64,000 nt of DNA from Leptolyngbya sp. BL0902. Its GTDB lineage: Bacteria > Cyanobacteriota > Cyanobacteriia > Phormidesmidales > Phormidesmidaceae. Positions 1 through 64,000 of this stretch are shown here, piece after piece. Position numbers and translations under genes: made by a program. How positions within the stretch are numbered: the first letter of the stretch is position 1; each line of letters starts with the position of its first letter. Where the stretch lies: NCBI RefSeq assembly GCF_016403105.1, contig NZ_CP046155.1, positions 3,749,906-3,813,905 on the forward strand, given 5' to 3'. The notes beneath the pieces were generated by a model. It made no database searches. It saw only the letters and a list, made by a program, of their open reading frames with translations, and was not told the origin of the DNA.

Positions 1-123
1 GTAGGTCACAACCTCAGCCGTGCAGAGCTTTTGGGCCAGTTTGAGGGTTTTGAGTTCGGCAAACAGCCCGCCACAGGCGTAGCGCTTACTGGTGCCCGGT
101 AGAAGAAAGTAGAGATGTCGCAT
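1..123 (-). CDS. Probable glycosyltransferase, N-terminal fragment (runs off the window)
   Basis: Only the first 41 codons are inside the window, read leftward from an ATG at 121-123. The peptide starts MRHLYFLLPGTSKRYACGG and continues with a leucine- and lysine-rich helix. This resembles my memory of the N-terminus of cyanobacterial family-1 glycosyltransferases, but no catalytic part is visible. It lies 9 bp downstream of the LysR gene on the same strand, so the two could be co-transcribed. The functional label is tentative. Confidence 0.5.
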   Translation of the reverse strand, partial: MRHLYFLLPGTSKRYACGGLFAELKTLKLAQKLCTAEVVTY

Positions 124-132
124 GGGGGCATT

Positions 133-1038
133 TTAAACGGCTTGGGCGCGGCTAAATTCTCCCGTTTCTCGCAGGGCATCTAAAAAGGCGTAGAGGGCAG
201 GAGTATGGAGGGCATCTTTGAGGATGGTGGCTCCAATGGGCCGACAAATGGGGAAGGGGAGGGAGAAAATCCGCACATCGGGGGGCACAGGTTCGGCGGC
301 AAGGCGGGGCAAAATGGCTAGCCCCAATCCCTGCTGCACCATCGCCACCATGGAAGAATCGTGGCGAATGCAGTAGGCGAGGGTGAGGAGGTCATCCTGG
401 GCACTCAGTTCTCGGCGAATGCGCAACCCACAACTGCTGTGGGAGGAGCCAATGAGCGGGATAGATCGCAGGTCTTCGAGGCTCAGCCGTCCGGTCTGGG
501 GCTGGAAATCGGGGGGCAGCAGGGCCACGTAGGGATCGTCAAAAATGTGCAGGCTCTCAAATTCTTCACCCTCAATAGTTTCGGCGACGCACACATCGGC
601 CTCCCCTTTGCGGAGGGCTTCCTTGAGTTCGTGCAGTTCATCCATTTCGATCAGGCTGATGGCAATGGCCGGATAGCGGCGGTGCAGGCGGGCCATGGCC
701 CCCGGCAGCACATGGGTGGTACAACTGCGAAAGCTGGCAATACGCAACTGCCCCCCTTGCAGCCCCTTCGCTTGGTTGGCTTCGCTGGCGATGGTGTCTA
801 GCAGCCCCAAAACCTCCCTAGCATGGTGGGTGATGCGTTCACCCACGGGGGTTAACCGGGCTCCATGACGGCCCCGTTGCAGCAGCAGCACCCCCAGTTC
901 TTCCTCCAGGGTGGCAATGGCGTGGCTAATGGTGGACTGGGACAAATTGAGTTCTAGCGCGGCCTCGCTAAAGTTGCCGCAGTCGGCAATGGCCACCAGC
1001 GCCCGCAATTGAGACAGCTTAAGTTTGCCAGGGTTCAT
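133..1038 (-). CDS. LysR-family transcriptional regulator
   Basis: The 301-residue product has normal LysR length. Residues 5-65 form the winged helix-turn-helix (LSQLRALVAIADCGNFSEAA, then LNLSQSTISHAIATLEEELG), followed by a linker helix. From about residue 95 comes the periplasmic-binding-like effector domain, starting GGQLRIASF. The ATG with MNPGKLKLSQLRAL is the usual position relative to the HTH. The effector cannot be told from sequence. A cysteine at the start of the effector domain (RSCTTHVLP) and another at SSCGLRIRR are noteworthy but do not prove redox sensing. No gene diverges close upstream, so its target could be itself or the downstream glycosyltransferase-like gene. Confidence 0.9.
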   Translation of the reverse strand: MNPGKLKLSQLRALVAIADCGNFSEAALELNLSQSTISHAIATLEEELGVLLLQRGRHGARLTPVGERITHHAREVLGLLDTIASEANQAKGLQGGQLRIASFRSCTTHVLPGAMARLHRRYPAIAISLIEMDELHELKEALRKGEADVCVAETIEGEEFESLHIFDDPYVALLPPDFQPQTGRLSLEDLRSIPLIGSSHSSCGLRIRRELSAQDDLLTLAYCIRHDSSMVAMVQQGLGLAILPRLAAEPVPPDVRIFSLPFPICRPIGATILKDALHTPALYAFLDALRETGEFSRAQAV

Positions 1039-1412
1039 GGCATCCCCCAGAAGATGGGTGTTGAACAGGAAATACGGGAAATAGGCGTTATACCAATGCT
1101 CCTAGGCTAGCCGATGGCGCTGACGGCAACGTATCGATTTTTTGCATAGAACCTATCTATCCCATGCGTTGGCGGTTTTTGGCAGGGCCAGTACATTAAA
1201 CGTATCCGCCGTTACCGATACCCAATTCCCTAGCCGCCGCGCAACGGCGGTCATCGGGTGGTCTTTGACTTCAGGTTTCTTCCTCGCCGAATCCTTGCCT
1301 TGGCTCCCTCTTGGGGGGAGTTCCGTCGGTGTTGCCTCCCTGGGGGCAGGATTTGCCAACCGAAGCATGGCCCTGAATCTCCCACAGCGCACGTTATTTT
1401 CCCGGAGGAACG
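1039..1412. other. Intergenic region between LysR gene and small conserved ORF
   Basis: No convincing gene is seen. A perfect 6-bp hairpin (CCGCCG 1234-1239, CGGCGG 1245-1250, 5-nt loop) lies about 160 bp upstream of the small gene at 1413. An AT-richer stretch at 1137-1165 could hold promoter elements. An open frame crossing this stretch overlaps the next gene's ribosome binding site and shows no recognisable protein features. Confidence 0.4.
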
Positions 1413-1697
1413 ATGATGAACAGCACCCAATACTCTAACTACGACCTCGAGCAGCAACGGCAACAGCTTGAAGCCCTGGTTCGGCCCCGGCCCTCCGCTC
1501 TCCTGCGCCAAACGCTACTCCGGTTAGGCCATGCCTGCCTGGGTTGGATGCTGCCTAACAACAGTCCTCGCATCCAACAGCGGTGGCAAAACGACTGTAC
1601 CTACTGGACAGTCTACGATCCTGTGACCAACCGAACCCAGCGGTTCTACTCCGAAAACGACCTGCGAGTTTGGCTTGAAGGACGCTACTACGAGTGA
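1413..1697 (+). CDS. Small conserved hypothetical protein (94 aa)
   Basis: The product is hydrophilic and starts MMNSTQYSNYDLEQQRQQLE. A strong ribosome binding site (GGAGGA) lies about 8 nt upstream; translation could begin at either of two adjacent ATGs (1413 or 1416). The middle contains an amphipathic helix ending in CLGWMLPN. The C-terminal half is aromatic and basic (CTYWTVYDPVTNRTQRFY, then LRVWLEGRYYE), a pattern I associate with small cyanobacterial proteins of unknown function. No catalytic motif or membrane segment is evident. It stands alone between the LysR gene and tRNA-Ala. The coding call rests on the Shine-Dalgarno sequence and protein-like composition. Confidence 0.7.
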   Translation: MMNSTQYSNYDLEQQRQQLEALVRPRPSALLRQTLLRLGHACLGWMLPNNSPRIQQRWQNDCTYWTVYDPVTNRTQRFYSENDLRVWLEGRYYE

Positions 1698-1872
1698 GTG
1701 GTGCGACGGCTGGGGCCGGGGGTCTGCTACCATCCACCCGAAAGCGTGCAAGGTCTTCGGCTGAATGTCTTCGGCTAAATCGCGTTGCCCTTGCACGTCC
1801 CTTCGTTCCCCATCCCTAACATCGGACTCATGCCGAAGCCCAAGAGTTTTGGTAGGATAGTCGCAGACCTTC

Positions 1873-1945
1873 GGGGAATTAGCTCAGTTGGTAGAGCGCT
1901 GCGATCGCACCGCAGAGGTCAGGAGTTCGAGTCTCCTATTCTCCA
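1873..1945 (+). tRNA. tRNA-Ala (anticodon CGC)
   Basis: A full cloverleaf can be drawn. The acceptor stem pairs GGGGAAT with ATTCTCC and includes the G3-U70 wobble that identifies alanine tRNAs. The D-arm contains AGCTCAGTTGGTAGAGC, the anticodon stem is CTGCG/CGCAG with loop ATCGCAC (anticodon CGC, codon GCG), and the T-arm is AGGAG-TTCGAGT-CTCCT. The discriminator is A1945 and CCA is not encoded. The anticodon arm contains the octamer GCGATCGC (1901-1908), identical to the cyanobacterial HIP1 palindrome. Confidence 0.96.
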
Positions 1946-1983
1946 TGCTCTTGAACCCATGTCGCTCAAGGGCGGCATTGATC

Positions 1984-2052
1984 CACGGTGCAGGGACAAA
2001 ACTTGAGGTAAGGGGCTGAAGGCTGGTTCCGTCTAGGGTTGACAGAATCAGG
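1984..2052 (+). mobile_element. Solo terminal end of the IS4-family element found at 22845-26590
   Basis: From C1984 the sequence reads CACGGTGCAGGGACAAAACT and continues collinear with the right end of the IS (minus strand from 26590). It shares the inverted-repeat core, the GGGCTGAAG block and the GGGTTGACAGAATCAGG block, then diverges after about 69 nt. No transposase code follows. A weak match to the opposite IS end (TGTCCCCG, then CTGGG) occurs at 2093-2108. This is a decayed or internally deleted copy, just downstream of tRNA-Ala and 107 bp from the histidine kinase stop codon. Confidence 0.75.
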
Positions 2053-2159
2053 TTTGGATTGGCTCACTGCTATCGTTTGATGCGGGGTAGCCTGTCCCCG
2101 GTTCTGGGCGATGCTGAACCAGCCGGAGAACAGCCACAGCAACGAGCGCATCATGAGTA

Positions 2160-5100
2160 TCAGCGAGTTGCAGCTTGGGCCAGCAGGACGGTAATCCGTT
2201 GGCAGAGGTGCTTCAGGTGAACGGGTTTGCGGAGATATTGGTTAGCCCCGGCAATGAGGCAGCGTTCTTCGTCGATGGGCATGGCGAGGGCGGTGAGGGC
2301 GATAATGGGCACTGCGGTTAGGGTTGGGTGTTGGCGGATTTGGCGGATGGCATCTAAGCCGTCGAGGTCAGGCATTTGGATGTCCATCAAAACCACATCT
2401 GGCTGGGCGGTGATGGCTAGGTTGACGGCTTCTAAGCCATTGCGCGCCACGATTAGTCGGTAGCCCCTAGCCTCCAGGTAGGAGGTGATGGTGCTGATGT
2501 TAGCTTCGTTATCTTCGGCAAGCAAGACCAGGGGGGCGGTGGTGGGTGCCGTTGGGGCCGGGGCGGCGATGGCGGCGACGGTATTCTGGCCTAGGGAGGC
2601 TGTGCCGGAAAGGGCGATGATGGGAAGCTGCACGGTAAAGCAACTGCCCTGACCCACATCACTGGTGAGCGTTACCTCACCGCCGTGGGCATCCACAATT
2701 CGTTTGACCAGGGCAAGCCCCAGTCCGGTGCCGTCGTGCTGACGATTAAGGGCCGCATTGATCTGAACAAAGGGTTGAAACAGCTTTTTCGCATCTTCGG
2801 GGCTAATGCCAATTCCGGTATCAGTTATGGAGAGCGACAGCACCCCCAGGGTATCTCCCTGACCAGCGTGGGGATGAATTAGGGCTGGGCTTTGGGCCTC
2901 AGTAGAGAAGGGGAGGGCGACGTAGCTGGCCGCGAGGGTGATTTGGCCTCCTTCGGGGGTAAATTTGACGGCATTGGTGAGGAGGTTAATGAGTACCTGG
3001 CGCAGGCGGCGGTCGTCGCCATAGAGGTCGGGCAAGCTATCGGGGATCAGGGTCTTGATCTGCTGGCGCTTTTTGTGGGCCTGTTGTTTCACAAAGGCGA
3101 TGCTGGTCGTGCACAGTGGCCTAACGCCGATGGCGCTGAAATCTAGATCTATCTGCCCTGCTTCAATTTTGGAGAGATCCAGAATGTCGTTAATCAACGA
3201 GAGGAGGTGCTGTCCACTGCCCTGAATTGTGTCTAGGCTGCGCTGCTGGCGCTCATTCAGGGGGCCAAAAATTTCCTCTTGTAGCCCTTCGGCCATGCCC
3301 AGAATCGCGTTGAGGGGCGTCCGCAATTCGTGGCTCATGTTGGCTAGAAATTCATCCTTGAGGCGGGTGGCGCGTTCCAGTTCGGCATTGGTGCGGCGCA
3401 GGGCGGCTTCGGTAGCTTTGCGCTCTGTGATGTCTTCGACCAGTCCCTCAATGGCCAGGGGGTTGCCCTCCCGATCCCAAACGGCGTGCTGCACAACATG
3501 GAGGGTGCGCACGTCCCCGTCTGGCCGGGTGAAGGACATCTCAAATTCCTGGGAGGGCACCTTATCGGTCAGTAGTTTTTGCACTTTGGCCTGGGCCAGA
3601 TCCACAGTTTCGGGGAACCAGTTGATGGTGGTTGCCCATTCTTTCCCCAACACGGCCTCTGGGGGAATGCCAAAAATAGACTGTAGTCCGCCGCTGACGT
3701 AGGTTAGCACCGTTCCGGTGTGGCTAAAGATGACAAACCGATCCCCAATATCATCCACCAGGCGCTGGAACTTGGCTCGGCTCTCCTGAACATCCTGTTC
3801 GGCTTGCTTGCGGTGGGTGATGTCTTGGTGAATCCCCACCATACGCCGGGGCTGACCTTGGCCATCGCAGTACAGCTTGGCCGTAGACAACACCCACCGT
3901 ACCTGGCCATTGGGGCGGCGGATGCGAAATTCCGCATTGAAGGGAATGGCGGCCTGGAGGTCGGCCTCTAGCTGTGCCTCTACCCAGGGCAGATCGTCGG
4001 GATGAATCGCCGCCCGCCAGTCGTGGTAGGTGACGGGTCGTCCTAGATCTTGTAGTCCGTAGTCCTGATAAATTTGATCGTCCCAGAGGAGGTCGTGGCC
4101 CAGGTTCCATTCCCAAATGCCGTAGGATCCCGCTTTCAGGGCTAAGGTGAGGCGGCTGGACTGTTCCTTGAGGGCTAGTTCCGCCTGTTTGCGGACGGTG
4201 ATGTCTTGGTTAATGCCAATCATGTGGATGGGCTGGCCCCGCTTATCCCGCTGCACATGGGCCGAGGACTGAATCCACCTCAGTTCGCCATCGGCCCGAT
4301 AAATCCGAAACTCCGCCCCTTCGTAGGGCTCACCCTGAATGGCGGATGCCAGCAGTGCCTCTACCCGGTCGATGTCTTCCGGGTGAACCAGACTGCGCCA
4401 GGTTTGCCAGTCGGTCGTTTGCGCCGTTTCAGACAGGCCATAGATGCGGCAGAGGGAGGCATCCCAGAAGAGACCTTGGCCTAAATCCCACAGCCAAAAG
4501 CCAATGTGCCCCGCCTGCAAGGCCAAGGACAGGCGACTCGCCAAGCGCTGGAATTCTGATTCAGCGCTTTTGTGCTCGGTAATGTCTCGGCTGATCCCCA
4601 CCACCCGCAGGGGCTGGCCTGCTGCATCACGCTCCACCTGGGCAAAGACTTGCACCCACCGAGGCTCCCCATCCGAGTGGCAGATGCGATAGTCTGCCCT
4701 GAAGAGGGTGTTGCCGTGATGCTCTAGCGCTTGATGGAGTTGGGCTTCTAGGGCAGGCCAATCCTCCGGGTGAACCCGGTGACACCAGTCGTCATAGGTC
4801 ATGGGTTCTCCCTGGGGAAACCCGTAGATGCTGTACATCCGGCTATCCCAGGATAGATTGTTCACAAAGTCCCACTCCCAGGAACCAAAGCCCCCCGCTT
4901 CTAGGGCTAGGGTGAGACGGTTGTTGAGGGCTTGGGCAGCGGCTTCGGCTTCGGCTCGGGCTAGGCAGGGGAAGGTGCGCTGGGTGATTTCTTCAATGAG
5001 GGCAATTTCGTCCTCGCGCCACGTCCGGGGCACAGCATCGTTGACGCTCAAGAGGTAGCTCCAAGTGCCCTCGCGGTGGAAGGGTACGCTGACATAGGCT

Positions 5101-5891
5101 CGAATTTGAAGGGCGGCATAGCGATCAGTATCAATGCGAGGATCTTGATAGGCATCGTTCACCACAATGGTGTTGCCATCCCGTGCCGCCTGCCGAAAAT
5201 CATCGGTGATGAATTCTGACAGCCGATGCACCCCAGCGACATCGGGCGTATCCACGCTGTGCCAGGTGTAGTGGATGGTGATCTGGTCGGCCACTTCGTC
5301 AATGTGGGCAAACAAACAGAGGGTCGCTTGCAGATAAGCCCCCACCTTGGTTCCCACAGTGCGCATAATGGCATCGGCGGTGGACAGGCGGGAAAGATCG
5401 CTAGTCAAGTCTGCCAAAAAGGCGAGGTTGCGTTCGGTGCGCTTGCGAGGGGTCACATCCTGGATCACGGCCAGCAACCGATAGCCTGCCCTATCCCCCA
5501 CGCGGGTGAGAAATACCTCAAAGACCTTGTGCTGAGAGGCTAGGGCATGAGGGGCTTGCCCCTGACAGGCTTGGCCCTGGGGCTGGGCTTCCCACTCCAG
5601 CCGCATCGAAGCTCCGGTTTCTAGTACGCGGTCATAGTGGTTGTGCCACGCCTTAAATTCCTCTGGAAAGTGGGCGTGGATAGATTCACCACTGAGATCC
5701 GCAATGCCAAACATCGCCTGCATTGCCGGGTTCATGGCTACATAGGTGTAGTCGTGCCAACCATCGGGCCGCAGGGGGCCTCGCTCAAAGAGACACACGC
5801 CCTCCTCCATAGCCTCAAACAGGGCGCGATACAGGGTCTCGGCATCCTTCTGCGAATTGGGTTCTGGAAACATGGGGTGGGCCAATGGCAT
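2160..5891 (-). CDS. Hybrid sensor histidine kinase (PAS-GAF-PASx4-HisKA-HATPase-REC)
   Basis: This 1243-residue soluble kinase has no obvious membrane segment. Domains in order: PAS (about 20-150); GAF (155-315); three similar PAS/PAC units beginning LTLALEAG, LSLALQAG and LTLALKAG (about 325-700); a further PAS (about 710-830, FQRLVDDIGDRFVIF); HisKA with the phospho-histidine in MSHELRTPLNAILG; HATPase with N-box (LINLLTNAVKF) and G-boxes DTGIGI and GTGLGL; and a C-terminal receiver (about 1120-1243) with LAEDNE, phosphoacceptor D in LMDIQMPD and lysine in LRKPV. The three near-identical PAS units suggest internal duplication. Chromophore-type GAF cysteine motifs are not apparent, so it is not clearly a phytochrome. 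No output regulator lies next to it, so the target is unknown. Confidence 0.93.
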   Translation of the reverse strand: MPLAHPMFPEPNSQKDAETLYRALFEAMEEGVCLFERGPLRPDGWHDYTYVAMNPAMQAMFGIADLSGESIHAHFPEEFKAWHNHYDRVLETGASMRLEWEAQPQGQACQGQAPHALASQHKVFEVFLTRVGDRAGYRLLAVIQDVTPRKRTERNLAFLADLTSDLSRLSTADAIMRTVGTKVGAYLQATLCLFAHIDEVADQITIHYTWHSVDTPDVAGVHRLSEFITDDFRQAARDGNTIVVNDAYQDPRIDTDRYAALQIRAYVSVPFHREGTWSYLLSVNDAVPRTWREDEIALIEEITQRTFPCLARAEAEAAAQALNNRLTLALEAGGFGSWEWDFVNNLSWDSRMYSIYGFPQGEPMTYDDWCHRVHPEDWPALEAQLHQALEHHGNTLFRADYRICHSDGEPRWVQVFAQVERDAAGQPLRVVGISRDITEHKSAESEFQRLASRLSLALQAGHIGFWLWDLGQGLFWDASLCRIYGLSETAQTTDWQTWRSLVHPEDIDRVEALLASAIQGEPYEGAEFRIYRADGELRWIQSSAHVQRDKRGQPIHMIGINQDITVRKQAELALKEQSSRLTLALKAGSYGIWEWNLGHDLLWDDQIYQDYGLQDLGRPVTYHDWRAAIHPDDLPWVEAQLEADLQAAIPFNAEFRIRRPNGQVRWVLSTAKLYCDGQGQPRRMVGIHQDITHRKQAEQDVQESRAKFQRLVDDIGDRFVIFSHTGTVLTYVSGGLQSIFGIPPEAVLGKEWATTINWFPETVDLAQAKVQKLLTDKVPSQEFEMSFTRPDGDVRTLHVVQHAVWDREGNPLAIEGLVEDITERKATEAALRRTNAELERATRLKDEFLANMSHELRTPLNAILGMAEGLQEEIFGPLNERQQRSLDTIQGSGQHLLSLINDILDLSKIEAGQIDLDFSAIGVRPLCTTSIAFVKQQAHKKRQQIKTLIPDSLPDLYGDDRRLRQVLINLLTNAVKFTPEGGQITLAASYVALPFSTEAQSPALIHPHAGQGDTLGVLSLSITDTGIGISPEDAKKLFQPFVQINAALNRQHDGTGLGLALVKRIVDAHGGEVTLTSDVGQGSCFTVQLPIIALSGTASLGQNTVAAIAAPAPTAPTTAPLVLLAEDNEANISTITSYLEARGYRLIVARNGLEAVNLAITAQPDVVLMDIQMPDLDGLDAIRQIRQHPTLTAVPIIALTALAMPIDEERCLIAGANQYLRKPVHLKHLCQRITVLLAQAATR

Positions 5892-6037
5892 ACTGAACTC
5901 CCCCTTAACCCGCTAGGGAATTCACGGAATTCTAGAAGCAATCTCCTCACTCCCATCAGGATAACCCCTTGGCTCTCTCGTCGCGGCTTTTATCGTCAAG
6001 CGAGTCAGAACGCAGGAATCGGGTCTGGACATAGGAC

Positions 6038-6063
6038 AAAAAGCGCCCCTTTTCCAGGGGCGC
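6038..6063 (-). terminator. Rho-independent terminator of katG
   Basis: Read on the minus strand, a perfect 7-bp GC stem (GCGCCCC 6043-6049 with GGGGCGC 6057-6063, 7-nt loop) is followed by a run of five T (complement of A6038-6042). It lies about 100 bp past the katG stop codon. Confidence 0.85.
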
Positions 6064-6108
6064 ACCTTGCCAATAGCCGTCTGTTAGCTTGAGTCCTAGC
6101 TTCGACAG

Positions 6109-6150
6109 CCGTATCCGTATCCGTAGTCGTATCCGTAGTCGTATCCGTCG
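6109..6150. repeat. Hexameric tandem repeat downstream of katG
   Basis: Seven consecutive hexamers of the form YCGTAK lie between the katG stop codon and its terminator (CCGTAT, CCGTAT, CCGTAG, TCGTAT, CCGTAG, TCGTAT, CCGTCG). Part of the array is also a 12-bp period. It falls in the 3' untranslated part of the katG transcript. Confidence 0.85.
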
Positions 6151-6159
6151 CAACTAGGC

Positions 6160-8340
<2,181 letters not shown>

Positions 8341-8427
8341 CTAATGAGTGATTGATGAGTATTTTTATCGCCACCATTTTCCTATGAATAGATCCGGCAA
8401 TCTTAGGTTTTAAGGAAATCATCACAG

Positions 8428-8448
8428 TTGAGACAAATAGGCTCTCAA
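8428..8448 (-). promoter_or_regulatory. Possible operator/promoter upstream of katG
   Basis: An inverted repeat TTGAGA (8428-8433) and TCTCAA (8443-8448) with a 9-bp spacer lies about 100 bp upstream of the katG start. On the minus strand TTGTCT (overlapping this repeat) is followed 17 bp later by TTAAAA, a possible -35/-10 pair. A binding protein cannot be named from the sequence. Confidence 0.3.
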
Positions 8449-8468
8449 TTCTGCCAGAAGTTCTTACG

Positions 8469-8503
8469 AAAACAGCGCTTCCTCGGCAAGGAAGCGCTGT
8501 TTT
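8469..8503 (-). terminator. Terminator of psbA
   Basis: A perfect 15-bp inverted repeat (8469-8483 with 8489-8503, 5-nt loop) has A/T ends that give TTTT after the stem on the minus strand. It begins 31 bp past the psbA stop codon. Because it is symmetric it would also function in the opposite direction and insulate katG from psbA. Confidence 0.9.
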
Positions 8504-8534
8504 GAAACACCGTCAAGGACTAAGTCACTAGAAA

Positions 8535-9620
8535 CTAGCCGTTGATCACAGGGGCTTGGAGGGTGACGGGGGTAACTTCACCCGCAGAGGCCAGGTCGAG
8601 GGGGAAGTTATGAGCATTGCGCTCGTGCATCACTTCCATGCCCAGGTTGGCGCGGTTGATCACGTCCGCCCAGGTGCCAATCACGCGGCCTTGGCTGTCC
8701 AGGATGGACTGGTTGAAGTTGAACCCGTTCAGGTTGAAGGCCATGGTGCTGATGCCCAGGGCGGTGAACCAGATGCCAACCACGGGCCATGCGCCCAGGA
8801 AGAAGTGCAGAGAACGGCTGTTGTTGAAGCTGGCGTATTGGAAGATCAACCGACCGAAATAGCCGTGGGCGGCCACGATGTTGTAGGTCTCTTCCTCTTG
8901 GCCAAACTTGTAGCCGTAGTTCTGAGATTCGGTCTCGGTGGTTTCACGCACCAGAGAGGACGTCACCAGAGAGCCGTGCATGGCGGAGAACAAGCTGCCA
9001 CCGAACACAGCCGCCACCCCCAGCATATGGAAGGGGTGCATCAGGATGTTGTGCTCTGCTTGGAACACCAGCATGAAGTTGAAGGTACCGGAAATCCCCA
9101 GGGGCATCCCGTCAGAGAAGGAGCCTTGGCCGATGGGGTAGATCAGGAACACAGCGGTGGCAGAGGCCAGGGGCGCGGAGTAGGCCACGCAAATCCAGGG
9201 GCGCATCCCCAGACGGTAGCTCAGTTCCCACTGACGACCGAGGTAGCAGAAGCAACCGATCAAAAAGTGGAAAATGATCAACTGGTAGGGGCCACCGTTG
9301 TACAGCCACTCATCCAGGGAAGCGGCTTCCCAGATGGGGTAGAAGTGTAGACCAATGGCGTTGGAAGAAGGCACAACCGCGCCAGAAATGATGTTGTTGC
9401 CAAACATCAAAGAACCCGCTACGGGCTCACGAATGCCGTCGATGTCAACCGCAGGGGCCGCGATGAAGGCGATTACAAAGCAGATGGTTGCAGTTAGCAG
9501 GGTGGGGATCATAATCACACCGAACCAGCCAATATATAGGCGGTTTTCGGTGCTGGTAATCCACTGACAAAACTGCTCCCAGATGCCCACGCTATCGCGG
9601 GAACGAAGGGAAGTCGTCAT
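8535..9620 (-). CDS. psbA: Photosystem II D1 protein (Q130 form)
   Basis: The 361-residue product is a full-length D1, the thylakoid reaction-centre subunit that binds P680, pheophytin, QB and the Mn cluster. Key residues are in standard numbering: TyrZ Y161, D170, H190, H198, H215, S264, H272, H332, E333, H337, D342 and A344. Residue 130 is glutamine (LGRQWELS), the D1:1 state generally linked to standard or low light, rather than the glutamate of high-light isoforms. The C-terminal extension after A344, normally removed by CtpA, is 17 residues. The gene is monocistronic, with a long AT-rich leader and a strong terminator. Cyanobacteria usually have several psbA copies; only one lies here. 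Confidence 0.99.
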
Positions 9621-9651
9621 GATTAAAAAGCCAATAAATGAATAAGAGCCG

Positions 9652-9688
9652 AACAGGATAGAGAATGATTAAGGATGCCTATCCTGTT
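9652..9688 (-). promoter_or_regulatory. Stem-loop in the psbA 5' leader
   Basis: AACAGGATAG (9652-9661) is perfectly complementary to CTATCCTGTT (9679-9688), giving a 10-bp stem about 30 nt upstream of the psbA ATG. Further upstream (9700-9800) the DNA is AT-rich with TTTAC half-sites and an inverted TTTCGTT/AACGAAA pair, the likely promoter region. The hairpin could affect transcript stability or translation; that is inference. Confidence 0.5.
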
Positions 9689-9827
9689 GGCCATCGTAAA
9701 GTTTCCCTCGCAATTTCAAAAGCCCCGATCAGAAAAGTTTATTTCGTTGTACAAAAGTAAATAGCCTGTTGTAAAACGAAATATTTTTGCGATCACAATC
9801 TGTATTTCCGTTGCAAAAGGTAACGCA

Positions 9828-10175
9828 TCAGCCCGGTGGCCAATGCATACCCCGCCCACCCATCAGGTGAAAATGTAGGTGGAACACGGTTTGTCCGCCC
9901 TCTTCGCCAATGTTGGTAACAACCCGATAGCCCTTTTCGGTCAGCCCCTCTTGGTCAGCGATCTGCTTGATGGTGATCAAGATATGCCCCAGCACGGCTT
10001 TATCCTCGGCGGTGACATCGGCCAAACTGGGGATAGGCTGCTTGGGAATAACCAGAATATGGGTCGGGGCCTGGGGGACAATGTCTCGAAAAGCAAGGCA
10101 GAGATCGTCTTCGTAGACGATGGTGGCGGGAATTTCCCGGCGAATAATTTTGCCAAAAATGGTGTCGCCGCTCAT
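9828..10175 (-). CDS. HIT-family nucleotide hydrolase
   Basis: This histidine triad protein of 115 residues starts at ATG 10175 (MSGDTIFGKIIRREIPA), the usual N-terminus of HINT-like proteins. The longer open frame to 10286 adds a non-conserved extension and is not preferred. The triad H99-x-H101-x-H103 is in VFHLHFHLMGGR, and the fold motifs YEDD and FRDIVPQAPTHILVIPK are present. The family hydrolyses nucleoside phosphoramidates such as AMP-lysine. It lies upstream of psbA on the same strand but about 210 bp away with a promoter region between, so co-transcription is unlikely. Confidence 0.93.
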   Translation of the reverse strand: MSGDTIFGKIIRREIPATIVYEDDLCLAFRDIVPQAPTHILVIPKQPIPSLADVTAEDKAVLGHILITIKQIADQEGLTEKGYRVVTNIGEEGGQTVFHLHFHLMGGRGMHWPPG

Positions 10176-10342
10176 GGAAAGCTCGATAAACAACCGTTGC
10201 CATTCTCCCACAGGACTTCCGATCCCTTGCCCTGGGGAGGCCAGAATGAGGGACACCGCTGGCCTGAAGTCTGGCATTGCTCCCACGGATTTCCTAGGGC
10301 GCGATTTTCCCAGGCCGTTCGCCTCCCCCAGCCTTCATGCCC

Positions 10343-11653
10343 CTAACGGGAGCCCAGATGGGATAGATCCAGGGTGCCAAAGTTGATACTAAGGGCGATG
10401 TTGACGTTTTCCAGCACTTTCACCAGCCAGTCTACCGCTTCGCTGGAGGCGGTTTCGTAGTGGTTGAAGAGGAGGGAGAAGCGGCGATCTAGGAACGGTC
10501 GCACCTTTTGGCAAATCAGCAAAATCCGCAGTAACAGCCCAGTGGTGTTGATGGGGCCGAGGTTGTTGATGAGATCGATAAAAACGTAGTGCTGCTTGCC
10601 TGCGTTGGGATCGACCACCAGGAAGTTAAATAGGTTGCTACAGGTTCGCACCCGCAAAAAGTCATCCACGGGCTTGTTGTCGCTGTCGGAGAAGGTGCCG
10701 AACAGGTGGTCATGCAGCATACTCTTAAACTGGCGCTGGCCATAACCGGGTTCCACGTCGGCCATGATGTAGTCAAATAGGTCGGCCTTGAAGTCTCGGA
10801 AAGTGCTGCCCTGGGGATGATTGGTGAGAAACCGCTGGGCCGTGTCTCGGTAGCTGAGGCTTTGCCCCGGATCCCGGTGGCGGGCAAACTGTTTGAGCGA
10901 CGTCACCAGTTCTCGATCCGTCAGCAGGGTGGGATTTTGGATCACCCGCAGCCGATCAATGGCCTGAACCTGCCCCAGCCGATGGAGCTGCCGCTGGCGC
11001 ATCCGGTAGGTGACGTAGTGGGAGAGGTCTACCTCAAACTGATGCTGGGCTTCGGCCTGCATCGTTCGCACAATCTGCTGGTGCTGGAGGTCGCTATCCT
11101 CGGTGACGAGGCAGTGCTCATAGAGGTAGGGGTAGCGATTGATGAGAGACCCAAGGGGAACCACAGCATCGGCTTCGTCTGGCTTGGCCTTGGCGGCTTG
11201 GCGAGACTCAATGATGCGGGCCAAACGACGGAGAGCTAGGTATTGCTCGGTTTCCCGAAATTCCTTCGCCGCTTGCCGAATTCGGCGCATAGAGCGAGAA
11301 CGAGACATTTCAGAAACCCGACTGGTGGCGGCGGGCTCGGCCTCAAAGAGGTTGACGAGGTTGAGGATAGCGGGCTGAAGCTGGGGGTGGGTTTGCCAGC
11401 GGTTAATAAAAATATGGCAGCAGCGGTTGAGGACGAAGCGGAAGTATTCCTCAATTTCTGGAGACGCCAAAATATTGTCTAGAGCGGTGAGGACGTCGCG
11501 GTCGGGGTAGCCAAAGCCATCAATAAACAGCGACTGAAATCGCCCAACCAGAACGTCGGGCGATTCGGATCCAACACAACCCAGCAGATGATTGTACAGG
11601 AACTCCTCATCTGCGGTAGTGATGCGGTGGTTGTGGGTTGCTTTAGTTTTCAC
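10343..11653 (-). CDS. Conserved protein of unknown function (436 aa)
   Basis: The product is largely helical and soluble, with no signal peptide or membrane segment. It starts MKTKATHNHRITTADEEFLYNHLLGCVG. A basic/serine-rich patch (SRVSEMSRSRSMRRIRQAAKEFRE, about residues 110-135) precedes a Leu/Arg-rich region; the C-terminal part ends in a helical hairpin (VDWLVKVLENVNIALSINF). I recognise no catalytic motif. It resembles large cyanobacterial proteins annotated only as hypothetical. It is transcribed away from murF, with the 511-bp gap upstream holding its promoter. Confidence 0.75.
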   Translation of the reverse strand: MKTKATHNHRITTADEEFLYNHLLGCVGSESPDVLVGRFQSLFIDGFGYPDRDVLTALDNILASPEIEEYFRFVLNRCCHIFINRWQTHPQLQPAILNLVNLFEAEPAATSRVSEMSRSRSMRRIRQAAKEFRETEQYLALRRLARIIESRQAAKAKPDEADAVVPLGSLINRYPYLYEHCLVTEDSDLQHQQIVRTMQAEAQHQFEVDLSHYVTYRMRQRQLHRLGQVQAIDRLRVIQNPTLLTDRELVTSLKQFARHRDPGQSLSYRDTAQRFLTNHPQGSTFRDFKADLFDYIMADVEPGYGQRQFKSMLHDHLFGTFSDSDNKPVDDFLRVRTCSNLFNFLVVDPNAGKQHYVFIDLINNLGPINTTGLLLRILLICQKVRPFLDRRFSLLFNHYETASSEAVDWLVKVLENVNIALSINFGTLDLSHLGSR

Positions 11654-12164
11654 GGGTTTACCGCCCTTGCCTGGGGATTACGACCCTGATTGGGATCTAG
11701 AGAGACGAAAACGAGACCATGGTGGAGGACTGAGGGAAATAGGGGACAGGTGGAAGATGCACAGGATGGCAGTGGAAAACCTCTAACTCTATCTAAGCGG
11801 AAAGTAGGGAACGGCTGCGTCAGTTTTTACACCAGATCACAGAGGCATCACACTCTAGGAGATTGCGTATTTTTTCGAGCAAGGTGAGGAAAGCATCCTA
11901 TCCATGACGTCAAGGTTAGCCCAACACGAGGGTGGCTAGGACGACGGGGATGGACGACACCACGGGGAGTACCTGCGGTAGGTCTAAAACTCCGGTCGTT
12001 TCTGGTGTGCCCCCGTCAAACTTAACGCCCTATTCGTCTCTACAGGGGAGAAAACACGAATTCGAGATTGAGACCGTGATAACTTTACAATTAATCTGCT
12101 TTCTTTGCTAGCAATGTAAAGCACTGTGCCTTGGTAGGGAGAATCCCTGAGGATAGGATTAGGA
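11654..12164. other. Divergent intergenic region upstream of murF
   Basis: This separates the minus-strand 436-residue gene from murF. It contains the nested-stem region at 11943-12017 listed separately and a TTTACA (about 12083) that may be a -35 element for murF. Short open frames at its left end have no protein-like features. Confidence 0.5.
11943..12017 (+). ncRNA. Candidate structured RNA or leader element upstream of murF
   Basis: Four nested stems can be drawn. GACGGGG (11943-11949) pairs with CCCCGTC (12011-12017). ACACCA (11957-11962) pairs with TGGTGT (12003-12008). GGAGT (11966-11970) pairs with ACTCC (11989-11993). ACCT (11971-11974) pairs with AGGT (11980-11983) around loop GCGGT. 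The last two stack except for a 5-nt bulge CTAAA. It matches no RNA family I recall. Strand is unproven; plus is given because murF follows 148 bp later. Confidence 0.35.
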
Positions 12165-13523
12165 ATGACCGACGTAGCCTCCGTGGGCAGCTTAGCAAAG
12201 ATTTTACAATCCCCCCTTCACGCGCTATCTCCAGCTATCTGGGAACAGAAGGTATCTAGCATTACTACGGATACCCGCGATTTACGGAAAGGAGCGCTAT
12301 TTGTCGCCCTAGGGGGGGAACGCTTTGACGGCCATGATTTCCTGGAAACCGCCATGGCCCAGGGCGCGGTGGCAGCGGTGGTGCAGGTAGGTCGGGAACG
12401 GGCAGACTTTCCCTGCCTTGCGGTACCGGATACCCTAGCGGCCTATCAACGCCTAGGCCAGTGGTGGCGCGGTCAACAACGGGCCAAAATCGTGGCGGTA
12501 ACGGGCTCCGTCGGCAAAACCACCACCAAGGAACTGATTGCCGCTGCCCTGGCCACCCAAGGCTCCGTCCTCAAAACCCAGGCCAACTACAACAACGACA
12601 TCGGCGTGCCCAAAACGCTGCTCCAACTTCAGCCCGACCACGACTTTGGCGTGATTGAAATGGGTATGCGGGGGCCGGGGGAAATTGCGGTGCTGGCCCA
12701 GGTGGCTCAGCCCGATGTGGCGGTGATTACCAACGTGGGGACGGCCCACATTGGGCGACTGGGCTCAGAGCAAGCGATTGCCAATGCCAAGTGTGAGCTC
12801 TTGGCGGAGTTGTCTCCCCAGGGCATCGCCGTCCTCAACCACGACAATGATCGGCTGATGGCAACGGCGGCAGCGGTCTGGCCCGGTCGTACCCTCACCT
12901 TTGGCCTGGAGGGGGGGGATGTGCGCGGCACCCTGCGGGATGGCGATGTGCTGGAGGTGGACGGCGTAGCCCTGCCCCTGCCCCTGCCGGGACGGCATAA
13001 CGCCCTCAACCTGCTGGCGGCGGTGGCGGTGATGCAAGCCCTCAACCTGGATTGGCGCGTGCTTCAGCAGGGGATGACCGTTGACCTGCCCCAGGGCCGT
13101 GCCCGCAGGATTGACCTCGGAAATGACATCCTGCTGCTGGATGAAACCTACAACGCCGGGTTTGAGTCCATGACTGCTGCCCTCCATCTGCTGGCCGAAA
13201 CGCCGGGACAGCGGCACATTGCGGTACTGGGCACCATGAAGGAACTGGGCGATCAGTCTGTGTCTCTCCATCGGCGCGTGGGCGAAACCGTCCAGCACCT
13301 CAAAATTGATGCCCTGATCACCCTGGCGGATCCCGATGAAACCAGCGCCCTAGGGGCCGGAGCTGACGGTGTACCCACCACAGCCTTCGCCGACCATGAT
13401 GCCCTGACGACCCACCTGCGAGACGTCTTGCGCCCTGGAGATCGGGTGTTGCTGAAGGCGTCCCGTTCCGTGGCCCTCGACCGGGTGGTAACGGCCCTTA
13501 CCGCCAGCGCTATCTCCGCCTAG
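12165..13523 (+). CDS. murF: UDP-MurNAc-tripeptide--D-Ala-D-Ala ligase
   Basis: This cytoplasmic ATP-dependent ligase adds D-Ala-D-Ala to complete the peptidoglycan pentapeptide precursor. It has 452 residues, typical length. The N-terminal UDP-substrate domain includes SSITTDTRDLRKGALFVALGGERFDGHDF. The central ATP-binding P-loop is VTGSVGKTTTKELI (112-125), followed by ANYNNDIGVPKTLL and EMGMRGPGEI. The C-terminal domain begins around RARRIDLGNDILLLDETYNAG, with the conserved DETYNA motif. The ATG at 12165 follows an AGGATTAGG stretch. It is a single-gene unit: the next gene is convergent and ends 55 bp away. Confidence 0.97.
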   Translation: MTDVASVGSLAKILQSPLHALSPAIWEQKVSSITTDTRDLRKGALFVALGGERFDGHDFLETAMAQGAVAAVVQVGRERADFPCLAVPDTLAAYQRLGQWWRGQQRAKIVAVTGSVGKTTTKELIAAALATQGSVLKTQANYNNDIGVPKTLLQLQPDHDFGVIEMGMRGPGEIAVLAQVAQPDVAVITNVGTAHIGRLGSEQAIANAKCELLAELSPQGIAVLNHDNDRLMATAAAVWPGRTLTFGLEGGDVRGTLRDGDVLEVDGVALPLPLPGRHNALNLLAAVAVMQALNLDWRVLQQGMTVDLPQGRARRIDLGNDILLLDETYNAGFESMTAALHLLAETPGQRHIAVLGTMKELGDQSVSLHRRVGETVQHLKIDALITLADPDETSALGAGADGVPTTAFADHDALTTHLRDVLRPGDRVLLKASRSVALDRVVTALTASAISA

Positions 13524-13577
13524 TCCTTGACCCCAGAATAGCTAACTTTCGCCAATCTCCCAGGGACAACCGCTAAC

Positions 13578-14543
13578 CTAGCGCCGGAAGCTATCGGCAT
13601 GGTTGAGGAACCAGGCGTAGGTTTTTTCGATGCCTGTTTTGAGGTCGATCTGGGCTTGCCAACCCGCTGCCCCCAGGCGGGACACATCCAGCAGCTTGCG
13701 GGGGGTGCCATCGGGTTTGGTGGTGTCAAACACCAGTTCCCCTTCGTAGCCCACCACGGCTTGAATGGTTTTTGCGAGTTCCTGAATGGACACTTCTTGC
13801 CCAGTGCCGACGTTGATAAATTCCATGTCGTTGTAGGTGTTCATCAAAAACACCAGGGCATTGGCCAGATCATCGACATAGAGAAATTCCCGCAGGGGCG
13901 TGCCCGTGCCCCACACCGTCACCGTGGGCTGATTCTGGAGCTTGGCCTCGTGGAATTTCCGCATCAGGGCGGGGAGGACGTGGGCATTTTCTAGGTGAAA
14001 GTTGTCGTTGGGGCCATAGAGGTTGGTGGGCATAGCCGAAATAAAGTTTGCCCCATACTGGCGGCGATAGTTTTCGCAGAGCTTGAGCCCCGCAATTTTG
14101 GCGATGGCGTAGGGTTCGTTGGTGGGCTCCAAAAAGCCCGTCAGCAGGTAGTCTTCCTTCATTGGCTGGGGGCACAGTTTGGGGTAAATGCAGGACGATC
14201 CCAGAAACAGCAGCTTTTTGACCCCGTGGCGGTGGGCGCTGTGGATCACATTGGCCGCCATCATCAGATTGTCGTACAAAAACTCGGCCCGGTAGATGTT
14301 GTTGGCCTGGATGCCGCCCACTCTAGCCGCCGCCAAAAAGACGTACTCCGGCTGTTCCTGGGCAAAAAAGGTCTCCACCGCTGCCTGACTTCGCAAATCT
14401 AAATCCTGGCTGGTGGGGAGCACCAGGTTGTGATGTCCCTGGGCCTGGAGTGCCCGCACCACCGCACTGCCTACTAATCCTCGGGCTCCGGCCACGTAGA
14501 TTTTGGACGAGGCATCCATGGGCGTTGGGGCAAGGGAAGACGA
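13578..14543 (-). CDS. fcl: GDP-L-fucose synthase
   Basis: This NADPH-dependent epimerase/reductase converts GDP-4-keto-6-deoxymannose to GDP-L-fucose. The Rossmann motif is [17 protein letters not shown] near the N-terminus. The SDR triad is visible as S in LGSSCIYP and Y-x3-K in [10 protein letters not shown]. Conserved [10 protein letters not shown] and [10 protein letters not shown] blocks are present. The ATG at 14543 (MSSSLAP) is preferred over a GTG eight codons upstream; MDASSKIYV at 14519 is also possible. Its usual partner GMD is not adjacent. In Synechocystis the WcaG homologue supplies fucose for myxoxanthophyll, so a link to CruG at 50.4 kb is plausible. Confidence 0.95.
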
Positions 14544-14593
14544 CATCGGCACATCCAAACAATACACTTTAGTTCAACTTTAAACCTCAAGCC

Positions 14594-15610
14594 CTATCGC
14601 CGTCGATTCACGAAGCTGGCGCTGGTTGGGGGTGATGGGGCTGTCCGCTGCTTCAAAAAATGGGCAAACTGCCTCACTAAGGCCGGATCTCGCCAGCCCC
14701 GTTCTACCTCCTGGGCCAGGATGGCAAGGGACTCTTCGATGGAAAAGGCGGGTTTGTAGGGGCGGGCATGGGTAAGAGCATCAAAAATATCAATGAGTTG
14801 AAACACCTGGGCTAGCCGAGGGATGGCGTCTCCCGTGAGGCCATCGGGGTAGCCGCTGCCGTCCCAGCGTTCGTGGTGGTGGCGAATGATGGGCACCACG
14901 CCGCCCAGGGTGCGGAGGGGCTGGCAGATGGACTCACCGATCAAAACATGCTGCTCCATGATCGCCCGCTCAGCCGGGGTGAAGGGGCCAGCCTTCAGCA
15001 AAATGTCATCGGGAATGCCCACCTTGCCGATGTCGTGCAGATACCCCGCCCAGGCTAAATTGCGAATGTGCTGGGGCGGCAGCTTTAGATATTGGCCAAA
15101 TTCCTGGGCGAGAGTCACCAGTCGTTCGCAGTGATCGCCCGTATTGGGATCGCGGCTTTCGATGGTGCGGGCAATGGAGAACAGCACCTTTTCCGCATGA
15201 TCGAGGTCTTCGTTTAGGCGCTTTTGGTGAATGAGCGACCTAGCCCGTGCCGACAGTTCCAGCGCATCAAAGGGCTTAGTAATAAAGTCATCGCCGCCCG
15301 CCTCAATGCCTTTCAGTCGGGCTTCTCGATCCTCCAAGGCCGTGACAAAAATAATCGGAATCAGCCGGGTCGCGTCGTTGCGCTTCAGCCGCCGACACAC
15401 CTCATAGCCGTCTAGCCCCGGCATCATCACATCCAGCACAATCAAGTCTGGAGGGCACTGGGCAATTCGGCTGAGGGCCGCGTGGCCACAGTCGGCCTGC
15501 TCTACGTGGTAGCCATCCACCGCCAACAGCGCCACTGCCGTCATCCGACTGGGAACATGATCATCGACGACAAGGACGCAGGGCGGAGAGGGATCGATGG
15601 AGTAGGGCAT
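14594..15610 (-). CDS. Response regulator with HD-GYP phosphodiesterase domain
   Basis: The 338-residue product starts at ATG 15610 (MPYSIDPSPPCVLVVDDH). The open frame continues 75 codons further but there overlaps the methyltransferase gene and is not protein-like. The receiver domain (about 11-125) has D16/D17, phosphoacceptor D60 (LIVLDVMMPG) and K112. The HD-GYP domain (about 140-320) has HD at 192-193 (YLHDIGKVGIPDDILLK), the HHHERWDGSGYPDGL block with GYP intact, and FDALTHARPYK. Intact HD-GYP domains typically hydrolyse cyclic di-GMP, so phosphorylation-controlled c-di-GMP turnover is expected. No cognate kinase is adjacent. It starts 58 bp after the methyltransferase stop on the same strand. 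Confidence 0.93.
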   Translation of the reverse strand: MPYSIDPSPPCVLVVDDHVPSRMTAVALLAVDGYHVEQADCGHAALSRIAQCPPDLIVLDVMMPGLDGYEVCRRLKRNDATRLIPIIFVTALEDREARLKGIEAGGDDFITKPFDALELSARARSLIHQKRLNEDLDHAEKVLFSIARTIESRDPNTGDHCERLVTLAQEFGQYLKLPPQHIRNLAWAGYLHDIGKVGIPDDILLKAGPFTPAERAIMEQHVLIGESICQPLRTLGGVVPIIRHHHERWDGSGYPDGLTGDAIPRLAQVFQLIDIFDALTHARPYKPAFSIEESLAILAQEVERGWRDPALVRQFAHFLKQRTAPSPPTSASFVNRRR

Positions 15611-15668
15611 GGCTGAGAAGGTGGCTAGGGAGAGTCGTGGAGCGTTGGAGTGATAGATCAAGGGGACA

Positions 15669-16565
15669 TTAGAGCCAGCGTTTGCGCCATTGAGAGGTAG
15701 GGGCCAAGCCAGACTGAGCCTGTTCCTGCTGGCGACGCTGACGAATGGCGTCGGCGCTGTCTTGCAGGCTGGGGTCTCGGTAGGGCACGGCGGCACGGGT
15801 TTGCAGGTGTTCCTGCTCTTGTTGAGAAAGGGCATCTAGGCCATCGGGCGACCAGCGCACCAGGGTTCCGGGCCAGCGACGACCCGCCGCTGCAATGGGG
15901 CCAAGGTGTAGGCCCACCTCCAAAAACGCCGCCCGCACCGCCGCCGCGCAGGAATAGGTCGCCAGTTTGCCCTGGGGGGCCAAGCAGCGGGCCACCTGGC
16001 CCATAAAGTCCACCGTCCACAGTTCGGGGCAGTGGGGCGGCGAAAAGGGATCGAAGAAAATCACATCCGCCTGAAAGCCTCCCTCGGCCAAGGTTTGAAT
16101 CGTCTGACGGGCATCCCCTAGGCGCAGTTCCGCCTGTAAGGGAGGCGCATTCACCTGCCCAACCTCGGCCAGTTGAGCCAACATGGCCTGAATTTCCGGC
16201 AACCACCGATCCACCAGCCCCGCATCGACCGCCTGTTTGGGCACCCGACCATCCAGTTCTAGGCCCATCAGATGTACCCGGCACTGGGGATTCACCTGTC
16301 GTACCGTGGCCAGGGCGGCTGCGGTGTTATAGCCCAACCCGTAGCAGACATCCAAAATCCGCAGGGCGTCGGCCTGGGCGAGTTGGGTAAGATCGGTGGC
16401 CTCCACGTAGGTGGTGTAGGCTTCGGTATAGGCCCCTTCGCGGCTGTGGAACCACTCGCCAAAGTCTTCGGAAAACAGGGTAAAGGAACCGTCGGCGGTG
16501 GGCTCTGGGGTAAGGGCTCCCTGAAGCAATGGGGGTAGTGCTGGGGCGAGAATAGGGTCAGACAT
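15669..16565 (-). CDS. MnmC-like SAM-dependent methyltransferase
   Basis: The 298-residue protein shows a Rossmann methyltransferase core, ILDVCYGLGYNTAAAL (motif I), with GLELDGR following. The characteristic MnmC-domain block is ADVIFFDPFSPPHCPELWT, with GKLATYSCAAAVRAAFLEVG downstream. The N-terminus contains PTADGSFTLFSEDFGEWFHSREGAYTEA, also typical of the MnmC methyltransferase domain, which completes mnm5(s2)U34 in tRNA in bacteria with bifunctional MnmC. There is no FAD oxidase domain, so this is the stand-alone form. It precedes the HD-GYP gene on the same strand. The exact tRNA substrate is inference. Confidence 0.87.
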   Translation of the reverse strand: MSDPILAPALPPLLQGALTPEPTADGSFTLFSEDFGEWFHSREGAYTEAYTTYVEATDLTQLAQADALRILDVCYGLGYNTAAALATVRQVNPQCRVHLMGLELDGRVPKQAVDAGLVDRWLPEIQAMLAQLAEVGQVNAPPLQAELRLGDARQTIQTLAEGGFQADVIFFDPFSPPHCPELWTVDFMGQVARCLAPQGKLATYSCAAAVRAAFLEVGLHLGPIAAAGRRWPGTLVRWSPDGLDALSQQEQEHLQTRAAVPYRDPSLQDSADAIRQRRQQEQAQSGLAPTSQWRKRWL

Positions 16566-16859
16566 TTTACATGGTTGATTTCAGGAAGGCGACGACTAGA
16601 TGCAAACGCCCGACGAGCAGGCATCAGGTGGGGTATAGATTAGATCATGCCATTGCTGCCATTAGCAATAGTGACCCCGCTGGCTAACGTTTTACGTCAA
16701 AATAGTTACATTAGAAACAATCCAGTTGCTAAAGGCTACAGGACTTCAGCAACCGTTACCCTGGCCCTGGGGTTTACCCCGCCCCTGGCTCCAAGGCGTC
16801 GGGCTAGGGACATAGGATAGGTTTAGTCTGGCGTGTTTAGTCGTAGGGAGAAGGTATCC
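16566..16859 (+). other. Promoter-bearing gap upstream of flv3
   Basis: No gene is seen. It contains an inverted repeat ATTGCT (16652-16657) and AGCAAT (16664-16669) and an AT-rich stretch at 16685-16725 with TTTACG and TTACATTA that may be the flv3 promoter. The assignments are by eye only. Confidence 0.35.
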
Positions 16860-18590
16860 ATGGTTGCAGCCGTCGCAAATCCTCAACAGAAGCGCCTCAC
16901 CATTGCGGTGGAAGCCATCGCCGAAGAGGTGACGACGATTCGGTCGCTGGATTGGGATCGAGATCGCTTCGACATCGAGTTTGGCCTGCAAAACGGCACC
17001 ACCTACAACTCCTTCATCATTCGCGGCGACAAAACCGCCCTGGTGGATACCTCCCACGCCAAGTTTCGGGAGCTTTACCTCAAGACCCTGACCGGGGAAA
17101 TTGACCCCAAAACCATTGATTACCTCGTCATCAGCCACACCGAACCCGACCACAGCGGCCTAGTGCGCGATGTGCTGGAACTGGCCCCGCAGGCCACCGT
17201 TGTAGGGGCCAAGGTCGCTATTGCCTTTTTGGAAGACCTGGTACACCGTCCCTTCGAGCGGTTGATTGTCAAAAATGGCGACACCCTAGAACTGGGCAAC
17301 GGCCATACCCTGGAATTTGTCAGCGCCCCCAATCTGCACTGGCCCGACACGATTTTTACCTACGACCACAAAACAGGCATTCTCTTCACCTGCGATGCCT
17401 TCGGGATGCACTTTTGCAGCGATGCCACCTACGACGAAGACCTGGAGGTGCTGTCTCCCGATTTTCGCTTTTACTACGAGTGTTTGATGGCTCCCAACGC
17501 CCGCTCGGTGCTGGCGGCGATGAAGCGGATGGACGCCCTGCCCCCGGTAAATATGATCGCCACCGGGCACGGCCCCCTGCTGCGCTACAACGTCGCCGAA
17601 CTGACCGGACGCTACCAGCGCTGGAGCCAGGAGAAAACCAAGGCCGAAGACCTGGTGGCCGTGTTCTACGTGTCGGACTACGGCTATAGCGACCGCCTCT
17701 CCCAGGCGTTAGCGCGGGGCATCACCAAAACCAGCGTGGCGGTGGAAATGATGGACATGCGCTCCGCCGACCCCCAGGAGGTGACGGAACTGGTGAACCG
17801 GGCCAAGGGCTTGGTGATTGGTCTGCCCCCCGCCTCTGGCCCCATCGCCAACGAAACCCAGGCCACCCTCGGCACCATCCTGGCGGCGGTTAACGGCAAG
17901 CAAACCGTCGGCCTGTTCGAGTCCTACGGCGGCAACGACGAACCCATCGACCCCCTGGCCAACAAGTTCCAAGACCTGGAACTTGCTGCCGCCTTTGCGC
18001 CCCTGCGGGTCAAAGACACCCCCAGCGAAGCCCTCTACCAGCGCTGCGAAGAAATGGGCACCGACCTCGGCCAAGCCCTGGCCCAGGCCGGAAAAATGAA
18101 AAAGCTCAAATCCCTCGATGCCGACCTAGAAAAAGCCCTCGGTCGCATCAGCAGCGGCCTCTACATCATCACCGCCCAAAAAGGCGAACGCTCTGGGGCC
18201 ATGTTGGCCTCCTGGGTGTCCCAGGCCAGCTTCCAGCCCCTTGGTTTCACCGTGGCGGTGGCGAAGGATCGGGCCATCGAATCCCTGATGCAGGTGGGTG
18301 ATACCTTTGTGCTCAACGTCCTAGAAGAGGGCAAGCACCTGCCGCTGATGAAGCATTTCCTTAAGCGCTTTGCCCCCGGTGCCGACCGTTTCGCCGGAGT
18401 CCGCACCCGCCCCGCCACCAATGGTTCCCCCATTTTGGCCGATGCCCTGGCTTACCTAGAATGCGACGTCACCAGCCGCATGGAGGTGAGCGACCACTGG
18501 ATCGTCTACTGCACCGTCCAGGATGGCAAGGTGTCTCACCCCGATGGCCTCACAGCGGTTCACCATCGCAAGGTGGGCAACTATTACTAA
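16860..18590 (+). CDS. flv3: Flavodiiron protein, Flv3-type
   Basis: The 576-residue three-domain protein reduces O2 to water at the acceptor side of photosystem I in cyanobacteria. The metallo-beta-lactamase-like domain holds all canonical iron ligands: H93, E95, D97, H98 (SHTEPDHSG), H160, D179 and H237. Next is the flavodoxin domain (VVFYVSDYGYSDRLSQAL). The C-terminal flavin-reductase domain (ALGRISSGLYIITAQKGERSGAM) is diagnostic of cyanobacterial FDPs. The full ligand set argues for Flv3 rather than Flv1, where some ligands are substituted; the Flv2/Flv4 type is less likely from the N-terminal RSLDWDRDRFDIEFGLQNGT. The start at 16860 has GGGAGAAGG upstream. No Flv1 partner is adjacent. 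Confidence 0.93.
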   Translation: MVAAVANPQQKRLTIAVEAIAEEVTTIRSLDWDRDRFDIEFGLQNGTTYNSFIIRGDKTALVDTSHAKFRELYLKTLTGEIDPKTIDYLVISHTEPDHSGLVRDVLELAPQATVVGAKVAIAFLEDLVHRPFERLIVKNGDTLELGNGHTLEFVSAPNLHWPDTIFTYDHKTGILFTCDAFGMHFCSDATYDEDLEVLSPDFRFYYECLMAPNARSVLAAMKRMDALPPVNMIATGHGPLLRYNVAELTGRYQRWSQEKTKAEDLVAVFYVSDYGYSDRLSQALARGITKTSVAVEMMDMRSADPQEVTELVNRAKGLVIGLPPASGPIANETQATLGTILAAVNGKQTVGLFESYGGNDEPIDPLANKFQDLELAAAFAPLRVKDTPSEALYQRCEEMGTDLGQALAQAGKMKKLKSLDADLEKALGRISSGLYIITAQKGERSGAMLASWVSQASFQPLGFTVAVAKDRAIESLMQVGDTFVLNVLEEGKHLPLMKHFLKRFAPGADRFAGVRTRPATNGSPILADALAYLECDVTSRMEVSDHWIVYCTVQDGKVSHPDGLTAVHHRKVGNYY

Positions 18591-18593
18591 AGC

Positions 18594-19670
18594 CTATAAG
18601 GGCTGTAGCCATGCGGTAAAGATCCACATATTGCCCTGGATTTCTGTCCAGTTGCCGACCACCTGGCCCGTGGTGGTGACAATGGTGCCATTGGCAAAGG
18701 TAGCGACTTTTCGATACTCTGGCTCTGGCCCCGGCCCTGAGAAGGCGTCGGCCTGGATGGAATCTCCCGCATTGACGCGCATCTGGCGGCTGACCGGGCC
18801 GGGGGGTTGGGGTTGGGTGGCGTTGTAGAGAGCTTGCCAGGTGGCGGCGTCTACAATGCCTGTCTCTGCTAAGCCGTTGACCCGCTGAAAGGTGCGTACA
18901 GCCGCCTGGGTTTCGGCGTCGTAGAACCCGCTGATGACGAAATTGGGCGGCAAATAGCCCAACTGCCTCAGCCGTCGCTGCAAATCCTGCACGTAGGGAT
19001 CCGGCGTGGGCGTTGGGGTTGGGGTTGGGATGGGCGTTGGTTGGGCGGGTGGGCCTTGGCCGGGGGCAAACTGGAGAAAACTCCCATCCACCCAGGTGCC
19101 GTCCGTGAGTTCCGTCCAGTTGCCGTTGAAGCGCCCGGTAAAAGGGAGGCGGCTGCCGTGGACGTACTGCCCAACCAGGGGATAGCTTGTACCAGGGCCG
19201 CGCCGAATATTGAGGGCATAGCCCGGTGGCGTGGTCACAATGGCCACGGTTTGGCGACTGGGAAAGCTCACGCAGGCCATCCGTTCGCGAGGGGGCGTGG
19301 TTGTCACCCAGTTGTTGGCCACCCAGGTGCCGTTGGTGAGCTGTAGCCAACCCCGACGGCTGGTGCCCGATAGCTCTAGGGGACAGCCCCGCATATTCTT
19401 TTGGTGAACGCCGAAGGTTGTCCCTGGCCCCCAACGGCTATTGAGGGCATAGCCCGCTGGCGTATTGACATAGACCACGCTGCCCCAACGGCCATTGGCC
19501 CAGGCCAGGGAGGAGAGGGGCGCACCGAGGCACAATCCGCTGACCAGCACCAGAACACCGCCGCGCTGCCAGCAACCGCGCCACAGTGCCCGCCGCCGAG
19601 GAAAAGGGGAAGCGATAGACGGTTGAGACAACCCGGTTTCTGAGGGCTGTGCAGACCCCGGCATGGCCAT
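18594..19670 (-). CDS. Secreted SH3-domain and peptidoglycan-binding protein
   Basis: The 358-residue product is probably exported. A basic N-terminus is followed by a hydrophobic stretch (GGVLVLVSGLCLGAPLSSLAWA), a likely signal peptide. Two bacterial SH3-like repeats follow, each with the signature TPAGYALNSRWGPGT / TPPGYALNIRRGPGT and ending in NGTWV/DGTWV. Then come a PTPIPTPTPTPTP linker, a peptidoglycan-binding domain (DLQRRLRQLGYLPP, ETQAAVRTFQRVNGL) and a third degenerate SH3 unit ending in MWIFTAWLQPL. The ATG at 19670 is preferred over an upstream TTG. It probably binds the cell wall; no catalytic domain is present. It converges with flv3, leaving only 3 bp between stop codons. Confidence 0.88.
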   Translation of the reverse strand: MAMPGSAQPSETGLSQPSIASPFPRRRALWRGCWQRGGVLVLVSGLCLGAPLSSLAWANGRWGSVVYVNTPAGYALNSRWGPGTTFGVHQKNMRGCPLELSGTSRRGWLQLTNGTWVANNWVTTTPPRERMACVSFPSRQTVAIVTTPPGYALNIRRGPGTSYPLVGQYVHGSRLPFTGRFNGNWTELTDGTWVDGSFLQFAPGQGPPAQPTPIPTPTPTPTPDPYVQDLQRRLRQLGYLPPNFVISGFYDAETQAAVRTFQRVNGLAETGIVDAATWQALYNATQPQPPGPVSRQMRVNAGDSIQADAFSGPGPEPEYRKVATFANGTIVTTTGQVVGNWTEIQGNMWIFTAWLQPL

Positions 19671-20049
19671 GATCAATCGTGTACAGTGACTCCTCAATCA
19701 TAGTCACGATCTCGGTTTCGGCACTAGGTTTTGGCGAGATAGAAGCCCCCGCCGCAACAGAACGGCTCAATCCGGGACTAGGAATCCTGGTTTTGGTGGA
19801 CTTGAATGAAAATGGCTTGACTATTTTGGCGATGTAGAGAGCCGCTCACCTAGGCCGCTGGAATGCTAGGGGGATGCTAAACCGCTCTATCCTTGCCCCA
19901 ATTGCCTCCAATAGACTGATTAAGAAGGCCCAGGCCATCCCTCGACCGCATGACCATCGTTGCTGCTGTTGGGTGCCGCTAGGATTTTCTCGCCAACTCC
20001 TGCGGAAATTTTGGTTTATAATACTATAAATATTCCATTTAACGTTGCC
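19671..20049. other. Divergent gap between SH3 protein and pncB
   Basis: No gene is evident. The right end contains the pncB promoter (see 20017-20034). The frame that would extend pncB upstream runs through this promoter and is judged non-coding. Confidence 0.4.
20017..20034 (+). promoter_or_regulatory. pncB promoter -10 with overlapping palindrome
   Basis: A consensus TATAAT (20017-20022) sits 28 bp before the preferred pncB ATG. It overlaps an inverted repeat TTATA-ATAC-TATAA (20016-20029). A palindrome over a -10 box in front of an operon that encodes a degenerate Nudix/winged-helix protein is a candidate operator for that protein. Confidence 0.5.
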
Positions 20050-21453
20050 ATGGCCTCCCCTGCTGCGCTGGCCCCACCGATGATCGTTAGCCCCCCCGAC
20101 TATGGTCTGCTGACGGATCTCTATCAGCTCACCATGGTGGCCTGCTACGCGGGAGAGGGCTTAGATCAGCGGCGGGCCAGTTTCGAGCTTTTTGCCCGTC
20201 GGTTGCCGCAAAACTATGGCTACCTAGTGGCGATGGGGTTGGCCCAGGGGTTGGAATACCTCAGCCAACTGCGGTTTTCGGAGGAACAGATCGCCGCGTT
20301 GCAGCGTACGGGGCTCTTTACCCAAGCTCCAGAGGCATTTTGGGAGCTATTGCGGGCAGGGCGCTTTACGGGCGATGTCTGGGCCGTGCCAGAGGGAACG
20401 GTGGTGTTTGCCCAGGAGCCCTTCCTTCGCGTTGAAGCGCCCCTGTGGCAGGCCCAACTGGTAGAAACCTACCTCCTCAACACCCTCAACTACCAAACCC
20501 TGGTGGCCACACGGGCAGCGCGGCTGCGGGAGGTGGCGGGGCCAGCGGCGCGACTGCTAGAGTTTGGCACACGGCGGGCCTTTAGCCCCCAAGCTTCTCT
20601 GTGGGCGGCTAGGGCGGCTTTGGCGGCGGGGCTAGATGCCACCTCCAATGTGTTGGCGGCGGCGCAGTTGGGGCAGATCCCAGCGGGCACCATGGCCCAT
20701 GCCCTAGTGATGGCCTTCAGCGCCCTCGAACAAGGCGAAGAGGAAGCCTTTGCGGCCTTCCATCGGTATTTTCCGGGGGCGGCGCTGCTGATCGACACCT
20801 ACGACCCGGTGGTGGCGGCGGCACGGTTGGCGGCTCAGGCGCGGCCAGGTCAGCCCCCGGTGGCGGCGGTGCGGCTTGATTCGGGCGACTTGGCCAAGGT
20901 TTCCCAGGCGGTGCGCCACCATTTGCCCCAGGCGTTGATTATGGCCAGTGGGGATGTGGATGAATACGAAATTACTCGGCTGCGGCGGGCGGGCGCTACC
21001 ATAGATGGCTACGGCCTGGGCACCAAGCTGGTGACGGGGGAACCTGTGAACGGCGTCTACAAACTGGTGGAACTAGACGGCACCCCTGTGATGAAAGAGG
21101 CCAGCGGCAAAGCCACCTACCCAGGCCGCAAGCAAATCTTTCGGCGCTATGAGGGCACCCAGGCCGTGGCGGATCGTTTGGGGCTGATGACGGAAGCCCC
21201 GCAGCCCGGAGAGCGGCCCCTCCTGCAACGGGTCATGCACCAAGGCCAGCCTGTGTTTGAGGTCGAGCCCCTAGGGGAGATTGCCACCCGCACGGCCCAG
21301 TCCGTTGCGGCCCTGCCCCAGGCCGTGCGCTCCATCGATCAGCCCCCGGCCTATCCTGTTGAGTTGTCCCCTGATTTACAAGCCTTGACGGATAGCACCC
21401 GTCGCCCCATGGCTCATCCTGCTCCCTCGCCCATTTCCTCCCGACGCCCATGA
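20050..21453 (+). CDS. pncB: Nicotinate phosphoribosyltransferase
   Basis: This enzyme converts nicotinate plus PRPP to nicotinate mononucleotide, the entry step of the Preiss-Handler NAD salvage route. The 467-residue length fits. The N-terminus YGLLTDLYQLTMVACY is diagnostic; LLEFGTRRAFSPQ, the ATSNVLAA region and VRLDSGDLAKVS are conserved. The start at 20050 (MASPAALAPP) is chosen because a -10 box lies just upstream. The TGA overlaps the ATG of the next gene (ATGA), so translation of nadD is likely coupled. Confidence 0.95.
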   Translation: MASPAALAPPMIVSPPDYGLLTDLYQLTMVACYAGEGLDQRRASFELFARRLPQNYGYLVAMGLAQGLEYLSQLRFSEEQIAALQRTGLFTQAPEAFWELLRAGRFTGDVWAVPEGTVVFAQEPFLRVEAPLWQAQLVETYLLNTLNYQTLVATRAARLREVAGPAARLLEFGTRRAFSPQASLWAARAALAAGLDATSNVLAAAQLGQIPAGTMAHALVMAFSALEQGEEEAFAAFHRYFPGAALLIDTYDPVVAAARLAAQARPGQPPVAAVRLDSGDLAKVSQAVRHHLPQALIMASGDVDEYEITRLRRAGATIDGYGLGTKLVTGEPVNGVYKLVELDGTPVMKEASGKATYPGRKQIFRRYEGTQAVADRLGLMTEAPQPGERPLLQRVMHQGQPVFEVEPLGEIATRTAQSVAALPQAVRSIDQPPAYPVELSPDLQALTDSTRRPMAHPAPSPISSRRP

Positions 21454-22064
21454 CCTCCATTGCCCTATTTGGTACCAGCGCCGACCCACCCCACCGGGGC
21501 CATGCTGCCGTGCTCACCTGGCTGGCCGAGCGGTTTGACCATGTGGCGGTTTGGACGGCCAACAACCCCTTCAAGCCGCAACAAACGGAACTCAGCCACC
21601 GCTTTCGGATGCTGGATCTGCTGGTGAGCGACGTGGCTGCGCCCCCCGGACGGGTGCAGGTGCATCCCGAACTCAGCCACCTCCGATCCATCGTCAGCAT
21701 CGAGCGGGCCAAGCAGCATTGGCCAGAGGCGCGTCTATCCCTGGTGATTGGGTCGGATTTGGTGGCGCAACTGCCCACCTGGTATCGGGCGGAGGACATC
21801 TTTGCGGCGGTGGATCTGCTGATCGTGCCGCGTCCCGGCCATCCCTGCGATGCGGCGGGGCTTGAGTTTCTGCGCCAACGCACCGGGGTAACGGTGGCCC
21901 ACCTGCCCAACCCTGTGGATACGGCCTCCTCCGACTATCGCCAAACCTGTGACGACCTCGCCCTCACCCCCGCCGTGCAAGCCTACCTTGACCAACACCA
22001 CCTCTACCCATGCCCGGAAAACTCCAGAAAAACGCTAATCCCCTCCTCACAAAACCTGCCCTAG
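21450..22064 (+). CDS. nadD: Nicotinate-nucleotide adenylyltransferase
   Basis: This 204-residue nucleotidyltransferase makes nicotinate adenine dinucleotide from NaMN and ATP. The class motif is FGTSADPPHRGHAAVL (HxGH form RGH), with LSHRFRMLDLL, VIGSDLVAQLPTW and the late motif TASSDYRQ corresponding to SSTxxR. The C-terminal roughly 15 residues (CPENSRKTLIPSSQNLP) run past the family end and overlap the next gene by 55 bp. ATGA overlap with pncB indicates an operon. Consecutive steps of one pathway are encoded in order. Confidence 0.93.
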   Translation: MTSIALFGTSADPPHRGHAAVLTWLAERFDHVAVWTANNPFKPQQTELSHRFRMLDLLVSDVAAPPGRVQVHPELSHLRSIVSIERAKQHWPEARLSLVIGSDLVAQLPTWYRAEDIFAAVDLLIVPRPGHPCDAAGLEFLRQRTGVTVAHLPNPVDTASSDYRQTCDDLALTPAVQAYLDQHHLYPCPENSRKTLIPSSQNLP

Positions 22065-22756
22065 CCGACTTTAAGGTGGGCGTAGACAACGTGATTTTTT
22101 CCGTTGATACCCACCAAAATCGACTGCTGGTGCTGGTGGTGATGCGCCACCAAGACCCCTACATGGGCTACTGGAGTTTGCCCGGAACCCTCGTGCGTCA
22201 GGGCGAATCCCTCGAAGCTGCCGCTTACCGGGTGCTGTCCGAAAAAATCCGGGTCAACACCCTCTACCTAGAACAGCTCTATACCTTTGGTGGCCCCCAG
22301 CGCGACCCCCGCGAGGCCCCCACGGCCTACGATGTGCGCTACCTCTCGGTGAGCCACTTTGCCCTGGTGCGGTTTGAGGACGCTGAGCTGATTGCCGATG
22401 GCGTCAGCGGCATTGCCTGGTATCCCCTGGCCCAGGTGCCCCAGCTCGCCTTCGACCACAACGAAATTCTCACCTACGGCTATCAACGCCTACGCAACAA
22501 GCTGGAATATAGCCCCATCGCCTTTGATGTGCTGCCAGAATTGTTTACCCTCGGCGATCTCTACCAACTGTATGTCACCGTGTTGGGGGAGGGGTTTTCC
22601 GATTATTCCAACTTCCGTACCCGCCTGCTCAAGCTAGGATTTCTGCAAGATACCGGACAGAAGACCTCACGGGGAGCCGGACGCCCCGCCAGTCTCTACC
22701 GCTTTAACGCCGCTGCCTTTGCCCCCCTCAAGGATAAGCCTATGGTCTTTATCTGA
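22010..22756 (+). CDS. Nudix-wHTH protein, probable NrtR-type regulator of NAD metabolism
   Basis: The 248-residue protein has an N-terminal Nudix fold (about 20-150) and a C-terminal winged-helix-like region (about 165-240: FTLGDLYQLYVTVLGEGFSDYSNFRTRLLKLGFL, then RGAGRPASLYRF), the NrtR architecture. The Nudix box is degenerate. G59-T60 and E66 are at the start, but R74-V75-L76-S77-E78-K79-I80-R81 replaces the catalytic REUxEExG, so two of three metal-binding glutamates and the glycine are lost. Hydrolase activity is therefore unlikely. Known NrtR proteins sense ADP-ribose and repress NAD genes, and this one sits in a pncB-nadD operon with a 55-bp overlap. Alternative: a Nudix hydrolase of altered chemistry. 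Confidence 0.8.
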   Translation: MPGKLQKNANPLLTKPALADFKVGVDNVIFSVDTHQNRLLVLVVMRHQDPYMGYWSLPGTLVRQGESLEAAAYRVLSEKIRVNTLYLEQLYTFGGPQRDPREAPTAYDVRYLSVSHFALVRFEDAELIADGVSGIAWYPLAQVPQLAFDHNEILTYGYQRLRNKLEYSPIAFDVLPELFTLGDLYQLYVTVLGEGFSDYSNFRTRLLKLGFLQDTGQKTSRGAGRPASLYRFNAAAFAPLKDKPMVFI

Positions 22757-22835
22757 GCCTTGGGATTGCCACGGCGGAGGCCGATGATGCCCCGCATAGG
22801 CCGCAATCGAAGCAGTTCCCAAAGGGCCGCCGATT

Positions 22836-22844
22836 GGTCTTGTC
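22836..22844. repeat. Left target-site duplication of the IS (9 bp)
   Basis: GGTCTTGTC here is identical to 26591-26599 at the other end of the composite element. It is the 9-bp target duplication of the IS4-family insertion. Confidence 0.88.
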
Positions 22845-22845
22845 C

Positions 22846-23136
22846 TCAGTACGGGGACAAAAGTTGCAGAGCCTGGTCGAACTCGGCAGATCGTAGGGCC
22901 AAATCGCAGCAGATGCGACGGAGGAAGTCGCACCCGTAGCGGAACAGACTCTTGGCCCTGCGGCCATGGGACTGGATAGGAATCGGGTGGTGCTGATGGT
23001 GCCAGAGCCCAGTGAGCATGGCCCAACAGAAGCCCAAGGCAAGGAGCGCGACGAGTTTACTGAGCCGCTCGGGATGGCAGAAGTGGGTGGATTCGAGGTT
23101 GAAGCCTCGGGTTTTGAGGGCGGAGAAGAGGGTCTC
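22846..23136 (-). pseudogene. IS4-family transposase, C-terminal part (separated by insertion)
   Basis: Read on the minus strand from the split glutamate codon, the peptide is E-TLFSALKTRGFNLESTHF, followed by ERLSKLVALLALGFCWAML and ending in LSPY before TGA. It supplies the second half of the IS4 YREK signature (E then K267). There is no internal stop or frameshift over 95 codons. Joining it to 25692-26471 gives a continuous 355-residue DDE transposase. On its own it has no start codon. An overlapping frame through this segment (22749-23150) is an artefact. Confidence 0.9.
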
Positions 23137-23157
23137 AATGCGCCAGCCATAATGCCC
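23137..23157. other. Element arm P (attachment half-site)
   Basis: Reading toward the crossover on the minus strand, the arm ends in GGCTGGCGCATT before GA. It is the inverted-repeat partner of 25672-25692. It also resembles the target half-site in the transposase gene (GCTGGGGCATC, 25695-25705), differing at few positions, which suggests how the target was recognised. Confidence 0.7.
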
Positions 23158-23213
23158 TCATAAATCGGTCATCGACTCAGTATCCGAAGATCAGTCTGGC
23201 GGGTTTACAGCGA

Positions 23214-23429
23214 TTGGTTGACGTTGTCGCCAAAATAGAGGCAACCGAATCACCCTCAGAGGACGCTCTACCATGCCCGAGCGATACGAGCCCCCCCGTC
23301 TGCTTGCCCGCTGAATCAGAGTCGGTGGGCACGCCTGCCCCACCCAAATCGCCAACGTCTAATTTGTGTGGTCAGCCAGATGTTGGAGCAGCACCTGAGC
23401 GCCCAATCCAAGCCGGAGGTGCCTCATGA
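23214..23429 (+). CDS. Small Ser/Pro-rich ORF translationally coupled to the recombinase
   Basis: This 71-codon frame from TTG 23214 encodes an acidic, Ser/Pro-rich peptide (ATESPSEDALPCPSDTSPPV) that I do not recognise. Its TGA overlaps the ATG of the recombinase (ATGA at 23426-23429). A strong GGAGG precedes that junction and lies within the last codons of this frame. The overlap suggests a translated partner or leader peptide, but composition alone is not convincing and no ribosome binding site is clear for the TTG. It could be a non-coding leader. Confidence 0.35.
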   Translation: MVDVVAKIEATESPSEDALPCPSDTSPPVCLPAESESVGTPAPPKSPTSNLCGQPDVGAAPERPIQAGGAS

Positions 23430-25567
23430 CTCCTCCCACTAATCCTGGATTCGGGCTGTCAGACAAAATTCAATGGCCGCATCTCGACCGATTAGCTGTG
23501 GTGTATGTGCGCCAGTCCACGCTGCAGCAAGTGAGCGACCATCAAGAATCCACCCGTTTACAATATGGCTTAGTAACGCGAGCCGAAGCGCTGGGCTGGC
23601 CCCCTGAGCGCATCCTCACCATTGACGAAGATTTAGGGAAATCCGGCAGTAGCGCGGCAGGGCGTTCGGGCTTCCAACGACTGGTCAGCGAAGTGGGGCT
23701 GAACCACGTCGGTTTGATTCTGGGCGTTGAGATGTCGCGGTTGGCCCGCTCCTGCAAGGACTGGCATCAGCTGCTGGAAATCTGTGCCCTCTTCGGCACG
23801 TTGATAGCGGATCTCGATGGCATCTACGACCCGAGCCAGTACAACGACCGGTTGCTGTTGGGCTTAAAAGGCACCATGAGTGAAGCCGAATTACATCTCC
23901 TGAAACAACGGATGATGCAGGGAAAACGGACAAAGGCCCAACGCGGCGAGCTGGGGTTCAACGTTCCCATTGGCTACATTTGTCGTCCATCGGGGGAAGT
24001 GCAATTTGACCCGGATGAGCAGGTGCGTCAGGTGGTGCGATTAATCTTCCGCAAATTTGAGGAATTAGGCACCCTCAATGCCACCCTACGGTATTTGGTC
24101 AGTCATGACATTCAAGTGGGGGTGCGGGTGTTGTATGGCCTCGACAAAGGGGAGTTGCAGTGGCGACGTCCGAATCGCCCGACCTTACAAAATCTGCTAA
24201 AAAATCCCGCCTATGCCGGAGCCTATGCCTACGGACGTAAACAAGTCGATGCCCGCAGAAAGCAAGCCGGTCGTCCCCATACTGGCTGTGTCGTCAAACC
24301 CCCTGAAGAGTGGCTGGTCTTAATCCAAGACCACCACCCGGCCTACATTTCCTGGGAGCAGTACCAGCGGAATGGGGCTCAACTGAAAGCGAATCGGAAT
24401 CGAGCGGATGAACTCGGCCATGCGCGAGAGGGAGTGGGTCTTTTGAGTGGGCTTCTGGTGTGTGGGCGATGTGGATGCCGTCTGCAGGTTCAATATCACC
24501 GGGCAGGCGGCTATCACCGCTATGTCTGCAATCGGGCGATGAGCGATTATGGGGGCCAATTTTGCCAGCACGTGTCGGGCACCTGTCTGGATGAGTATGT
24601 CACGGGACAAGTGCTGCGCGCCTTGGAGCCGGCTGCTTTAGACCTTTCCTTGGCGGCTGCCGCTCATCTGGAGCAAGACCGAGCCGAGCTTGATATTCTA
24701 TGGCAACAGCGATTGGAGCGGGCTCAGTTCGAAGCCGATAGAGCCCAGCGGCATTACCAGTTCGTTGAGCCGGAAAATCGCTTAGTCGCCCGACAACTGG
24801 CTCAAGCATGGGAAGCTGCATTGCAGGCTCAGCACACCCTGCGGGACGACTACCAGCGGTTTTGTCATGACCAACCGAAAGGCCTCTCGCCTGACGAAAA
24901 GCAGCAGATTCAGCAACTCGCAGACAGCCTGCCCCTACTCTGGGCCGCGCCCACGACCACGATGGCGCAACGCAAAGACGTGATTCGACAGATGATTGAC
25001 GGCATCCTCATGACCGTGGTGGGCGATACCGAACAGGTACAGGTGACGATTAAATGGGCGGGCGGCGATTCGAGTCAGGCTCAGATCACTCGCCCGGTCG
25101 CCAAATGGACTCAACTGAGTGACTACCCGCAACTGTGTCAACGGCTTGAACAACTGACCCAGGCCAATCTCACCACCCGCGACATCATTGACTGCTTGCA
25201 TCAAGACGGGTTTCGCCCCCCAAAGCGTCGTCAAACCTTCAATCCAGAAATGGTGCAAACGTTAATTCGCAAGCTTGGCTTAAGATCTCACGCAGCGACT
25301 CCGGCAAAAGCACCGTTGCCGCCCCCCGAATGGTGGTTGCCGGACTTGGCTGCCAAACTGGACATGCCGACGATGACCCTCTATAACTGGGTGCAACGAG
25401 GGTGGGTGAAGGCCAGACAACCGGCAGAACCCCCTAAACACTGGATCATTTGGGCCGATGAGGCCGAACTGGAACGCCTCAGAACTCACCGTCAATGCCC
25501 CACCCGGGAGATCCTCAGGCAACGCTGGCAAGGGGAAACACCCAGCATTGCTTGTCCTCCTGACTAG
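23426..25567 (+). CDS. Large serine recombinase (resolvase/invertase superfamily)
   Basis: The 713-residue protein has a resolvase catalytic domain (about 20-165) with the nucleophile S31 in AVVYVRQSTLQQ, an arginine in STRLQYGL, and GVEMSRLARSCKDW. A recombinase DNA-binding domain follows (about 185-310; GYICRPSGEVQFDPDEQVRQ, LLKNPAYAGAYAYGRK), then a zinc ribbon (about 340-400; CGRCGCRL and later Cys pairs) and a long helical region. A C-terminal MerR-like helix-turn-helix (LPDLAAKLDMPTMTLYNWVQRG, about 635-660) is unusual for phage integrases. The start has GGAGG 6 nt upstream. It is intact and presumably catalyses insertion and excision of the element in which it lies. No separate excisionase gene is visible; the MerR-like tail or the small upstream ORF could play that part. 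Confidence 0.93.
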   Translation: MTPPTNPGFGLSDKIQWPHLDRLAVVYVRQSTLQQVSDHQESTRLQYGLVTRAEALGWPPERILTIDEDLGKSGSSAAGRSGFQRLVSEVGLNHVGLILGVEMSRLARSCKDWHQLLEICALFGTLIADLDGIYDPSQYNDRLLLGLKGTMSEAELHLLKQRMMQGKRTKAQRGELGFNVPIGYICRPSGEVQFDPDEQVRQVVRLIFRKFEELGTLNATLRYLVSHDIQVGVRVLYGLDKGELQWRRPNRPTLQNLLKNPAYAGAYAYGRKQVDARRKQAGRPHTGCVVKPPEEWLVLIQDHHPAYISWEQYQRNGAQLKANRNRADELGHAREGVGLLSGLLVCGRCGCRLQVQYHRAGGYHRYVCNRAMSDYGGQFCQHVSGTCLDEYVTGQVLRALEPAALDLSLAAAAHLEQDRAELDILWQQRLERAQFEADRAQRHYQFVEPENRLVARQLAQAWEAALQAQHTLRDDYQRFCHDQPKGLSPDEKQQIQQLADSLPLLWAAPTTTMAQRKDVIRQMIDGILMTVVGDTEQVQVTIKWAGGDSSQAQITRPVAKWTQLSDYPQLCQRLEQLTQANLTTRDIIDCLHQDGFRPPKRRQTFNPEMVQTLIRKLGLRSHAATPAKAPLPPPEWWLPDLAAKLDMPTMTLYNWVQRGWVKARQPAEPPKHWIIWADEAELERLRTHRQCPTREILRQRWQGETPSIACPPD

Positions 25568-25671
25568 ACGGTTTGACCGGTATAAACTCAAATTTTTGAC
25601 TGGAGAAGACCCATGGCAAAGCACACACCTTCGATTCCACCACCTCAGCATCCGCCTGAAGATGACTATGG

Positions 25672-25692
25672 GGGTATTGAGGCTGGAGTATC
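25672..25692. other. Element arm P' (attachment half-site)
   Basis: Reading toward the crossover on the plus strand, the arm ends in GGCTGGAGTATC before TC. It is the inverted partner of arm P (23137-23157), matching at 15 of 21 positions with both arms abutting the 2-bp core. Confidence 0.7.
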
Positions 25693-26471
25693 TCGATGCC
25701 CCAGCGCTGGCGGTAGTCGGCGAGGGCCGTCTGAGGGGCATGGTCGGTGGCGAGAATCAGGAGTTCGCCATCGGCGAGGCGGGTGGCGATGACGTAGACC
25801 CGTCGGCCCCAGACCCATCGTTTTCCCGATAGAATCCGAGTCTCCCCAGATCTCAGACTGGCGAAGACCCGTTCCCCCGATTGACGAGACTTTCCAGAGC
25901 GGGAACGAATCTGGTCACTATGCCGCAACCGGAGACGGAAGGGCATCGTTTTGGGCAACAGCAGATAACTGCACCACTCCTTGCCCACAAACTCCCGGTC
26001 GCCCGTCAGACACCGCACCTTGGCCTTCGGAAACACCCGCTCAAAGCGCTCCAGCAGGTCAATACGCTCGTCGCTGTTGCTGTTGCCCCGCTTGTCCAGC
26101 ATCGTCCAGAACAGCGGGAAGGCCACCCCTTCATGGACAATCCCCAGCATCAAGATATTGAAATGAACCGCCCCAAACGACCAGGTCGTGCGGTCGAGGC
26201 TCAAGGTCCAGGGTTGAGGAATCTGGCTCCAACTCACCACCGCCCGCGCAATATCGTCAAAATCCACCGGAAACCCCCGCAAAAACCGCGTCAGACGCTT
26301 GTAACTCGACCCCGGTTTGGCCCGGTTGGCAAACACTGACGCCAGTTTGTCTAAGTTCACCGTCTCGACCCGGAACAACGCTACCAGAAACAGGGCCAGG
26401 AAGGTCAGTCGAGCACCATGCCACGGCAGATGAGCACGCAGGGCCCCTTGAAGTCGGTTAATCTGAGTCAT
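25692..26471 (-). pseudogene. IS4-family transposase, N-terminal part (truncated by insertion)
   Basis: The first 260 codons of an IS4-type DDE transposase run from ATG 26471 (MTQINRLQGALRAHLPWHGA). Catalytic D93 (LSLDRTTW) and D158 (LTGDREFVG) are present. The YREK motif begins Y253-RQ-R256-WGI-E260 and is cut within the E260 codon by the recombinase element. Beyond 25692 the frame continues about 58 codons into element DNA before a stop (25515), so any product would be a fusion lacking the C-terminal active-site helix. The K of the motif (K267) is on the other fragment. Confidence 0.92.
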
Positions 26472-26590
26472 GGGGAGGATCTGGCTAAGGTTGTGGTAAT
26501 CCCTAGCTCACCTCCCTATTCCTGATTCTGTCAACCCCCTACGGGACAAGGCTTCAGCCCTCTCTCCTCAAGTTTTGTCCCTGTACCGTG

Positions 26591-26599
26591 GGTCTTGTC
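26591..26599. repeat. Right target-site duplication of the IS (9 bp)
   Basis: GGTCTTGTC, identical to 22836-22844 and directly abutting the right terminal repeat. Confidence 0.88.
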
Positions 26600-26764
26600 A
26601 GCATTGCCGAGCGAATTGTTCGAGCCCCTGGGATGGCGGTGTCTATGTCCTAGGTCATCTGCACCGAGCCGCTGTTCAGGGTTTGCTAGGAAAATACCCA
26701 GGGAGGAGGGCAAAATAGTAGGATCGAGAAACCTTAAACCTTCAATTCTGGCAATACCGATCCT

Positions 26765-27853
26765 ATGGGCAGTACTTTTGGGCAGCTATTTCGCATTACC
26801 ACCTTTGGCGAATCCCACGGTGGCGGCGTGGGCGTGGTGATTGATGGCTGTCCACCCCGGCTGGAGATCAGCGTTGAGGAAATCCAGGCGGAGCTAGATC
26901 GGCGGCGACCGGGCCAAAGCAAAATTACCACCCCCCGCAAGGAAAACGACCGCTGCGAGATTCTTTCCGGCGTGTTCCAGGGCAAAACCCTAGGGACGCC
27001 CATTTCCATCCTGGTGCGCAACCAAGACACCCGTCCCCAGGACTATAGCGAAATGGCCACCACCTATCGCCCCTCCCACGCCGACGCCACCTACGACGCC
27101 AAGTACGGCTTCCGCAACTACCAGGGCGGCGGACGATCCTCGGCGCGGGAAACCATTGGCCGAGTGGCGGCGGGGGCCGTGGCCAAGAAAATCCTTCAGC
27201 AGGTGGCCGGGGTAGAAATCATCGGCTACGTCAAGCGCATTCAGGATTTGGAGGGCACCGTTGACCCCGAAACCGTCACCCTAGAGCAGGTGGAGAGCAA
27301 CATCGTGCGCTGCCCCGATGCCGAAGCCGCCGAGCACATGATCGCCCGCATCGAAGCCATCCGCGACCAAGGGGATTCCATCGGCGGCGTGGTGGAGTGT
27401 GTGGCCCGTGGCGTACCTATCGGTCTGGGGGATCCCGTGTTCGACAAACTGGAGGCCGATCTCGCCAAGGGCGTGATGTCCCTCCCGGCTAGCAAGGGCT
27501 TTGAGTTGGGTTCTGGCTTTGCGGGCACCCTGCTAACGGGTAGCGAACACAACGATGAATACTACACCGACGAAAACGGCCAGCTCCGCACCCGCACCAA
27601 CCGATCCGGCGGCACCCAGGGCGGCATCTCCAACGGCGAAACCATCATTATCCGCGCCGCCTTCAAGCCCACGGCCACCATTCGCAAGGCCCAAAACACC
27701 GTCACCAACAGCGGCGAAGCCACCGTCCTCTCCGCCCGTGGTCGCCACGATCCCTGCGTGTTGCCCCGCGCTGTGCCCATGGTGGAAGCCATGATGGCCC
27801 TGGTGCTGTGCGATCATCTGCTGCGTCACCACGGCCAATGCACCCTGTTCTAA
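26765..27853 (+). CDS. aroC: Chorismate synthase
   Basis: This enzyme performs the last step of the shikimate pathway, converting EPSP to chorismate with reduced FMN. The 362-residue length is standard. The signatures [17 protein letters not shown] (N-terminal), the [20 protein letters not shown] and [10 protein letters not shown] blocks, and C-terminal [20 protein letters not shown] are all present. The ATG at 26765 gives the expected [18 protein letters not shown]; no strong Shine-Dalgarno is seen. The IS lies 165 bp upstream of the gene and leaves the immediate promoter region (26600-26764) intact. Confidence 0.97.
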
Positions 27854-27875
27854 AGGATGAGGAGCACACCGCAGG

Positions 27876-28562
27876 CTAGGGCTGAAGGGCCGCTACATAC
27901 TGGTTTACCAGGCTGTCGATACCCGTGAGGGCGGTGCCTACCACTACGGTAAAGGCCCCTGCTTCGAGGGCGGCACGGGCCATCTCCGGCGAGGCAATGC
28001 CCCCTTCACAGATCACAGGTACGGCACAGTGTTCCACCATAGCCCGCAGCAGATCCAGGCTGGGGGGTGTTTCCCCCTGGGTGGCTTCGGTATAGCCAAA
28101 GAGGGTGGTGCCCACGCAGTCGGCCCCGGCTTCGATGGCCCAGAGCGCATTATTGAGGTTGTCCACATCCGCCATCACGGGTTTGTTGAGGTGGGTGTGG
28201 ATGTAGTCAATCAACTCTGCCAGGGTTTCCTGCCCCGGACGAGGCCGCTGGGTGGCATCGACGGCGATGATGTCGCTACCCGCCTCGGCCACGGCCTCGG
28301 CATGGTGGCGCTGGGGCGTAATATACACCGAAGACGGCGGCAACACCTGCTTCCACAGGCCAATAATGGGCTGATTAACCCGCTGCCGCACCGCCTCAAT
28401 GTGGCTGGGAGAATCAATCCGCACCCCCACCGCGCCCTGCTGCACCGCCGCCGCCGCCATGGCCGCGATCACCTGGGGATGGTGCAACGGTGATGTAGCC
28501 GGAGCCTGACAGGACACCACCAATCCACCCCGCAGGGCCTTCAACCTTATATCCATAGGCAT
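27876..28562 (-). CDS. nanE: N-acetylmannosamine-6-phosphate 2-epimerase
   Basis: NanE converts ManNAc-6-P to GlcNAc-6-P in amino-sugar/sialic-acid catabolism. It is a TIM-barrel protein of about 228 residues with the family blocks GGLVVSCQAPATSPLH, GAVGVRIDSPSHI, IIGLWKQ, GSDIIAVDATQRPRPG, MADVDNLNNALWAIEAGADCVGTTLFGYT and CEGGIASPEMARAALEAGAFTVVVGTALT. ATG 28562 is preferred over a GTG seven codons upstream. No other nan genes are adjacent, so in this organism it may serve amino-sugar recycling rather than a sialic acid pathway. It is convergent with aroC. Confidence 0.92.
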   Translation of the reverse strand: MPMDIRLKALRGGLVVSCQAPATSPLHHPQVIAAMAAAAVQQGAVGVRIDSPSHIEAVRQRVNQPIIGLWKQVLPPSSVYITPQRHHAEAVAEAGSDIIAVDATQRPRPGQETLAELIDYIHTHLNKPVMADVDNLNNALWAIEAGADCVGTTLFGYTEATQGETPPSLDLLRAMVEHCAVPVICEGGIASPEMARAALEAGAFTVVVGTALTGIDSLVNQYVAALQP

Positions 28563-28691
28563 TGTTTGCAGGGCATCCTTCACCGTAGAACCGCCCCCAT
28601 TCTATCCCCTGGGGGCAGCGTCATCCCCCTGGGCAGAAAGACCCGCCAGGAGAAACCACCTACCGGGCGGTGGCTTAGATCAGGGAAGCAA

Positions 28692-29660
28692 TCACTCACC
28701 GCCGAAGTTCCACATCACCGGGTCGGTATCCACATAGTCGGTGACGGTGCGGCTAATGGCGTCCATATCTTCCAAGTCTTGGGGGGAGAGGTGGAGGGTG
28801 GCGGCTTTGGCGTTTTCCTGGGCCTGGAGAGCATTGCGAACCCCCACAATGGCGGTGGTTTGGGGCTGGGCCAACAGCCAGGCGAGGGCCAGATTGCCAA
28901 TGGTGGTGCGGTGGCGATGGGCAATGGGGCGCAGTTCGGCCAAAGCGGCGAGGGCCGTGTTGTAAAGGGGCGGACGAAACAGCTTGTTTTTGCTGCGAAT
29001 GTCGGCATCTGGAAAACGATGGGCCGCATCAAATTTGCCTGTCAGCAAACCTTGGGCCAGGGAGGAATAGGCCATGATCGTCAGGCAATGATCGATGCAG
29101 TAGGGCTGTTGATCCACTTCTACGCCGCGCCAAAAGAGGGAGTAGGGCGGCTGAAGACTGTCAATACGGCCATGCTGAGCTGCCTCCTCAAGCTGGGCTC
29201 GAGAGAAGTTGGAGACGCCGATGGCCCGAATTTTTCCCTGATCTTTTAAAGCATTGAGGGCGGCCATGGTTTCACCGATGGGCACCACCTCGCTACCAAA
29301 GGAGCCAGAGGGCCAGTGGATTTGGTAGAGGTCAATCACCTCCGTTTGTAGCCGCCGCAGGGACTGTTCGCACGCCTCCATCACCTGGTTGAACCGGAGA
29401 TGGTGGGGAAATACCTTGGTCGCAATCACCACCCGCTCCCGCCGATTAGCGAGGGCCTTGCCGACGAGGGTTTCGGAGTAGCCATCTCCATAGATTTCGG
29501 CGGTGTCAAAGGTGGTGATGCCTGCCTCCAGAGCCGCCTGCATGGCGTGGATCACGGTCTCATCATCGATGTTGACCCAGCCTTTCTTCCCTGCTTGCCA
29601 GGTGCCCAAAATGATGGGGCTAATCGCGATATCTGTGGTGCCCAACAGGCGGGTTTCCAT
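28692..29660 (-). CDS. Aldo/keto reductase
   Basis: This NADPH-dependent oxidoreductase has a TIM-barrel fold and 322 residues. The catalytic tetrad is visible: D and Y in FDTAEIYGDGYSE, K in VIATKVFPHH, and H in YQIHWPSG. Cofactor-binding blocks include GVSNFSRAQLEEA and AIVGVRNALQAQENAKA near the C-terminus. GGAAGG lies about 8 nt before the ATG. The substrate cannot be deduced. The gene stands between nanE and an L,D-transpeptidase gene, all on the minus strand but with gaps of over 70 bp, so co-transcription is possible but unproven. Confidence 0.93.
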   Translation of the reverse strand: METRLLGTTDIAISPIILGTWQAGKKGWVNIDDETVIHAMQAALEAGITTFDTAEIYGDGYSETLVGKALANRRERVVIATKVFPHHLRFNQVMEACEQSLRRLQTEVIDLYQIHWPSGSFGSEVVPIGETMAALNALKDQGKIRAIGVSNFSRAQLEEAAQHGRIDSLQPPYSLFWRGVEVDQQPYCIDHCLTIMAYSSLAQGLLTGKFDAAHRFPDADIRSKNKLFRPPLYNTALAALAELRPIAHRHRTTIGNLALAWLLAQPQTTAIVGVRNALQAQENAKAATLHLSPQDLEDMDAISRTVTDYVDTDPVMWNFGGE

Positions 29661-29735
29661 GGCAACACCTTCCTTTGGGCGTCCATTGTGTGGGGCTTAT
29701 TATGCCCTGAACCGATGCGGGTCGCCAGGGGGCTG

Positions 29736-30413
29736 CTAGGGGGTGACGATCACGCTCATTCCCATGTGAACCTGGTCAAATAGCGCCACCACATCTTCGT
29801 TGCGCAGGCGAACACAGCCGTTGGAAGCCGCCTGCCCGATGGAGGACACCGTAGGGGTGCCGTGGAAGCCAATAATGCCGTTGTCTAGGGTCAAAAAGCC
29901 AATCCAGCGCAGCCCCAGGGCACTGTTGGGGCCAGGTTCATGGATTTCCCCCGTCCAAGGGCTTTGCCAAATGGGATCGACAATCATCTGAAAGATTTGG
30001 TACTCCCCGACGGGGGTGGGGGTGGCCGGGGCACCGATGGCTACGGGGTAGCTGTCGAGCACCGTCTCGCCGCCGTAGACATACACCCGCCGTTCTCCCA
30101 GGCGCAGAACCAGGTGGGTAGCCCCCTGTTGAGGGGCCTCAGGTAGGTGGTCTTCGGGAAGACCCAGAGGGGGCATGGAGAGGGCTGGCAGCACGGGCTC
30201 TGGAGTAGCGGCGAGGGGCAACGCCGACCGCGAGGGCTGTGCCAAGCCTGGAACTGCGCCTAAGCCTAGGCCAACGGTGGCCACCACCATGCCCAGGAGG
30301 ATTCCCAGACCAGGGTTACACCATCGGGAAGCGGGCTGATGTCTGGATGCGTCAGTTGCCGTTCGGCTACGGCAGGGCCTTGTGCGATACATTGTCCCCA
30401 GGGCTGTTGTCAT
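29736..30413 (-). CDS. L,D-transpeptidase (YkuD family), exported
   Basis: This cell-wall enzyme forms or exchanges peptide cross-links through an active-site cysteine. The N-terminal 60 residues contain a basic stretch and a hydrophobic segment (LGILLGMVVATVGLGLGAVPGLAQP), a probable signal peptide or anchor. A Pro-rich spacer precedes the YkuD domain (about 100-225: LVLRLGERRVYVYGGETVLDSYPVAIG, TPTPVGEYQI). The catalytic motif is HGTPTVSSIGQAASNGCVRL with the nucleophilic Cys in SNGCVR. The true start is uncertain because several in-frame Met codons precede the hydrophobic segment. Confidence 0.92.
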   Translation of the reverse strand: MTTALGTMYRTRPCRSRTATDASRHQPASRWCNPGLGILLGMVVATVGLGLGAVPGLAQPSRSALPLAATPEPVLPALSMPPLGLPEDHLPEAPQQGATHLVLRLGERRVYVYGGETVLDSYPVAIGAPATPTPVGEYQIFQMIVDPIWQSPWTGEIHEPGPNSALGLRWIGFLTLDNGIIGFHGTPTVSSIGQAASNGCVRLRNEDVVALFDQVHMGMSVIVTP

Positions 30414-30526
30414 GGCGGCGGCTTTGCTTAACTCCCAACGCGATGGCCCCTAGGCTTCTGGCAAACCCACCACAGATCCAGGATGAATCCAGCGTGGGTT
30501 TTGTTGAGCTAGGGGCCGGGTTTGCT

Positions 30527-31258
30527 CTACCAAAGCCCTTGGACGGGCTCAGAAACGGTGGGGGCGGTGGTGGCCGGAGCCGTGGTCGGCGTGGGGGCTG
30601 GGGTCACAACGGCTTCTTCCACAACAGGGGTTTCGGACACTTCCGCCATCTCCGCTTCTGCCATGCGAGCCGTCAGAGCATCGACCAAACCCGCCGGGAT
30701 CAGCACGGTATCGATGGCATGGATGATGCCATTGCTAGCCTCCACATCCGCCAGCACCACGTTGGCATCGTTGACGATGACTTCATCAGCGCTAGAGCGC
30801 ACGCGCACGGGGCCGTTGAGGGTTTCAATCTCGCCGGGGCTAACTAGGCTGTCGGAGGTGACAATGTCGGGCACCACGTGGTAGGCCAGCACATCCGTCA
30901 GCAGATCTTGGTTTTCGGGCAGCAACAGAGCTTCTAACACCTCGGTGGGCAGGGCGGCAAAGGCGTCGTTGGTGGGAGCAAAGACGGTGAAGGGGCCTTC
31001 CCCAGACAGCACATCGACCAAATCCGCTGCTTGAACGGCGGTCACTAGGGTGCTGAAGGCGCTATTGCCAGCGGCGATATCCACGATGGTGTCGCCAGCC
31101 TGGGCCAACTGGTCGGCGACTGCCTCGGCGGCCACGGGGCTATCGGTAGCTGAGGCGGGCATCAACTCGTTAGCCAGGACTGGAGTGATCGTGAACACAC
31201 CAAGGCCAGCCACGCTGAACAGGGCAGAGAGAAGCTTGTGCATCGTGGGGTAGGTCAT
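30527..31258 (-). CDS. Secreted fasciclin (FAS1) domain protein
   Basis: The 243-residue product has a signal peptide (MHKLLSALFSVAGLGVFTITPVLA) and one FAS1 domain (about 55-195) with the H1 motif FTVFAPTNDAFAALP and the later block LNGPVRVRSSADEVIVNDANVVLADVEASNGIIHAIDTVLIP. An Ala/Thr/Pro-rich tail (VVTPAPTPTTAPATTAPT) follows. FAS1 proteins act in extracellular adhesion or surface assembly. ATG 31258 is chosen over an upstream TTG; MHKLL at 31243 is an alternative. Confidence 0.92.
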   Translation of the reverse strand: MTYPTMHKLLSALFSVAGLGVFTITPVLANELMPASATDSPVAAEAVADQLAQAGDTIVDIAAGNSAFSTLVTAVQAADLVDVLSGEGPFTVFAPTNDAFAALPTEVLEALLLPENQDLLTDVLAYHVVPDIVTSDSLVSPGEIETLNGPVRVRSSADEVIVNDANVVLADVEASNGIIHAIDTVLIPAGLVDALTARMAEAEMAEVSETPVVEEAVVTPAPTPTTAPATTAPTVSEPVQGLW

Positions 31259-31394
31259 GATTTTCAAATCGGTTATGAAGTTTTGCAAACAGACGGAATT
31301 ATGGCCGATTCTAGTACACTTCCGTCAATTTAGGCAGGGTTTAGTCAGGATTTAGGTGGTCTAACCCTGACATCTTGCCCCTGTGTCCTGCTCG

Positions 31395-32348
31395 CTAGTG
31401 CAGCGTCACGCTAGCCCCGTGGAAGACCAAAATCGACAGAAAAAAGTCCACCACAAACAGCCCCACCCAGGTGGTGACGACGGCGGCGGTGGCGGCTCGG
31501 CCCACGGATTGGCTACAGGTGGTGGTCAGCCCCCAGGTGCAGCCTGCTAAGCCCACCATGGCTCCAAACAGCACAGATTTAACCAGTACCGCCACCAAAT
31601 CTTCCAGCATGAGCAGGGTGCGGACGGACTCCAAAAATTGCTGGGCAGGCACCTGGTAGAGCTGGGCGGCAATGGCAGCTCCCGATAGAATGCCCACGAC
31701 TAGGCCCAAAACCGTCAGCACGGGCAGCATGATGCAGCAGGCCACCACCCTAGGCACAACCAGGTAGTTCACGGGGCAAGTGTGCAGCATTTTCAGAGCA
31801 TCGATCTGGTCTGTCACCTTCATGCAGCCAATTTCCGCCGCAAAAGCAGTGCCCACCTGCCCCGCCAATACTGCCGCCGTGAGCAGCGGGGCCAACTCCC
31901 GACAAAAGGCCAGGGCAAAGGCTCCCCCCAGGGCAAAGGTGGCCCCAAAGCGATCCAGTTCGCGGGCGGTTTGGATGGTAAAAATCATCCCCGCAAATAG
32001 GTTAATCATCAGAACGGGCATCAGGGTGCCGAGCCCCACCAGGGCCATTTGGGCCAGGGTGAGTTGACGATTAATCCGTCCCTGCAACACCCGTAGCAAC
32101 ACCTGGCCGCCCAGCAAGCCAGCTAGACCACAGTGGTACAGCCAGGACTTTTGCCGCAGATCCTCCGTGGGGGTGGGTTCCAGCCAGGGATCGGGCCAGG
32201 GGCGATTTGGTGAGCGGGGGCCATTTCTGACCCAGGACTTGGGAAACAGTGCTTTCACCATGGCTGAGGTCACAAGTAACGGGTTAAAAGCGGCCAGTTG
32301 AGAGATGATCCACGCAGATGGCCCGCGTAGTCGCCTATATCTTGCCAT
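31395..32348 (-). CDS. MlaE-family ABC transporter permease
   Basis: This integral inner-membrane permease of the Mla/TRIGALACTOSYLDIACYLGLYCEROL type is involved in lipid transport between membranes. The 317 residues include an N-terminal cytoplasmic extension of about 70 residues and about five or six hydrophobic segments. The conserved core is FALGGAFALAFCRELAPLLTAAVLAGQVGTAFAAEIGCMKVTDQIDALKML, which contains the RELAPLLTA and E-x-G-xMKVTEQIDAL motif of MlaE. No MlaD- or MlaF-like genes are adjacent, so the ATPase and substrate-binding partners must be encoded elsewhere. The start may lie further in, at MVKALFPKSW. Confidence 0.92.
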   Translation of the reverse strand: MARYRRLRGPSAWIISQLAAFNPLLVTSAMVKALFPKSWVRNGPRSPNRPWPDPWLEPTPTEDLRQKSWLYHCGLAGLLGGQVLLRVLQGRINRQLTLAQMALVGLGTLMPVLMINLFAGMIFTIQTARELDRFGATFALGGAFALAFCRELAPLLTAAVLAGQVGTAFAAEIGCMKVTDQIDALKMLHTCPVNYLVVPRVVACCIMLPVLTVLGLVVGILSGAAIAAQLYQVPAQQFLESVRTLLMLEDLVAVLVKSVLFGAMVGLAGCTWGLTTTCSQSVGRAATAAVVTTWVGLFVVDFFLSILVFHGASVTLH

Positions 32349-32752
32349 CTAGGCCATGTCTGTTTTGTCGTCTAGGGTATCCCTAGGAGGCGGGTTGCCC
32401 AGGGGGGTCAGGCTTGGGTATTGTGTCTTGGTCAATCCCACCATCTAGCGTCCGTAGGGTGCAAACCCAAGGCCATGCCTTAGACTCAACTATTTAGACT
32501 CAATTTGTGCCCGATGAGTTCGGTCGGTTCATAGATCTTTGTCCTGTCTTTGTCCTGCTGATCTCGGTAATTCGGTGATTTGGTGATGCGGAAACAACGC
32601 CAGCGGTTCGGCAATCCGAGCGCAGCCGCCCCGGTCGATGGAGCCCAAGGCCGATGCGGATCAAGCCTGCGGTGGCATGTCGGGGAGCGTAGGGCGGGCC
32701 GGGAGAGCCCCGCCTTGGGATAGTTTTGGTAAAGTGGTACTGAGTACGATTT
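32349..32752. other. Divergent gap between MlaE gene and perR
   Basis: No gene is convincing; frames here lack start signals and protein character. A direct repeat TTAGACTCAA occurs twice within 28 bp (about 32480-32504), and TTTGTCCTG is repeated at 32537-32557. The right end carries the palindrome near the perR start. Confidence 0.4.
32737..32747. promoter_or_regulatory. Palindrome just upstream of the perR start
   Basis: GTACTGAGTAC is a perfect 5+1+5 palindrome ending 6 bp before the first ATG of the Fur-family gene. Its position would suit autoregulation, but it does not match a Fur or PerR box that I can state with confidence. Confidence 0.3.
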
Positions 32753-33208
32753 ATGTGCGTTGCCATGGATGATCCTGCCCTTTCCCACCCGCCCATCCGG
32801 TCTTTAGAAGACGCCCTAGAGCGCTGTCAGGTCTTGGGAATGCGGCTCAGTCGCCAGCGGCGCTACATCCTAGAACTCCTGTGGCAACAGCAGGGACACC
32901 TCTCTGCCCGCGACATTTATCACCGCCTCAACCAGGAGGGGCGAGAAATTGGCCACACCTCCGTTTACCAAAACCTAGACGCCCTCTCCGAGCAGGGCAT
33001 CATTGAATGTGTCGAGCGGGCCGATGGCCGCCTCTATGGCCACAGCAGCCGCTCCCACAGCCACGTCAACTGTCTGGACACCGACGACATTATTGATGTG
33101 GATGTGGTGTTACCCGCCGAGTTAATTCAGCAAATTGAGGCCCAAACTGGGGTTGCGATTACCGACTATCGCATTGACTTCTTCGGCACGAAGGCCGTGT
33201 CTGCCTAA
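32753..33208 (+). CDS. perR: Fur-family peroxide regulator (PerR/FurC type)
   Basis: The 151-residue DNA-binding protein has the FurC/PerR-specific N-terminus PIRSLEDALERCQVLGMRLS followed by the winged helix (QRRYILELLWQQQGHLSARDIYHRLNQEG and HTSVYQNLDALSEQGI). Downstream, HSSRSHSHVNCLDTDDIID provides histidine/acidic metal ligands. The two CxxC structural-zinc pairs of FurA are absent, as in cyanobacterial FurC/PerR (Synechocystis Slr1738, Anabaena FurC). These repress peroxide-defence genes until oxidised. The start is ambiguous between 32753 and 32765. Confidence 0.88.
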   Translation: MCVAMDDPALSHPPIRSLEDALERCQVLGMRLSRQRRYILELLWQQQGHLSARDIYHRLNQEGREIGHTSVYQNLDALSEQGIIECVERADGRLYGHSSRSHSHVNCLDTDDIIDVDVVLPAELIQQIEAQTGVAITDYRIDFFGTKAVSA

Positions 33209-33385
33209 GCCTCCGAAATCCTCCCTGGGGATCGGGCACAAAACGGCCTGAACGACCTCAACCTCGGCGTAAAGATACCCTATCAGCCCTGTGCTCTGGC
33301 TCTCCATTGGCCCCTGCTCCAACCGGATTGCCCAGGCCCAGGGTGGCGCTGTTTCTGACCGCAGCCCAGGGCTGCAAGGTGGTCT

Positions 33386-33772
33386 ATGCTACGACGGTTT
33401 TTGTCCCTAGGTGTGATGTCTGGGCTGTTGGCCTTCTCGCTGCCAGCGGCGGCTCGTCCAGAATTGGCCAGTGGCGATCAACTGCTCAACACTGACGTGG
33501 CTGGGTGTTTGGCCACCGCCGATCAATTCATCCAGAGCTTGAATATTGAGTCGTCCCAAGGCTCGATGGATCGCACCGGATACTTTGAGGATGGGGTCTT
33601 TCGCATTGTGTGCTACAGCGCAGGTGAGGATCACAGCTTGGCGGTGGTGGTTGTCAGCCATGCGGGGGATCGAGTGACCGTGGCCGATTTCGTTCAGTTT
33701 GCCCTCACCTCCCTCCATCAGATCGATACCCCCACCGAACCCATGGCTCCATCGGCCCAGGCTCTCCCCTAA
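33386..33772 (+). CDS. Small secreted hypothetical protein
   Basis: The 128-residue protein has a clear signal peptide (MLRRFLSLGVMSGLLAFSLPAAARP). The mature part contains two cysteines (VAGCLATADQFIQ and FRIVCYSAGED) that could form a disulphide, and an alternating hydrophobic stretch LAVVVVSHAGDRVTVADFVQF. I recognise no family. It lies between perR and a BASS transporter on the same strand, 51 bp before the latter. Confidence 0.7.
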   Translation: MLRRFLSLGVMSGLLAFSLPAAARPELASGDQLLNTDVAGCLATADQFIQSLNIESSQGSMDRTGYFEDGVFRIVCYSAGEDHSLAVVVVSHAGDRVTVADFVQFALTSLHQIDTPTEPMAPSAQALP

Positions 33773-33823
33773 CCAACGGCCCCATTGATCGGTACACTAC
33801 CCCCATAGTGGCGGGGAACGATC

Positions 33824-34744
33824 ATGGAATCCAGTGCATTAACGACCCTGTTTTTACCGCTGGCGCTGTTTGCAGTCATGCTGGGTATGGGGTTGGGGCT
33901 ACGGGGCGAAGACTTTAGGCGGGTCGTGGTCTATCCCAGGCCCGTAGTGGTGGGGCTGGTGGCCCAGTTGGTAATGCTGCCTCTGCTGGGGTTTGCCCTG
34001 GCCTCCAGTTTGCCCCTGCGGCCCGAACTAGCGGCGGGGCTGGTGCTGTTAACCGCCTGTCCGGGGGGGCCAACCTCTAACCTCATCACCTATCTGGCGC
34101 GGGGGAATGTGGCCCTGTCTGTCTCCCTCACGGCCTTCAGCAGCGTGGTGACGGTGTTCACCATCCCCCTGGTGGTCAATCTGGCCCTGGGACGCTTTTT
34201 GGGCACTGCCACAACCCTGCGACTGTCCTTGGTGTCCACGGTGGCGCAAATCGCCGTGATCACCCTCCTGCCCGTAGGATTGGGGATGCTGGTCAACCAC
34301 TATCGCCCGCGCACCGCCGCCCAAATCGAACGGGGGGTGAAGTGGCTGTCGCTCTTTTTGCTGGGGGTGATCATTGCCGGACTGCTGATTCAACAGCGGG
34401 CGAACCTGCTGGAGTTCTTGCTTCAGGTGGGTGGGGCCATGCTGGGGCTAAACCTGTTGGCCATGGGGCTGGGCTATGGCCTAGCGCGGGTAGCGGGCCT
34501 CGATGACCCCAGTAGAACGGCCATCACCGTGGAGGTGGGCCTTCAAAACGGCACCCTAGCCATCACCCTAGCCAGTTCGCCGCTGTTTTTGAATCAGCCG
34601 GATCTGGCAATTCCCGCCGCCATCTACAGCCTGCTGATGTTTGGTACGGGCTTGGCCTTTGCCGCCTGGAAGCACCAGCGTCGCCCGGTTGCCGCCGTCT
34701 CCGTTCCCCAGTCCGATGGCGATCCGGTTAGCGAGCGCAAGTAG
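33824..34744 (+). CDS. Bile acid:sodium symporter family (BASS) transporter
   Basis: The 306-residue integral membrane protein has about nine or ten hydrophobic segments. Family landmarks are GLGLRGEDFRRV near the N-terminus, LTACPGGPTSNLITYLARGNVALSVSLTAFSS (the sodium-site crossover) and TITVEVGLQNGTLAITLASS near the C-terminus. Cyanobacterial BASS members transport organic anions such as bicarbonate, pyruvate or other acids with sodium; the substrate here is unknown. This is the short eukaryote-like/ArsB-unrelated form, not SbtA or BicA. It is convergent with nadK, with stop codons 14 bp apart. Confidence 0.9.
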   Translation: MESSALTTLFLPLALFAVMLGMGLGLRGEDFRRVVVYPRPVVVGLVAQLVMLPLLGFALASSLPLRPELAAGLVLLTACPGGPTSNLITYLARGNVALSVSLTAFSSVVTVFTIPLVVNLALGRFLGTATTLRLSLVSTVAQIAVITLLPVGLGMLVNHYRPRTAAQIERGVKWLSLFLLGVIIAGLLIQQRANLLEFLLQVGGAMLGLNLLAMGLGYGLARVAGLDDPSRTAITVEVGLQNGTLAITLASSPLFLNQPDLAIPAAIYSLLMFGTGLAFAAWKHQRRPVAAVSVPQSDGDPVSERK

Positions 34745-34757
34745 GGTCTGTCCGCGC

Positions 34758-35675
34758 CTAGGGCAGTTCCACAGACGTCGGCTTGGCGATGTGGGGCAAG
34801 CCCCAGCCCAGCTTTTCTCGCAGCACCTTAAAAAATTCGGGCGACCGCAGCCGAATGAACCGGGCTACGTAGGGAGCGCGACAGGTGCTCACCCAATCTC
34901 CTGGCATGACGTAGCATCCGGCATTGCCGTCTACAATCATCACCAAAGGATCGGTGTTGGCGGAATGGATGGCAACAGGCTCATGGTCGGGGAAGACTAG
35001 CCCCCGCGAGGCCAGGGAATGGGGACAAATGGGGATGAGCTGCGTCACCGAAACCCCAGGGGTAATCACCGGGCCACCCGCTGATAGGGCATAGGCCGTA
35101 GACCCCGTGGGGGTGGAGACGATGATGCCATCGGCGGCAATGTCTACGGGGGAATGGCGACCAATACCCACCTCGAAGTGGCACATACTGGTGAGGGGTT
35201 CGCGGTGCAGCACCATTTCGTTGAGGCAGAGGGCTTCCCAAATTAGGGTGTCTCCATGGCAGAGCTTCACTGCCAGCATGGATCGATCTTCAATTTCGTA
35301 TTCCCCCGCCAGCACTTGGTCGATGGCCTGGGGCAGTTGGTTGAGGTAGGCTTCGGTGAGAAAGCCCATGTGGCCCGTGTTGATGGTAAGCAGCGGAATG
35401 CCAATGGGGGCTAACTGCCGAAACGCTGCCAGCACCGTGCCATCGCCGCCCAACACTAGGGCAAACAGCATATCGGCGTCAAAGTGGGGTGGCACCAGGC
35501 TATCTAAGGGCGTGTGGCACATGGGCCGCTCTGGGCTAGAGTAGCCCAAAATACCGCCCGCCCCGGTGGCCAGGACAACGTCTAAGCCTTTTCCCTCCAG
35601 CTTTTCCTGCCATTCCAAGGCGACCTGCTGGGCAACGGGCTTAATGTCGTTATAAATAATGCCGACCTTGGGCAC
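34758..35675 (-). CDS. nadK: NAD kinase
   Basis: This enzyme phosphorylates NAD to NADP using ATP or polyphosphate. The 305-residue length is typical. The diagnostic GGDGT motif is at 76-80 ([14 protein letters not shown]), and the NE motif ([11 protein letters not shown]) and [14 protein letters not shown] block are conserved. The N-terminal [10 protein letters not shown] is the standard start. With the pncB-nadD operon at 20-22.7 kb, this window encodes much of NAD(P) synthesis, though the loci are separate. Confidence 0.96.
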
Positions 35676-35980
35676 AGGCAGTTTCCAGTGTTAAGCGAAG
35701 GGAAAAAGCCGCGATAGTTCGGCCTGGGGCACCCATGCGTGAGGCTGGGCACGGCAAGCCGACAGTAGGGCTTCACCCTAGGCTACCGTTTTTTCGTCGT
35801 GGATTAAACGCCTGCCCAAAATTCCGTTACCTCAGGTTGGGGCAGGTTAGGGCAAATCCAGCCTCGCCCTAACCTGGGCCTAGGGGTTATGGTACCTATG
35901 GAGCAGGCCCGTTCTGCATCATTGGTCTGCCTGCTGTCCTTGGCCTGCGGCCTGCTGTACTGTTCTGAGTCCTAAGTCCT
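35676..35980. other. Divergent gap between nadK and the DUF3146 gene
   Basis: No gene is seen. A perfect 11-bp inverted repeat CAGGTTAGGGC (35843-35853) and GCCCTAACCTG (35866-35876) with a 12-nt loop is the main structure. It lacks a T-run and is 105 bp from the next gene, so it is not a typical terminator. A CCTGCTGT-type repeat occurs at 35927-35960. Confidence 0.45.
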
Positions 35981-36241
35981 GTGTCCAGACGCTCCTCCGA
36001 AACCACGGCCTATGTGCGCATCACCCACCAGTCCTGGAGCCAGGGCCGCATTGAAGGGGAGGTGCGGGCCAGTGACTACGAATGGCAGTTTCAATGGCGC
36101 TTTCGCCAGGGCCAATTACGCATTGAACCGTCCCTGGGGCGAGCGCTGATCTGCGAACCCCTCAGTCGGTTTTTAGAGCGCTGTGACTATCAACTGGAAC
36201 CGGGCGGCGACTACTCCTTCACCATCCGCGCCAAACTTTAG
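35981..36241 (+). CDS. DUF3146-family protein
   Basis: This 86-residue cyanobacterial protein starts at GTG 35981. The conserved core reads TTAYVRITHQSWSQGRIEGE, then YEWQFQWRFRQGQLRI and the C-terminal LERCDYQLEPGGDYSFTIRA. The family is small, soluble and of unknown function. It precedes gatA by 184 bp on the same strand. Confidence 0.85.
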   Translation: MSRRSSETTAYVRITHQSWSQGRIEGEVRASDYEWQFQWRFRQGQLRIEPSLGRALICEPLSRFLERCDYQLEPGGDYSFTIRAKL

Positions 36242-36424
36242 CCAAACCTTAACCGACAGGGCTCAGGGATTTCCCATCAAACCATGGCGACCTAGGGTTC
36301 ACCGACCCCGCCGCATCTCGGTGCGGATCGATTTGCCCTGGGTGGCCCCGGAAGTGCACAAAAGATTGGGCCAGAACCCGCCTATACTAATACTTTGGTG
36401 TTTGTGGCAAATCCGAGGAATTCC

Positions 36425-37876
36425 ATGTCTGTCATCCGCGAACTGCATCAACAGTTGGTCAGCAAAGAGCGATCTGCGGTGGAAATCGCCCAGGGATACC
36501 TCGACCGGATGACGGCTTTAGAACCCAAGCTCCACAGCTATCTGACGGTGACGGCCGATGTGGCCCTGGCCCAGGCGGCGGCGGTGGATGCCCAAATTGC
36601 CGCCGGAGAAGCCATTGGCCCCCTCGCCGGAATTCCCATCGCCCTCAAGGACAACCTTTGCACCGAGGGTATCCGCACCACCTGCGCCTCCAAGGTGCTA
36701 GAAAATTTTGTGCCGCCCTACGAATCCACCGTCACCCAAAAGCTGAAAGACGCAGGCATGGTGGCCCTGGGCAAAACCAACCTGGACGAGTTCGCCATGG
36801 GCAGCTCCACGGAAAATTCCGCCTACCAACTGACGGGCAACCCCTGGGATGTGGAACGGGTGCCCGGTGGCTCCTCTGGCGGGTCGGCGGCGGCGGTGGC
36901 GGCGGGAGAATGCGCCGTGGCCCTGGGCTCGGATACGGGCGGTTCCATTCGTCAGCCTGCGTCCTTCTGTGGCGTGGTGGGCCTAAAGCCGACCTATGGC
37001 CTGGTGTCTCGGTTTGGGCTGGTGGCCTATGCCTCGTCGCTGGATCAAATTGGGCCGCTGACCCCCACCGTGGAAGACGCCGCCCTGCTGCTGGGGGCGA
37101 TTGCGGGCCATGATCGCCGCGACTCCACCAGTTTAGATATCCCCGTACCGGACTACACCCAATACCTCAAAACCGACCTGAAGGGCCGCAAAATCGGCAT
37201 CATCACCGAAACCTTTGCCGCCGAGGGCATCGACCCCGCCGTGAGATCCGCCACGGAAAAAGCCATCCAACAACTCAAAGACCTAGGGGCCGAAATCCAG
37301 GAAATTTCCTGCCCGCAGTTCCCCTACGGCCTGCCCACCTACTACATCATTGCCCCCTCGGAGGCCTCCTCTAACCTAGCCCGCTACGACGGCGTGAAAT
37401 ACGGTGCCCGCAAGGACAACGACAGTTTGATCACCATGTACACCAAAACCCGCGCCGAGGGCTTTGGGGACGAGGTGAAGCGGCGGATTATGATCGGCAC
37501 CTATGCCCTGTCGGCGGGCTACTACGATGCCTATTATCTGAAGGCCCAAAAGGTGCGAACCCTGATTAAGCAGGACTTTGAAAAGGCCTTTGGTCAAGTG
37601 GATGTGCTGGTGTGCCCCACCGCGCCGACGACGGCCTTCAAAGCCGGGGACAAGGTGGACGACCCCCTCAGCATGTACCTGTCTGACCTGATGACGATTC
37701 CCGTCAACCTGGCGGGTCTGCCGGGGATGAGTTTGCCCTGTGGGTTCGATGATCTGGGCTTGCCCATTGGCCTGCAACTGATTGGCAACGTGCTGCGGGA
37801 AGACCTGCTGTTTGAGGTGGGCTACGCCTACGAACAGGCCACCGACTGGCACAAACAGCGGCCCCAACTCGGCTAG
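36425..37876 (+). CDS. gatA: Asp/Glu-tRNA amidotransferase subunit A
   Basis: GatA provides the amidase half of GatCAB, which converts Glu-tRNA(Gln) and Asp-tRNA(Asn) to the amidated forms; cyanobacteria depend on it for Gln-tRNA. The protein has 483 residues from ATG 36425 ([13 protein letters not shown]); the longer frame adds ten non-conserved residues. The amidase triad is K75 (IALKDNLC), cis-Ser S150 ([11 protein letters not shown]) and nucleophile S174 ([11 protein letters not shown]), spaced as in characterised GatA. gatB and gatC are not nearby. Confidence 0.97.
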
Positions 37877-37993
37877 CCAAGGGCTAAAGATGATGATGAT
37901 GTAGGTCTGCCCCAGCGGTTGTGCCCCAGCGATTGCGCCGAGAGGGAATCCGGAGGCCAAGCCGAAAGTCTATCCTCGCCGCCCCTAGATGCC

Positions 37994-39877
37994 CTAGAAC
38001 ACTAAATCTAACCCCAGATGGGCGAGGTCGAAGTTGTAGAGGCGACTGCGCTGATCATCTTCAGGAACGCTCCAAATAAACTGGCTGGGGGATCGCTGCA
38101 CCATGGCGGTGGGGCAGGGCAAATGGCTGATGCGGTTAATGACTTGCCCCTCTTCATTCATCAGGGAGAGGTGGCCCTCAGCATCGAGCAGGCCATAGCC
38201 AACGGCGGTTTCAAAGATCCAGCGGGGGTGGATATCGGCCCGGTAGCGCACCATCCGCAGCGGCTTCAGATCCACCACCAGGAGCGACTGGGGTTGATCC
38301 ACCTCCAGGGCCAGATAGCGGTAGGGTCGCCGGGTAGGTACCAGGTTGTGGAGAGCAACGGGCAGCGGCATTGGCCCTAGGTATTGGCCTCGCCGGGTAA
38401 TCAGATGCACGAGGGTTTTCTGGGGCTGTTGCACCACTAGGCCCAGGTGGTGGCTGTCTAAGGCCAGCAGCGCAATAATGCGGCCCTCGGCGATGGGAAT
38501 GGAAACCCGACAGGCGGCAGAAATTTTGACCGGGGTCTGAGGCTGGTTCCGCAGGTGGCGAATCAGCAGGTCGGCGGTGGCCGGGTGGGGTTGCTGCACC
38601 GTGGCAAACCAGCGGCCATGGGGGGCTACCGCCATCTGAATAGGGTCGGCCTCTTGGGCAATGCGGCCCAAACCGTGGGGAATAGCCAAGAGATGGAGGG
38701 AGGTGGTCGTAGCCAAAATACCGCCCTGGGGCAGCGGCACAAAGCGCTGGACTGGCCCCGGTAGGGTAAAGCCCTGGGTGGGGCCGGGAGGGGTGGGCAT
38801 TCCTTGATTGGGCCAATGGTAGAACCAAACGTGATTCTCAGCGGCGGTGATGAGGAGATTGGGGGTGGCTGGTGACAGATTGGACGCCGCCGCCGGAGAC
38901 CAAGCCCCATCCTTTGTGGTGGGCTTGGACGCTAGCGGCGGGGCAGCGTGCGGCAAGGTGACTAGGCCCATCACCTGAATTGGGTGGGGCATGGCGACCC
39001 AGGGCAGGTCAGGGGCTACCACCGGGTCGGGCAGTACCTTTCCCCCGAGGGGCACGGCAGCAAACTCTCCGGTGCGGCAGTCTTGGTAAATTTGCCCAAT
39101 GGCTTGGCGCATGGCCTGGGCACTCTGGAAACGCTTAGGAGCCAGCTTTTGCAACGCCTTGGCCACCACGGCCCGAATTGGATCCGGCAGCTCCGCTGGA
39201 ATCTCTGGGGATTGGTTCATGTGAGCCACCATCAGCTCCATGGGCGTGCCAGAAAAGGGCCGTTTCCCCAACAGCATTTCGTAGAGAATAATCCCTACCG
39301 CATAGAGATCAGAGGTGAGGGGGTGCTGGTTATAAAACCGCTCCGGGGCCATGTAGGCGGGGGAGCCAGAATGCCCCATTTCCGACTCGTTCACCTCCTG
39401 GCTAAGGCGGGCGATGCCAAAGTCAGAAATCCGCGCCACCCAGCCCCTAGGTGTGAGGGTGAGCAGAATATTTTCCGGCTTGATGTCGCAGTGAACGATG
39501 CCCTGCTGGTGGGCATGATCCAACCCCGACAGGATATCCAACACCAGCCCCAGCATTTCCTCCCAAGACAGGATGATGTCGCTTTCCAGGATGGATCGCA
39601 GGGTGCCGCCTTCGCAGTAGTCCATCACCAAGTAGCGGCCATTGGCGGAATGCTCTAGGGCTTGGCAGGTAACAATGTTGGGATGTTCTAGGCTCAGCAA
39701 AAACCGTAGTTCCCGCAGAAACTTGTGGGTCGGAAACCGATCCTTGTGCAGATATTTCAGCGCCACCAGTTCCCCCGTTTTGCGATGGATGGCGCAATAG
39801 ACCTGACCAAACTGCCCATGGCCCACCAGCCCAAGCAGTCGATAGTGGGAACGTCGGATCGGTCGGCGTATAGCCAC
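37994..39877 (-). CDS. spkG: Serine/threonine protein kinase, probable SpkG orthologue
   Basis: The 627-residue protein has an N-terminal Hanks-type kinase domain: P-loop GHGQFGQV (19-26), K41, catalytic loop H129-C130-D131 in HCDIKPEN (Arg of HRD replaced by Cys, i.e. a non-RD kinase), DFG D152, and APE in MAPERFYN. After residue about 275 a Pro/Ala-rich linker leads to a roughly 300-residue C-terminal region rich in short beta-like repeats, perhaps a propeller-type sensor domain. It is the last gene of a minus-strand cluster whose first four members resemble slr0144-slr0147. In Synechocystis that operon ends with slr0152 (SpkG), so synteny supports this name. Confidence 0.85.
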   Translation of the reverse strand: MAIRRPIRRSHYRLLGLVGHGQFGQVYCAIHRKTGELVALKYLHKDRFPTHKFLRELRFLLSLEHPNIVTCQALEHSANGRYLVMDYCEGGTLRSILESDIILSWEEMLGLVLDILSGLDHAHQQGIVHCDIKPENILLTLTPRGWVARISDFGIARLSQEVNESEMGHSGSPAYMAPERFYNQHPLTSDLYAVGIILYEMLLGKRPFSGTPMELMVAHMNQSPEIPAELPDPIRAVVAKALQKLAPKRFQSAQAMRQAIGQIYQDCRTGEFAAVPLGGKVLPDPVVAPDLPWVAMPHPIQVMGLVTLPHAAPPLASKPTTKDGAWSPAAASNLSPATPNLLITAAENHVWFYHWPNQGMPTPPGPTQGFTLPGPVQRFVPLPQGGILATTTSLHLLAIPHGLGRIAQEADPIQMAVAPHGRWFATVQQPHPATADLLIRHLRNQPQTPVKISAACRVSIPIAEGRIIALLALDSHHLGLVVQQPQKTLVHLITRRGQYLGPMPLPVALHNLVPTRRPYRYLALEVDQPQSLLVVDLKPLRMVRYRADIHPRWIFETAVGYGLLDAEGHLSLMNEEGQVINRISHLPCPTAMVQRSPSQFIWSVPEDDQRSRLYNFDLAHLGLDLVF

Positions 39878-39884
39878 TAGGCAA

Positions 39885-40547
39885 TCATCCCTGCTGCACT
39901 AGGGCCTGCATAATACTCTGGTGAGATTGGCCATTGGCCACCAGCGCGGTAGCCGCTTGCAGCCGCTTCCCGAGGCCAATGACAAAGCGATTAGCATCGT
40001 CGCCCCGCGTCGTGCAGCTCGTTTGCACGCACACCAGTTCGCGCCCGGTAAGCTGGCTAAAGAAAATCTCTAGGATGCCCCGCTCTAGATCGCCGGAGGG
40101 GCTTTGGCTGTCGGGGGCGGCGGCGGTAAAGGGCGAGTGGTCAATTTCGAGGCAGAGGAAGCCCTGATCCCGGTAGGTAATATCTAGGGTGATTTGGCCC
40201 CAGCCGTGGGTTTTCCAGCACTGCTGAAGGGACTGCAAGAACTCCGCCATGGAGAGGTTGGCCAGGGGCTGGCTGTAGTAGTCGGCCAGTTCTTCACAGA
40301 AGCGGGCGTAGAAGTTTTTGCCCCACCAGCGGCCACAGTTGTACAGCACCAGCTTCGAGGCTTGGCCCGTTTCCTTTTCCAGTCCGGCGTAGATGGCTTG
40401 CAGGAGGGGATTGGGAATGGCCAACAGGCGATCCCCTCGGCGATTTTCTAGCAGGCCAAGCTCGGTCGAACCGCGCACATAGAGATCCTGGGCAAAGTAG
40501 TTGCCCGGTAGACGGCCATCAACGAGTAAATCAGCAACGGAGACCAT
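39885..40547 (-). CDS. V4R-domain protein, Slr0147-like
   Basis: The 220-residue soluble protein has a V4R-type small-molecule-binding fold in its C-terminal half, with the pattern LVCVQTSCTTRGDDANRFVIG (Cys-x5-Cys then Gly-Asp and a hydrophobic end). The N-terminus MVSVADLLVDGRLPGNYFAQDLYVRG and LYNCGRWWGKNFYARF are family-like. In Synechocystis, Slr0147 and Slr0144 are paired V4R proteins in an operon linked to photosystem II assembly, possibly tetrapyrrole-binding. It ends 7 bp before the kinase gene begins, so co-transcription is strongly suggested. The ligand is unknown. Confidence 0.82.
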   Translation of the reverse strand: MVSVADLLVDGRLPGNYFAQDLYVRGSTELGLLENRRGDRLLAIPNPLLQAIYAGLEKETGQASKLVLYNCGRWWGKNFYARFCEELADYYSQPLANLSMAEFLQSLQQCWKTHGWGQITLDITYRDQGFLCLEIDHSPFTAAAPDSQSPSGDLERGILEIFFSQLTGRELVCVQTSCTTRGDDANRFVIGLGKRLQAATALVANGQSHQSIMQALVQQG

Positions 40548-40711
40548 AGAGTGATGTCCTCACGGGTACGGTAGTGGGCGAAGGGAGGCCGAGGCGGGCC
40601 GAAGTATGAGTCTGGAGGGTGAGCCTGAACGGCAGGGCTAGAAGGTCAGTCTAGAGGGCAAGACGCTGTCTGGATAGAGCAGCGCTAGGCGGTATTCCTC
40701 GATTGAGCGGC

Positions 40712-41224
40712 CTAAAACAGGTTCGCTAAGGAATCCATCTCTGCCGCAGGGGCCGTGGGGGCGGCGGCGGTGCCCAACAGCAGATCTTTCGCCTTGGTCA
40801 GTCCCGGCTTCAGCAAGTTAAGCTGGGCCGGGGTAAAGACCTTGGCCAGTTGTTGATCCAGCAGTTGAAACAGTTGCTGATCGAGGGCTTGGGTTTCGTG
40901 GGCCTTCACCAGTTCTGGAAGCCAGCCCTGCAACCGCCCCTCCACAAAGGCGCTGTCGTCCAGCAGCATCGACATGGCCACATAGCGCAGCACCATCAGG
41001 CCATTGCGAACACTGCGCTCCACCTTGGCTTCTGGTTCTTGGGTGCGTTGTTGGAGGGCATCGGCAATGGGCTGCATGATGGCCACTTCCTGATCGCGCA
41101 GGGTGCGATAAACCGCGATGCGCTCGGGAATCGAACTCACGTACTGGCTCAGCAGGGTGAGATCGTTGGCATCGAGGTAGGGTTTATCTGCACTTTCAAA
41201 CAAGCTATCGAGTTTGAAGGTCAT
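40712..41224 (-). CDS. Phycobiliprotein-like helical protein without bilin cysteine, Slr0146-like
   Basis: This 170-residue, all-helical protein has an N-terminal half (YLDANDLTLLSQYVSSIPERIAVYRTL then IMQPIADAL) that follows the order of allophycocyanin helices (compare YLSPGELDRIKSF and IIKQAGDQL). The later RNGLMVLRYVAMSMLLDD aligns with RDLDYYLRLVTYGIVSGD. The chromophore-binding cysteine of phycobiliproteins is replaced (SVRNGL in place of CLRDL), so covalent bilin attachment is unlikely. The tail is Ala/Pro-rich and ends in EMDSLANLF. By position it corresponds to slr0146. The homology assignment is by eye and should be treated as a hypothesis. Confidence 0.7.
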   Translation of the reverse strand: MTFKLDSLFESADKPYLDANDLTLLSQYVSSIPERIAVYRTLRDQEVAIMQPIADALQQRTQEPEAKVERSVRNGLMVLRYVAMSMLLDDSAFVEGRLQGWLPELVKAHETQALDQQLFQLLDQQLAKVFTPAQLNLLKPGLTKAKDLLLGTAAAPTAPAAEMDSLANLF

Positions 41225-41297
41225 AATCCGAATCCTTGGGAAAGCGTTGCAGGGCAGCAGAAACGGGCTACGAAGACGGTCACGGGCCTAGGCTTTT

Positions 41298-41636
41298 CTA
41301 GCCAAACAAGCTAGAGAAGTCGTCGAGGGTGAGATCATCGCTAGGCATATCCGTGGTAGACGACGGAGCCTCTAGGGGCGCAATGGGCACACCAATGGTG
41401 GGCTTACCCTCCCAGGACATCGTCTCAAAGAACTGGCCCACGGTCAGGTTGAGGGGCATCTCTCCACCCAGGCTGGGGTCGCCGATGGCAGTGGCGCTAG
41501 CGGCAGAACGCATCGCCACGCCGCTCCAGTTCACCCCCTCAAAAAAGGCTTGAACCGTTTCCCGCATCCAGGGCTGGTTGGCCGACTGACTGGCTGAACT
41601 GTGGCCATTGGTGGCCGATAACGTTGCGGAGATCAT
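41298..41636 (-). CDS. Small conserved protein, Slr0145-like
   Basis: The 112-residue protein contains two internal units of similar pattern, TVQAFFEGVNWSG (about 28-40) and TVGQFFETMSWEG (about 65-77), separated by a Ser/Ala-rich linker. It ends in the acidic peptide DDLTLDDFSSLFG. Its ATG overlaps the stop codon of the preceding V4R gene by 4 bp, so translation is coupled. No enzyme motif is seen. The position between the two V4R genes matches slr0145. Confidence 0.75.
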   Translation of the reverse strand: MISATLSATNGHSSASQSANQPWMRETVQAFFEGVNWSGVAMRSAASATAIGDPSLGGEMPLNLTVGQFFETMSWEGKPTIGVPIAPLEAPSSTTDMPSDDLTLDDFSSLFG

Positions 41637-42316
41637 GCGCCACCTTCCCCGGCCCGCAGCCGTTTTTCAATGTCGCGGGCGTTGGCCCCTTCGTTCATCC
41701 AAAAGGCGGCGGCGTCAATGCGCTCCCGGCCCCCCAGCAGGAATTTGCAGTAGGTTTCGCCCATGGAGTAGCACTGAATTTCGATGCAGCTCAGTTGTTT
41801 CCGCACCATTTCGGTGAAAAATCCGGCAAACAGCCCCGCATAGAGGTGGCACACGGGCTTGCCTACGTCCCCTAGGGTACGGGCCACCGCCGAATCAAAC
41901 AGGTTGATGAACATAAAGCCCTGCTTGCGGTCGCTCATGTCCACCTCCCAACGGCCCCAGCCCTGGGAGATAAAGGGCCACCACCAGGTTTCTAGCAAAA
42001 ACATCAGGTTGGCGCGGCGAGGGCTCATGGAAAACTCCTTCTCAAACCAGCGCTCGAACTGGAGGGAGTCAAACTTGCCCCACTCTAGGCCCACGGTGTA
42101 CATGATGGCGGCGGAGGCATCCCCCACCTCCTCCTGAAGCCCTTCCAGCAAGCCAATGATGAAGTCTTCACTGGTCAACACGTTGCGGGTGTCGTTCCAG
42201 TCGGTGATGGTGCCGCGATCCGTATTGAACTGGAAAAAATCCTTGAGGGCATAGTGGTTATGCTTCTTCGGGAACTTTTGGTGCAGGCGATGGGCGGTCT
42301 CTGGGGTCATAACCAT
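41633..42316 (-). CDS. V4R-domain protein, Slr0144-like
   Basis: The 227-residue soluble protein is the first gene of the minus-strand operon. Landmarks include LHQKFPKKHNHYALKDFFQF near the N-terminus, the Trp-rich block LLETWWWPFISQGWGRWEVDM, and the V4R signature LSCIEIQCYSMGETYCKFLLGG with three cysteines. It is paralogous in architecture to the protein at 39885-40547. Slr0144 of Synechocystis has the same place in its operon. The region upstream (42317-42820) is shared with divergently transcribed psaE, so a photosystem-related promoter region may serve both. Start ATG 42316 or 42310. Confidence 0.82.
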   Translation of the reverse strand: MVMTPETAHRLHQKFPKKHNHYALKDFFQFNTDRGTITDWNDTRNVLTSEDFIIGLLEGLQEEVGDASAAIMYTVGLEWGKFDSLQFERWFEKEFSMSPRRANLMFLLETWWWPFISQGWGRWEVDMSDRKQGFMFINLFDSAVARTLGDVGKPVCHLYAGLFAGFFTEMVRKQLSCIEIQCYSMGETYCKFLLGGRERIDAAAFWMNEGANARDIEKRLRAGEGGA

Positions 42317-42820
42317 GATCTATCAAGCCTTGACGGTTCTCACTGCTATACGTAATGTGCCCACGCCACGCCAGAATTAACCGTTTTTTTAATCATTATT
42401 GACGCTAAATTCTGGCCAGCTTGGGGCACCTATTCCCTAGGGTATCGAGGATCCGGCGATCCCGCCCTTTGGTCGGGTCTTCAAATAGACACAAAACTTA
42501 TCTCAACCCACCCCAAACGGGCCACTCTTCCGGGCAGACGCTTGACCTTGACCCTCCTTGACAGACTTCCCTAGGGTTTTCTGTCCTTCAAGATCCCCTC
42601 TCCCCTGTCTGACCCAAAAGCCTGGATCCCAATCGAGCCAACGCAACAAAACTTAAACCCCGCCCCCCCACGGGAACTGTGCAGTCGTAGTAATCTGTTG
42701 AACGTGGAAGTCAACCCTATTGAGGTTCTTGCTCGGTTCTTGTTAATAGGACAAGGCCACGGAAGGGTCTGGGCCTTAATAGATTGTCATAAATACTTGG
42801 TTTTCAAGAGGGCATGATTT
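42317..42820. other. Divergent promoter region between the slr0144-like operon and psaE
   Basis: No gene is seen in 504 bp. The psaE side is AT-rich, with the inverted repeat CTTGT/ACAAG at about 42737-42753 and a CATAAATACTTGG stretch just upstream of the start. On the operon side, TATA-like sequence near 42347-42355 could be a -10 element. No clear HLR1 (RpaB) site was found by eye. Confidence 0.4.
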
Positions 42821-43027
42821 ATGGTTCAACGCGGTTCTAAGGTTCGGATTCTCCGCAAAGAGTCCTACTGGTATCGGGATGTGGGTACCGTGGCCACCAT
42901 TGACCAAAGCGGCATCAAATATCCCGCCGTGGTTCGCTTTGACAAAGTGAACTACTCTGGCATCAACACCAACAACTTTGCACTTTCTGAGCTAGAAGAA
43001 GTGGAAGCGCCCAAGGCTAAGAAGTAA
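42821..43027 (+). CDS. psaE: Photosystem I subunit IV (PsaE)
   Basis: The 68-residue stromal/cytosolic subunit of photosystem I has an SH3-like fold and helps ferredoxin docking and cyclic electron flow. The whole sequence is conserved: [35 protein letters not shown] and NTNNFALSE. The C-terminus is a short Glu/Lys tail. It is divergent from the slr0144-like operon. Confidence 0.98.
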
Positions 43028-43212
43028 GCCTATCTCCTGGACAACGCCACTTTCTGACGGTTAGCCCACACAATACCCCTGTTGCCTACACTCTACCCCA
43101 TGCTTGACCGTTGGTCTCGGTGGGGCTGAGGAAGGGTAATGGGGGTGTTGTTTTTGGGAGTGGGGAGTCGGGTTAGGATCGGGCTGTATCATTCCGCTTT
43201 CTGGAGAACTCT

Positions 43213-44061
43213 GTGCCTGAACTGCCCGAAGTTGAAACCGTCCGCCGGGGGCTAAACCGCGTTACGCTGCATCAGGCGATTGTGGGCGGTGAGGTGTTGC
43301 TAGCCCGCACGGTGGCTCATCCTCCCAGTGCCGATGCCTTTTGGGCTGGACTCCGTCAGACTCACCTGGTCGAATGGCAGCGACGGGGCAAGTATTTGCT
43401 GGGTCAATTGGCGAACGAAGCCGATCAGCCTGCGGGCTACCTGGGGGTGCATCTGCGGATGACCGGGCAATTACTGTGGGTTGATCCTACCGAACCCGTG
43501 CAGACCCATTGCCGGGTGCGGCTTTTTTTGGAGGGTAATCGCGAACTGCGCTACGTTGACCAGCGCACCTTTGGCCGTCTGTGGTGGGTGCCCCCCGGTC
43601 AGGATCCGGCCTCAGTGATGACGGGGCTGCAATCCCTAGGGCCAGAACCCTTTGACGACGCCTTCTCTCCGGCTTACCTAAAGGAACGCCTTGCCCGCAG
43701 CCAGCGCCCCATCAAAAACGCCCTGCTGGATCAAGCCCTCGTTGCCGGAATTGGCAACATCTACGCCGACGAAGCGCTGTTCCTCAGCGGTCTGCGCCCC
43801 ACCACCCTGGCCCACAGCATTAGCCTGCCCCGCCTAAAAAAGCTGCACCAGGCCATCCGCGACGTCCTCACCACCAGCATCGAATCTGGCGGTACCACCT
43901 TCAGCGACTACCGCGACATCTACGGCACCAACGGCAACTACGGCGGCGTGGCCTGGGTCTACGACCGCGAAGGTCAGCCCTGTCGAGCGTGTCAGTCCCC
44001 CATCCATCGGCTCAAGCTGGCCGGACGTTCCGCCCACTATTGCCACCAATGCCAGCGGTAG
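43213..44061 (+). CDS. mutM: Formamidopyrimidine-DNA glycosylase
   Basis: This base-excision repair enzyme removes 8-oxoguanine and Fapy lesions. It has 282 residues and a GTG start, giving the mature N-terminus [13 protein letters not shown] with the catalytic proline and Glu. The K of helix 2 (GRRGKYL-type, here [11 protein letters not shown]), the H2TH motif ([20 protein letters not shown]) and the C-terminal zinc finger ([20 protein letters not shown], then CHQC) are all present. It precedes ndhO by 52 bp on the same strand. Confidence 0.97.
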
Positions 44062-44113
44062 AGGCGATACAATCAGCATAGTTAACCTGTTGTTCACGAA
44101 CGTCATCCACACC

Positions 44114-44332
44114 ATGGCAGCAACCCTCAAACGCGGCGATTTGGTCAAAGCCCTGCGGGACAAATTAGAAAACAGCCTAGAAATCAAGGCCAGCGACCCC
44201 CGGCTTCCCCCCTACCTGTTTGAAACCAAAGGGGAAATTGTCGATCTTACCGATGACTATGCCCTGGTGAAATTTGGCCATGTGCCCACCCCCAACATCT
44301 GGCTGCGGCTAGATCAACTGGAGAAAGTCTAG
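44114..44332 (+). CDS. ndhO: NDH-1 complex subunit O
   Basis: This 72-residue peripheral subunit belongs to the photosynthetic NDH-1 complex, which acts in cyclic electron flow and respiration. The sequence [20 protein letters not shown], then [20 protein letters not shown], and [16 protein letters not shown] is diagnostic. The start at 44114 matches the family N-terminus; the longer frame from 44090 lies in the spacer after mutM. Confidence 0.96.
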
Positions 44333-44365
44333 ATCCCTCACCCCGCCTAGGAGATCGGCCCACCC

Positions 44366-45316
44366 ATGACGACGGATACTCCCTTTCCCCCCAGCCTGCT
44401 CAAGGACGACCTGTTGCGCCTCGTGCCCATCGACCTGGCCACGGCAGACTCCCTCAGCCCCATCACCGAGGTTTGGGTGGATCCTCGGCGTCATCAGGTT
44501 ATTGGGGTGGGCTGCGGGGGCGGATTAGGTCGTCGCAGCCAGCGCTTCCCCTGGAGCCAAGTGGTCTCCATTGGGCACGATGGCCTCGTCCTACGAGCTT
44601 CGGAACCTCCATCGAGTCTTTCAGAAGAAAACCGTCTTCCAGAGGACAGCCCCTTTGGCGAAGGCATTGCCCTCAGCGACGTGGAGGTGTGGTCAGACTA
44701 CGGGGATCGCCTCGGCACCCTCACCGACTACCGCCTTGTGCCTGCCACGGGCGAAATTGTGCAGTACCACTTCACGACCCCAACGACAACAGCTTCGACA
44801 GCACCTTCTGAGGACGCCAACAGCCTGCCGCCGGGGTGCTATGCCCTGCCGCCCCAGGCTGTCATCAGCCTAGGCCGTCGCCGCATGATGATCGCCCACG
44901 AAGCCCTCGCCCAGGCCGAACGTTTGGGAGATCCGGCTCCCCCCCGTCCCGCTGGCCCCCGGTCGGCCCTTGATGCCCTGCCCTTAGATCAAGTCTTCGA
45001 CCACATCCCCGACCCCAAACAAACCTGGGACGCCACCCTAGACAAAACCCGCCAAGCCCGCACCCAGTTCTCAGAACAGTGGCAGGAGCAGGGCCAACGG
45101 TTCCAGTCTGAGGCGCAACAGCGCTTAGGCCACTGGCTGGGCGACGTGAAAAAACGCACCCGCCGCCTGCGCCATCAACTGCGGGAAACCGTTTCTGATG
45201 TCACCGCTGGTCTGCCCGAACCGCCCCAACGACGACGCCCCGAACCGCCCCCCGTCATCGACGTAGACGCCACCGAACTCTGGGGCGACGACGAGCCGCC
45301 ACCGCCGCGCCGCTAA
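44366..45316 (+). CDS. PRC-barrel domain protein
   Basis: The 316-residue soluble protein has two PRC-barrel-like units: residues about 10-80 (LVPIDLATADSLSPITEVWV, then VIGVGCGGG) and about 100-180 (GIALSDVEVWSDYGDRLGTL, DYRLVPATGEIVQYHF). A charged, Gln/Arg-rich helical region (about 215-275) and a Pro/Arg/acidic tail ending in DDEPPPPRR follow. PRC barrels are often found in photosynthetic or RNA-processing proteins; the role here is unknown. It begins 33 bp after ndhO and may be co-transcribed with it. Confidence 0.85.
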   Translation: MTTDTPFPPSLLKDDLLRLVPIDLATADSLSPITEVWVDPRRHQVIGVGCGGGLGRRSQRFPWSQVVSIGHDGLVLRASEPPSSLSEENRLPEDSPFGEGIALSDVEVWSDYGDRLGTLTDYRLVPATGEIVQYHFTTPTTTASTAPSEDANSLPPGCYALPPQAVISLGRRRMMIAHEALAQAERLGDPAPPRPAGPRSALDALPLDQVFDHIPDPKQTWDATLDKTRQARTQFSEQWQEQGQRFQSEAQQRLGHWLGDVKKRTRRLRHQLRETVSDVTAGLPEPPQRRRPEPPPVIDVDATELWGDDEPPPPRR

Positions 45317-45413
45317 ACTGATAGCTCTGCCTCAATACTAGAGCTACCTGCTCCCTTGTCCTGAGAGCAGGTCAGACGTGGGCGGTACGAGGAATGGGCC
45401 AAAGTTAGGGGGC

Positions 45414-45521
45414 TTACCGTGCCGTAAAGCGCCTAGACCACCACAGCAGTGCTCCATAGACCAGCACCAAGTAGGCCACAGCCAGGACGGGAATAATCAG
45501 GGTAGGGGTATCGAGGGCCAT
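45414..45521 (-). CDS. Possible small single-span membrane protein (35 aa)
   Basis: This short frame encodes MALDTPTLIIPVLAVAYLVL followed by VYGALLWWSRRFTAR: one hydrophobic helix followed by aromatic residues and a basic tail, like small photosystem, cytochrome b6f or NDH subunits. Codon choice is GC-rich at third positions. It matches none of the small subunits I know (PetL, PetN, PsbM, PsbT, PsaM, Psb30). No good ribosome binding site is visible. Confidence 0.4.
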   Translation of the reverse strand: MALDTPTLIIPVLAVAYLVLVYGALLWWSRRFTAR

Positions 45522-45624
45522 GACAGTCACAACGGGTAGGAGCGAAGGGGACGCAAAGGAAGCCGTTCAATCCTCAATCCCAAAAACGTCCCTAGGCAAA
45601 GATATAGGGGAAGGTGGGTGAGGG

Positions 45625-45780
45625 TCACTTCACCGCCCTGCCGGATTTTTTAGAGCCCAAAACCTTCCGGTCTTTGGGGCCAAAAACCAGCGAACGACGA
45701 TAGCAATAAGGCCCATAGGCGCAGGGATTCAGCCCCAGCATTCCGGCGATAAACACCAGAACCAAGGCGACCTTGAGCAA
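45625..45780 (-). CDS. Possible small secreted or membrane protein (51 aa)
   Basis: The frame starts at TTG 45780 with GGAG about 5 nt upstream. The peptide has a hydrophobic N-terminus (LKVALVLVFIAGMLGLNPCA), then YGPYCYRRSLVFGPKDRKVL and a basic tail. It resembles a signal peptide followed by a short cationic mature part with two cysteines. No known family. The non-ATG start and small size keep confidence low. Confidence 0.35.
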   Translation of the reverse strand: MLKVALVLVFIAGMLGLNPCAYGPYCYRRSLVFGPKDRKVLGSKKSGRAVK

Positions 45781-46304
45781 CCTACTCCTATGGGTGGCAG
45801 CGGCGTTGATTCACTTTGCACAACCCTGGCGAATCTAAGGACAGTCTGCACTGCTGCAAGACGGCCGAGACCGACGAGCACTTAGACACCGCAGCTTAAA
45901 CACCACAGAGAACCTTACTAAATGATTCCCAGCCGTGGCTCTATGCCAAACCAGAGGCAACGGAAAAGTGAAAAATAAGAGACCTTGGCCGCTTACCTGA
46001 GAAAAGTCTTAGCTGTATCCTAACACGCCATTCCCTGACTGGGAGCGGCATTGAAGAATTTCATTGCAGGTATTGATCGGCCATTTCCCCCGCTGGAGAG
46101 CCCGCATCTTTGTGCCCTTTGGAAGCCCCATTGAAGTCCGTTTTTAGGTCGATTTATCTGATTTTCGAGGAAATTTATCCTAGGCTGGGACAGGTGGATC
46201 GGGTCTAAAACCGTGGGGCGATTCTGCCACATCTCCAGGGGTTAGCTTAAAATAACGGTAGACTATGTTAAAAAACGTAACCATAACTGCCTCCCTGGCT
46301 GTCC

Positions 46305-47276
46305 ATGACTTCAGTAACCTCCCTTTTCGCGCCGGTTGAGACCGATCTTGACCTCCTCACCCAAAACCTCAAGGGGTTAGTGGGGGCACGGCATCCCATT
46401 CTGTCCGCCGCCGCTGAGCATCTCTTTGGGGCCGGGGGCAAGCGCATTCGTCCGGCCATTGTGCTGCTGCTGGCTAGGGCCACCATGCCCGATCAGGACA
46501 TCTCGCCCAAGCACCGACGGCTGGCGGAGATCACCGAGATGATCCACACCGCCAGTTTGGTGCACGACGACGTGGTGGATGAGGCCAGCGTGCGCCGGGG
46601 GGTGCCCACGGTTCACAGTCGGTTTGGCAACCGCATCGCCGTCCTCGCCGGAGATTTTCTATTTGCCCAGTCCTCTTGGTACTTGGCCAACTTGGACAAT
46701 CTGCGGGTGGTGAAGCTGCTGTCCCAGGTGATTATGGATCTGGCTGAAGGGGAGATTCAGCAGGGGCTGAACCGCTTTGATACTAGCCTTTCCATCGATG
46801 CCTATCTGGAAAAAAGCTACTTCAAAACGGCTTCCCTACTGGCCAACAGCGCCAAGGCTACGGGGGTGCTGAGCGATATTTCCGAAGTGACCATCAACCA
46901 GCTCTATGCCTACGGGCGCTACCTGGGGTTGGCCTTCCAAATTGTGGATGACATCCTGGACTTCACCAGTTCCGATGAGGTGTTGGGCAAGCCCGCCTGT
47001 TCCGACCTCCGCAGCGGCAACCTGACGGCCCCCGTCCTCTACGCCATGGCCGAACAGCCCTTTCTGGCCACCCTGATTGAGCGAGAGTTTTCGGAAGCGT
47101 CGGATTTTGACCAGGCCATTGAGTTGATTCACCGCAGCAACGGCATTCAAAAGTCGCGGGATTTAGCCGCCGAACAGTCGCGCCTAGCGGTGGAATGTTT
47201 GGCTTCGTTGCCCCCCTCCGCCTCCAAGCAAGCCCTCCAGGATATTGCCGACTACGTGCTGCGGCGAGTATTCTAA
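46305..47276 (+). CDS. sds: Solanesyl diphosphate synthase
   Basis: This trans-isoprenyl diphosphate synthase makes the C45 side-chain precursor of plastoquinone. The 323 residues include the first Asp-rich motif in LVHDDVVDEASVRRG, GGKRIRPAIVLLLA before it, and the second in QIVDDILDFT. Residues upstream of the first motif (EMIHTASL) are small, consistent with a long-chain product; cyanobacterial position and N-terminus (TSVTSLFAPVETDLDLLTQN) agree with Sds rather than CrtE. A sugar kinase follows 30 bp later on the same strand. Confidence 0.95.
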   Translation: MTSVTSLFAPVETDLDLLTQNLKGLVGARHPILSAAAEHLFGAGGKRIRPAIVLLLARATMPDQDISPKHRRLAEITEMIHTASLVHDDVVDEASVRRGVPTVHSRFGNRIAVLAGDFLFAQSSWYLANLDNLRVVKLLSQVIMDLAEGEIQQGLNRFDTSLSIDAYLEKSYFKTASLLANSAKATGVLSDISEVTINQLYAYGRYLGLAFQIVDDILDFTSSDEVLGKPACSDLRSGNLTAPVLYAMAEQPFLATLIEREFSEASDFDQAIELIHRSNGIQKSRDLAAEQSRLAVECLASLPPSASKQALQDIADYVLRRVF

Positions 47277-47306
47277 GCCCTAGGGTATTTTCGACCACCA
47301 TTCGCC

Positions 47307-48287
47307 ATGGCCCCACGGGTAATTTGTTTGGGCGAGGCGCTGATCGACCGCATTTTTGATCGGCGTGAGAATCAGGAGACGTCATCTTCCTTTTGGACGG
47401 ATTACCCCGGCGGGGCTCCGGCTAATGTGGCCACGGCGTTGGCGAAGTTGGGCACGCCCACGGCCCTGATCGCCTGCCTGGGCAAAGACCCCCAGGGGCA
47501 ACAGCTTGATTTAGCCCTCAAAGCCGCCGGAGTCGATATCACCGCCCTGCAATGGACAGCAGCCCATCCCACGCGGGTGGTGTTGGTCAACCGCGACGCC
47601 CAGGGAGAGCGCACCTTTGTGGGCTTTAGCCTGCCCGACCCCAGCCGCTTTGCCGATGCTCACCTGGAGGCGGATCAGATTGAGTTGACCCAGTTTGAAT
47701 CTGCTCAATACTTGGTGATGGGCACGCTGGGGCTGGCCTATGATGCCCTAGGCCGAAGTATGCGATCCGCTAGGGAATGGGCACACCAGCACGGGCTAAC
47801 GACGGTGGTTGACCTCAACTGGCGGCCTAGGTTTTGGCCTCAACCAGAGCAGGCGATTCCCATCATTCAAGACTTTTTGGCCCAGATAGACGTTCTTAAA
47901 CTCAATCGTGAGGAAGCCATCGCGCTTTTTGACACCAGCGCCGCCGCCGCCATTCGGGAGAAACTATCGGCTTGCCTAGTGCTGCTGACCGATGGGGATA
48001 AGGGTTGCGATTACGCGACCGCTGACTTCCAGGGACACGTGCCTGCCTTTGTCGTCGATTGCGAAGACAGCACCGGGGCCGGGGATAGCTTCCTGGCCGG
48101 GTTTCTGCACCAGTTGGATCGCCAGGGCTTAGACCTCTTGGCGCACGAGGATTCCTTGCAGAGTGCGGTGCAGTATGCCAGTGCCGCCGGAGCCCTCACC
48201 GCCACGCAGCCCGGAGCCATGACCGCCCAGCCCGACGCGAGGGCCGTGGAGGCGTTTTTGTATTTACACAATCAGTTGATGTCCTAG
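47307..48287 (+). CDS. PfkB-family carbohydrate kinase (fructokinase-like)
   Basis: The 326-residue ribokinase-fold enzyme has an N-terminal GEALIDRIF and the substrate motif DYPGGAPANVATALAKLG. The C-terminal PfkB signature 2, DSTGAGDSFLAGFLHQL, carries the catalytic Asp. ATP-site residues LVLLTDGDKGCDY are upstream. Similarity to bacterial fructokinases is strong, but the exact sugar is not provable. A 16-bp tandem repeat begins at its stop codon. Confidence 0.92.
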   Translation: MAPRVICLGEALIDRIFDRRENQETSSSFWTDYPGGAPANVATALAKLGTPTALIACLGKDPQGQQLDLALKAAGVDITALQWTAAHPTRVVLVNRDAQGERTFVGFSLPDPSRFADAHLEADQIELTQFESAQYLVMGTLGLAYDALGRSMRSAREWAHQHGLTTVVDLNWRPRFWPQPEQAIPIIQDFLAQIDVLKLNREEAIALFDTSAAAAIREKLSACLVLLTDGDKGCDYATADFQGHVPAFVVDCEDSTGAGDSFLAGFLHQLDRQGLDLLAHEDSLQSAVQYASAAGALTATQPGAMTAQPDARAVEAFLYLHNQLMS

Positions 48288-48332
48288 GGGCCAGGTATCC
48301 CAGGGGCCAGGTATCCCAGGGGCCATGCGTCC
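48285..48332. repeat. Three-copy 16-bp tandem repeat after the sugar kinase
   Basis: The unit CAGGGGCCAGGTATCC occurs as TAGGGGCCAGGTATCC (48285-48300), CAGGGGCCAGGTATCC (48301-48316) and CAGGGGCCATGCGTCC (48317-48332), with a partial fourth copy. The first copy includes the TAG stop codon of the kinase. Confidence 0.88.
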
Positions 48333-48428
48333 TAGGGGGAGCCTGCTCCGTGGCCGTCGGGACGGGGCTCTTGTCAGCGTTCTATCATCGACGTCCCATA
48401 ATGGAGAGGAACACGGTGGGAGAACCTC

Positions 48429-48896
48429 ATGGGGCAGGAGATTGAGCGCAAGTTTCTGGTCACGAATGATCGCTGGCGCAGTGAAGACCCAGGTCAGCGG
48501 CTGTGCCAGGGATATATTCCCACCCAGGATGCCCGGACGGTGCGGGTGCGGGTGGCAGGAGACCAGGGCTACCTCACCCTAAAGGGGCCAGCGGTGGGGC
48601 TGGTGCGTCCAGAGTTTGAGTACGCCATTCCCCTAGAGGACGCGGAGACCCTGCTGTCTACGCTCTGTCAGCCGCCCCTGATTGAGAAAATTCGCTACCG
48701 GATTCCCATCGACGATGTGGTGTGGGAGGTGGACGAATTTTTTGGCGCAAACGCAGGGCTGATTCTGGCGGAAGTTGAGCTGACGACGCCCAATCAGCCC
48801 GTCAACTTGCCTGATTGGGTGGGGGAAGAAGTGACCTACGATCTGCGCTACAGCAACTCTAACCTGGCGCTCCATCCCTTCACGGCATGGAGCTAA
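48429..48896 (+). CDS. CYTH-domain triphosphate tunnel protein
   Basis: The 155-residue protein has the ExExK signature (MGQEIERKFLV), an RVRVAGDQGYLTLKGP strand pair and the acidic strand LAEVELTTPNQP, which together form the triphosphate tunnel. Bacterial members are often inorganic tripolyphosphatases. GGAG precedes the ATG by about 7 nt. The specific substrate is unproven. Confidence 0.92.
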   Translation: MGQEIERKFLVTNDRWRSEDPGQRLCQGYIPTQDARTVRVRVAGDQGYLTLKGPAVGLVRPEFEYAIPLEDAETLLSTLCQPPLIEKIRYRIPIDDVVWEVDEFFGANAGLILAEVELTTPNQPVNLPDWVGEEVTYDLRYSNSNLALHPFTAWS

Positions 48897-48941
48897 TCGC
48901 GGAGGGGTGTTCATCCTGGGCGTCACCCATCGTCAGTGGCG

Positions 48942-50291
48942 TCATCCTTCTGGGGGGTTGCCGGGGGCGGGCGTTGGCGATGACGGGCGAGAGAACCAGC
49001 GCCGTACCCAGCGGTAAGGCCACCGGAGGACAGATCGAACGCGCCGCCGAAGATAAGCCCCCAGTCCCTTCGAGATTTTTTCAAATCGATAGTCAAACAA
49101 GATGGCCACCACTTCTTCCAGGGAGAAGGGGGCGAGGTAAGTGACCACCTTATCCACCAGGCGATCACTGTCGGCGAGATATTTTTTCAGGGCCAAACGT
49201 TCTGAAATCGTCCAAGGGGCCAAAAACTGGCGGTGCATGGCGTCTCGATAGCCAGAGAAATCTGTCCGAGTGCCTTTCAACCGCTCAACAATAAACCTCT
49301 GGGCAATCTCAGCGCTGACCATGGCATGGCGAATGCCCTCCCCTCCCAGGAAGTTTACGGTGGAGACCGTATCGCCGATGGCAATCACCCGACCGTCGGC
49401 ATAGCGGTCGCGCAGCCCCAACCGATAGCGCAGGGTTTCCCCGTGCACATCCAGCACTTCGTAGTGGCTGGGCTGGAGGTAGTCCCGAATCAACAGCTCG
49501 ACGTAATACTTTAGGGGCTCTACCGTAGCAACCACCTGATGTGCCCGGTTCACCACCCCCGCCCCTACCTTGAGCTGGCCGTCGCCCATGGGAAACACCC
49601 AGGAATAGCCCCTCGGAATCCAGCGATGGCCCAATAGGAAGACCAGCGATTCGGCGCAGCGTTGATAGGTGTCATCATCCACGCGGATCAGGTACTCAAT
49701 TCCCGTACCCGTCAGCAGATTAGCGTCTTTTTTGCCCAGTTGGCCCGGTTCCATCACCGCCCGCGCAGGCCCGGTGGCATCCACCAAAACCTGAGCCTGC
49801 ACCACCCGCTGCCGCTGCCCCAGGTTGTCTTTGAGGGTGATCACCACGCCGCCGTCGGTCTCGTGATGGCTGACGTAGCGACATCCCATCCAGACCGTTC
49901 CCCCCAGGCGCGTCACCTCATCGGCTAAAAACTGCCGCAATCGGGCGAAATCTAGCACCGCCCCCTGGGTCTGCGTGGATGTCCAGCGGCCATGCTTTTG
50001 AGAGGTGACGATTTCGAGCTGCCGCCACCAGCTACCCACTACCGTTTCGGGCAAATCAAAGCGGCGCAGGGTTTCTAGGGGGGTGCCGCCGCTCGAAAAA
50101 TTGTTGCGATAAAAGTCTCGAAACCGCTCGATCAGCAACACCCGGTAGCCTTGCTGGGCCAACACCCGACCGCATTGCCCCCCCGCTGGGCCAGCCCCCA
50201 CAATGACCACATCAAAGGTCTCCTCTGGGGCCATCTCGGTCGCTGAGGTTGAAGCTTGGAGGGGGATGTCTTCAGTGGGCATGGGCGTCAT
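48942..50291 (-). CDS. FAD-dependent oxidoreductase of the geranylgeranyl-reductase family
   Basis: The 449-residue flavoprotein has a dinucleotide-binding motif FDVVIVGAGPAGGQCGRVLA near the N-terminus, a second FAD motif GRVIAIGDTVSTVNFLGGEG (GD box), and LVDATGPARAV. A basic C-terminal segment (LRRRVRSVLRWPYRWVRRW) may associate with membranes. It follows cruG on the same strand (85 bp gap from the preferred start at 50291; another in-frame start at 50282). The cluster suggests a role in carotenoid or prenyl-lipid modification. I cannot assign the substrate. Confidence 0.85.
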   Translation of the reverse strand: MTPMPTEDIPLQASTSATEMAPEETFDVVIVGAGPAGGQCGRVLAQQGYRVLLIERFRDFYRNNFSSGGTPLETLRRFDLPETVVGSWWRQLEIVTSQKHGRWTSTQTQGAVLDFARLRQFLADEVTRLGGTVWMGCRYVSHHETDGGVVITLKDNLGQRQRVVQAQVLVDATGPARAVMEPGQLGKKDANLLTGTGIEYLIRVDDDTYQRCAESLVFLLGHRWIPRGYSWVFPMGDGQLKVGAGVVNRAHQVVATVEPLKYYVELLIRDYLQPSHYEVLDVHGETLRYRLGLRDRYADGRVIAIGDTVSTVNFLGGEGIRHAMVSAEIAQRFIVERLKGTRTDFSGYRDAMHRQFLAPWTISERLALKKYLADSDRLVDKVVTYLAPFSLEEVVAILFDYRFEKISKGLGAYLRRRVRSVLRWPYRWVRRWFSRPSSPTPAPGNPPEG

Positions 50292-50376
50292 GGAAGGTCT
50301 CGGTGGGGAATCAGCACAATCACGTCCACCCCAGGGTATCGCGCTCTGTAGACCGATGCGATGAAGCACCGCGCCA

Positions 50377-51591
50377 TCACGATCCAGGGGCAGGATATTG
50401 TCGTCCGCGCCACTGGGTTGGGCGTTGCCATGCCGATTTAGCAATGCGATACACCGCCGCCAAATCCGCTAAGGGCGAGAGCCAAAACGCCCATTGGCCC
50501 TGAGCTTGGCTGAGATCATAGGCGGACAGAACAGCGGCCTGCATCCCCACCCGCATCAATAGCAAAACGCCATTCATCACCAGCAGCAGTTGCAACGCCA
50601 GCGACCATTCCCCTAGGTTCAGAAATTGGAGGCCCAACAGCAGCGGCGTCAGCAGCCACGGGAGACCTTGCACCAAGGCCAAAAAGGCCACATCCCACCA
50701 GGTTTGTTCTGGGGTGGCGGCGTCTTTGAGATCGAGGGATCGGCCCCATTCTTTCCAGGTTTCGGCAATGCCTTCGTACATCCGCACCTTCAGCAGGCGA
50801 CTGCCATCCCAGAAGCCCACCTTGGCCCCCTGAAGCGCCGCATTGCGGGCGAGGGTGACGTCATCACAAAAGGACGACCGGGCAGAGGTGTAGCCGTCCA
50901 GAGACTCCAGCAGCGACCGCCGCACCATGAAGCATTGCCCGTTGGCCATCACCCGCTGGGGCTGGGCACCGCGATTGCCAGCGGGGCCAAAGCGGTAGAT
51001 CAGGGTCATCAGCAGGGCGGGCTGGAGCCACAGTTCCCCAGGGGTTTTGAGGATGAATCGGGGCGCGAGGGACACCAGATCGTAGCCCTCCCGCTCCATG
51101 GTTTGTACTAGGGCGGCGATGAGTCCGGGCTGGGGCTGGGTGTCGGCGTCAATGCCCAAGACCCAGGTGCTGGCGGGGGAGGTTTGGCGAAAGCCGTAGT
51201 CCAAGGCCCAGGGCCGCCCCACCCATCCCGGCGGCAGTGGATCGTCGGTGAGTACCCGAATCCGAGGATCCTGTCGCTGGTAGGTGGCCACCACGTCGGG
51301 GGTGCCATCGGTGGAGCGGCTGTCCACCACCAGCACCTCCCGCAGCTCGTAGCCCTGGCGAGTGAGCCCTTCCATACAGGGGACAATGCGCTGGGCTTCG
51401 TTGAGGGTGGGCACCACCACGGAGACTGTCCCCAACTCCTTCAGCGTGGCGGAGTGGGGGGCCAAGGGCGGACGACGTAGGGGACCAGTGATTAGCCGCG
51501 ACAGCAGCACCGCCACCATCGGCAGTTGAAGAACGAGGATTAGCAGAACCAGTCCGCTCAGCCAGGGAAAGGACGACAGCAACGAAGACAA
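50377..51591 (-). CDS. cruG: Carotenoid glycosyltransferase CruG
   Basis: The 404-residue family-2 glycosyltransferase has an N-terminal membrane anchor and C-terminal hydrophobic segments. Catalytic motifs: VSVVVPTLNEAQRI, VVDSRSTDGT, LGIDADTQP (DxD), and FCDDVTLARNAALQGAKVGF. It sits immediately downstream of a cruF-like gene (21 bp gap), the arrangement known in Synechococcus sp. PCC 7002, where CruG glycosylates the 2'-hydroxyl of myxol. The sugar donor may be GDP-fucose, given the synthase gene at 13.6 kb; this is inference. Confidence 0.88.
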   Translation of the reverse strand: MSSLLSSFPWLSGLVLLILVLQLPMVAVLLSRLITGPLRRPPLAPHSATLKELGTVSVVVPTLNEAQRIVPCMEGLTRQGYELREVLVVDSRSTDGTPDVVATYQRQDPRIRVLTDDPLPPGWVGRPWALDYGFRQTSPASTWVLGIDADTQPQPGLIAALVQTMEREGYDLVSLAPRFILKTPGELWLQPALLMTLIYRFGPAGNRGAQPQRVMANGQCFMVRRSLLESLDGYTSARSSFCDDVTLARNAALQGAKVGFWDGSRLLKVRMYEGIAETWKEWGRSLDLKDAATPEQTWWDVAFLALVQGLPWLLTPLLLGLQFLNLGEWSLALQLLLVMNGVLLLMRVGMQAAVLSAYDLSQAQGQWAFWLSPLADLAAVYRIAKSAWQRPTQWRGRQYPAPGS

Positions 51592-51612
51592 TAGACCAAA
51601 CTCCTGGCAGAT

Positions 51613-52551
51613 TTACTTGAGGGCCGCATTGGCCGGGGGTGCAACGGCGGGAGCGATAGTCGAGGCCCCATCGCTGTCGGCATCAATGGTGCCCTGGTTG
51701 GCAGTACGCCAGCAGAGAATGGCAGGAATCAGTCCCGTGATCAGCCCCATCGCAATAGGCACATAGAAGCCTGCACCCAAGCTCATCACCGTGGCAAAGG
51801 CAAAGTTGCCGATGTAGACAATCAGGGGCATCGTCACGGATTTGGGGGGTTCGGTGCCCACACCCAGGACGCGCCACAGACCCAAGCCCACGGACATAAA
51901 GACAACCCCAGTACCAAACCAGCCCGCAAAGTTTTGGTAAGGCATCCCAAAGAACGCACCAGGCTCATGCCAATACCAGAAGGGCAGGTCGGTTTGGCTC
52001 ATGGCTGGGTCGAGTACAAAATCCCAGGAGGTGAGCAGCACAGAGCCCAGACAGATGGCCCCCAGGGTACGCAGCCAGCCGTAGCTGGATTCCGCTTGGG
52101 CCGATTGAGACCCCGTGGCCTTCAAGCCGCTGCGGGCCAGCAGGTAGGAGGACAGCCCCAGGTAAAACCAGGAAAGGGGAATGGTAAACGGCACCAGGCC
52201 CGCAATTTTGTAGCCCAAACCGTTCAGGTAGCTGTAGTGGCCGAAGGGAAAGCCCGTGCTGGTGCCCAGCAATTCGCTGGAGAGGGAGACGCCAATGGCC
52301 GCTGCGGCAAAGGCTAGCACCGCCTTCAGGCCCAGGGTGCGATAGCCGTAGAACGCCATCGCCAAGGTGCCCAGCAGAATGTAGCCGACGCCACCCCCGG
52401 CCATGCTCCAGCGGAACATGGTGTGTCCGGCGGGGAGGTAGTCGAGAATTCCAGGGTGCGGCACCACCCAGAGTAATCCGGCCAGCCCAAAGGCCATGGC
52501 CACCAAATGTCCGTATAGGCAATAGCGTTCAATCGTCAAAAGGCGTCTCAT
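51613..52551 (-). CDS. cruF: Carotenoid 1',2'-hydratase CruF
   Basis: The 312-residue integral membrane protein has about eight hydrophobic segments. Conserved features include SSELLGTSTGFPFGHYSYLNGLG, PFTIPLSWFYLGLSSYLLA, and SWDFVLDPAMSQTDLPFWYW with FFGMPYQNFAGWFGTG, all typical of the CruF/DUF422 family that hydrates the psi-end of gamma-carotene on the way to myxol. The start at ATG 52551 (MRRLLTIERYC) is preferred; the longer frame is outside the family. cruG follows 21 bp downstream. TATAAT about 150 bp upstream may be the promoter. Confidence 0.9.
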   Translation of the reverse strand: MRRLLTIERYCLYGHLVAMAFGLAGLLWVVPHPGILDYLPAGHTMFRWSMAGGGVGYILLGTLAMAFYGYRTLGLKAVLAFAAAAIGVSLSSELLGTSTGFPFGHYSYLNGLGYKIAGLVPFTIPLSWFYLGLSSYLLARSGLKATGSQSAQAESSYGWLRTLGAICLGSVLLTSWDFVLDPAMSQTDLPFWYWHEPGAFFGMPYQNFAGWFGTGVVFMSVGLGLWRVLGVGTEPPKSVTMPLIVYIGNFAFATVMSLGAGFYVPIAMGLITGLIPAILCWRTANQGTIDADSDGASTIAPAVAPPANAALK

Positions 52552-52876
52552 GGTGAATCTCAGATACCGCTTGCAGGATGGGAATGGAGCTGTTGGGGCA
52601 ACGAACTCGGTGTGACCGACCATTTCTAGCGGTCAACGATAAGTTTGGGGCCAAAACCTGTAACCGACGATGACGTTGGGTCTAATGATGAAATCGTGCC
52701 TTAAATTATAAGTTTTGTAAACGGTTGCGGCCACGAACTCAGTCTAGAGCAATTTCCTGGATCACCCTTGGGCAAACCCCAGCGCTGGGCAAAATGCCTT
52801 TCCTGCCTTTGCGCTCATGGCTGTGGAAATCTAGAAAAACGGCTAAGATAGGCGGGTAAACTGGTCTCCTACGGTC
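52552..52876. other. Divergent gap between cruF and the GNAT gene
   Basis: No gene is seen. A minus-strand -10 candidate lies at 52705-52710, and TAAGAT near 52841 is a candidate for the plus-strand gene. Confidence 0.35.
52705..52710 (-). promoter_or_regulatory. Candidate -10 element for the cruF operon
   Basis: TATAAT on the minus strand, about 154 bp upstream of the cruF start. The -35 position 17 bp further up (TGGCCG) is poor, so activation or an alternative promoter type is possible. Confidence 0.35.
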
Positions 52877-54097
52877 TTGGCTATGGCCCGCATGATGACA
52901 ACAGGCCCAATGCTTACGGTGCGGCCCTTGCAGTATCGAGATCTCGACGATCTCATGCAGTGGCACCCCGAAGATCTGGATGCCGGAGACGATAACCTTT
53001 CATCGTCGTCGGTGATGTCTTGGCTGGATCATCAGCGCCGCTGGTATGCCCCCCTCAAGCTGCTGAGCTGGATGCCCAGCCCGGTATCCCCGGCCTCGCT
53101 AACCTTTGTGGCCGAGCGGCAGGGGTGTTTGGTGGGGTTCATCCAGGTCATGCCCTTCAACCGCACCCGCAGCACCTGGCAGGTAGAACGAGTGGTCGTG
53201 AATCGGGCCGTAGCTGCCAAATTAATGATTACGGGCTACATGGATGTGGGGTCGCGGCTGTTGCGCCACTGCTTTGAGGCCGTGTGGGAGGCCCGCACCT
53301 GGATGTTAGAGGTGAACGTTAACCACAAGACGGCGCTCTCCCTCTATCGCTTCAACGGGTTTCAGCCCTTGGCTCAGACCACCTACTGGTCGCTGCCCTC
53401 GGAGGCCATCGCCACCCTGGCCCAGCGGGAGCCGGATTTACCCAACCTGCTGCCCGTCAGTAACGCCGATGCCCAGTTGCTTTATCAGTTGAATACGGCT
53501 TCCATGCCGCCCCTGGTGCGCCAGGTGTTTGACCACCAAATTCAAGACTTTAAAAGCGGCGTGGTGGGCACCGTCAATGCCACTATGGATCGACTGGTAA
53601 ACAACCTCGAAACCGTCAGCGCCTACGTGTTTGAGCAGCAGCGCAAAGCCGCCATTGGTCAATTTCAGCTCACCATTTGCCGCGATGGTCGCCAGCCCCA
53701 CACCGCTGACCTGACGGTGCATCCGGCCTACACCTGGCTCTACCCAGAGCTGATGATCCAGATGGCGAAGATTCTGCAACCCTTCCCGGCCCAGCCCCTC
53801 CACCTCACCTCGCGGGACTACCAGCCCGAGCGAGAGGAATGCCTCACCCAAATGGAGGCCGTGCCAGACTCTCACACGCTATTGATGTCTCGTTCCGTGT
53901 GGCACAAGGTGCGGGAGAGCAAGCCCATTTCCCTGGAGGGACTGCAACTGTCCGATGTCTTCACGGGGTTGCAACCCGCCAGCAAGCCCATCCCCGGACG
54001 CATGACCTGGGCCACCGAACTACCGCCTAAGCTGTCCCCCGACGCTGCCGACCCTCCCACCCCCCGACCCCAACCCACCGAGGGTGCCGAAGGCTAG
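52877..54097 (+). CDS. GNAT-family acetyltransferase-like protein (406 aa)
   Basis: The N-terminal half is a GNAT domain: LTVRPLQYRDLDDLMQWHPE, VGFIQVMPFNRTRSTWQVERVVVN, and WMLEVNVNHKTALSLYRFNGFQPLAQT, with the acceptor-loop pattern of motif B. The C-terminal half (about 185-370) is a second, cyanobacterial-type region, perhaps a degenerate second GNAT fold, ending in a Pro-rich tail. Substrate unknown. It is followed after 14 bp by ruvX, and the gene order GNAT-ruvX-DUF3727-mltG-yqeG suggests one transcription unit. Confidence 0.8.
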   Translation: MAMARMMTTGPMLTVRPLQYRDLDDLMQWHPEDLDAGDDNLSSSSVMSWLDHQRRWYAPLKLLSWMPSPVSPASLTFVAERQGCLVGFIQVMPFNRTRSTWQVERVVVNRAVAAKLMITGYMDVGSRLLRHCFEAVWEARTWMLEVNVNHKTALSLYRFNGFQPLAQTTYWSLPSEAIATLAQREPDLPNLLPVSNADAQLLYQLNTASMPPLVRQVFDHQIQDFKSGVVGTVNATMDRLVNNLETVSAYVFEQQRKAAIGQFQLTICRDGRQPHTADLTVHPAYTWLYPELMIQMAKILQPFPAQPLHLTSRDYQPEREECLTQMEAVPDSHTLLMSRSVWHKVRESKPISLEGLQLSDVFTGLQPASKPIPGRMTWATELPPKLSPDAADPPTPRPQPTEGAEG

Positions 54098-54111
54098 GGA
54101 GACATATTGCC

Positions 54112-54582
54112 TTGAATCGGTCTTCAACTCTGCACGCTAACCCAGGCATTGCCGCCCTTGGTCTGGATATTGGCCGCAAACGCATCGGTGTGGCGGGGTG
54201 CGACCGCCTGGGGCTGATGGCATCGGGGCTAACCACCATCTATCGTCAGTCCTTTAATCAGGTTGTAGCGGAGTTGGCGGAACTGGTGCAGGAACGCCAA
54301 GCCGAGGTGTTGGTCATCGGTCTTCCCCTCACCGTGGCGGGGGAGGAAGGGGCTCAGGCCAAACAGGTGCGGCGCATGGCTACAGGGCTTTCTAAGGCCC
54401 TGAACCTGCCCGTGGTCTACATTGATGAGCGGTTTACCTCCCTGGAGGCCGAGGAGCTGATTCGGAACCAGGGAGGATCCGTCCAGGCGGATAAAGGTTT
54501 GGTGGATCGCAAGGCGGCGGCCCTAATTTTGCAGCGCTGGCTGGATGAACGGCCAAGGACGGAACAGGATGGGATATTCTGA
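54112..54582 (+). CDS. ruvX: RuvX/YqgF-family nuclease
   Basis: The 156-residue RNase H-fold protein is linked to pre-16S rRNA processing and Holliday junction resolution. Conserved: AALGLDIGRKRIGVAGCDRLG (first Asp), EVLVIGLPLTVAGEEGAQA, and VVYIDERFTSLEAEELI. Initiation is at TTG 54112 with AGGGAGA upstream; no ATG fits before the conserved domain. Confidence 0.93.
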   Translation: MNRSSTLHANPGIAALGLDIGRKRIGVAGCDRLGLMASGLTTIYRQSFNQVVAELAELVQERQAEVLVIGLPLTVAGEEGAQAKQVRRMATGLSKALNLPVVYIDERFTSLEAEELIRNQGGSVQADKGLVDRKAAALILQRWLDERPRTEQDGIF

Positions 54583-54653
54583 TAAGACCGTTTTTGAACG
54601 CCCTAGCTCCATTTTTCGCAATTTGTCCATCCAAACTATGTAGAGTAGCCTCC

Positions 54654-55226
54654 ATGGCGGATGATACCCAAGCCTTTGACGATTCAGCCGTTGTCCTTAC
54701 GGATGATGTAGGCCGCTTTTTACCTTGCCAGGTAGAGCAGCGCTTTGACCTCAACGGTCGCGAGTATTTACTGCTGTTGCCCATTGATTCTCCCATTGAA
54801 ATCTTTGTGTGGCAGGAGGAAGACGACGATGATGATGGCGTGCTGATGGACATTGAGGACGAGGATATTGATCTCGTCTTTCCCACCGCCAAGGCCGTCC
54901 TCGCGGAGCATAATCTGACCCTTCAGCGCACCGCCATCACGCTCACCGCCGCTGGCGAGCTACCGGAGGCCGATGAAGAAAGCTGCCTCATCCTAGATCT
55001 CGATGACGTGGACGAAGCCGGAGAACCGATGACGGAGGAGTTTCAAGTTCTGGCGAACTGTTTCCACAACGAGCAGGAATACGTCCTCTGCACCCCTATG
55101 GAACCCCTGCTGATTTTTGCCTATCGCACCGCTGAGGGCACGTTGGCTATCGTTACCCCCGAGGAATTTCAGGCCATTCGCGGTAGCCTAGAGGAAAAGC
55201 TGTTTGACTTGGATGATGAGGAGTAA
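54654..55226 (+). CDS. DUF3727-family acidic protein
   Basis: The 190-residue, very acidic protein has two repeats of the DUF1292-like fold: VVLTDDVGRFLPCQVEQRF with LLLPIDSPIEIFVWQ, and LEDELQV-like region EEFQVLANCFHNEQEYVLC with PMEPLLIFAYR. The acidic stretch EEDDDDDGVLMDIEDEDIDL separates them. Function unknown. Genomic order with ruvX and mltG is conserved in cyanobacteria as I recall. ATG 54654 is used rather than the longer frame. Confidence 0.85.
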   Translation: MADDTQAFDDSAVVLTDDVGRFLPCQVEQRFDLNGREYLLLLPIDSPIEIFVWQEEDDDDDGVLMDIEDEDIDLVFPTAKAVLAEHNLTLQRTAITLTAAGELPEADEESCLILDLDDVDEAGEPMTEEFQVLANCFHNEQEYVLCTPMEPLLIFAYRTAEGTLAIVTPEEFQAIRGSLEEKLFDLDDEE

Positions 55227-55305
55227 CTCATTTCCGGGTCAGTGATGGCTTCGGTTGTTGATGACCTATGGCGTTGATGACGTATAGCAACGTAGTCCCA
55301 AGGCA

Positions 55306-56367
55306 ATGACGAAAGGTTCTAAGTGGGCAAGGTGGGGATTTCTGGGCCTGGTGGTTCCCGTGGCCGCAGGGGTCGCGGCTTGGCAGGGCTGGGCCTGGTG
55401 GAGTTGGGCCACGAGCCCCGTGGTCGCAGACGCCACCGAGCAGAGCGCCGACCAAACCATCCAAATTCAAATTCCCCCCGGCACACCGGGGCAGCAAATT
55501 GGCCAAGACCTAGAGGCGGCGGGGTTGATTCGGTCGGCCCTGGCGTGGCGGTTGTGGTCTCGCTGGCAGGCCCGCCAGACTGACGGGGGATTTCAGGCGG
55601 GCACCTATGCCCTGGCTCCCACCAGTTCCATGACCAACATTGCCGAAGCCATTTGGACGGGGCAGGTGGTGCAGACCTCCTTCACCATCCCCGAAGGCTG
55701 GAATCTGCGCCAAATGGCCGCCTACTTTGAGCAGGAAGGCTTCTTCCCCGCTGCCGAGTTTATGGCTGTTACCGAGGAAATTCCCCGGGATCGGTTCCCC
55801 TGGTTGCCCGATGGGCTGCCTCACCTCGAAGGCTTCTTGTTCCCCAGCACCTATCGACTGCCCGCCGAGGGCATCACGGCTACCCAGGTGCGAGACATTA
55901 TGCTCAAGCAGTTTGAAACCACGGCCCTGCCCCTCTACGACCCCAACGCCATCAGCCTATCTCTACTAGATTGGGTGACGCTCAGCAGCATCGTCGAAAA
56001 GGAATCCGTCGTCGAGGAAGAGCGCGGCACCATTGCCGGGGTGTTTACCAACCGCCTAGAGCAAAATATCCCCCTAGGGGCCGACCCCACCGTGGAATAT
56101 GGTTTGGGCATTACCCAAACCCCCGAACAGCCCCTCACCTGGGCGCAGGTGGGTACGCCCTCCCCCTACAATACCTACATCAACCCTGGCTTGCCGCCCA
56201 CCCCCATCGCCAGTCCGGGCGTAGCCAGTCTGGAGGCTGTTCTTAACCCAGAGGCCACGGACTATCTCTTTTTTGTCGCTCGCTACGACGGCACCCACGT
56301 CTTCAGCCGGACGCTGGCGGAGCACGAAGCCGCAACCAGAGCGATTCGTGCCACCTTCAACAACTAG
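55306..56367 (+). CDS. mltG: Endolytic transglycosylase MltG
   Basis: This inner-membrane lytic transglycosylase cleaves nascent glycan strands. The 353-residue protein has an N-terminal membrane anchor (KWARWGFLGLVVPVAAGVAA), a LysM-like region (GTPGQQIGQDLEAAGLI), and the YceG catalytic domain with IPEGWNLRQMAAYFEQ, the catalytic glutamate in LSSIVEKESVVEEERGTIAG, VFTNRLEQNIPLGADPTVEYGL, and PYNTYINPGLPPTPIASPG. Confidence 0.95.
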   Translation: MTKGSKWARWGFLGLVVPVAAGVAAWQGWAWWSWATSPVVADATEQSADQTIQIQIPPGTPGQQIGQDLEAAGLIRSALAWRLWSRWQARQTDGGFQAGTYALAPTSSMTNIAEAIWTGQVVQTSFTIPEGWNLRQMAAYFEQEGFFPAAEFMAVTEEIPRDRFPWLPDGLPHLEGFLFPSTYRLPAEGITATQVRDIMLKQFETTALPLYDPNAISLSLLDWVTLSSIVEKESVVEEERGTIAGVFTNRLEQNIPLGADPTVEYGLGITQTPEQPLTWAQVGTPSPYNTYINPGLPPTPIASPGVASLEAVLNPEATDYLFFVARYDGTHVFSRTLAEHEAATRAIRATFNN

Positions 56368-56465
56368 GCGCAGGGAGGCAGAACCGATGGCAGTTGGGCC
56401 AGTCTACAGGGGATCGCACAGGGGCCATCATGCCCCCTCAGTAGCTTAGGGAAGAGGTTTTGGCG

Positions 56466-57005
56466 ATGGTGTGGTCTAGCCTGGTGCAGCCTAATTTAGT
56501 GCTGGGGGGGAGTGTCTTTGATCTATCCCCCGACCTCCTACATCGCCACAACCTTAAAGGGGTGATTTTGGATGTGGACGATACCCTGGTGCCCCTGCGC
56601 CAGGTAGAAAGCGACCCTGACTTGATCGCCTGGATGACGGGCATCAAAGCGGTGGGGAAGGTTTGGCTCGTTAGCAACAACGTCAACGGCAGCCGCATTA
56701 AACGCATCGCCAACGCCCTAGAAGTTCCCTACCTCACCAGTGCCGGAAAGCCCTCCCGCCGCAAGCTGAAACAAGCCCTGGAGGCCATGGATCTGCCCCC
56801 GGAACAGGTGGCCATGGTGGGCGACAGGCTGCTCACCGATGTATTAGCAGGCAATCGTCTGGGGCTGTTTACCATTCTGGTCGATCCGATGCCCAATCTC
56901 GATCAGGATCAGCCCCGGTTTTCGCTGCTGCGTACCCTCGAAGTGGCGCTGCTGCGAGCCATGGGCATTTCCCTCAGCGCCCCACCGCCGCCGTCTCAGC
57001 CCTAA
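56466..57005 (+). CDS. yqeG: YqeG-family HAD phosphatase
   Basis: The 179-residue HAD-IIIA hydrolase has motif I VILDVDDTLVPLRQVES, motif II WLVSNN, the lysine in PSRRKLKQAL, and motif III MVGDRLLTDVLAGNRLGLFTILVDPM. Bacterial homologues act on small phosphate esters such as phosphatidylglycerol phosphate. An in-frame TTG start lies two codons upstream, but ATG 56466 is preferred. Confidence 0.92.
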   Translation: MVWSSLVQPNLVLGGSVFDLSPDLLHRHNLKGVILDVDDTLVPLRQVESDPDLIAWMTGIKAVGKVWLVSNNVNGSRIKRIANALEVPYLTSAGKPSRRKLKQALEAMDLPPEQVAMVGDRLLTDVLAGNRLGLFTILVDPMPNLDQDQPRFSLLRTLEVALLRAMGISLSAPPPPSQP

Positions 57006-57422
57006 CCTGAGGGGCCAACCGGGTCGTCTTGAAAGGGATGCAGGGTAGTGATTCCGGCGATTCCCCAGGGCTGTACCGTAGCCCCTGGGGGGATCAAGTA
57101 TGTCGTTTTGCAACGGAATCCCAAGAACCCTAACGATGCCGGGGGAAACGTTAGGTTGGGAAACATAAAGAAAAGATTACGGATTCCTGCCCCGCCCCAA
57201 TGTGCCGTGATAATTGAGAAAGATAAATAAAGGTCACACCAAATAAAGACCTTTCGGTTCAATATTTTCTTTAATAAACTCTTTTTGGGTGTCGGTTGCG
57301 TAGCGATTGGCACCCAAATTTTAATTTAAATCGCTGGACTGGCTGCCATCTCCATCGGCCCTGGCCGCAAGACAGACGAGTTAAAGGCGTAGTATCGAAA
57401 GGGAGATGCGCAAAAGGAATCT
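57006..57422. other. AT-rich gap between yqeG and proB
   Basis: No convincing gene; a minus-strand frame through it has no family features. Base composition is visibly more AT-rich at 57160-57320. An inverted repeat AAAGGTC (57229-57235) and GACCTTT (57248-57254) lies near the centre. The proB promoter is probably in 57300-57400. Confidence 0.4.
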
Positions 57423-58550
57423 ATGGCGGTGAGTGCGGCACAAACCTTGGTCGTCAAAATTGGGACATCCAGCTTGGCGGGGCCGGGGCTGGGGCAGTTT
57501 GCCCTGTCTACCCTAGCGAATTTGGTGGAAACTCTCTGTCTGCTGCGAAACCAGGGTCATCAGGTGGTGCTGGTCTCATCGGGGGCGGTGGGAATTGGCT
57601 GTCGGCGGTTGGATATGGCCGAGCGGCCCAAGACCCTGGCCATGAAGCAAGCGGTGGCGGCGGTGGGCCAAGGGCGGCTGATGCGGATCTACGACGACCT
57701 GTTTTCGGCCCTGAACCAGCCCATTGCCCAGGTGTTGCTCACCCGCAGCGACTTGGCCCAGCGTTCTCGCTACGTCAACAGCTACCGCACCTTTCGCCAA
57801 CTGCTGGCTCTGGGGGTGATCCCCATCGTCAACGAAAACGACACCGTGGCGGTGGAGGAACTGAAGTTTGGCGACAATGACACCCTTTCCGCCCTGGTGG
57901 CCAGCCTGATTGGGGCTGATTGGCTGTTTATTCTCACCGATGTGGATCGGATCTATTCCGCCGATCCCCGCTCTAACCCCGATGCCCAACCCATTCCCCT
58001 GATTGAAGACCTCGATACCCTGAAGGCCCTGAAGGGAGCAGCAGGGGGCCAAGGCACCACCTGGGGCACGGGCGGCATGGTGACGAAGCTGGAAGCCGCC
58101 CAAATTGCCACCACCGCCGGGGTGCGGACGGTGATTACCAACGGCAAACAGCCGGGAAATCTGCTGCGGGTGTTGCAGGGCGAGGCTGTGGGCACCCAGA
58201 TTATCCCTCAGCCCAAGCCCAGCCGGGGCCGCAAGCGATGGATTGCCGCCAGTTTGCCCCCCGCCGGACGGCTGCGGGTGGATGAGGGTGCCGCTAAGGC
58301 CATCCTAAAGCGGGGCAAGTCGCTGCTGGCAGCAGGCATTATCGAAGTGTCTGGAGAGTTTCAACCCCAGGAGGCGGTGCAGCTCTGCGCCCCCGATGGC
58401 GAAGAAATTGCGCGGGGCATTGTCAACTACAGTGATCAAGACCTCAAGCGGATCATGGGCCGACATTCCGACGACATTCCCGCCATTTTGGGCTATGTTG
58501 GGGCCGATACCGTCATCCACCGAGATAACCTGGTTGTCCTCAAGCCCTAG
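57423..58550 (+). CDS. proB: Glutamate 5-kinase
   Basis: This enzyme performs the first step of proline synthesis. The 375-residue protein has an N-terminal amino-acid kinase domain ([67 protein letters not shown]) and a C-terminal PUA domain (about 285-370: [21 protein letters not shown]). The PUA domain marks the long, feedback-regulated form. Confidence 0.97.
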
Positions 58551-58638
58551 GACAATCTGCGCCTAGATTCACCTAGATTCGCTGAAATTAGCTTAATTTG
58601 GCTGCTCTCCCCAGCTTTGCCCCTCTCACACGCCCCCT

Positions 58639-59427
58639 ATGAACGCCATGCCATCCGCTCCAAAATCTGGCTTTGGGTTAGCCATTGCCACCATCGTCGC
58701 CATTGTGGCCACCTTGGCCGTGAATACCCTCTCCAACCTGTACCCACCAGGGGGGCAAAACGTGGGGGAAATTTCCAACACCGTCCTCGCCGGAGTGCTG
58801 ATTACCCCGGCTAACTACGCCTTCATTATTTGGGGCGTGATTTACCTGGGATTGCTGGCCTATGCGGTGTATCAGTTTCATCCAGAACGGCGCACCGATC
58901 CCCAGATTCAGCGGGTCAACCAAGGGCTCATTCTGGCCTGTGTAGCCCAGGTGATTTGGATTTTTCTCTTCACCTTCCAATGGTTTGCGGCGTCCATCCT
59001 GGCCATGCTGGTGATTTTGGCCTCGCTGATTCAGATCTACCGCACCCTTGATATTGGTCGCTCCCGCGCCTCCCGCCAGCGCCGTTGGATGGCCCACATT
59101 CCCTTTAGCCTCTACCTGGGCTGGATTGCCGTGGCCACCATCGTCAACATTGCCGCCAGCCTCTATGCCGCTGGGTGGGGGGGCTGGGGCATCTCCCCCG
59201 TGGCGTGGACGGTGGTGATGATGGTCGTGGCGATCCTTCTGGGGGCGGTCGTTCTCTGGCAGCGGCGGGATGTCACCTTCGCCCTCGTCTTTGTGTGGGC
59301 ACTAGGGGCCATCGCCCAACGTCACTCAGATCAGGCCGCCCTGTGGATCGCCGCCCTGGGAGGAATGGTGCTATTGGGGCTGGGCAGTCTCTGGAGTTTG
59401 CGCTCCGCCCGTCTGGGCAACGCCTAG
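58639..59427 (+). CDS. TspO/MBR-like tryptophan-rich membrane protein
   Basis: The 262-residue polytopic membrane protein has about seven hydrophobic segments. ITPANYAFIIWGVIYLGLLAY is characteristic of the TspO/MBR-related family, and many tryptophans occur in helices (WIFLFTFQWFA, YLGWIAVATIVNIAA). It is longer than the five-helix TspO proper, so it belongs to the enlarged bacterial branch. Ligand unknown, possibly a tetrapyrrole as in TspO. Start 58639 or 58648. Confidence 0.85.
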   Translation: MNAMPSAPKSGFGLAIATIVAIVATLAVNTLSNLYPPGGQNVGEISNTVLAGVLITPANYAFIIWGVIYLGLLAYAVYQFHPERRTDPQIQRVNQGLILACVAQVIWIFLFTFQWFAASILAMLVILASLIQIYRTLDIGRSRASRQRRWMAHIPFSLYLGWIAVATIVNIAASLYAAGWGGWGISPVAWTVVMMVVAILLGAVVLWQRRDVTFALVFVWALGAIAQRHSDQAALWIAALGGMVLLGLGSLWSLRSARLGNA

Positions 59428-59549
59428 GGGCTGGGGTTATGGTTGCCGGATGGGTTATCCATGGAAAACCCACGCAATTTTCACACATAACTCACGACTT
59501 CCTCTCCATCATCCATTACCCATAGGAATACGCGCCTGGGAGAAACCCA

Positions 59550-60410
59550 ATGGGATCACGACTCGCCGCCATTGCCACCGCCTTCGACAACGTCTATAGC
59601 GGCTGGATTTTGTGGAACTTGTTTTTGGCCTTTGTGCCGCTGCTGCTCAGTTTTTGGTTGTTTCGCCCCCGTACCATTCCCCGCCGCTGGCTTCAGGTGG
59701 CCCTCGGCGGAGTGGTATCCATCGGCGTCATTGGGCTTTGGGCCAGAAGACCCGGGGTCTTGATGGACTGGGGCCGCACCCTTGTAGATGCCCTCACCGG
59801 AGACGTCAGTGCCCTGCTGCGGCTGAGTTGGCTAGTGCTGGTGCTGGCGGTGGTGATCGGGCTGTGGCAGTGGGGGCTGAGCCCTAGGAAGACGCGCCGT
59901 CCTTGGCTGTGGTGGCTGGGATTTGTGGTCTTCATGGCCTTTTTGCCCAATGCCCCCTACGTCCTCACCGACATCATTCACCTGATTCGCGGCACCCGCA
60001 GCGACACTATTCCCGCCTGGGTGATTGCCCTCGTCTTTGTGCCTATCCACATCACAGCCATTGCCCTAGGGTTTGAAGCCTACGTGATTTCTATCCTCAA
60101 CGTGGCCTACTACCTGAAACAGCAAGGAGCCAGGGCCTTCATTTTGCCCATGGAGCTAACCATCCACGCCCTCTGCGCCGTTGGCATTTACCTGGGCCGA
60201 TTCATCCGCTTCAATAGCTGGGACTTAGTGACGGATCCCCTCGACGTGCTCACCGACACCCTGAATATCCTCACCTCCCGGCGACCGCTGGCCGTCGTGA
60301 TCGTCACCTTTGGGGTTTTGACCGTGCTCTACTGGCTAATGAAGCAAATCACCCTCGGCCTCAAACTACGCATCCACTACGCCCGTCAAGGCATGGATGC
60401 CCTCGACTAG
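59550..60410 (+). CDS. DUF1361 membrane protein
   Basis: The 286-residue polytopic membrane protein contains the family block FMAFLPNAPYVLTDIIHLIR and a later YLGRFIRFNSWDLVTDP. About eight membrane segments. Function unknown. It follows the TspO-like gene after 122 bp on the same strand. Confidence 0.88.
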   Translation: MGSRLAAIATAFDNVYSGWILWNLFLAFVPLLLSFWLFRPRTIPRRWLQVALGGVVSIGVIGLWARRPGVLMDWGRTLVDALTGDVSALLRLSWLVLVLAVVIGLWQWGLSPRKTRRPWLWWLGFVVFMAFLPNAPYVLTDIIHLIRGTRSDTIPAWVIALVFVPIHITAIALGFEAYVISILNVAYYLKQQGARAFILPMELTIHALCAVGIYLGRFIRFNSWDLVTDPLDVLTDTLNILTSRRPLAVVIVTFGVLTVLYWLMKQITLGLKLRIHYARQGMDALD

Positions 60411-60453
60411 GATTTTGGATCAAGGGCAACCGTCCTAGCCCAAACTGTCCTAG

Positions 60454-60599
60454 CCCAAAACCTGATTGACTGACCAAACTGGCTAAAACCCACATCTGTC
60501 AAAGGGTCAGGAGACCTGACCCCTACATGAACCCAGGACTGTAGGGGCGCAGTTTTCGCGCCCGCCGCAGAATCTTTTGTCAGTCAATCAGGCCCAAAA
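60454..60599. mobile_element. 132-bp MITE with 14-bp terminal inverted repeats
   Basis: The element 60461-60592 has perfect 14-bp terminal inverted repeats (CCTGATTGACTGAC at 60461-60474, its complement at 60579-60592). It is directly flanked on both sides by CCCAAAA (60454-60460 and 60593-60599), a perfect 7-bp target duplication. Two internal hairpins occur: GGGTCAGG/CCTGACCC (60504-60522) and GGGCGC/GCGCCC (60545-60563). No coding capacity, so it must depend on a transposase elsewhere. Confidence 0.83.
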
Positions 60600-60611
60600 C
60601 TGCCCTGGCAC

Positions 60612-60637
60612 AAAAAAGCCAGGAGTTTCCCCCTGGC
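60612..60637 (-). terminator. Terminator of the moaD-like gene
   Basis: On the minus strand a stem GCCAGG/CCTGGC (60618-60637) is followed by six T (complement of A60612-60617), about 70 bp after the stop codon. Confidence 0.8.
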
Positions 60638-60707
60638 GAATAATCGTTTAAGTTGCTTAGCCGTTGATCGGCTATCCCGTCATAGGAGACACCTACAACA
60701 AGCTTGT

Positions 60708-60983
60708 TTAGCCCCCAGCCACAGCGGGGACAATGCTGACTTCGTCACCATCGTTCAGGACAGTTTCTTTGCCGTCCAAGAACCGAATATCTTCGCTGTT
60801 GACGTAGAAATTTACAAAGCGGCGCAGCTCACCGGAATCGTCGCAGAGGCGGGCTTTGATGCCGGGATAGGTGCTGTCTAGAGCATCCATCAGTTCCACA
60901 ATGTTGCCGCCTGTACATTCGATGGTGGCTTCATTGTTGGTGAACTTTTGCAGCGGGGTGGGAATCAGAACTTTAATGGCCAT
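60708..60983 (-). CDS. MoaD/ThiS-family sulfur-carrier protein
   Basis: The 91-residue ubiquitin-fold protein ends in the di-glycine PAVAGG needed for adenylation and thiocarboxylation. The fold motif [20 protein letters not shown], then [19 protein letters not shown], and [16 protein letters not shown] is standard. It lies downstream of thrC on the same strand with a 198-bp repeat-bearing spacer. Sulfur-carrier proteins next to threonine synthase genes may act in sulfur amino acid synthesis instead of molybdopterin; that role is inference. Confidence 0.92.
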
Positions 60984-61059
60984 GTCACTAAACTAAATTG
61001 AGCAAACTTGAATCAACAAAAATGAACCTGTAGGGGAAGCATCCCACTGGTACAGGCTT

Positions 61060-61160
61060 AGCCCTCATCCCCTGTCCCCTTCTCCCAAACTGAAAGAAGG
61101 GGGGCGATTTCAAAGTCCCTCTCCCCACGGGAGAGGGATTTAGGGTGTAGCTTGCTTCCC
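61060..61160. repeat. Dispersed cyanobacterial repeat with two hairpins
   Basis: The stretch contains CCCCTTCT (61076-61083) pairing with AGAAGGGG (61095-61102) and the perfect 10-bp hairpin TCCCTCTCCC/GGGAGAGGGA (61116-61138, 3-nt loop). It is framed by GCCCTCATCCCC and GGATTTAGGGTG. The pattern recalls repeats scattered through many filamentous cyanobacterial genomes. It lies between thrC and the moaD-like gene. Confidence 0.65.
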
Positions 61161-61181
61161 GTAGGGTGGGCTTCCGAGGGC

Positions 61182-62501
61182 TTAGACCAGCACTTGCTGC
61201 CACTCCAGGCGATCCAGGGTGCGAGCCCGCTCCAGTGCCCGCTCGAAGCTGTCGAGCTTGGGTTCGATGGTGAGGGGTTCGCCAATGTAGCCCTGAACGG
61301 CTTCCTGGGTCTTGAGGCCGTTTCCGGTGATGTAGGCCACGGTGCACTCGTCGGGATTGATTTTGCCAGCTTCGGCCAGCTTCTTCAGCACGGCGATGGT
61401 GGTGCCGCCAGCGGTTTCGGTGAAGATGCCTTCGGTTTCCGCCAGCAACTTCATCCCTTCTACGATTTCCGCATCGGTCACAGATTCGATGTTCCCGTTG
61501 GTTTTGCGGGCAATGTCGAGGGCGTAGATGCCGTCAGCGGGGTTGCCGATGGCGATGGATTTAGCGATGGTGCTGGGCTTCACCGGAGAAACGAAGTCGC
61601 GACCGTCCCGGAAGGCTTGGGCGATGGGGGAGCAACCTTCGGCCTGGGCACCGCTGAAGCGGACATCCTTGCCTTCTACCAAGCCGACCTTGGTGAACTC
61701 TTGGAAGCCCTTGTAGATTTTGGTGAACAGGGAGCCAGAGGCCAGGGGAGCCACCACATGGTCGGGCAAGCGCCAGCCCAGTTGTTCCGCCACCTCAAAG
61801 CCGAGGGTCTTGGAGCCTTCGGAATAGTAGGGGCGCAGGTTGATATTGACGAAGCCCCAGCCGTAGGAGTTGGCCACCTCGGAGCAGAGGCGGTTGACTT
61901 GGTCGTAGTTACCGTGGACGGCCATCACCGTGGGGCCGTAGATCAGGGTACCCAGGACTTTGCCCGCTTCCAGGTCGGAGGGGATGAACACGCAGCAGTC
62001 GAGACCCGCGTGGGCGGCGATGGCGGCGGTGGAGTTGGCCAGGTTTCCGGTGCTGGCGCAGGAGACTGTGGTAAAGCCCAGTTCGCGGGCACGGGTCAAT
62101 GCCACAGAGACCACCCGATCCTTGAAGCTGAGGGTGGGCATGTTGACGGCGTCGTTTTTAATGTAAAGCTCTTTCAGGCCCAGGCGACGCGCCAGACGGT
62201 TGGCCCGCACCAGGGGGGTCATCCCGGTGCCCACGTCGATCACATCATCGGTGCTGACAGGCAGAAACTCTTTGTAGCGCCAGATCGACAGAGGGCCAGC
62301 CTGAATGCTGCTGCGAGACACCCGCTGACGAATGGCGTCGTAGTCGTAGGCGACTTCCAGGGGGCCAAAGCACACATCTTCGCAAACGTGCTTAGCGGTG
62401 GCTTCATACATTTCGCCGCACTCGCGACACTTCAGCCCGGTGAAGGTGGGGGCGTGGGTCTTGGCGGACTGGGTGACAAGGCGTTCGAGGGACTGCGTCA
62501 T
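61182..62501 (-). CDS. thrC: Threonine synthase
   Basis: This PLP enzyme makes threonine from O-phosphohomoserine. The 439-residue form has an N-terminal zinc-ribbon-like segment (LKCRECGEMYEATAKHVCEDVC), MTPLVRANRLARRLGL, the PLP lysine in MPTLSFKDRVVSVALTRA, CASTGNLANSTAAIAAHAG (phosphate-binding) and ETAGGTTIAVLKKLAEAG. The start at 62501 (MTQSLERLVTQSAK) is preferred. A long antisense frame overlaps the whole gene and is an artefact. Confidence 0.97.
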   Translation of the reverse strand: MTQSLERLVTQSAKTHAPTFTGLKCRECGEMYEATAKHVCEDVCFGPLEVAYDYDAIRQRVSRSSIQAGPLSIWRYKEFLPVSTDDVIDVGTGMTPLVRANRLARRLGLKELYIKNDAVNMPTLSFKDRVVSVALTRARELGFTTVSCASTGNLANSTAAIAAHAGLDCCVFIPSDLEAGKVLGTLIYGPTVMAVHGNYDQVNRLCSEVANSYGWGFVNINLRPYYSEGSKTLGFEVAEQLGWRLPDHVVAPLASGSLFTKIYKGFQEFTKVGLVEGKDVRFSGAQAEGCSPIAQAFRDGRDFVSPVKPSTIAKSIAIGNPADGIYALDIARKTNGNIESVTDAEIVEGMKLLAETEGIFTETAGGTTIAVLKKLAEAGKINPDECTVAYITGNGLKTQEAVQGYIGEPLTIEPKLDSFERALERARTLDRLEWQQVLV

Positions 62502-62992
62502 GGGAATAGAAACCTGTAACTGCAACAACTTAAACGATGGAAACGCCTGGGGAATGGGTTACTCAGACCTTCATTGCGTTTCGTTGAGCGAACTGTAGCA
62601 CGACCACCAAATCGTTACCAACTATACCCGACCAAAAAAGTCGGATATCCCTGAAACCCTTGTGTTAAGGCTGGTTGAGATAGGTTGACCGGGTGTTTTT
62701 CAGAGGATATTCTGCCTTGAGGCGCAAAAAAAAGTTGAAAATTTTGTGGCTTTGGCTGCAAAAAATAGCTGGCGAGGGCCAAAAAGTAATCCACTATACA
62801 AACGCGTCCCAGGTAGTTAAGGTTAAGTGTTCTAAAGTCATGGAACGCTTGCATTACTCTGTGCCCCATGCTAGAAGGGCTGTCCATCCATTGACGTCGC
62901 AGCATCCCTCGATTTCTAGGTGGACAAGGATTTGAAGAGTCCTGGGATCCCAGGAATAGCTGAAGTTTCCGTGATGGCCTTAGCAAAACGTT
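62502..62992. other. Divergent gap between thrC and ntcA
   Basis: 491 bp without a convincing gene. It contains the NtcA box at 62786-62799 and A-rich stretches near 62725-62790. A minus-strand frame here is not protein-like. Confidence 0.45.
62786..62799 (+). promoter_or_regulatory. NtcA-binding site upstream of ntcA
   Basis: GTAATCCACTATAC is a perfect GTA-N8-TAC NtcA box. A -10-like TTAAGT (62823-62828) lies 23 bp downstream, the spacing of class II NtcA-activated promoters. The predicted leader to the ntcA ATG is about 160 nt. This supports NtcA autoregulation as described in other cyanobacteria. Confidence 0.7.
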
Positions 62993-63664
62993 ATGGTAGT
63001 GACCCAAGATAAACCGCTTGCCAATGTCTTTCGCCAGCTTTCGGGCGGGGCTTTCCCTCCAGTCGTAGAGTCTTACGAGCGCGGCAAAACGATTTTCTTC
63101 CCTGGAGATCCGGCGGAGCGGGTATACTTTCTGCTGAAAGGAGCCGTCAAGCTATCGCGGGTCTACGAAGCGGGTGAAGAAATTACCGTGGCCCTGCTGC
63201 GGGAAAACAGCGTATTCGGCGTCCTCTCCCTGATTACCGGAAACCGCTCCGACCGCTTCTACCATTCCGTCGCCTTCACCCCGGTTGAGCTGCTATCGGT
63301 GCCCATCGAACAGGTGGAGCAAGCCCTAGAGGAAAACCCCGAACTGGCCATGGTGATGCTGCGAGGGCTGTCCTCCCGCATCCTGCAAACGGAAATGATG
63401 ATCGAAACCCTGGCCCATCGGGATATGGGATCTCGCCTGGTCAGCTTTTTGCTGATTCTCTGCCGCGACTTTGGCGTGCCCAGCCAAGACGGCATCACCA
63501 TCGACCTCAAACTCTCTCACCAGGCCATCGCCGAAGCCATCGGCTCCACCCGCGTCACCGTCACCCGCCTGCTGGGGGATCTACGCCAGGAAGGGATGAT
63601 TTCCATCTACAAAAAGAAAATCACCGTCCACGACCCTGTGAATCTCAGCCAGCAGTTTACCTAG
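62993..63664 (+). CDS. ntcA: Global nitrogen regulator NtcA
   Basis: The 223-residue CRP/FNR-family protein activates nitrogen-assimilation genes in response to 2-oxoglutarate. The cyanobacterial NtcA sequence is recognisable throughout: [60 protein letters not shown] and the C-terminal [23 protein letters not shown], then KKKITVHDP. An NtcA box lies about 200 bp upstream. Confidence 0.98.
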
Positions 63665-63773
63665 GTCGGTCGTCTATTCAAAGATCAGTATCAGTAAATG
63701 AACCTTGGCTGTTTTGGGTCAGGGCTGACTGCGCTTAGACTGATAGTGAGCGTTTAGCCGTTAGGCCAGTGCT

Positions 63774-64000
63774 ATGTTGACTAATAATTCTAAGTCGCAG
63801 CCCTCCCGGCGTTCCGATAGCCCCGATCTCGCGCTAAAGGCCATCGCTTACAGCCTTGACTGCCTAATTCCTGGGTTTTATCTGTGGCTGGGGCCAATTA
63901 AGCTGCGTCTGGGCGGCAGCTTGCCAGAAAAAGACGATCCCGGCATTATTCACAGCAAAGCTGGTGTTGCAGTTGTTTTGCCGGGGTATCGCCTTTTCAG
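63774..64000 (+). CDS. Unknown protein, 5' part (runs off the window)
   Basis: A frame from ATG 63774 stays open to the window end (75 codons). The peptide starts MLTNNSKSQPSRRSDSPDLA and has a hydrophobic/aromatic stretch (CLIPGFYLWLGPIKLRLGG), suggesting a membrane-associated protein. It lies 109 bp after ntcA on the same strand. I do not recognise the family. Confidence 0.6.
   Translation, partial: MLTNNSKSQPSRRSDSPDLALKAIAYSLDCLIPGFYLWLGPIKLRLGGSLPEKDDPGIIHSKAGVAVVLPGYRLF

Follow-up and report, generated by a model that had tools for sequence, protein, structure and literature searches.

A multicopy type II MITE with 9-bp target duplications in Leptolyngbya sp. BL0902 and candidate IS4-type partners in congeneric genomes

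The window copy and its boundaries

The window, the whole 64-kb stretch of DNA analyzed here, contains a short MITE between a DUF1361 gene (59550–60410, + strand) and a ThiS-family gene (60708–60983, − strand), both of which point towards the copy. No ORF of at least 60 aa overlaps the block, in agreement with the absence of coding capacity stated in the preliminary description of this locus. A terminator-like hairpin with a T tail is located just outside the MITE (60618–60637, − strand), downstream of the ThiS-family gene. The parts of the window copy are as follows.

60453–60461, no strand: left 9-bp target-site duplication, GCCCAAAAC
60462–60591, no strand: MITE, 130 bp, without an ORF of at least 60 aa
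60462–60474, + strand: left terminal inverted repeat, CTGATTGACTGAC
60504–60522, no strand: internal hairpin 1, 8-bp stem GGGTCAGG/CCTGACCC
60545–60563, no strand: internal hairpin 2, stem GGGCGC/GCGCCC
60579–60591, − strand: right terminal inverted repeat, CTGATTGACTGAC on the minus strand, followed by AAAAG
60592–60600, no strand: right 9-bp target-site duplication, GCCCAAAAC

The element is thus 130 bp long, with perfect 13-bp inverted ends and a perfect 9-bp duplication. The preliminary description gave 132, 14, and 7 bp for these lengths, each of its boundaries lying one base outside the actual one. The letters on which it relied are present exactly as given: CCTGATTGACTGAC is found at 60461–60474, its perfect reverse complement at 60579–60592, and CCCAAAA abuts the pair at 60454–60460 and 60593–60599. 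The apparent 14 + 7 arises because GCCCAAAAC has G as its first letter and C as its last, complementary bases that mimic one extra base of inverted repeat. In the family consensus, the terminal inverted repeats extend to 17 bp. The sequence beyond the left repeat is AAAAC in the consensus and CAAAC in the window copy.

The MITE family and its target duplication

BLAST gave 26 places in the own genome and a model search gave 26 full-span places, with a union of 27. In the model search, 150 of 1374 candidates were scored, and its counts leave out eight opposite-strand matches of the same places and five core-only rows (four places). The ends of 26 copies (without C1:1743611) were placed with end models blind to the flanks. 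Ten copies had no end pair, leaving 16 copies with both ends placed. The flanks of these 16 copies are identical at 119 of 144 positions when 9 bp are compared. The identity is 20/80, 24/96, and 29/112 at 5, 6, and 7 bp, 46/128 and 54/160 at 8 and 10 bp, and 42/176, 45/192, and 52/208 at 11, 12, and 13 bp, respectively; that is, the share of matches is 0.23–0.36 at all lengths from 5 to 13 other than 9, and 23–26% at 5–7 and 11–13. In 11 of the 16 copies, the 9-bp flanks match at 8/9 or better. Among the sibling copies, a match of the flanks is seen at length 9 alone; the duplication is therefore 9 bp, with CTG as the first and CAG as the last bases of the element. A 7-bp duplication is rejected, the flank matches at that length being those of chance. 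One copy (L013) scored 1/9 in the test owing to a damaged right end; GATCACAAC nonetheless flanks it on both sides.

Fourteen own copies diverge by 6.9–21.5% from their consensus. The copies L020, L025, and L028, which are among the most diverged, retain 9/9 duplications, suggesting that part of the divergence probably predates the insertions. Diverged copies with intact duplications would be expected from subfamilies and equally from old copies that relocated. The conservation is 0.895 and 0.857 at the ends and 0.856 in the core (L013 and L018 excluded), and a higher conservation of the ends than of the core is not clearly seen.

An empty site was found for a sibling copy, L016 (C4:64313–64440). 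Its flanks lie 151 bp apart in the own genome and 13 bp apart in two sister genomes, G002 and G021, where the insertion is absent. The duplication of this copy is 6/9. In a second comparison, the flanks of L015 match different contigs in G002. The upstream flank of the window copy is present in 22 congeners, and no empty site for this copy was found among the six inspected: the aligned flank is followed by different sequence in three (L119, L120, and L124), and the flank did not align in L121–L123, which are thus uninformative. In L016 and a copy of opposite orientation in G021 (L155), gene flanks that are 67% similar over 204 bp lie at approximately equal distance from the MITE, possibly representing separate insertions near related genes.

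The element is therefore a MITE, as had been proposed: it is shorter than 500 bp and has no transposase gene, its ends are inverted, the target is duplicated, the copies are numerous and dispersed, and a sibling has an empty site. As for the surroundings of the own-genome copies, of 33 assignable gene sides at 23 loci, 22 are 3' ends facing the copy, according to a rough codon-usage heuristic that missed the ThiS-family gene adjoining the window copy.

Outside the own genome, the MITE was matched in 3 of 25 other same-genus genomes (G002, G014, and G021) and in 4 of 31 more distant ones (G029, G035, G040, and G041), the last being the only one of these four with more than one match listed; 15–17 candidates were scored per genome when more were available, and the copy counts there are lower bounds. 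A unique sequence conserved as a whole block in relatives, the outcome named beforehand as speaking against a MITE, was not found. The 17-base end pattern with at most one mismatch occurs 26, 12, and 102 times in G035, G040, and G041, respectively, and 0 times in the reversed control. In a sample of 13 loci in G041, one of which had no end pair, the flanks match at 65 of 108 positions at 9 bp vs 25 of 84 at 7 bp, single copies ranging from 1/9 to 8/9 at 9 bp. At three of these loci (L181–L183), in a genome of another cyanobacterial family, near-identical ends enclose an unrelated 141-bp core with duplications of 7/9 or 8/9. This observation suggests that it is the ends that are recognized. In G002 and G021, the duplications are weak (59/135 at 9 bp and 46/120 at 8 bp in a test of 16 copies, one without an end pair), which makes much of the family old. 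A 22-base left end of the MITE was also observed in a Coleofasciculus record (L116) and a Spirulina record (L115). The former has a matching right end too, around a different core.

Candidate partner transposons

The preliminary description predicted a same-ended transposase at another place in the genome. A protein search found no intact same-ended IS in the own genome, where two lineage-B-like transposase relics are located (C1:1826158–1826343, 50% identity with three stops, and C3:245–325, 81%), but such elements are present in congeneric genomes. When the own genome and 11 relatives were searched at the protein level, the related transposons with CTG ends fell into three lineages (A, B, and C). 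G002 holds further related transposons without CTG ends. In the same genome, a 1531-bp element (L103) has MITE-like ends and a 309-codon frame, without a 9-bp duplication.

Lineage A has ends CTGACTGCCTGACA and a length of 1313–1315 bp. The own genome contains nine near-full copies, one of which has an internal stop, and one internally deleted copy. The duplications are perfect 9-bp ones in eight of the near-full copies and 7/9 in the other. The near-full IS4-type copies in the own genome end in CTGACTGCCTGAC, two mismatches from the 13-base ends of the window copy. An own-genome IS as the exact partner was rejected, since the ends differ.

Lineage B, with ends CTGRTTGACTGACAAAA, was found in G009 and G025, and its copies with open transposase frames are L110 (G009, 1323 bp), L111, and L112 (both G025, 1321 bp). 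One end of each is CTGGTTGACTGACAAAAC and the other is CTGRTTGACTGACAAAAG (CTCTTTGACTGACAAAAG in L111). The C/G asymmetry between the two ends is common to these three elements and the MITE consensus, and all three have 9/9 duplications. The MITE thus shares its ends with open-frame elements of two congeners. Both ends were placed in seven larger copies of this end type. Three of these have a duplication; L092 and L113 (G025), L087 (G007, with a broken frame), and L102 (G021) have none. In the two genomes with the open-frame elements, the MITE had no match among the 15 candidates scored in each. Lineage C, with ends CTGACTGACTGACACA, was found in G041.

In a short-word BLAST comparison of 16 MITE copies with seven ISs, 176 end matches were to four lineage-B elements, the longest being 19–20 bp, vs 11 to lineage C and one to lineage A (longest 14 bp each). 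The core gave chance-level matches of 10–14 bp (E 0.2–0.85) in the 20 of 30 core matches viewed. The likeness of the MITE to the ISs is limited to the ends, which is the feature of type II MITEs. Formation of the MITE by internal deletion of an IS is unsupported, the similarity stopping at the ends in these 20 of 30 core matches.

Two other ORFs in the window should be mentioned here. A 318-aa ORF (25515–26471, − strand) is weakly similar to the IS4-type transposase (28%, E 1e-5) and has no Pfam match at E 0.001, and a 713-aa ORF (23426–25567, + strand) encodes a large serine recombinase with Resolvase, Recombinase, and zinc-ribbon domains.

The candidate partner transposase matches PF01609 above the gathering cut-off. 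Its best NCBIfam match is the IS4-family model NF033591, with 112 bits, below the cut-off of 152, and a PDB sequence search gave no match at E 1. The ISs have one open frame of 400–425 codons. The D-D-E spacing is about 63 and 102–104 residues (L037, L110, and L104), within D(60–110)D(100–150)E. Lineages A and C have the complete Y(2)R(3)E(6)K signature; in lineage B, the K is replaced by Q. PMC2266710 gives as IS4 hallmarks this signature, the D-D-E spacing, a single ORF, and duplications of about 10 bp, with 9 bp and CT ends in the row for IS10. Compared with the IS4 family and its IS10/IS50-like features as described there, the single frame, the D-D-E spacing, and Y(2)R(3)E in all three lineages are alike, as are K in lineages A and C, the 5'-CT ends, the lengths of the intact copies measured (1313–1334 bp), and the 9-bp duplications (9/9 in L110, L111, and L112 and in eight of the nine lineage-A copies). 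The Q for K in lineage B and the NCBIfam match under the cut-off are unlike that description. Because of these two differences, we name the transposase "IS4-type" and assign no subgroup.

Probable mobilization of the family and other explanations

Very probably, the family is a type II MITE whose copies are mobilized in trans by a transposase of the IS4 type. This interpretation draws on the copy number, the ends, the 9-bp duplication, the empty site of one sibling, and the congeneric IS4-type elements that agree with the MITE in their ends and duplication length. The DDE transposase would act in trans by recognizing the approximately 18-bp ends CTGRTTGACTGACAAAA(C/G), cutting out the MITE, and pasting it into a 9-bp staggered cut, the repair of which would leave the 9-bp duplication. 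The internal hairpins would require no function of their own. Judging from the end sequences, the mover may be the lineage-B transposase or a decayed relative in the own genome, and the cut-and-paste chemistry would be analogous to that in publications on the IS4 family. That the own genome yielded no intact IS with the same ends, and that G009 and G025 had no MITE match, counts against this interpretation. So do the lack of a direct empty site for the window copy, the weak duplications in G002 and G021, the Q for K in lineage B, and the four of seven same-ended larger copies without a duplication.

The mover could instead be a cousin, the lineage-A element, which is present in multiple copies in the own genome and seems to have been active there recently, as its mostly perfect duplications indicate, and which would have to cross-recognize the MITE ends. 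Three MITE copies whose left ends were unplaced (L023, L026, and L033) have right ends CTGACTGGCTGAC, one mismatch from lineage A. However, the lineage-A ends depart from the MITE consensus after base 14 and gave the single 14-bp end match, as compared with 176 matches of up to 20 bp for lineage B, making this an unlikely alternative. Somewhat more doubtful still is a swap of partners, in which an orphan MITE family outlived its own intact IS in the own genome and is now moved by an active cousin IS4-type element with different ends, near-identical ends having captured unrelated cores in other cyanobacterial families. If this is true, the ends, not the element, would be the unit that spreads.

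A further alternative is a static intergenic element under selection, such as a terminator, a small RNA, or a regulatory hairpin. The two internal hairpins noticed in the preliminary description do exist as predicted folds. The DNA fold of the window copy is −29.1 kcal/mol (z −6.0), with none of 200 shuffles as good, and the RNA fold has a z of −5.75. These strong folds result from the inverted ends together with the two hairpins, and a cruciform is a possible form of the predicted structure. The stable fold, the conserved hairpins, the core conserved about as well as the ends, and the frequent 3' ends of flanking genes would agree with a static element. The 9-bp duplications, the dispersed copies, the empty site in two sister genomes, and the same ends on larger ISs are not in accord with it. 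Furthermore, Rfam gave no match at E 1, a promoter scan found none, no terminator-like site lies inside the MITE, and compensatory changes are few (a double change in 3 of 19 pairs). A static origin is thus largely refuted by the duplications and the empty site and is very improbable, while single copies may have a co-opted role. Lastly, a chance inverted repeat beside a chance flanking repeat, for which the short lengths alone speak, is refuted with near certainty by the multicopy family and by simulation: perfect 13-bp inverted repeats spanning 100–170 bp occur at one locus in the window (two overlapping registers, one of which is accompanied by the flanking 9-bp direct repeat), and in ten windows simulated with a first-order Markov model the numbers of matches were 0, 0, 0, 0, 0, 0, 0, 0, 0, and 1.

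Nezha is a cyanobacterial type II MITE. The MITEs of Anabaena sp. 90, also of type II, matched no IS of that genome according to PMC3542288. Like those MITEs as described there, the present family is short and non-coding with inverted ends and a folded core, and its own genome likewise yielded no intact IS with the same ends. In contrast to the descriptions of the Anabaena sp. 90 MITEs and Nezha, same-ended IS4-type elements are found here in congeneric genomes, and a 9-bp duplication is shown. No Nodosilinea MITE or IS4-linked cyanobacterial MITE is named in the titles and abstract openings of the literature searched. Within these searches the family is new, while its kind is ordinary and well known. 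A guess from a single sequence has become a MITE family whose boundaries are correct, whose duplication length has been measured, and for which a type of partner has been identified. Since the congeners supply a candidate partner, the identity of the transposase that moves the MITE is directly testable.
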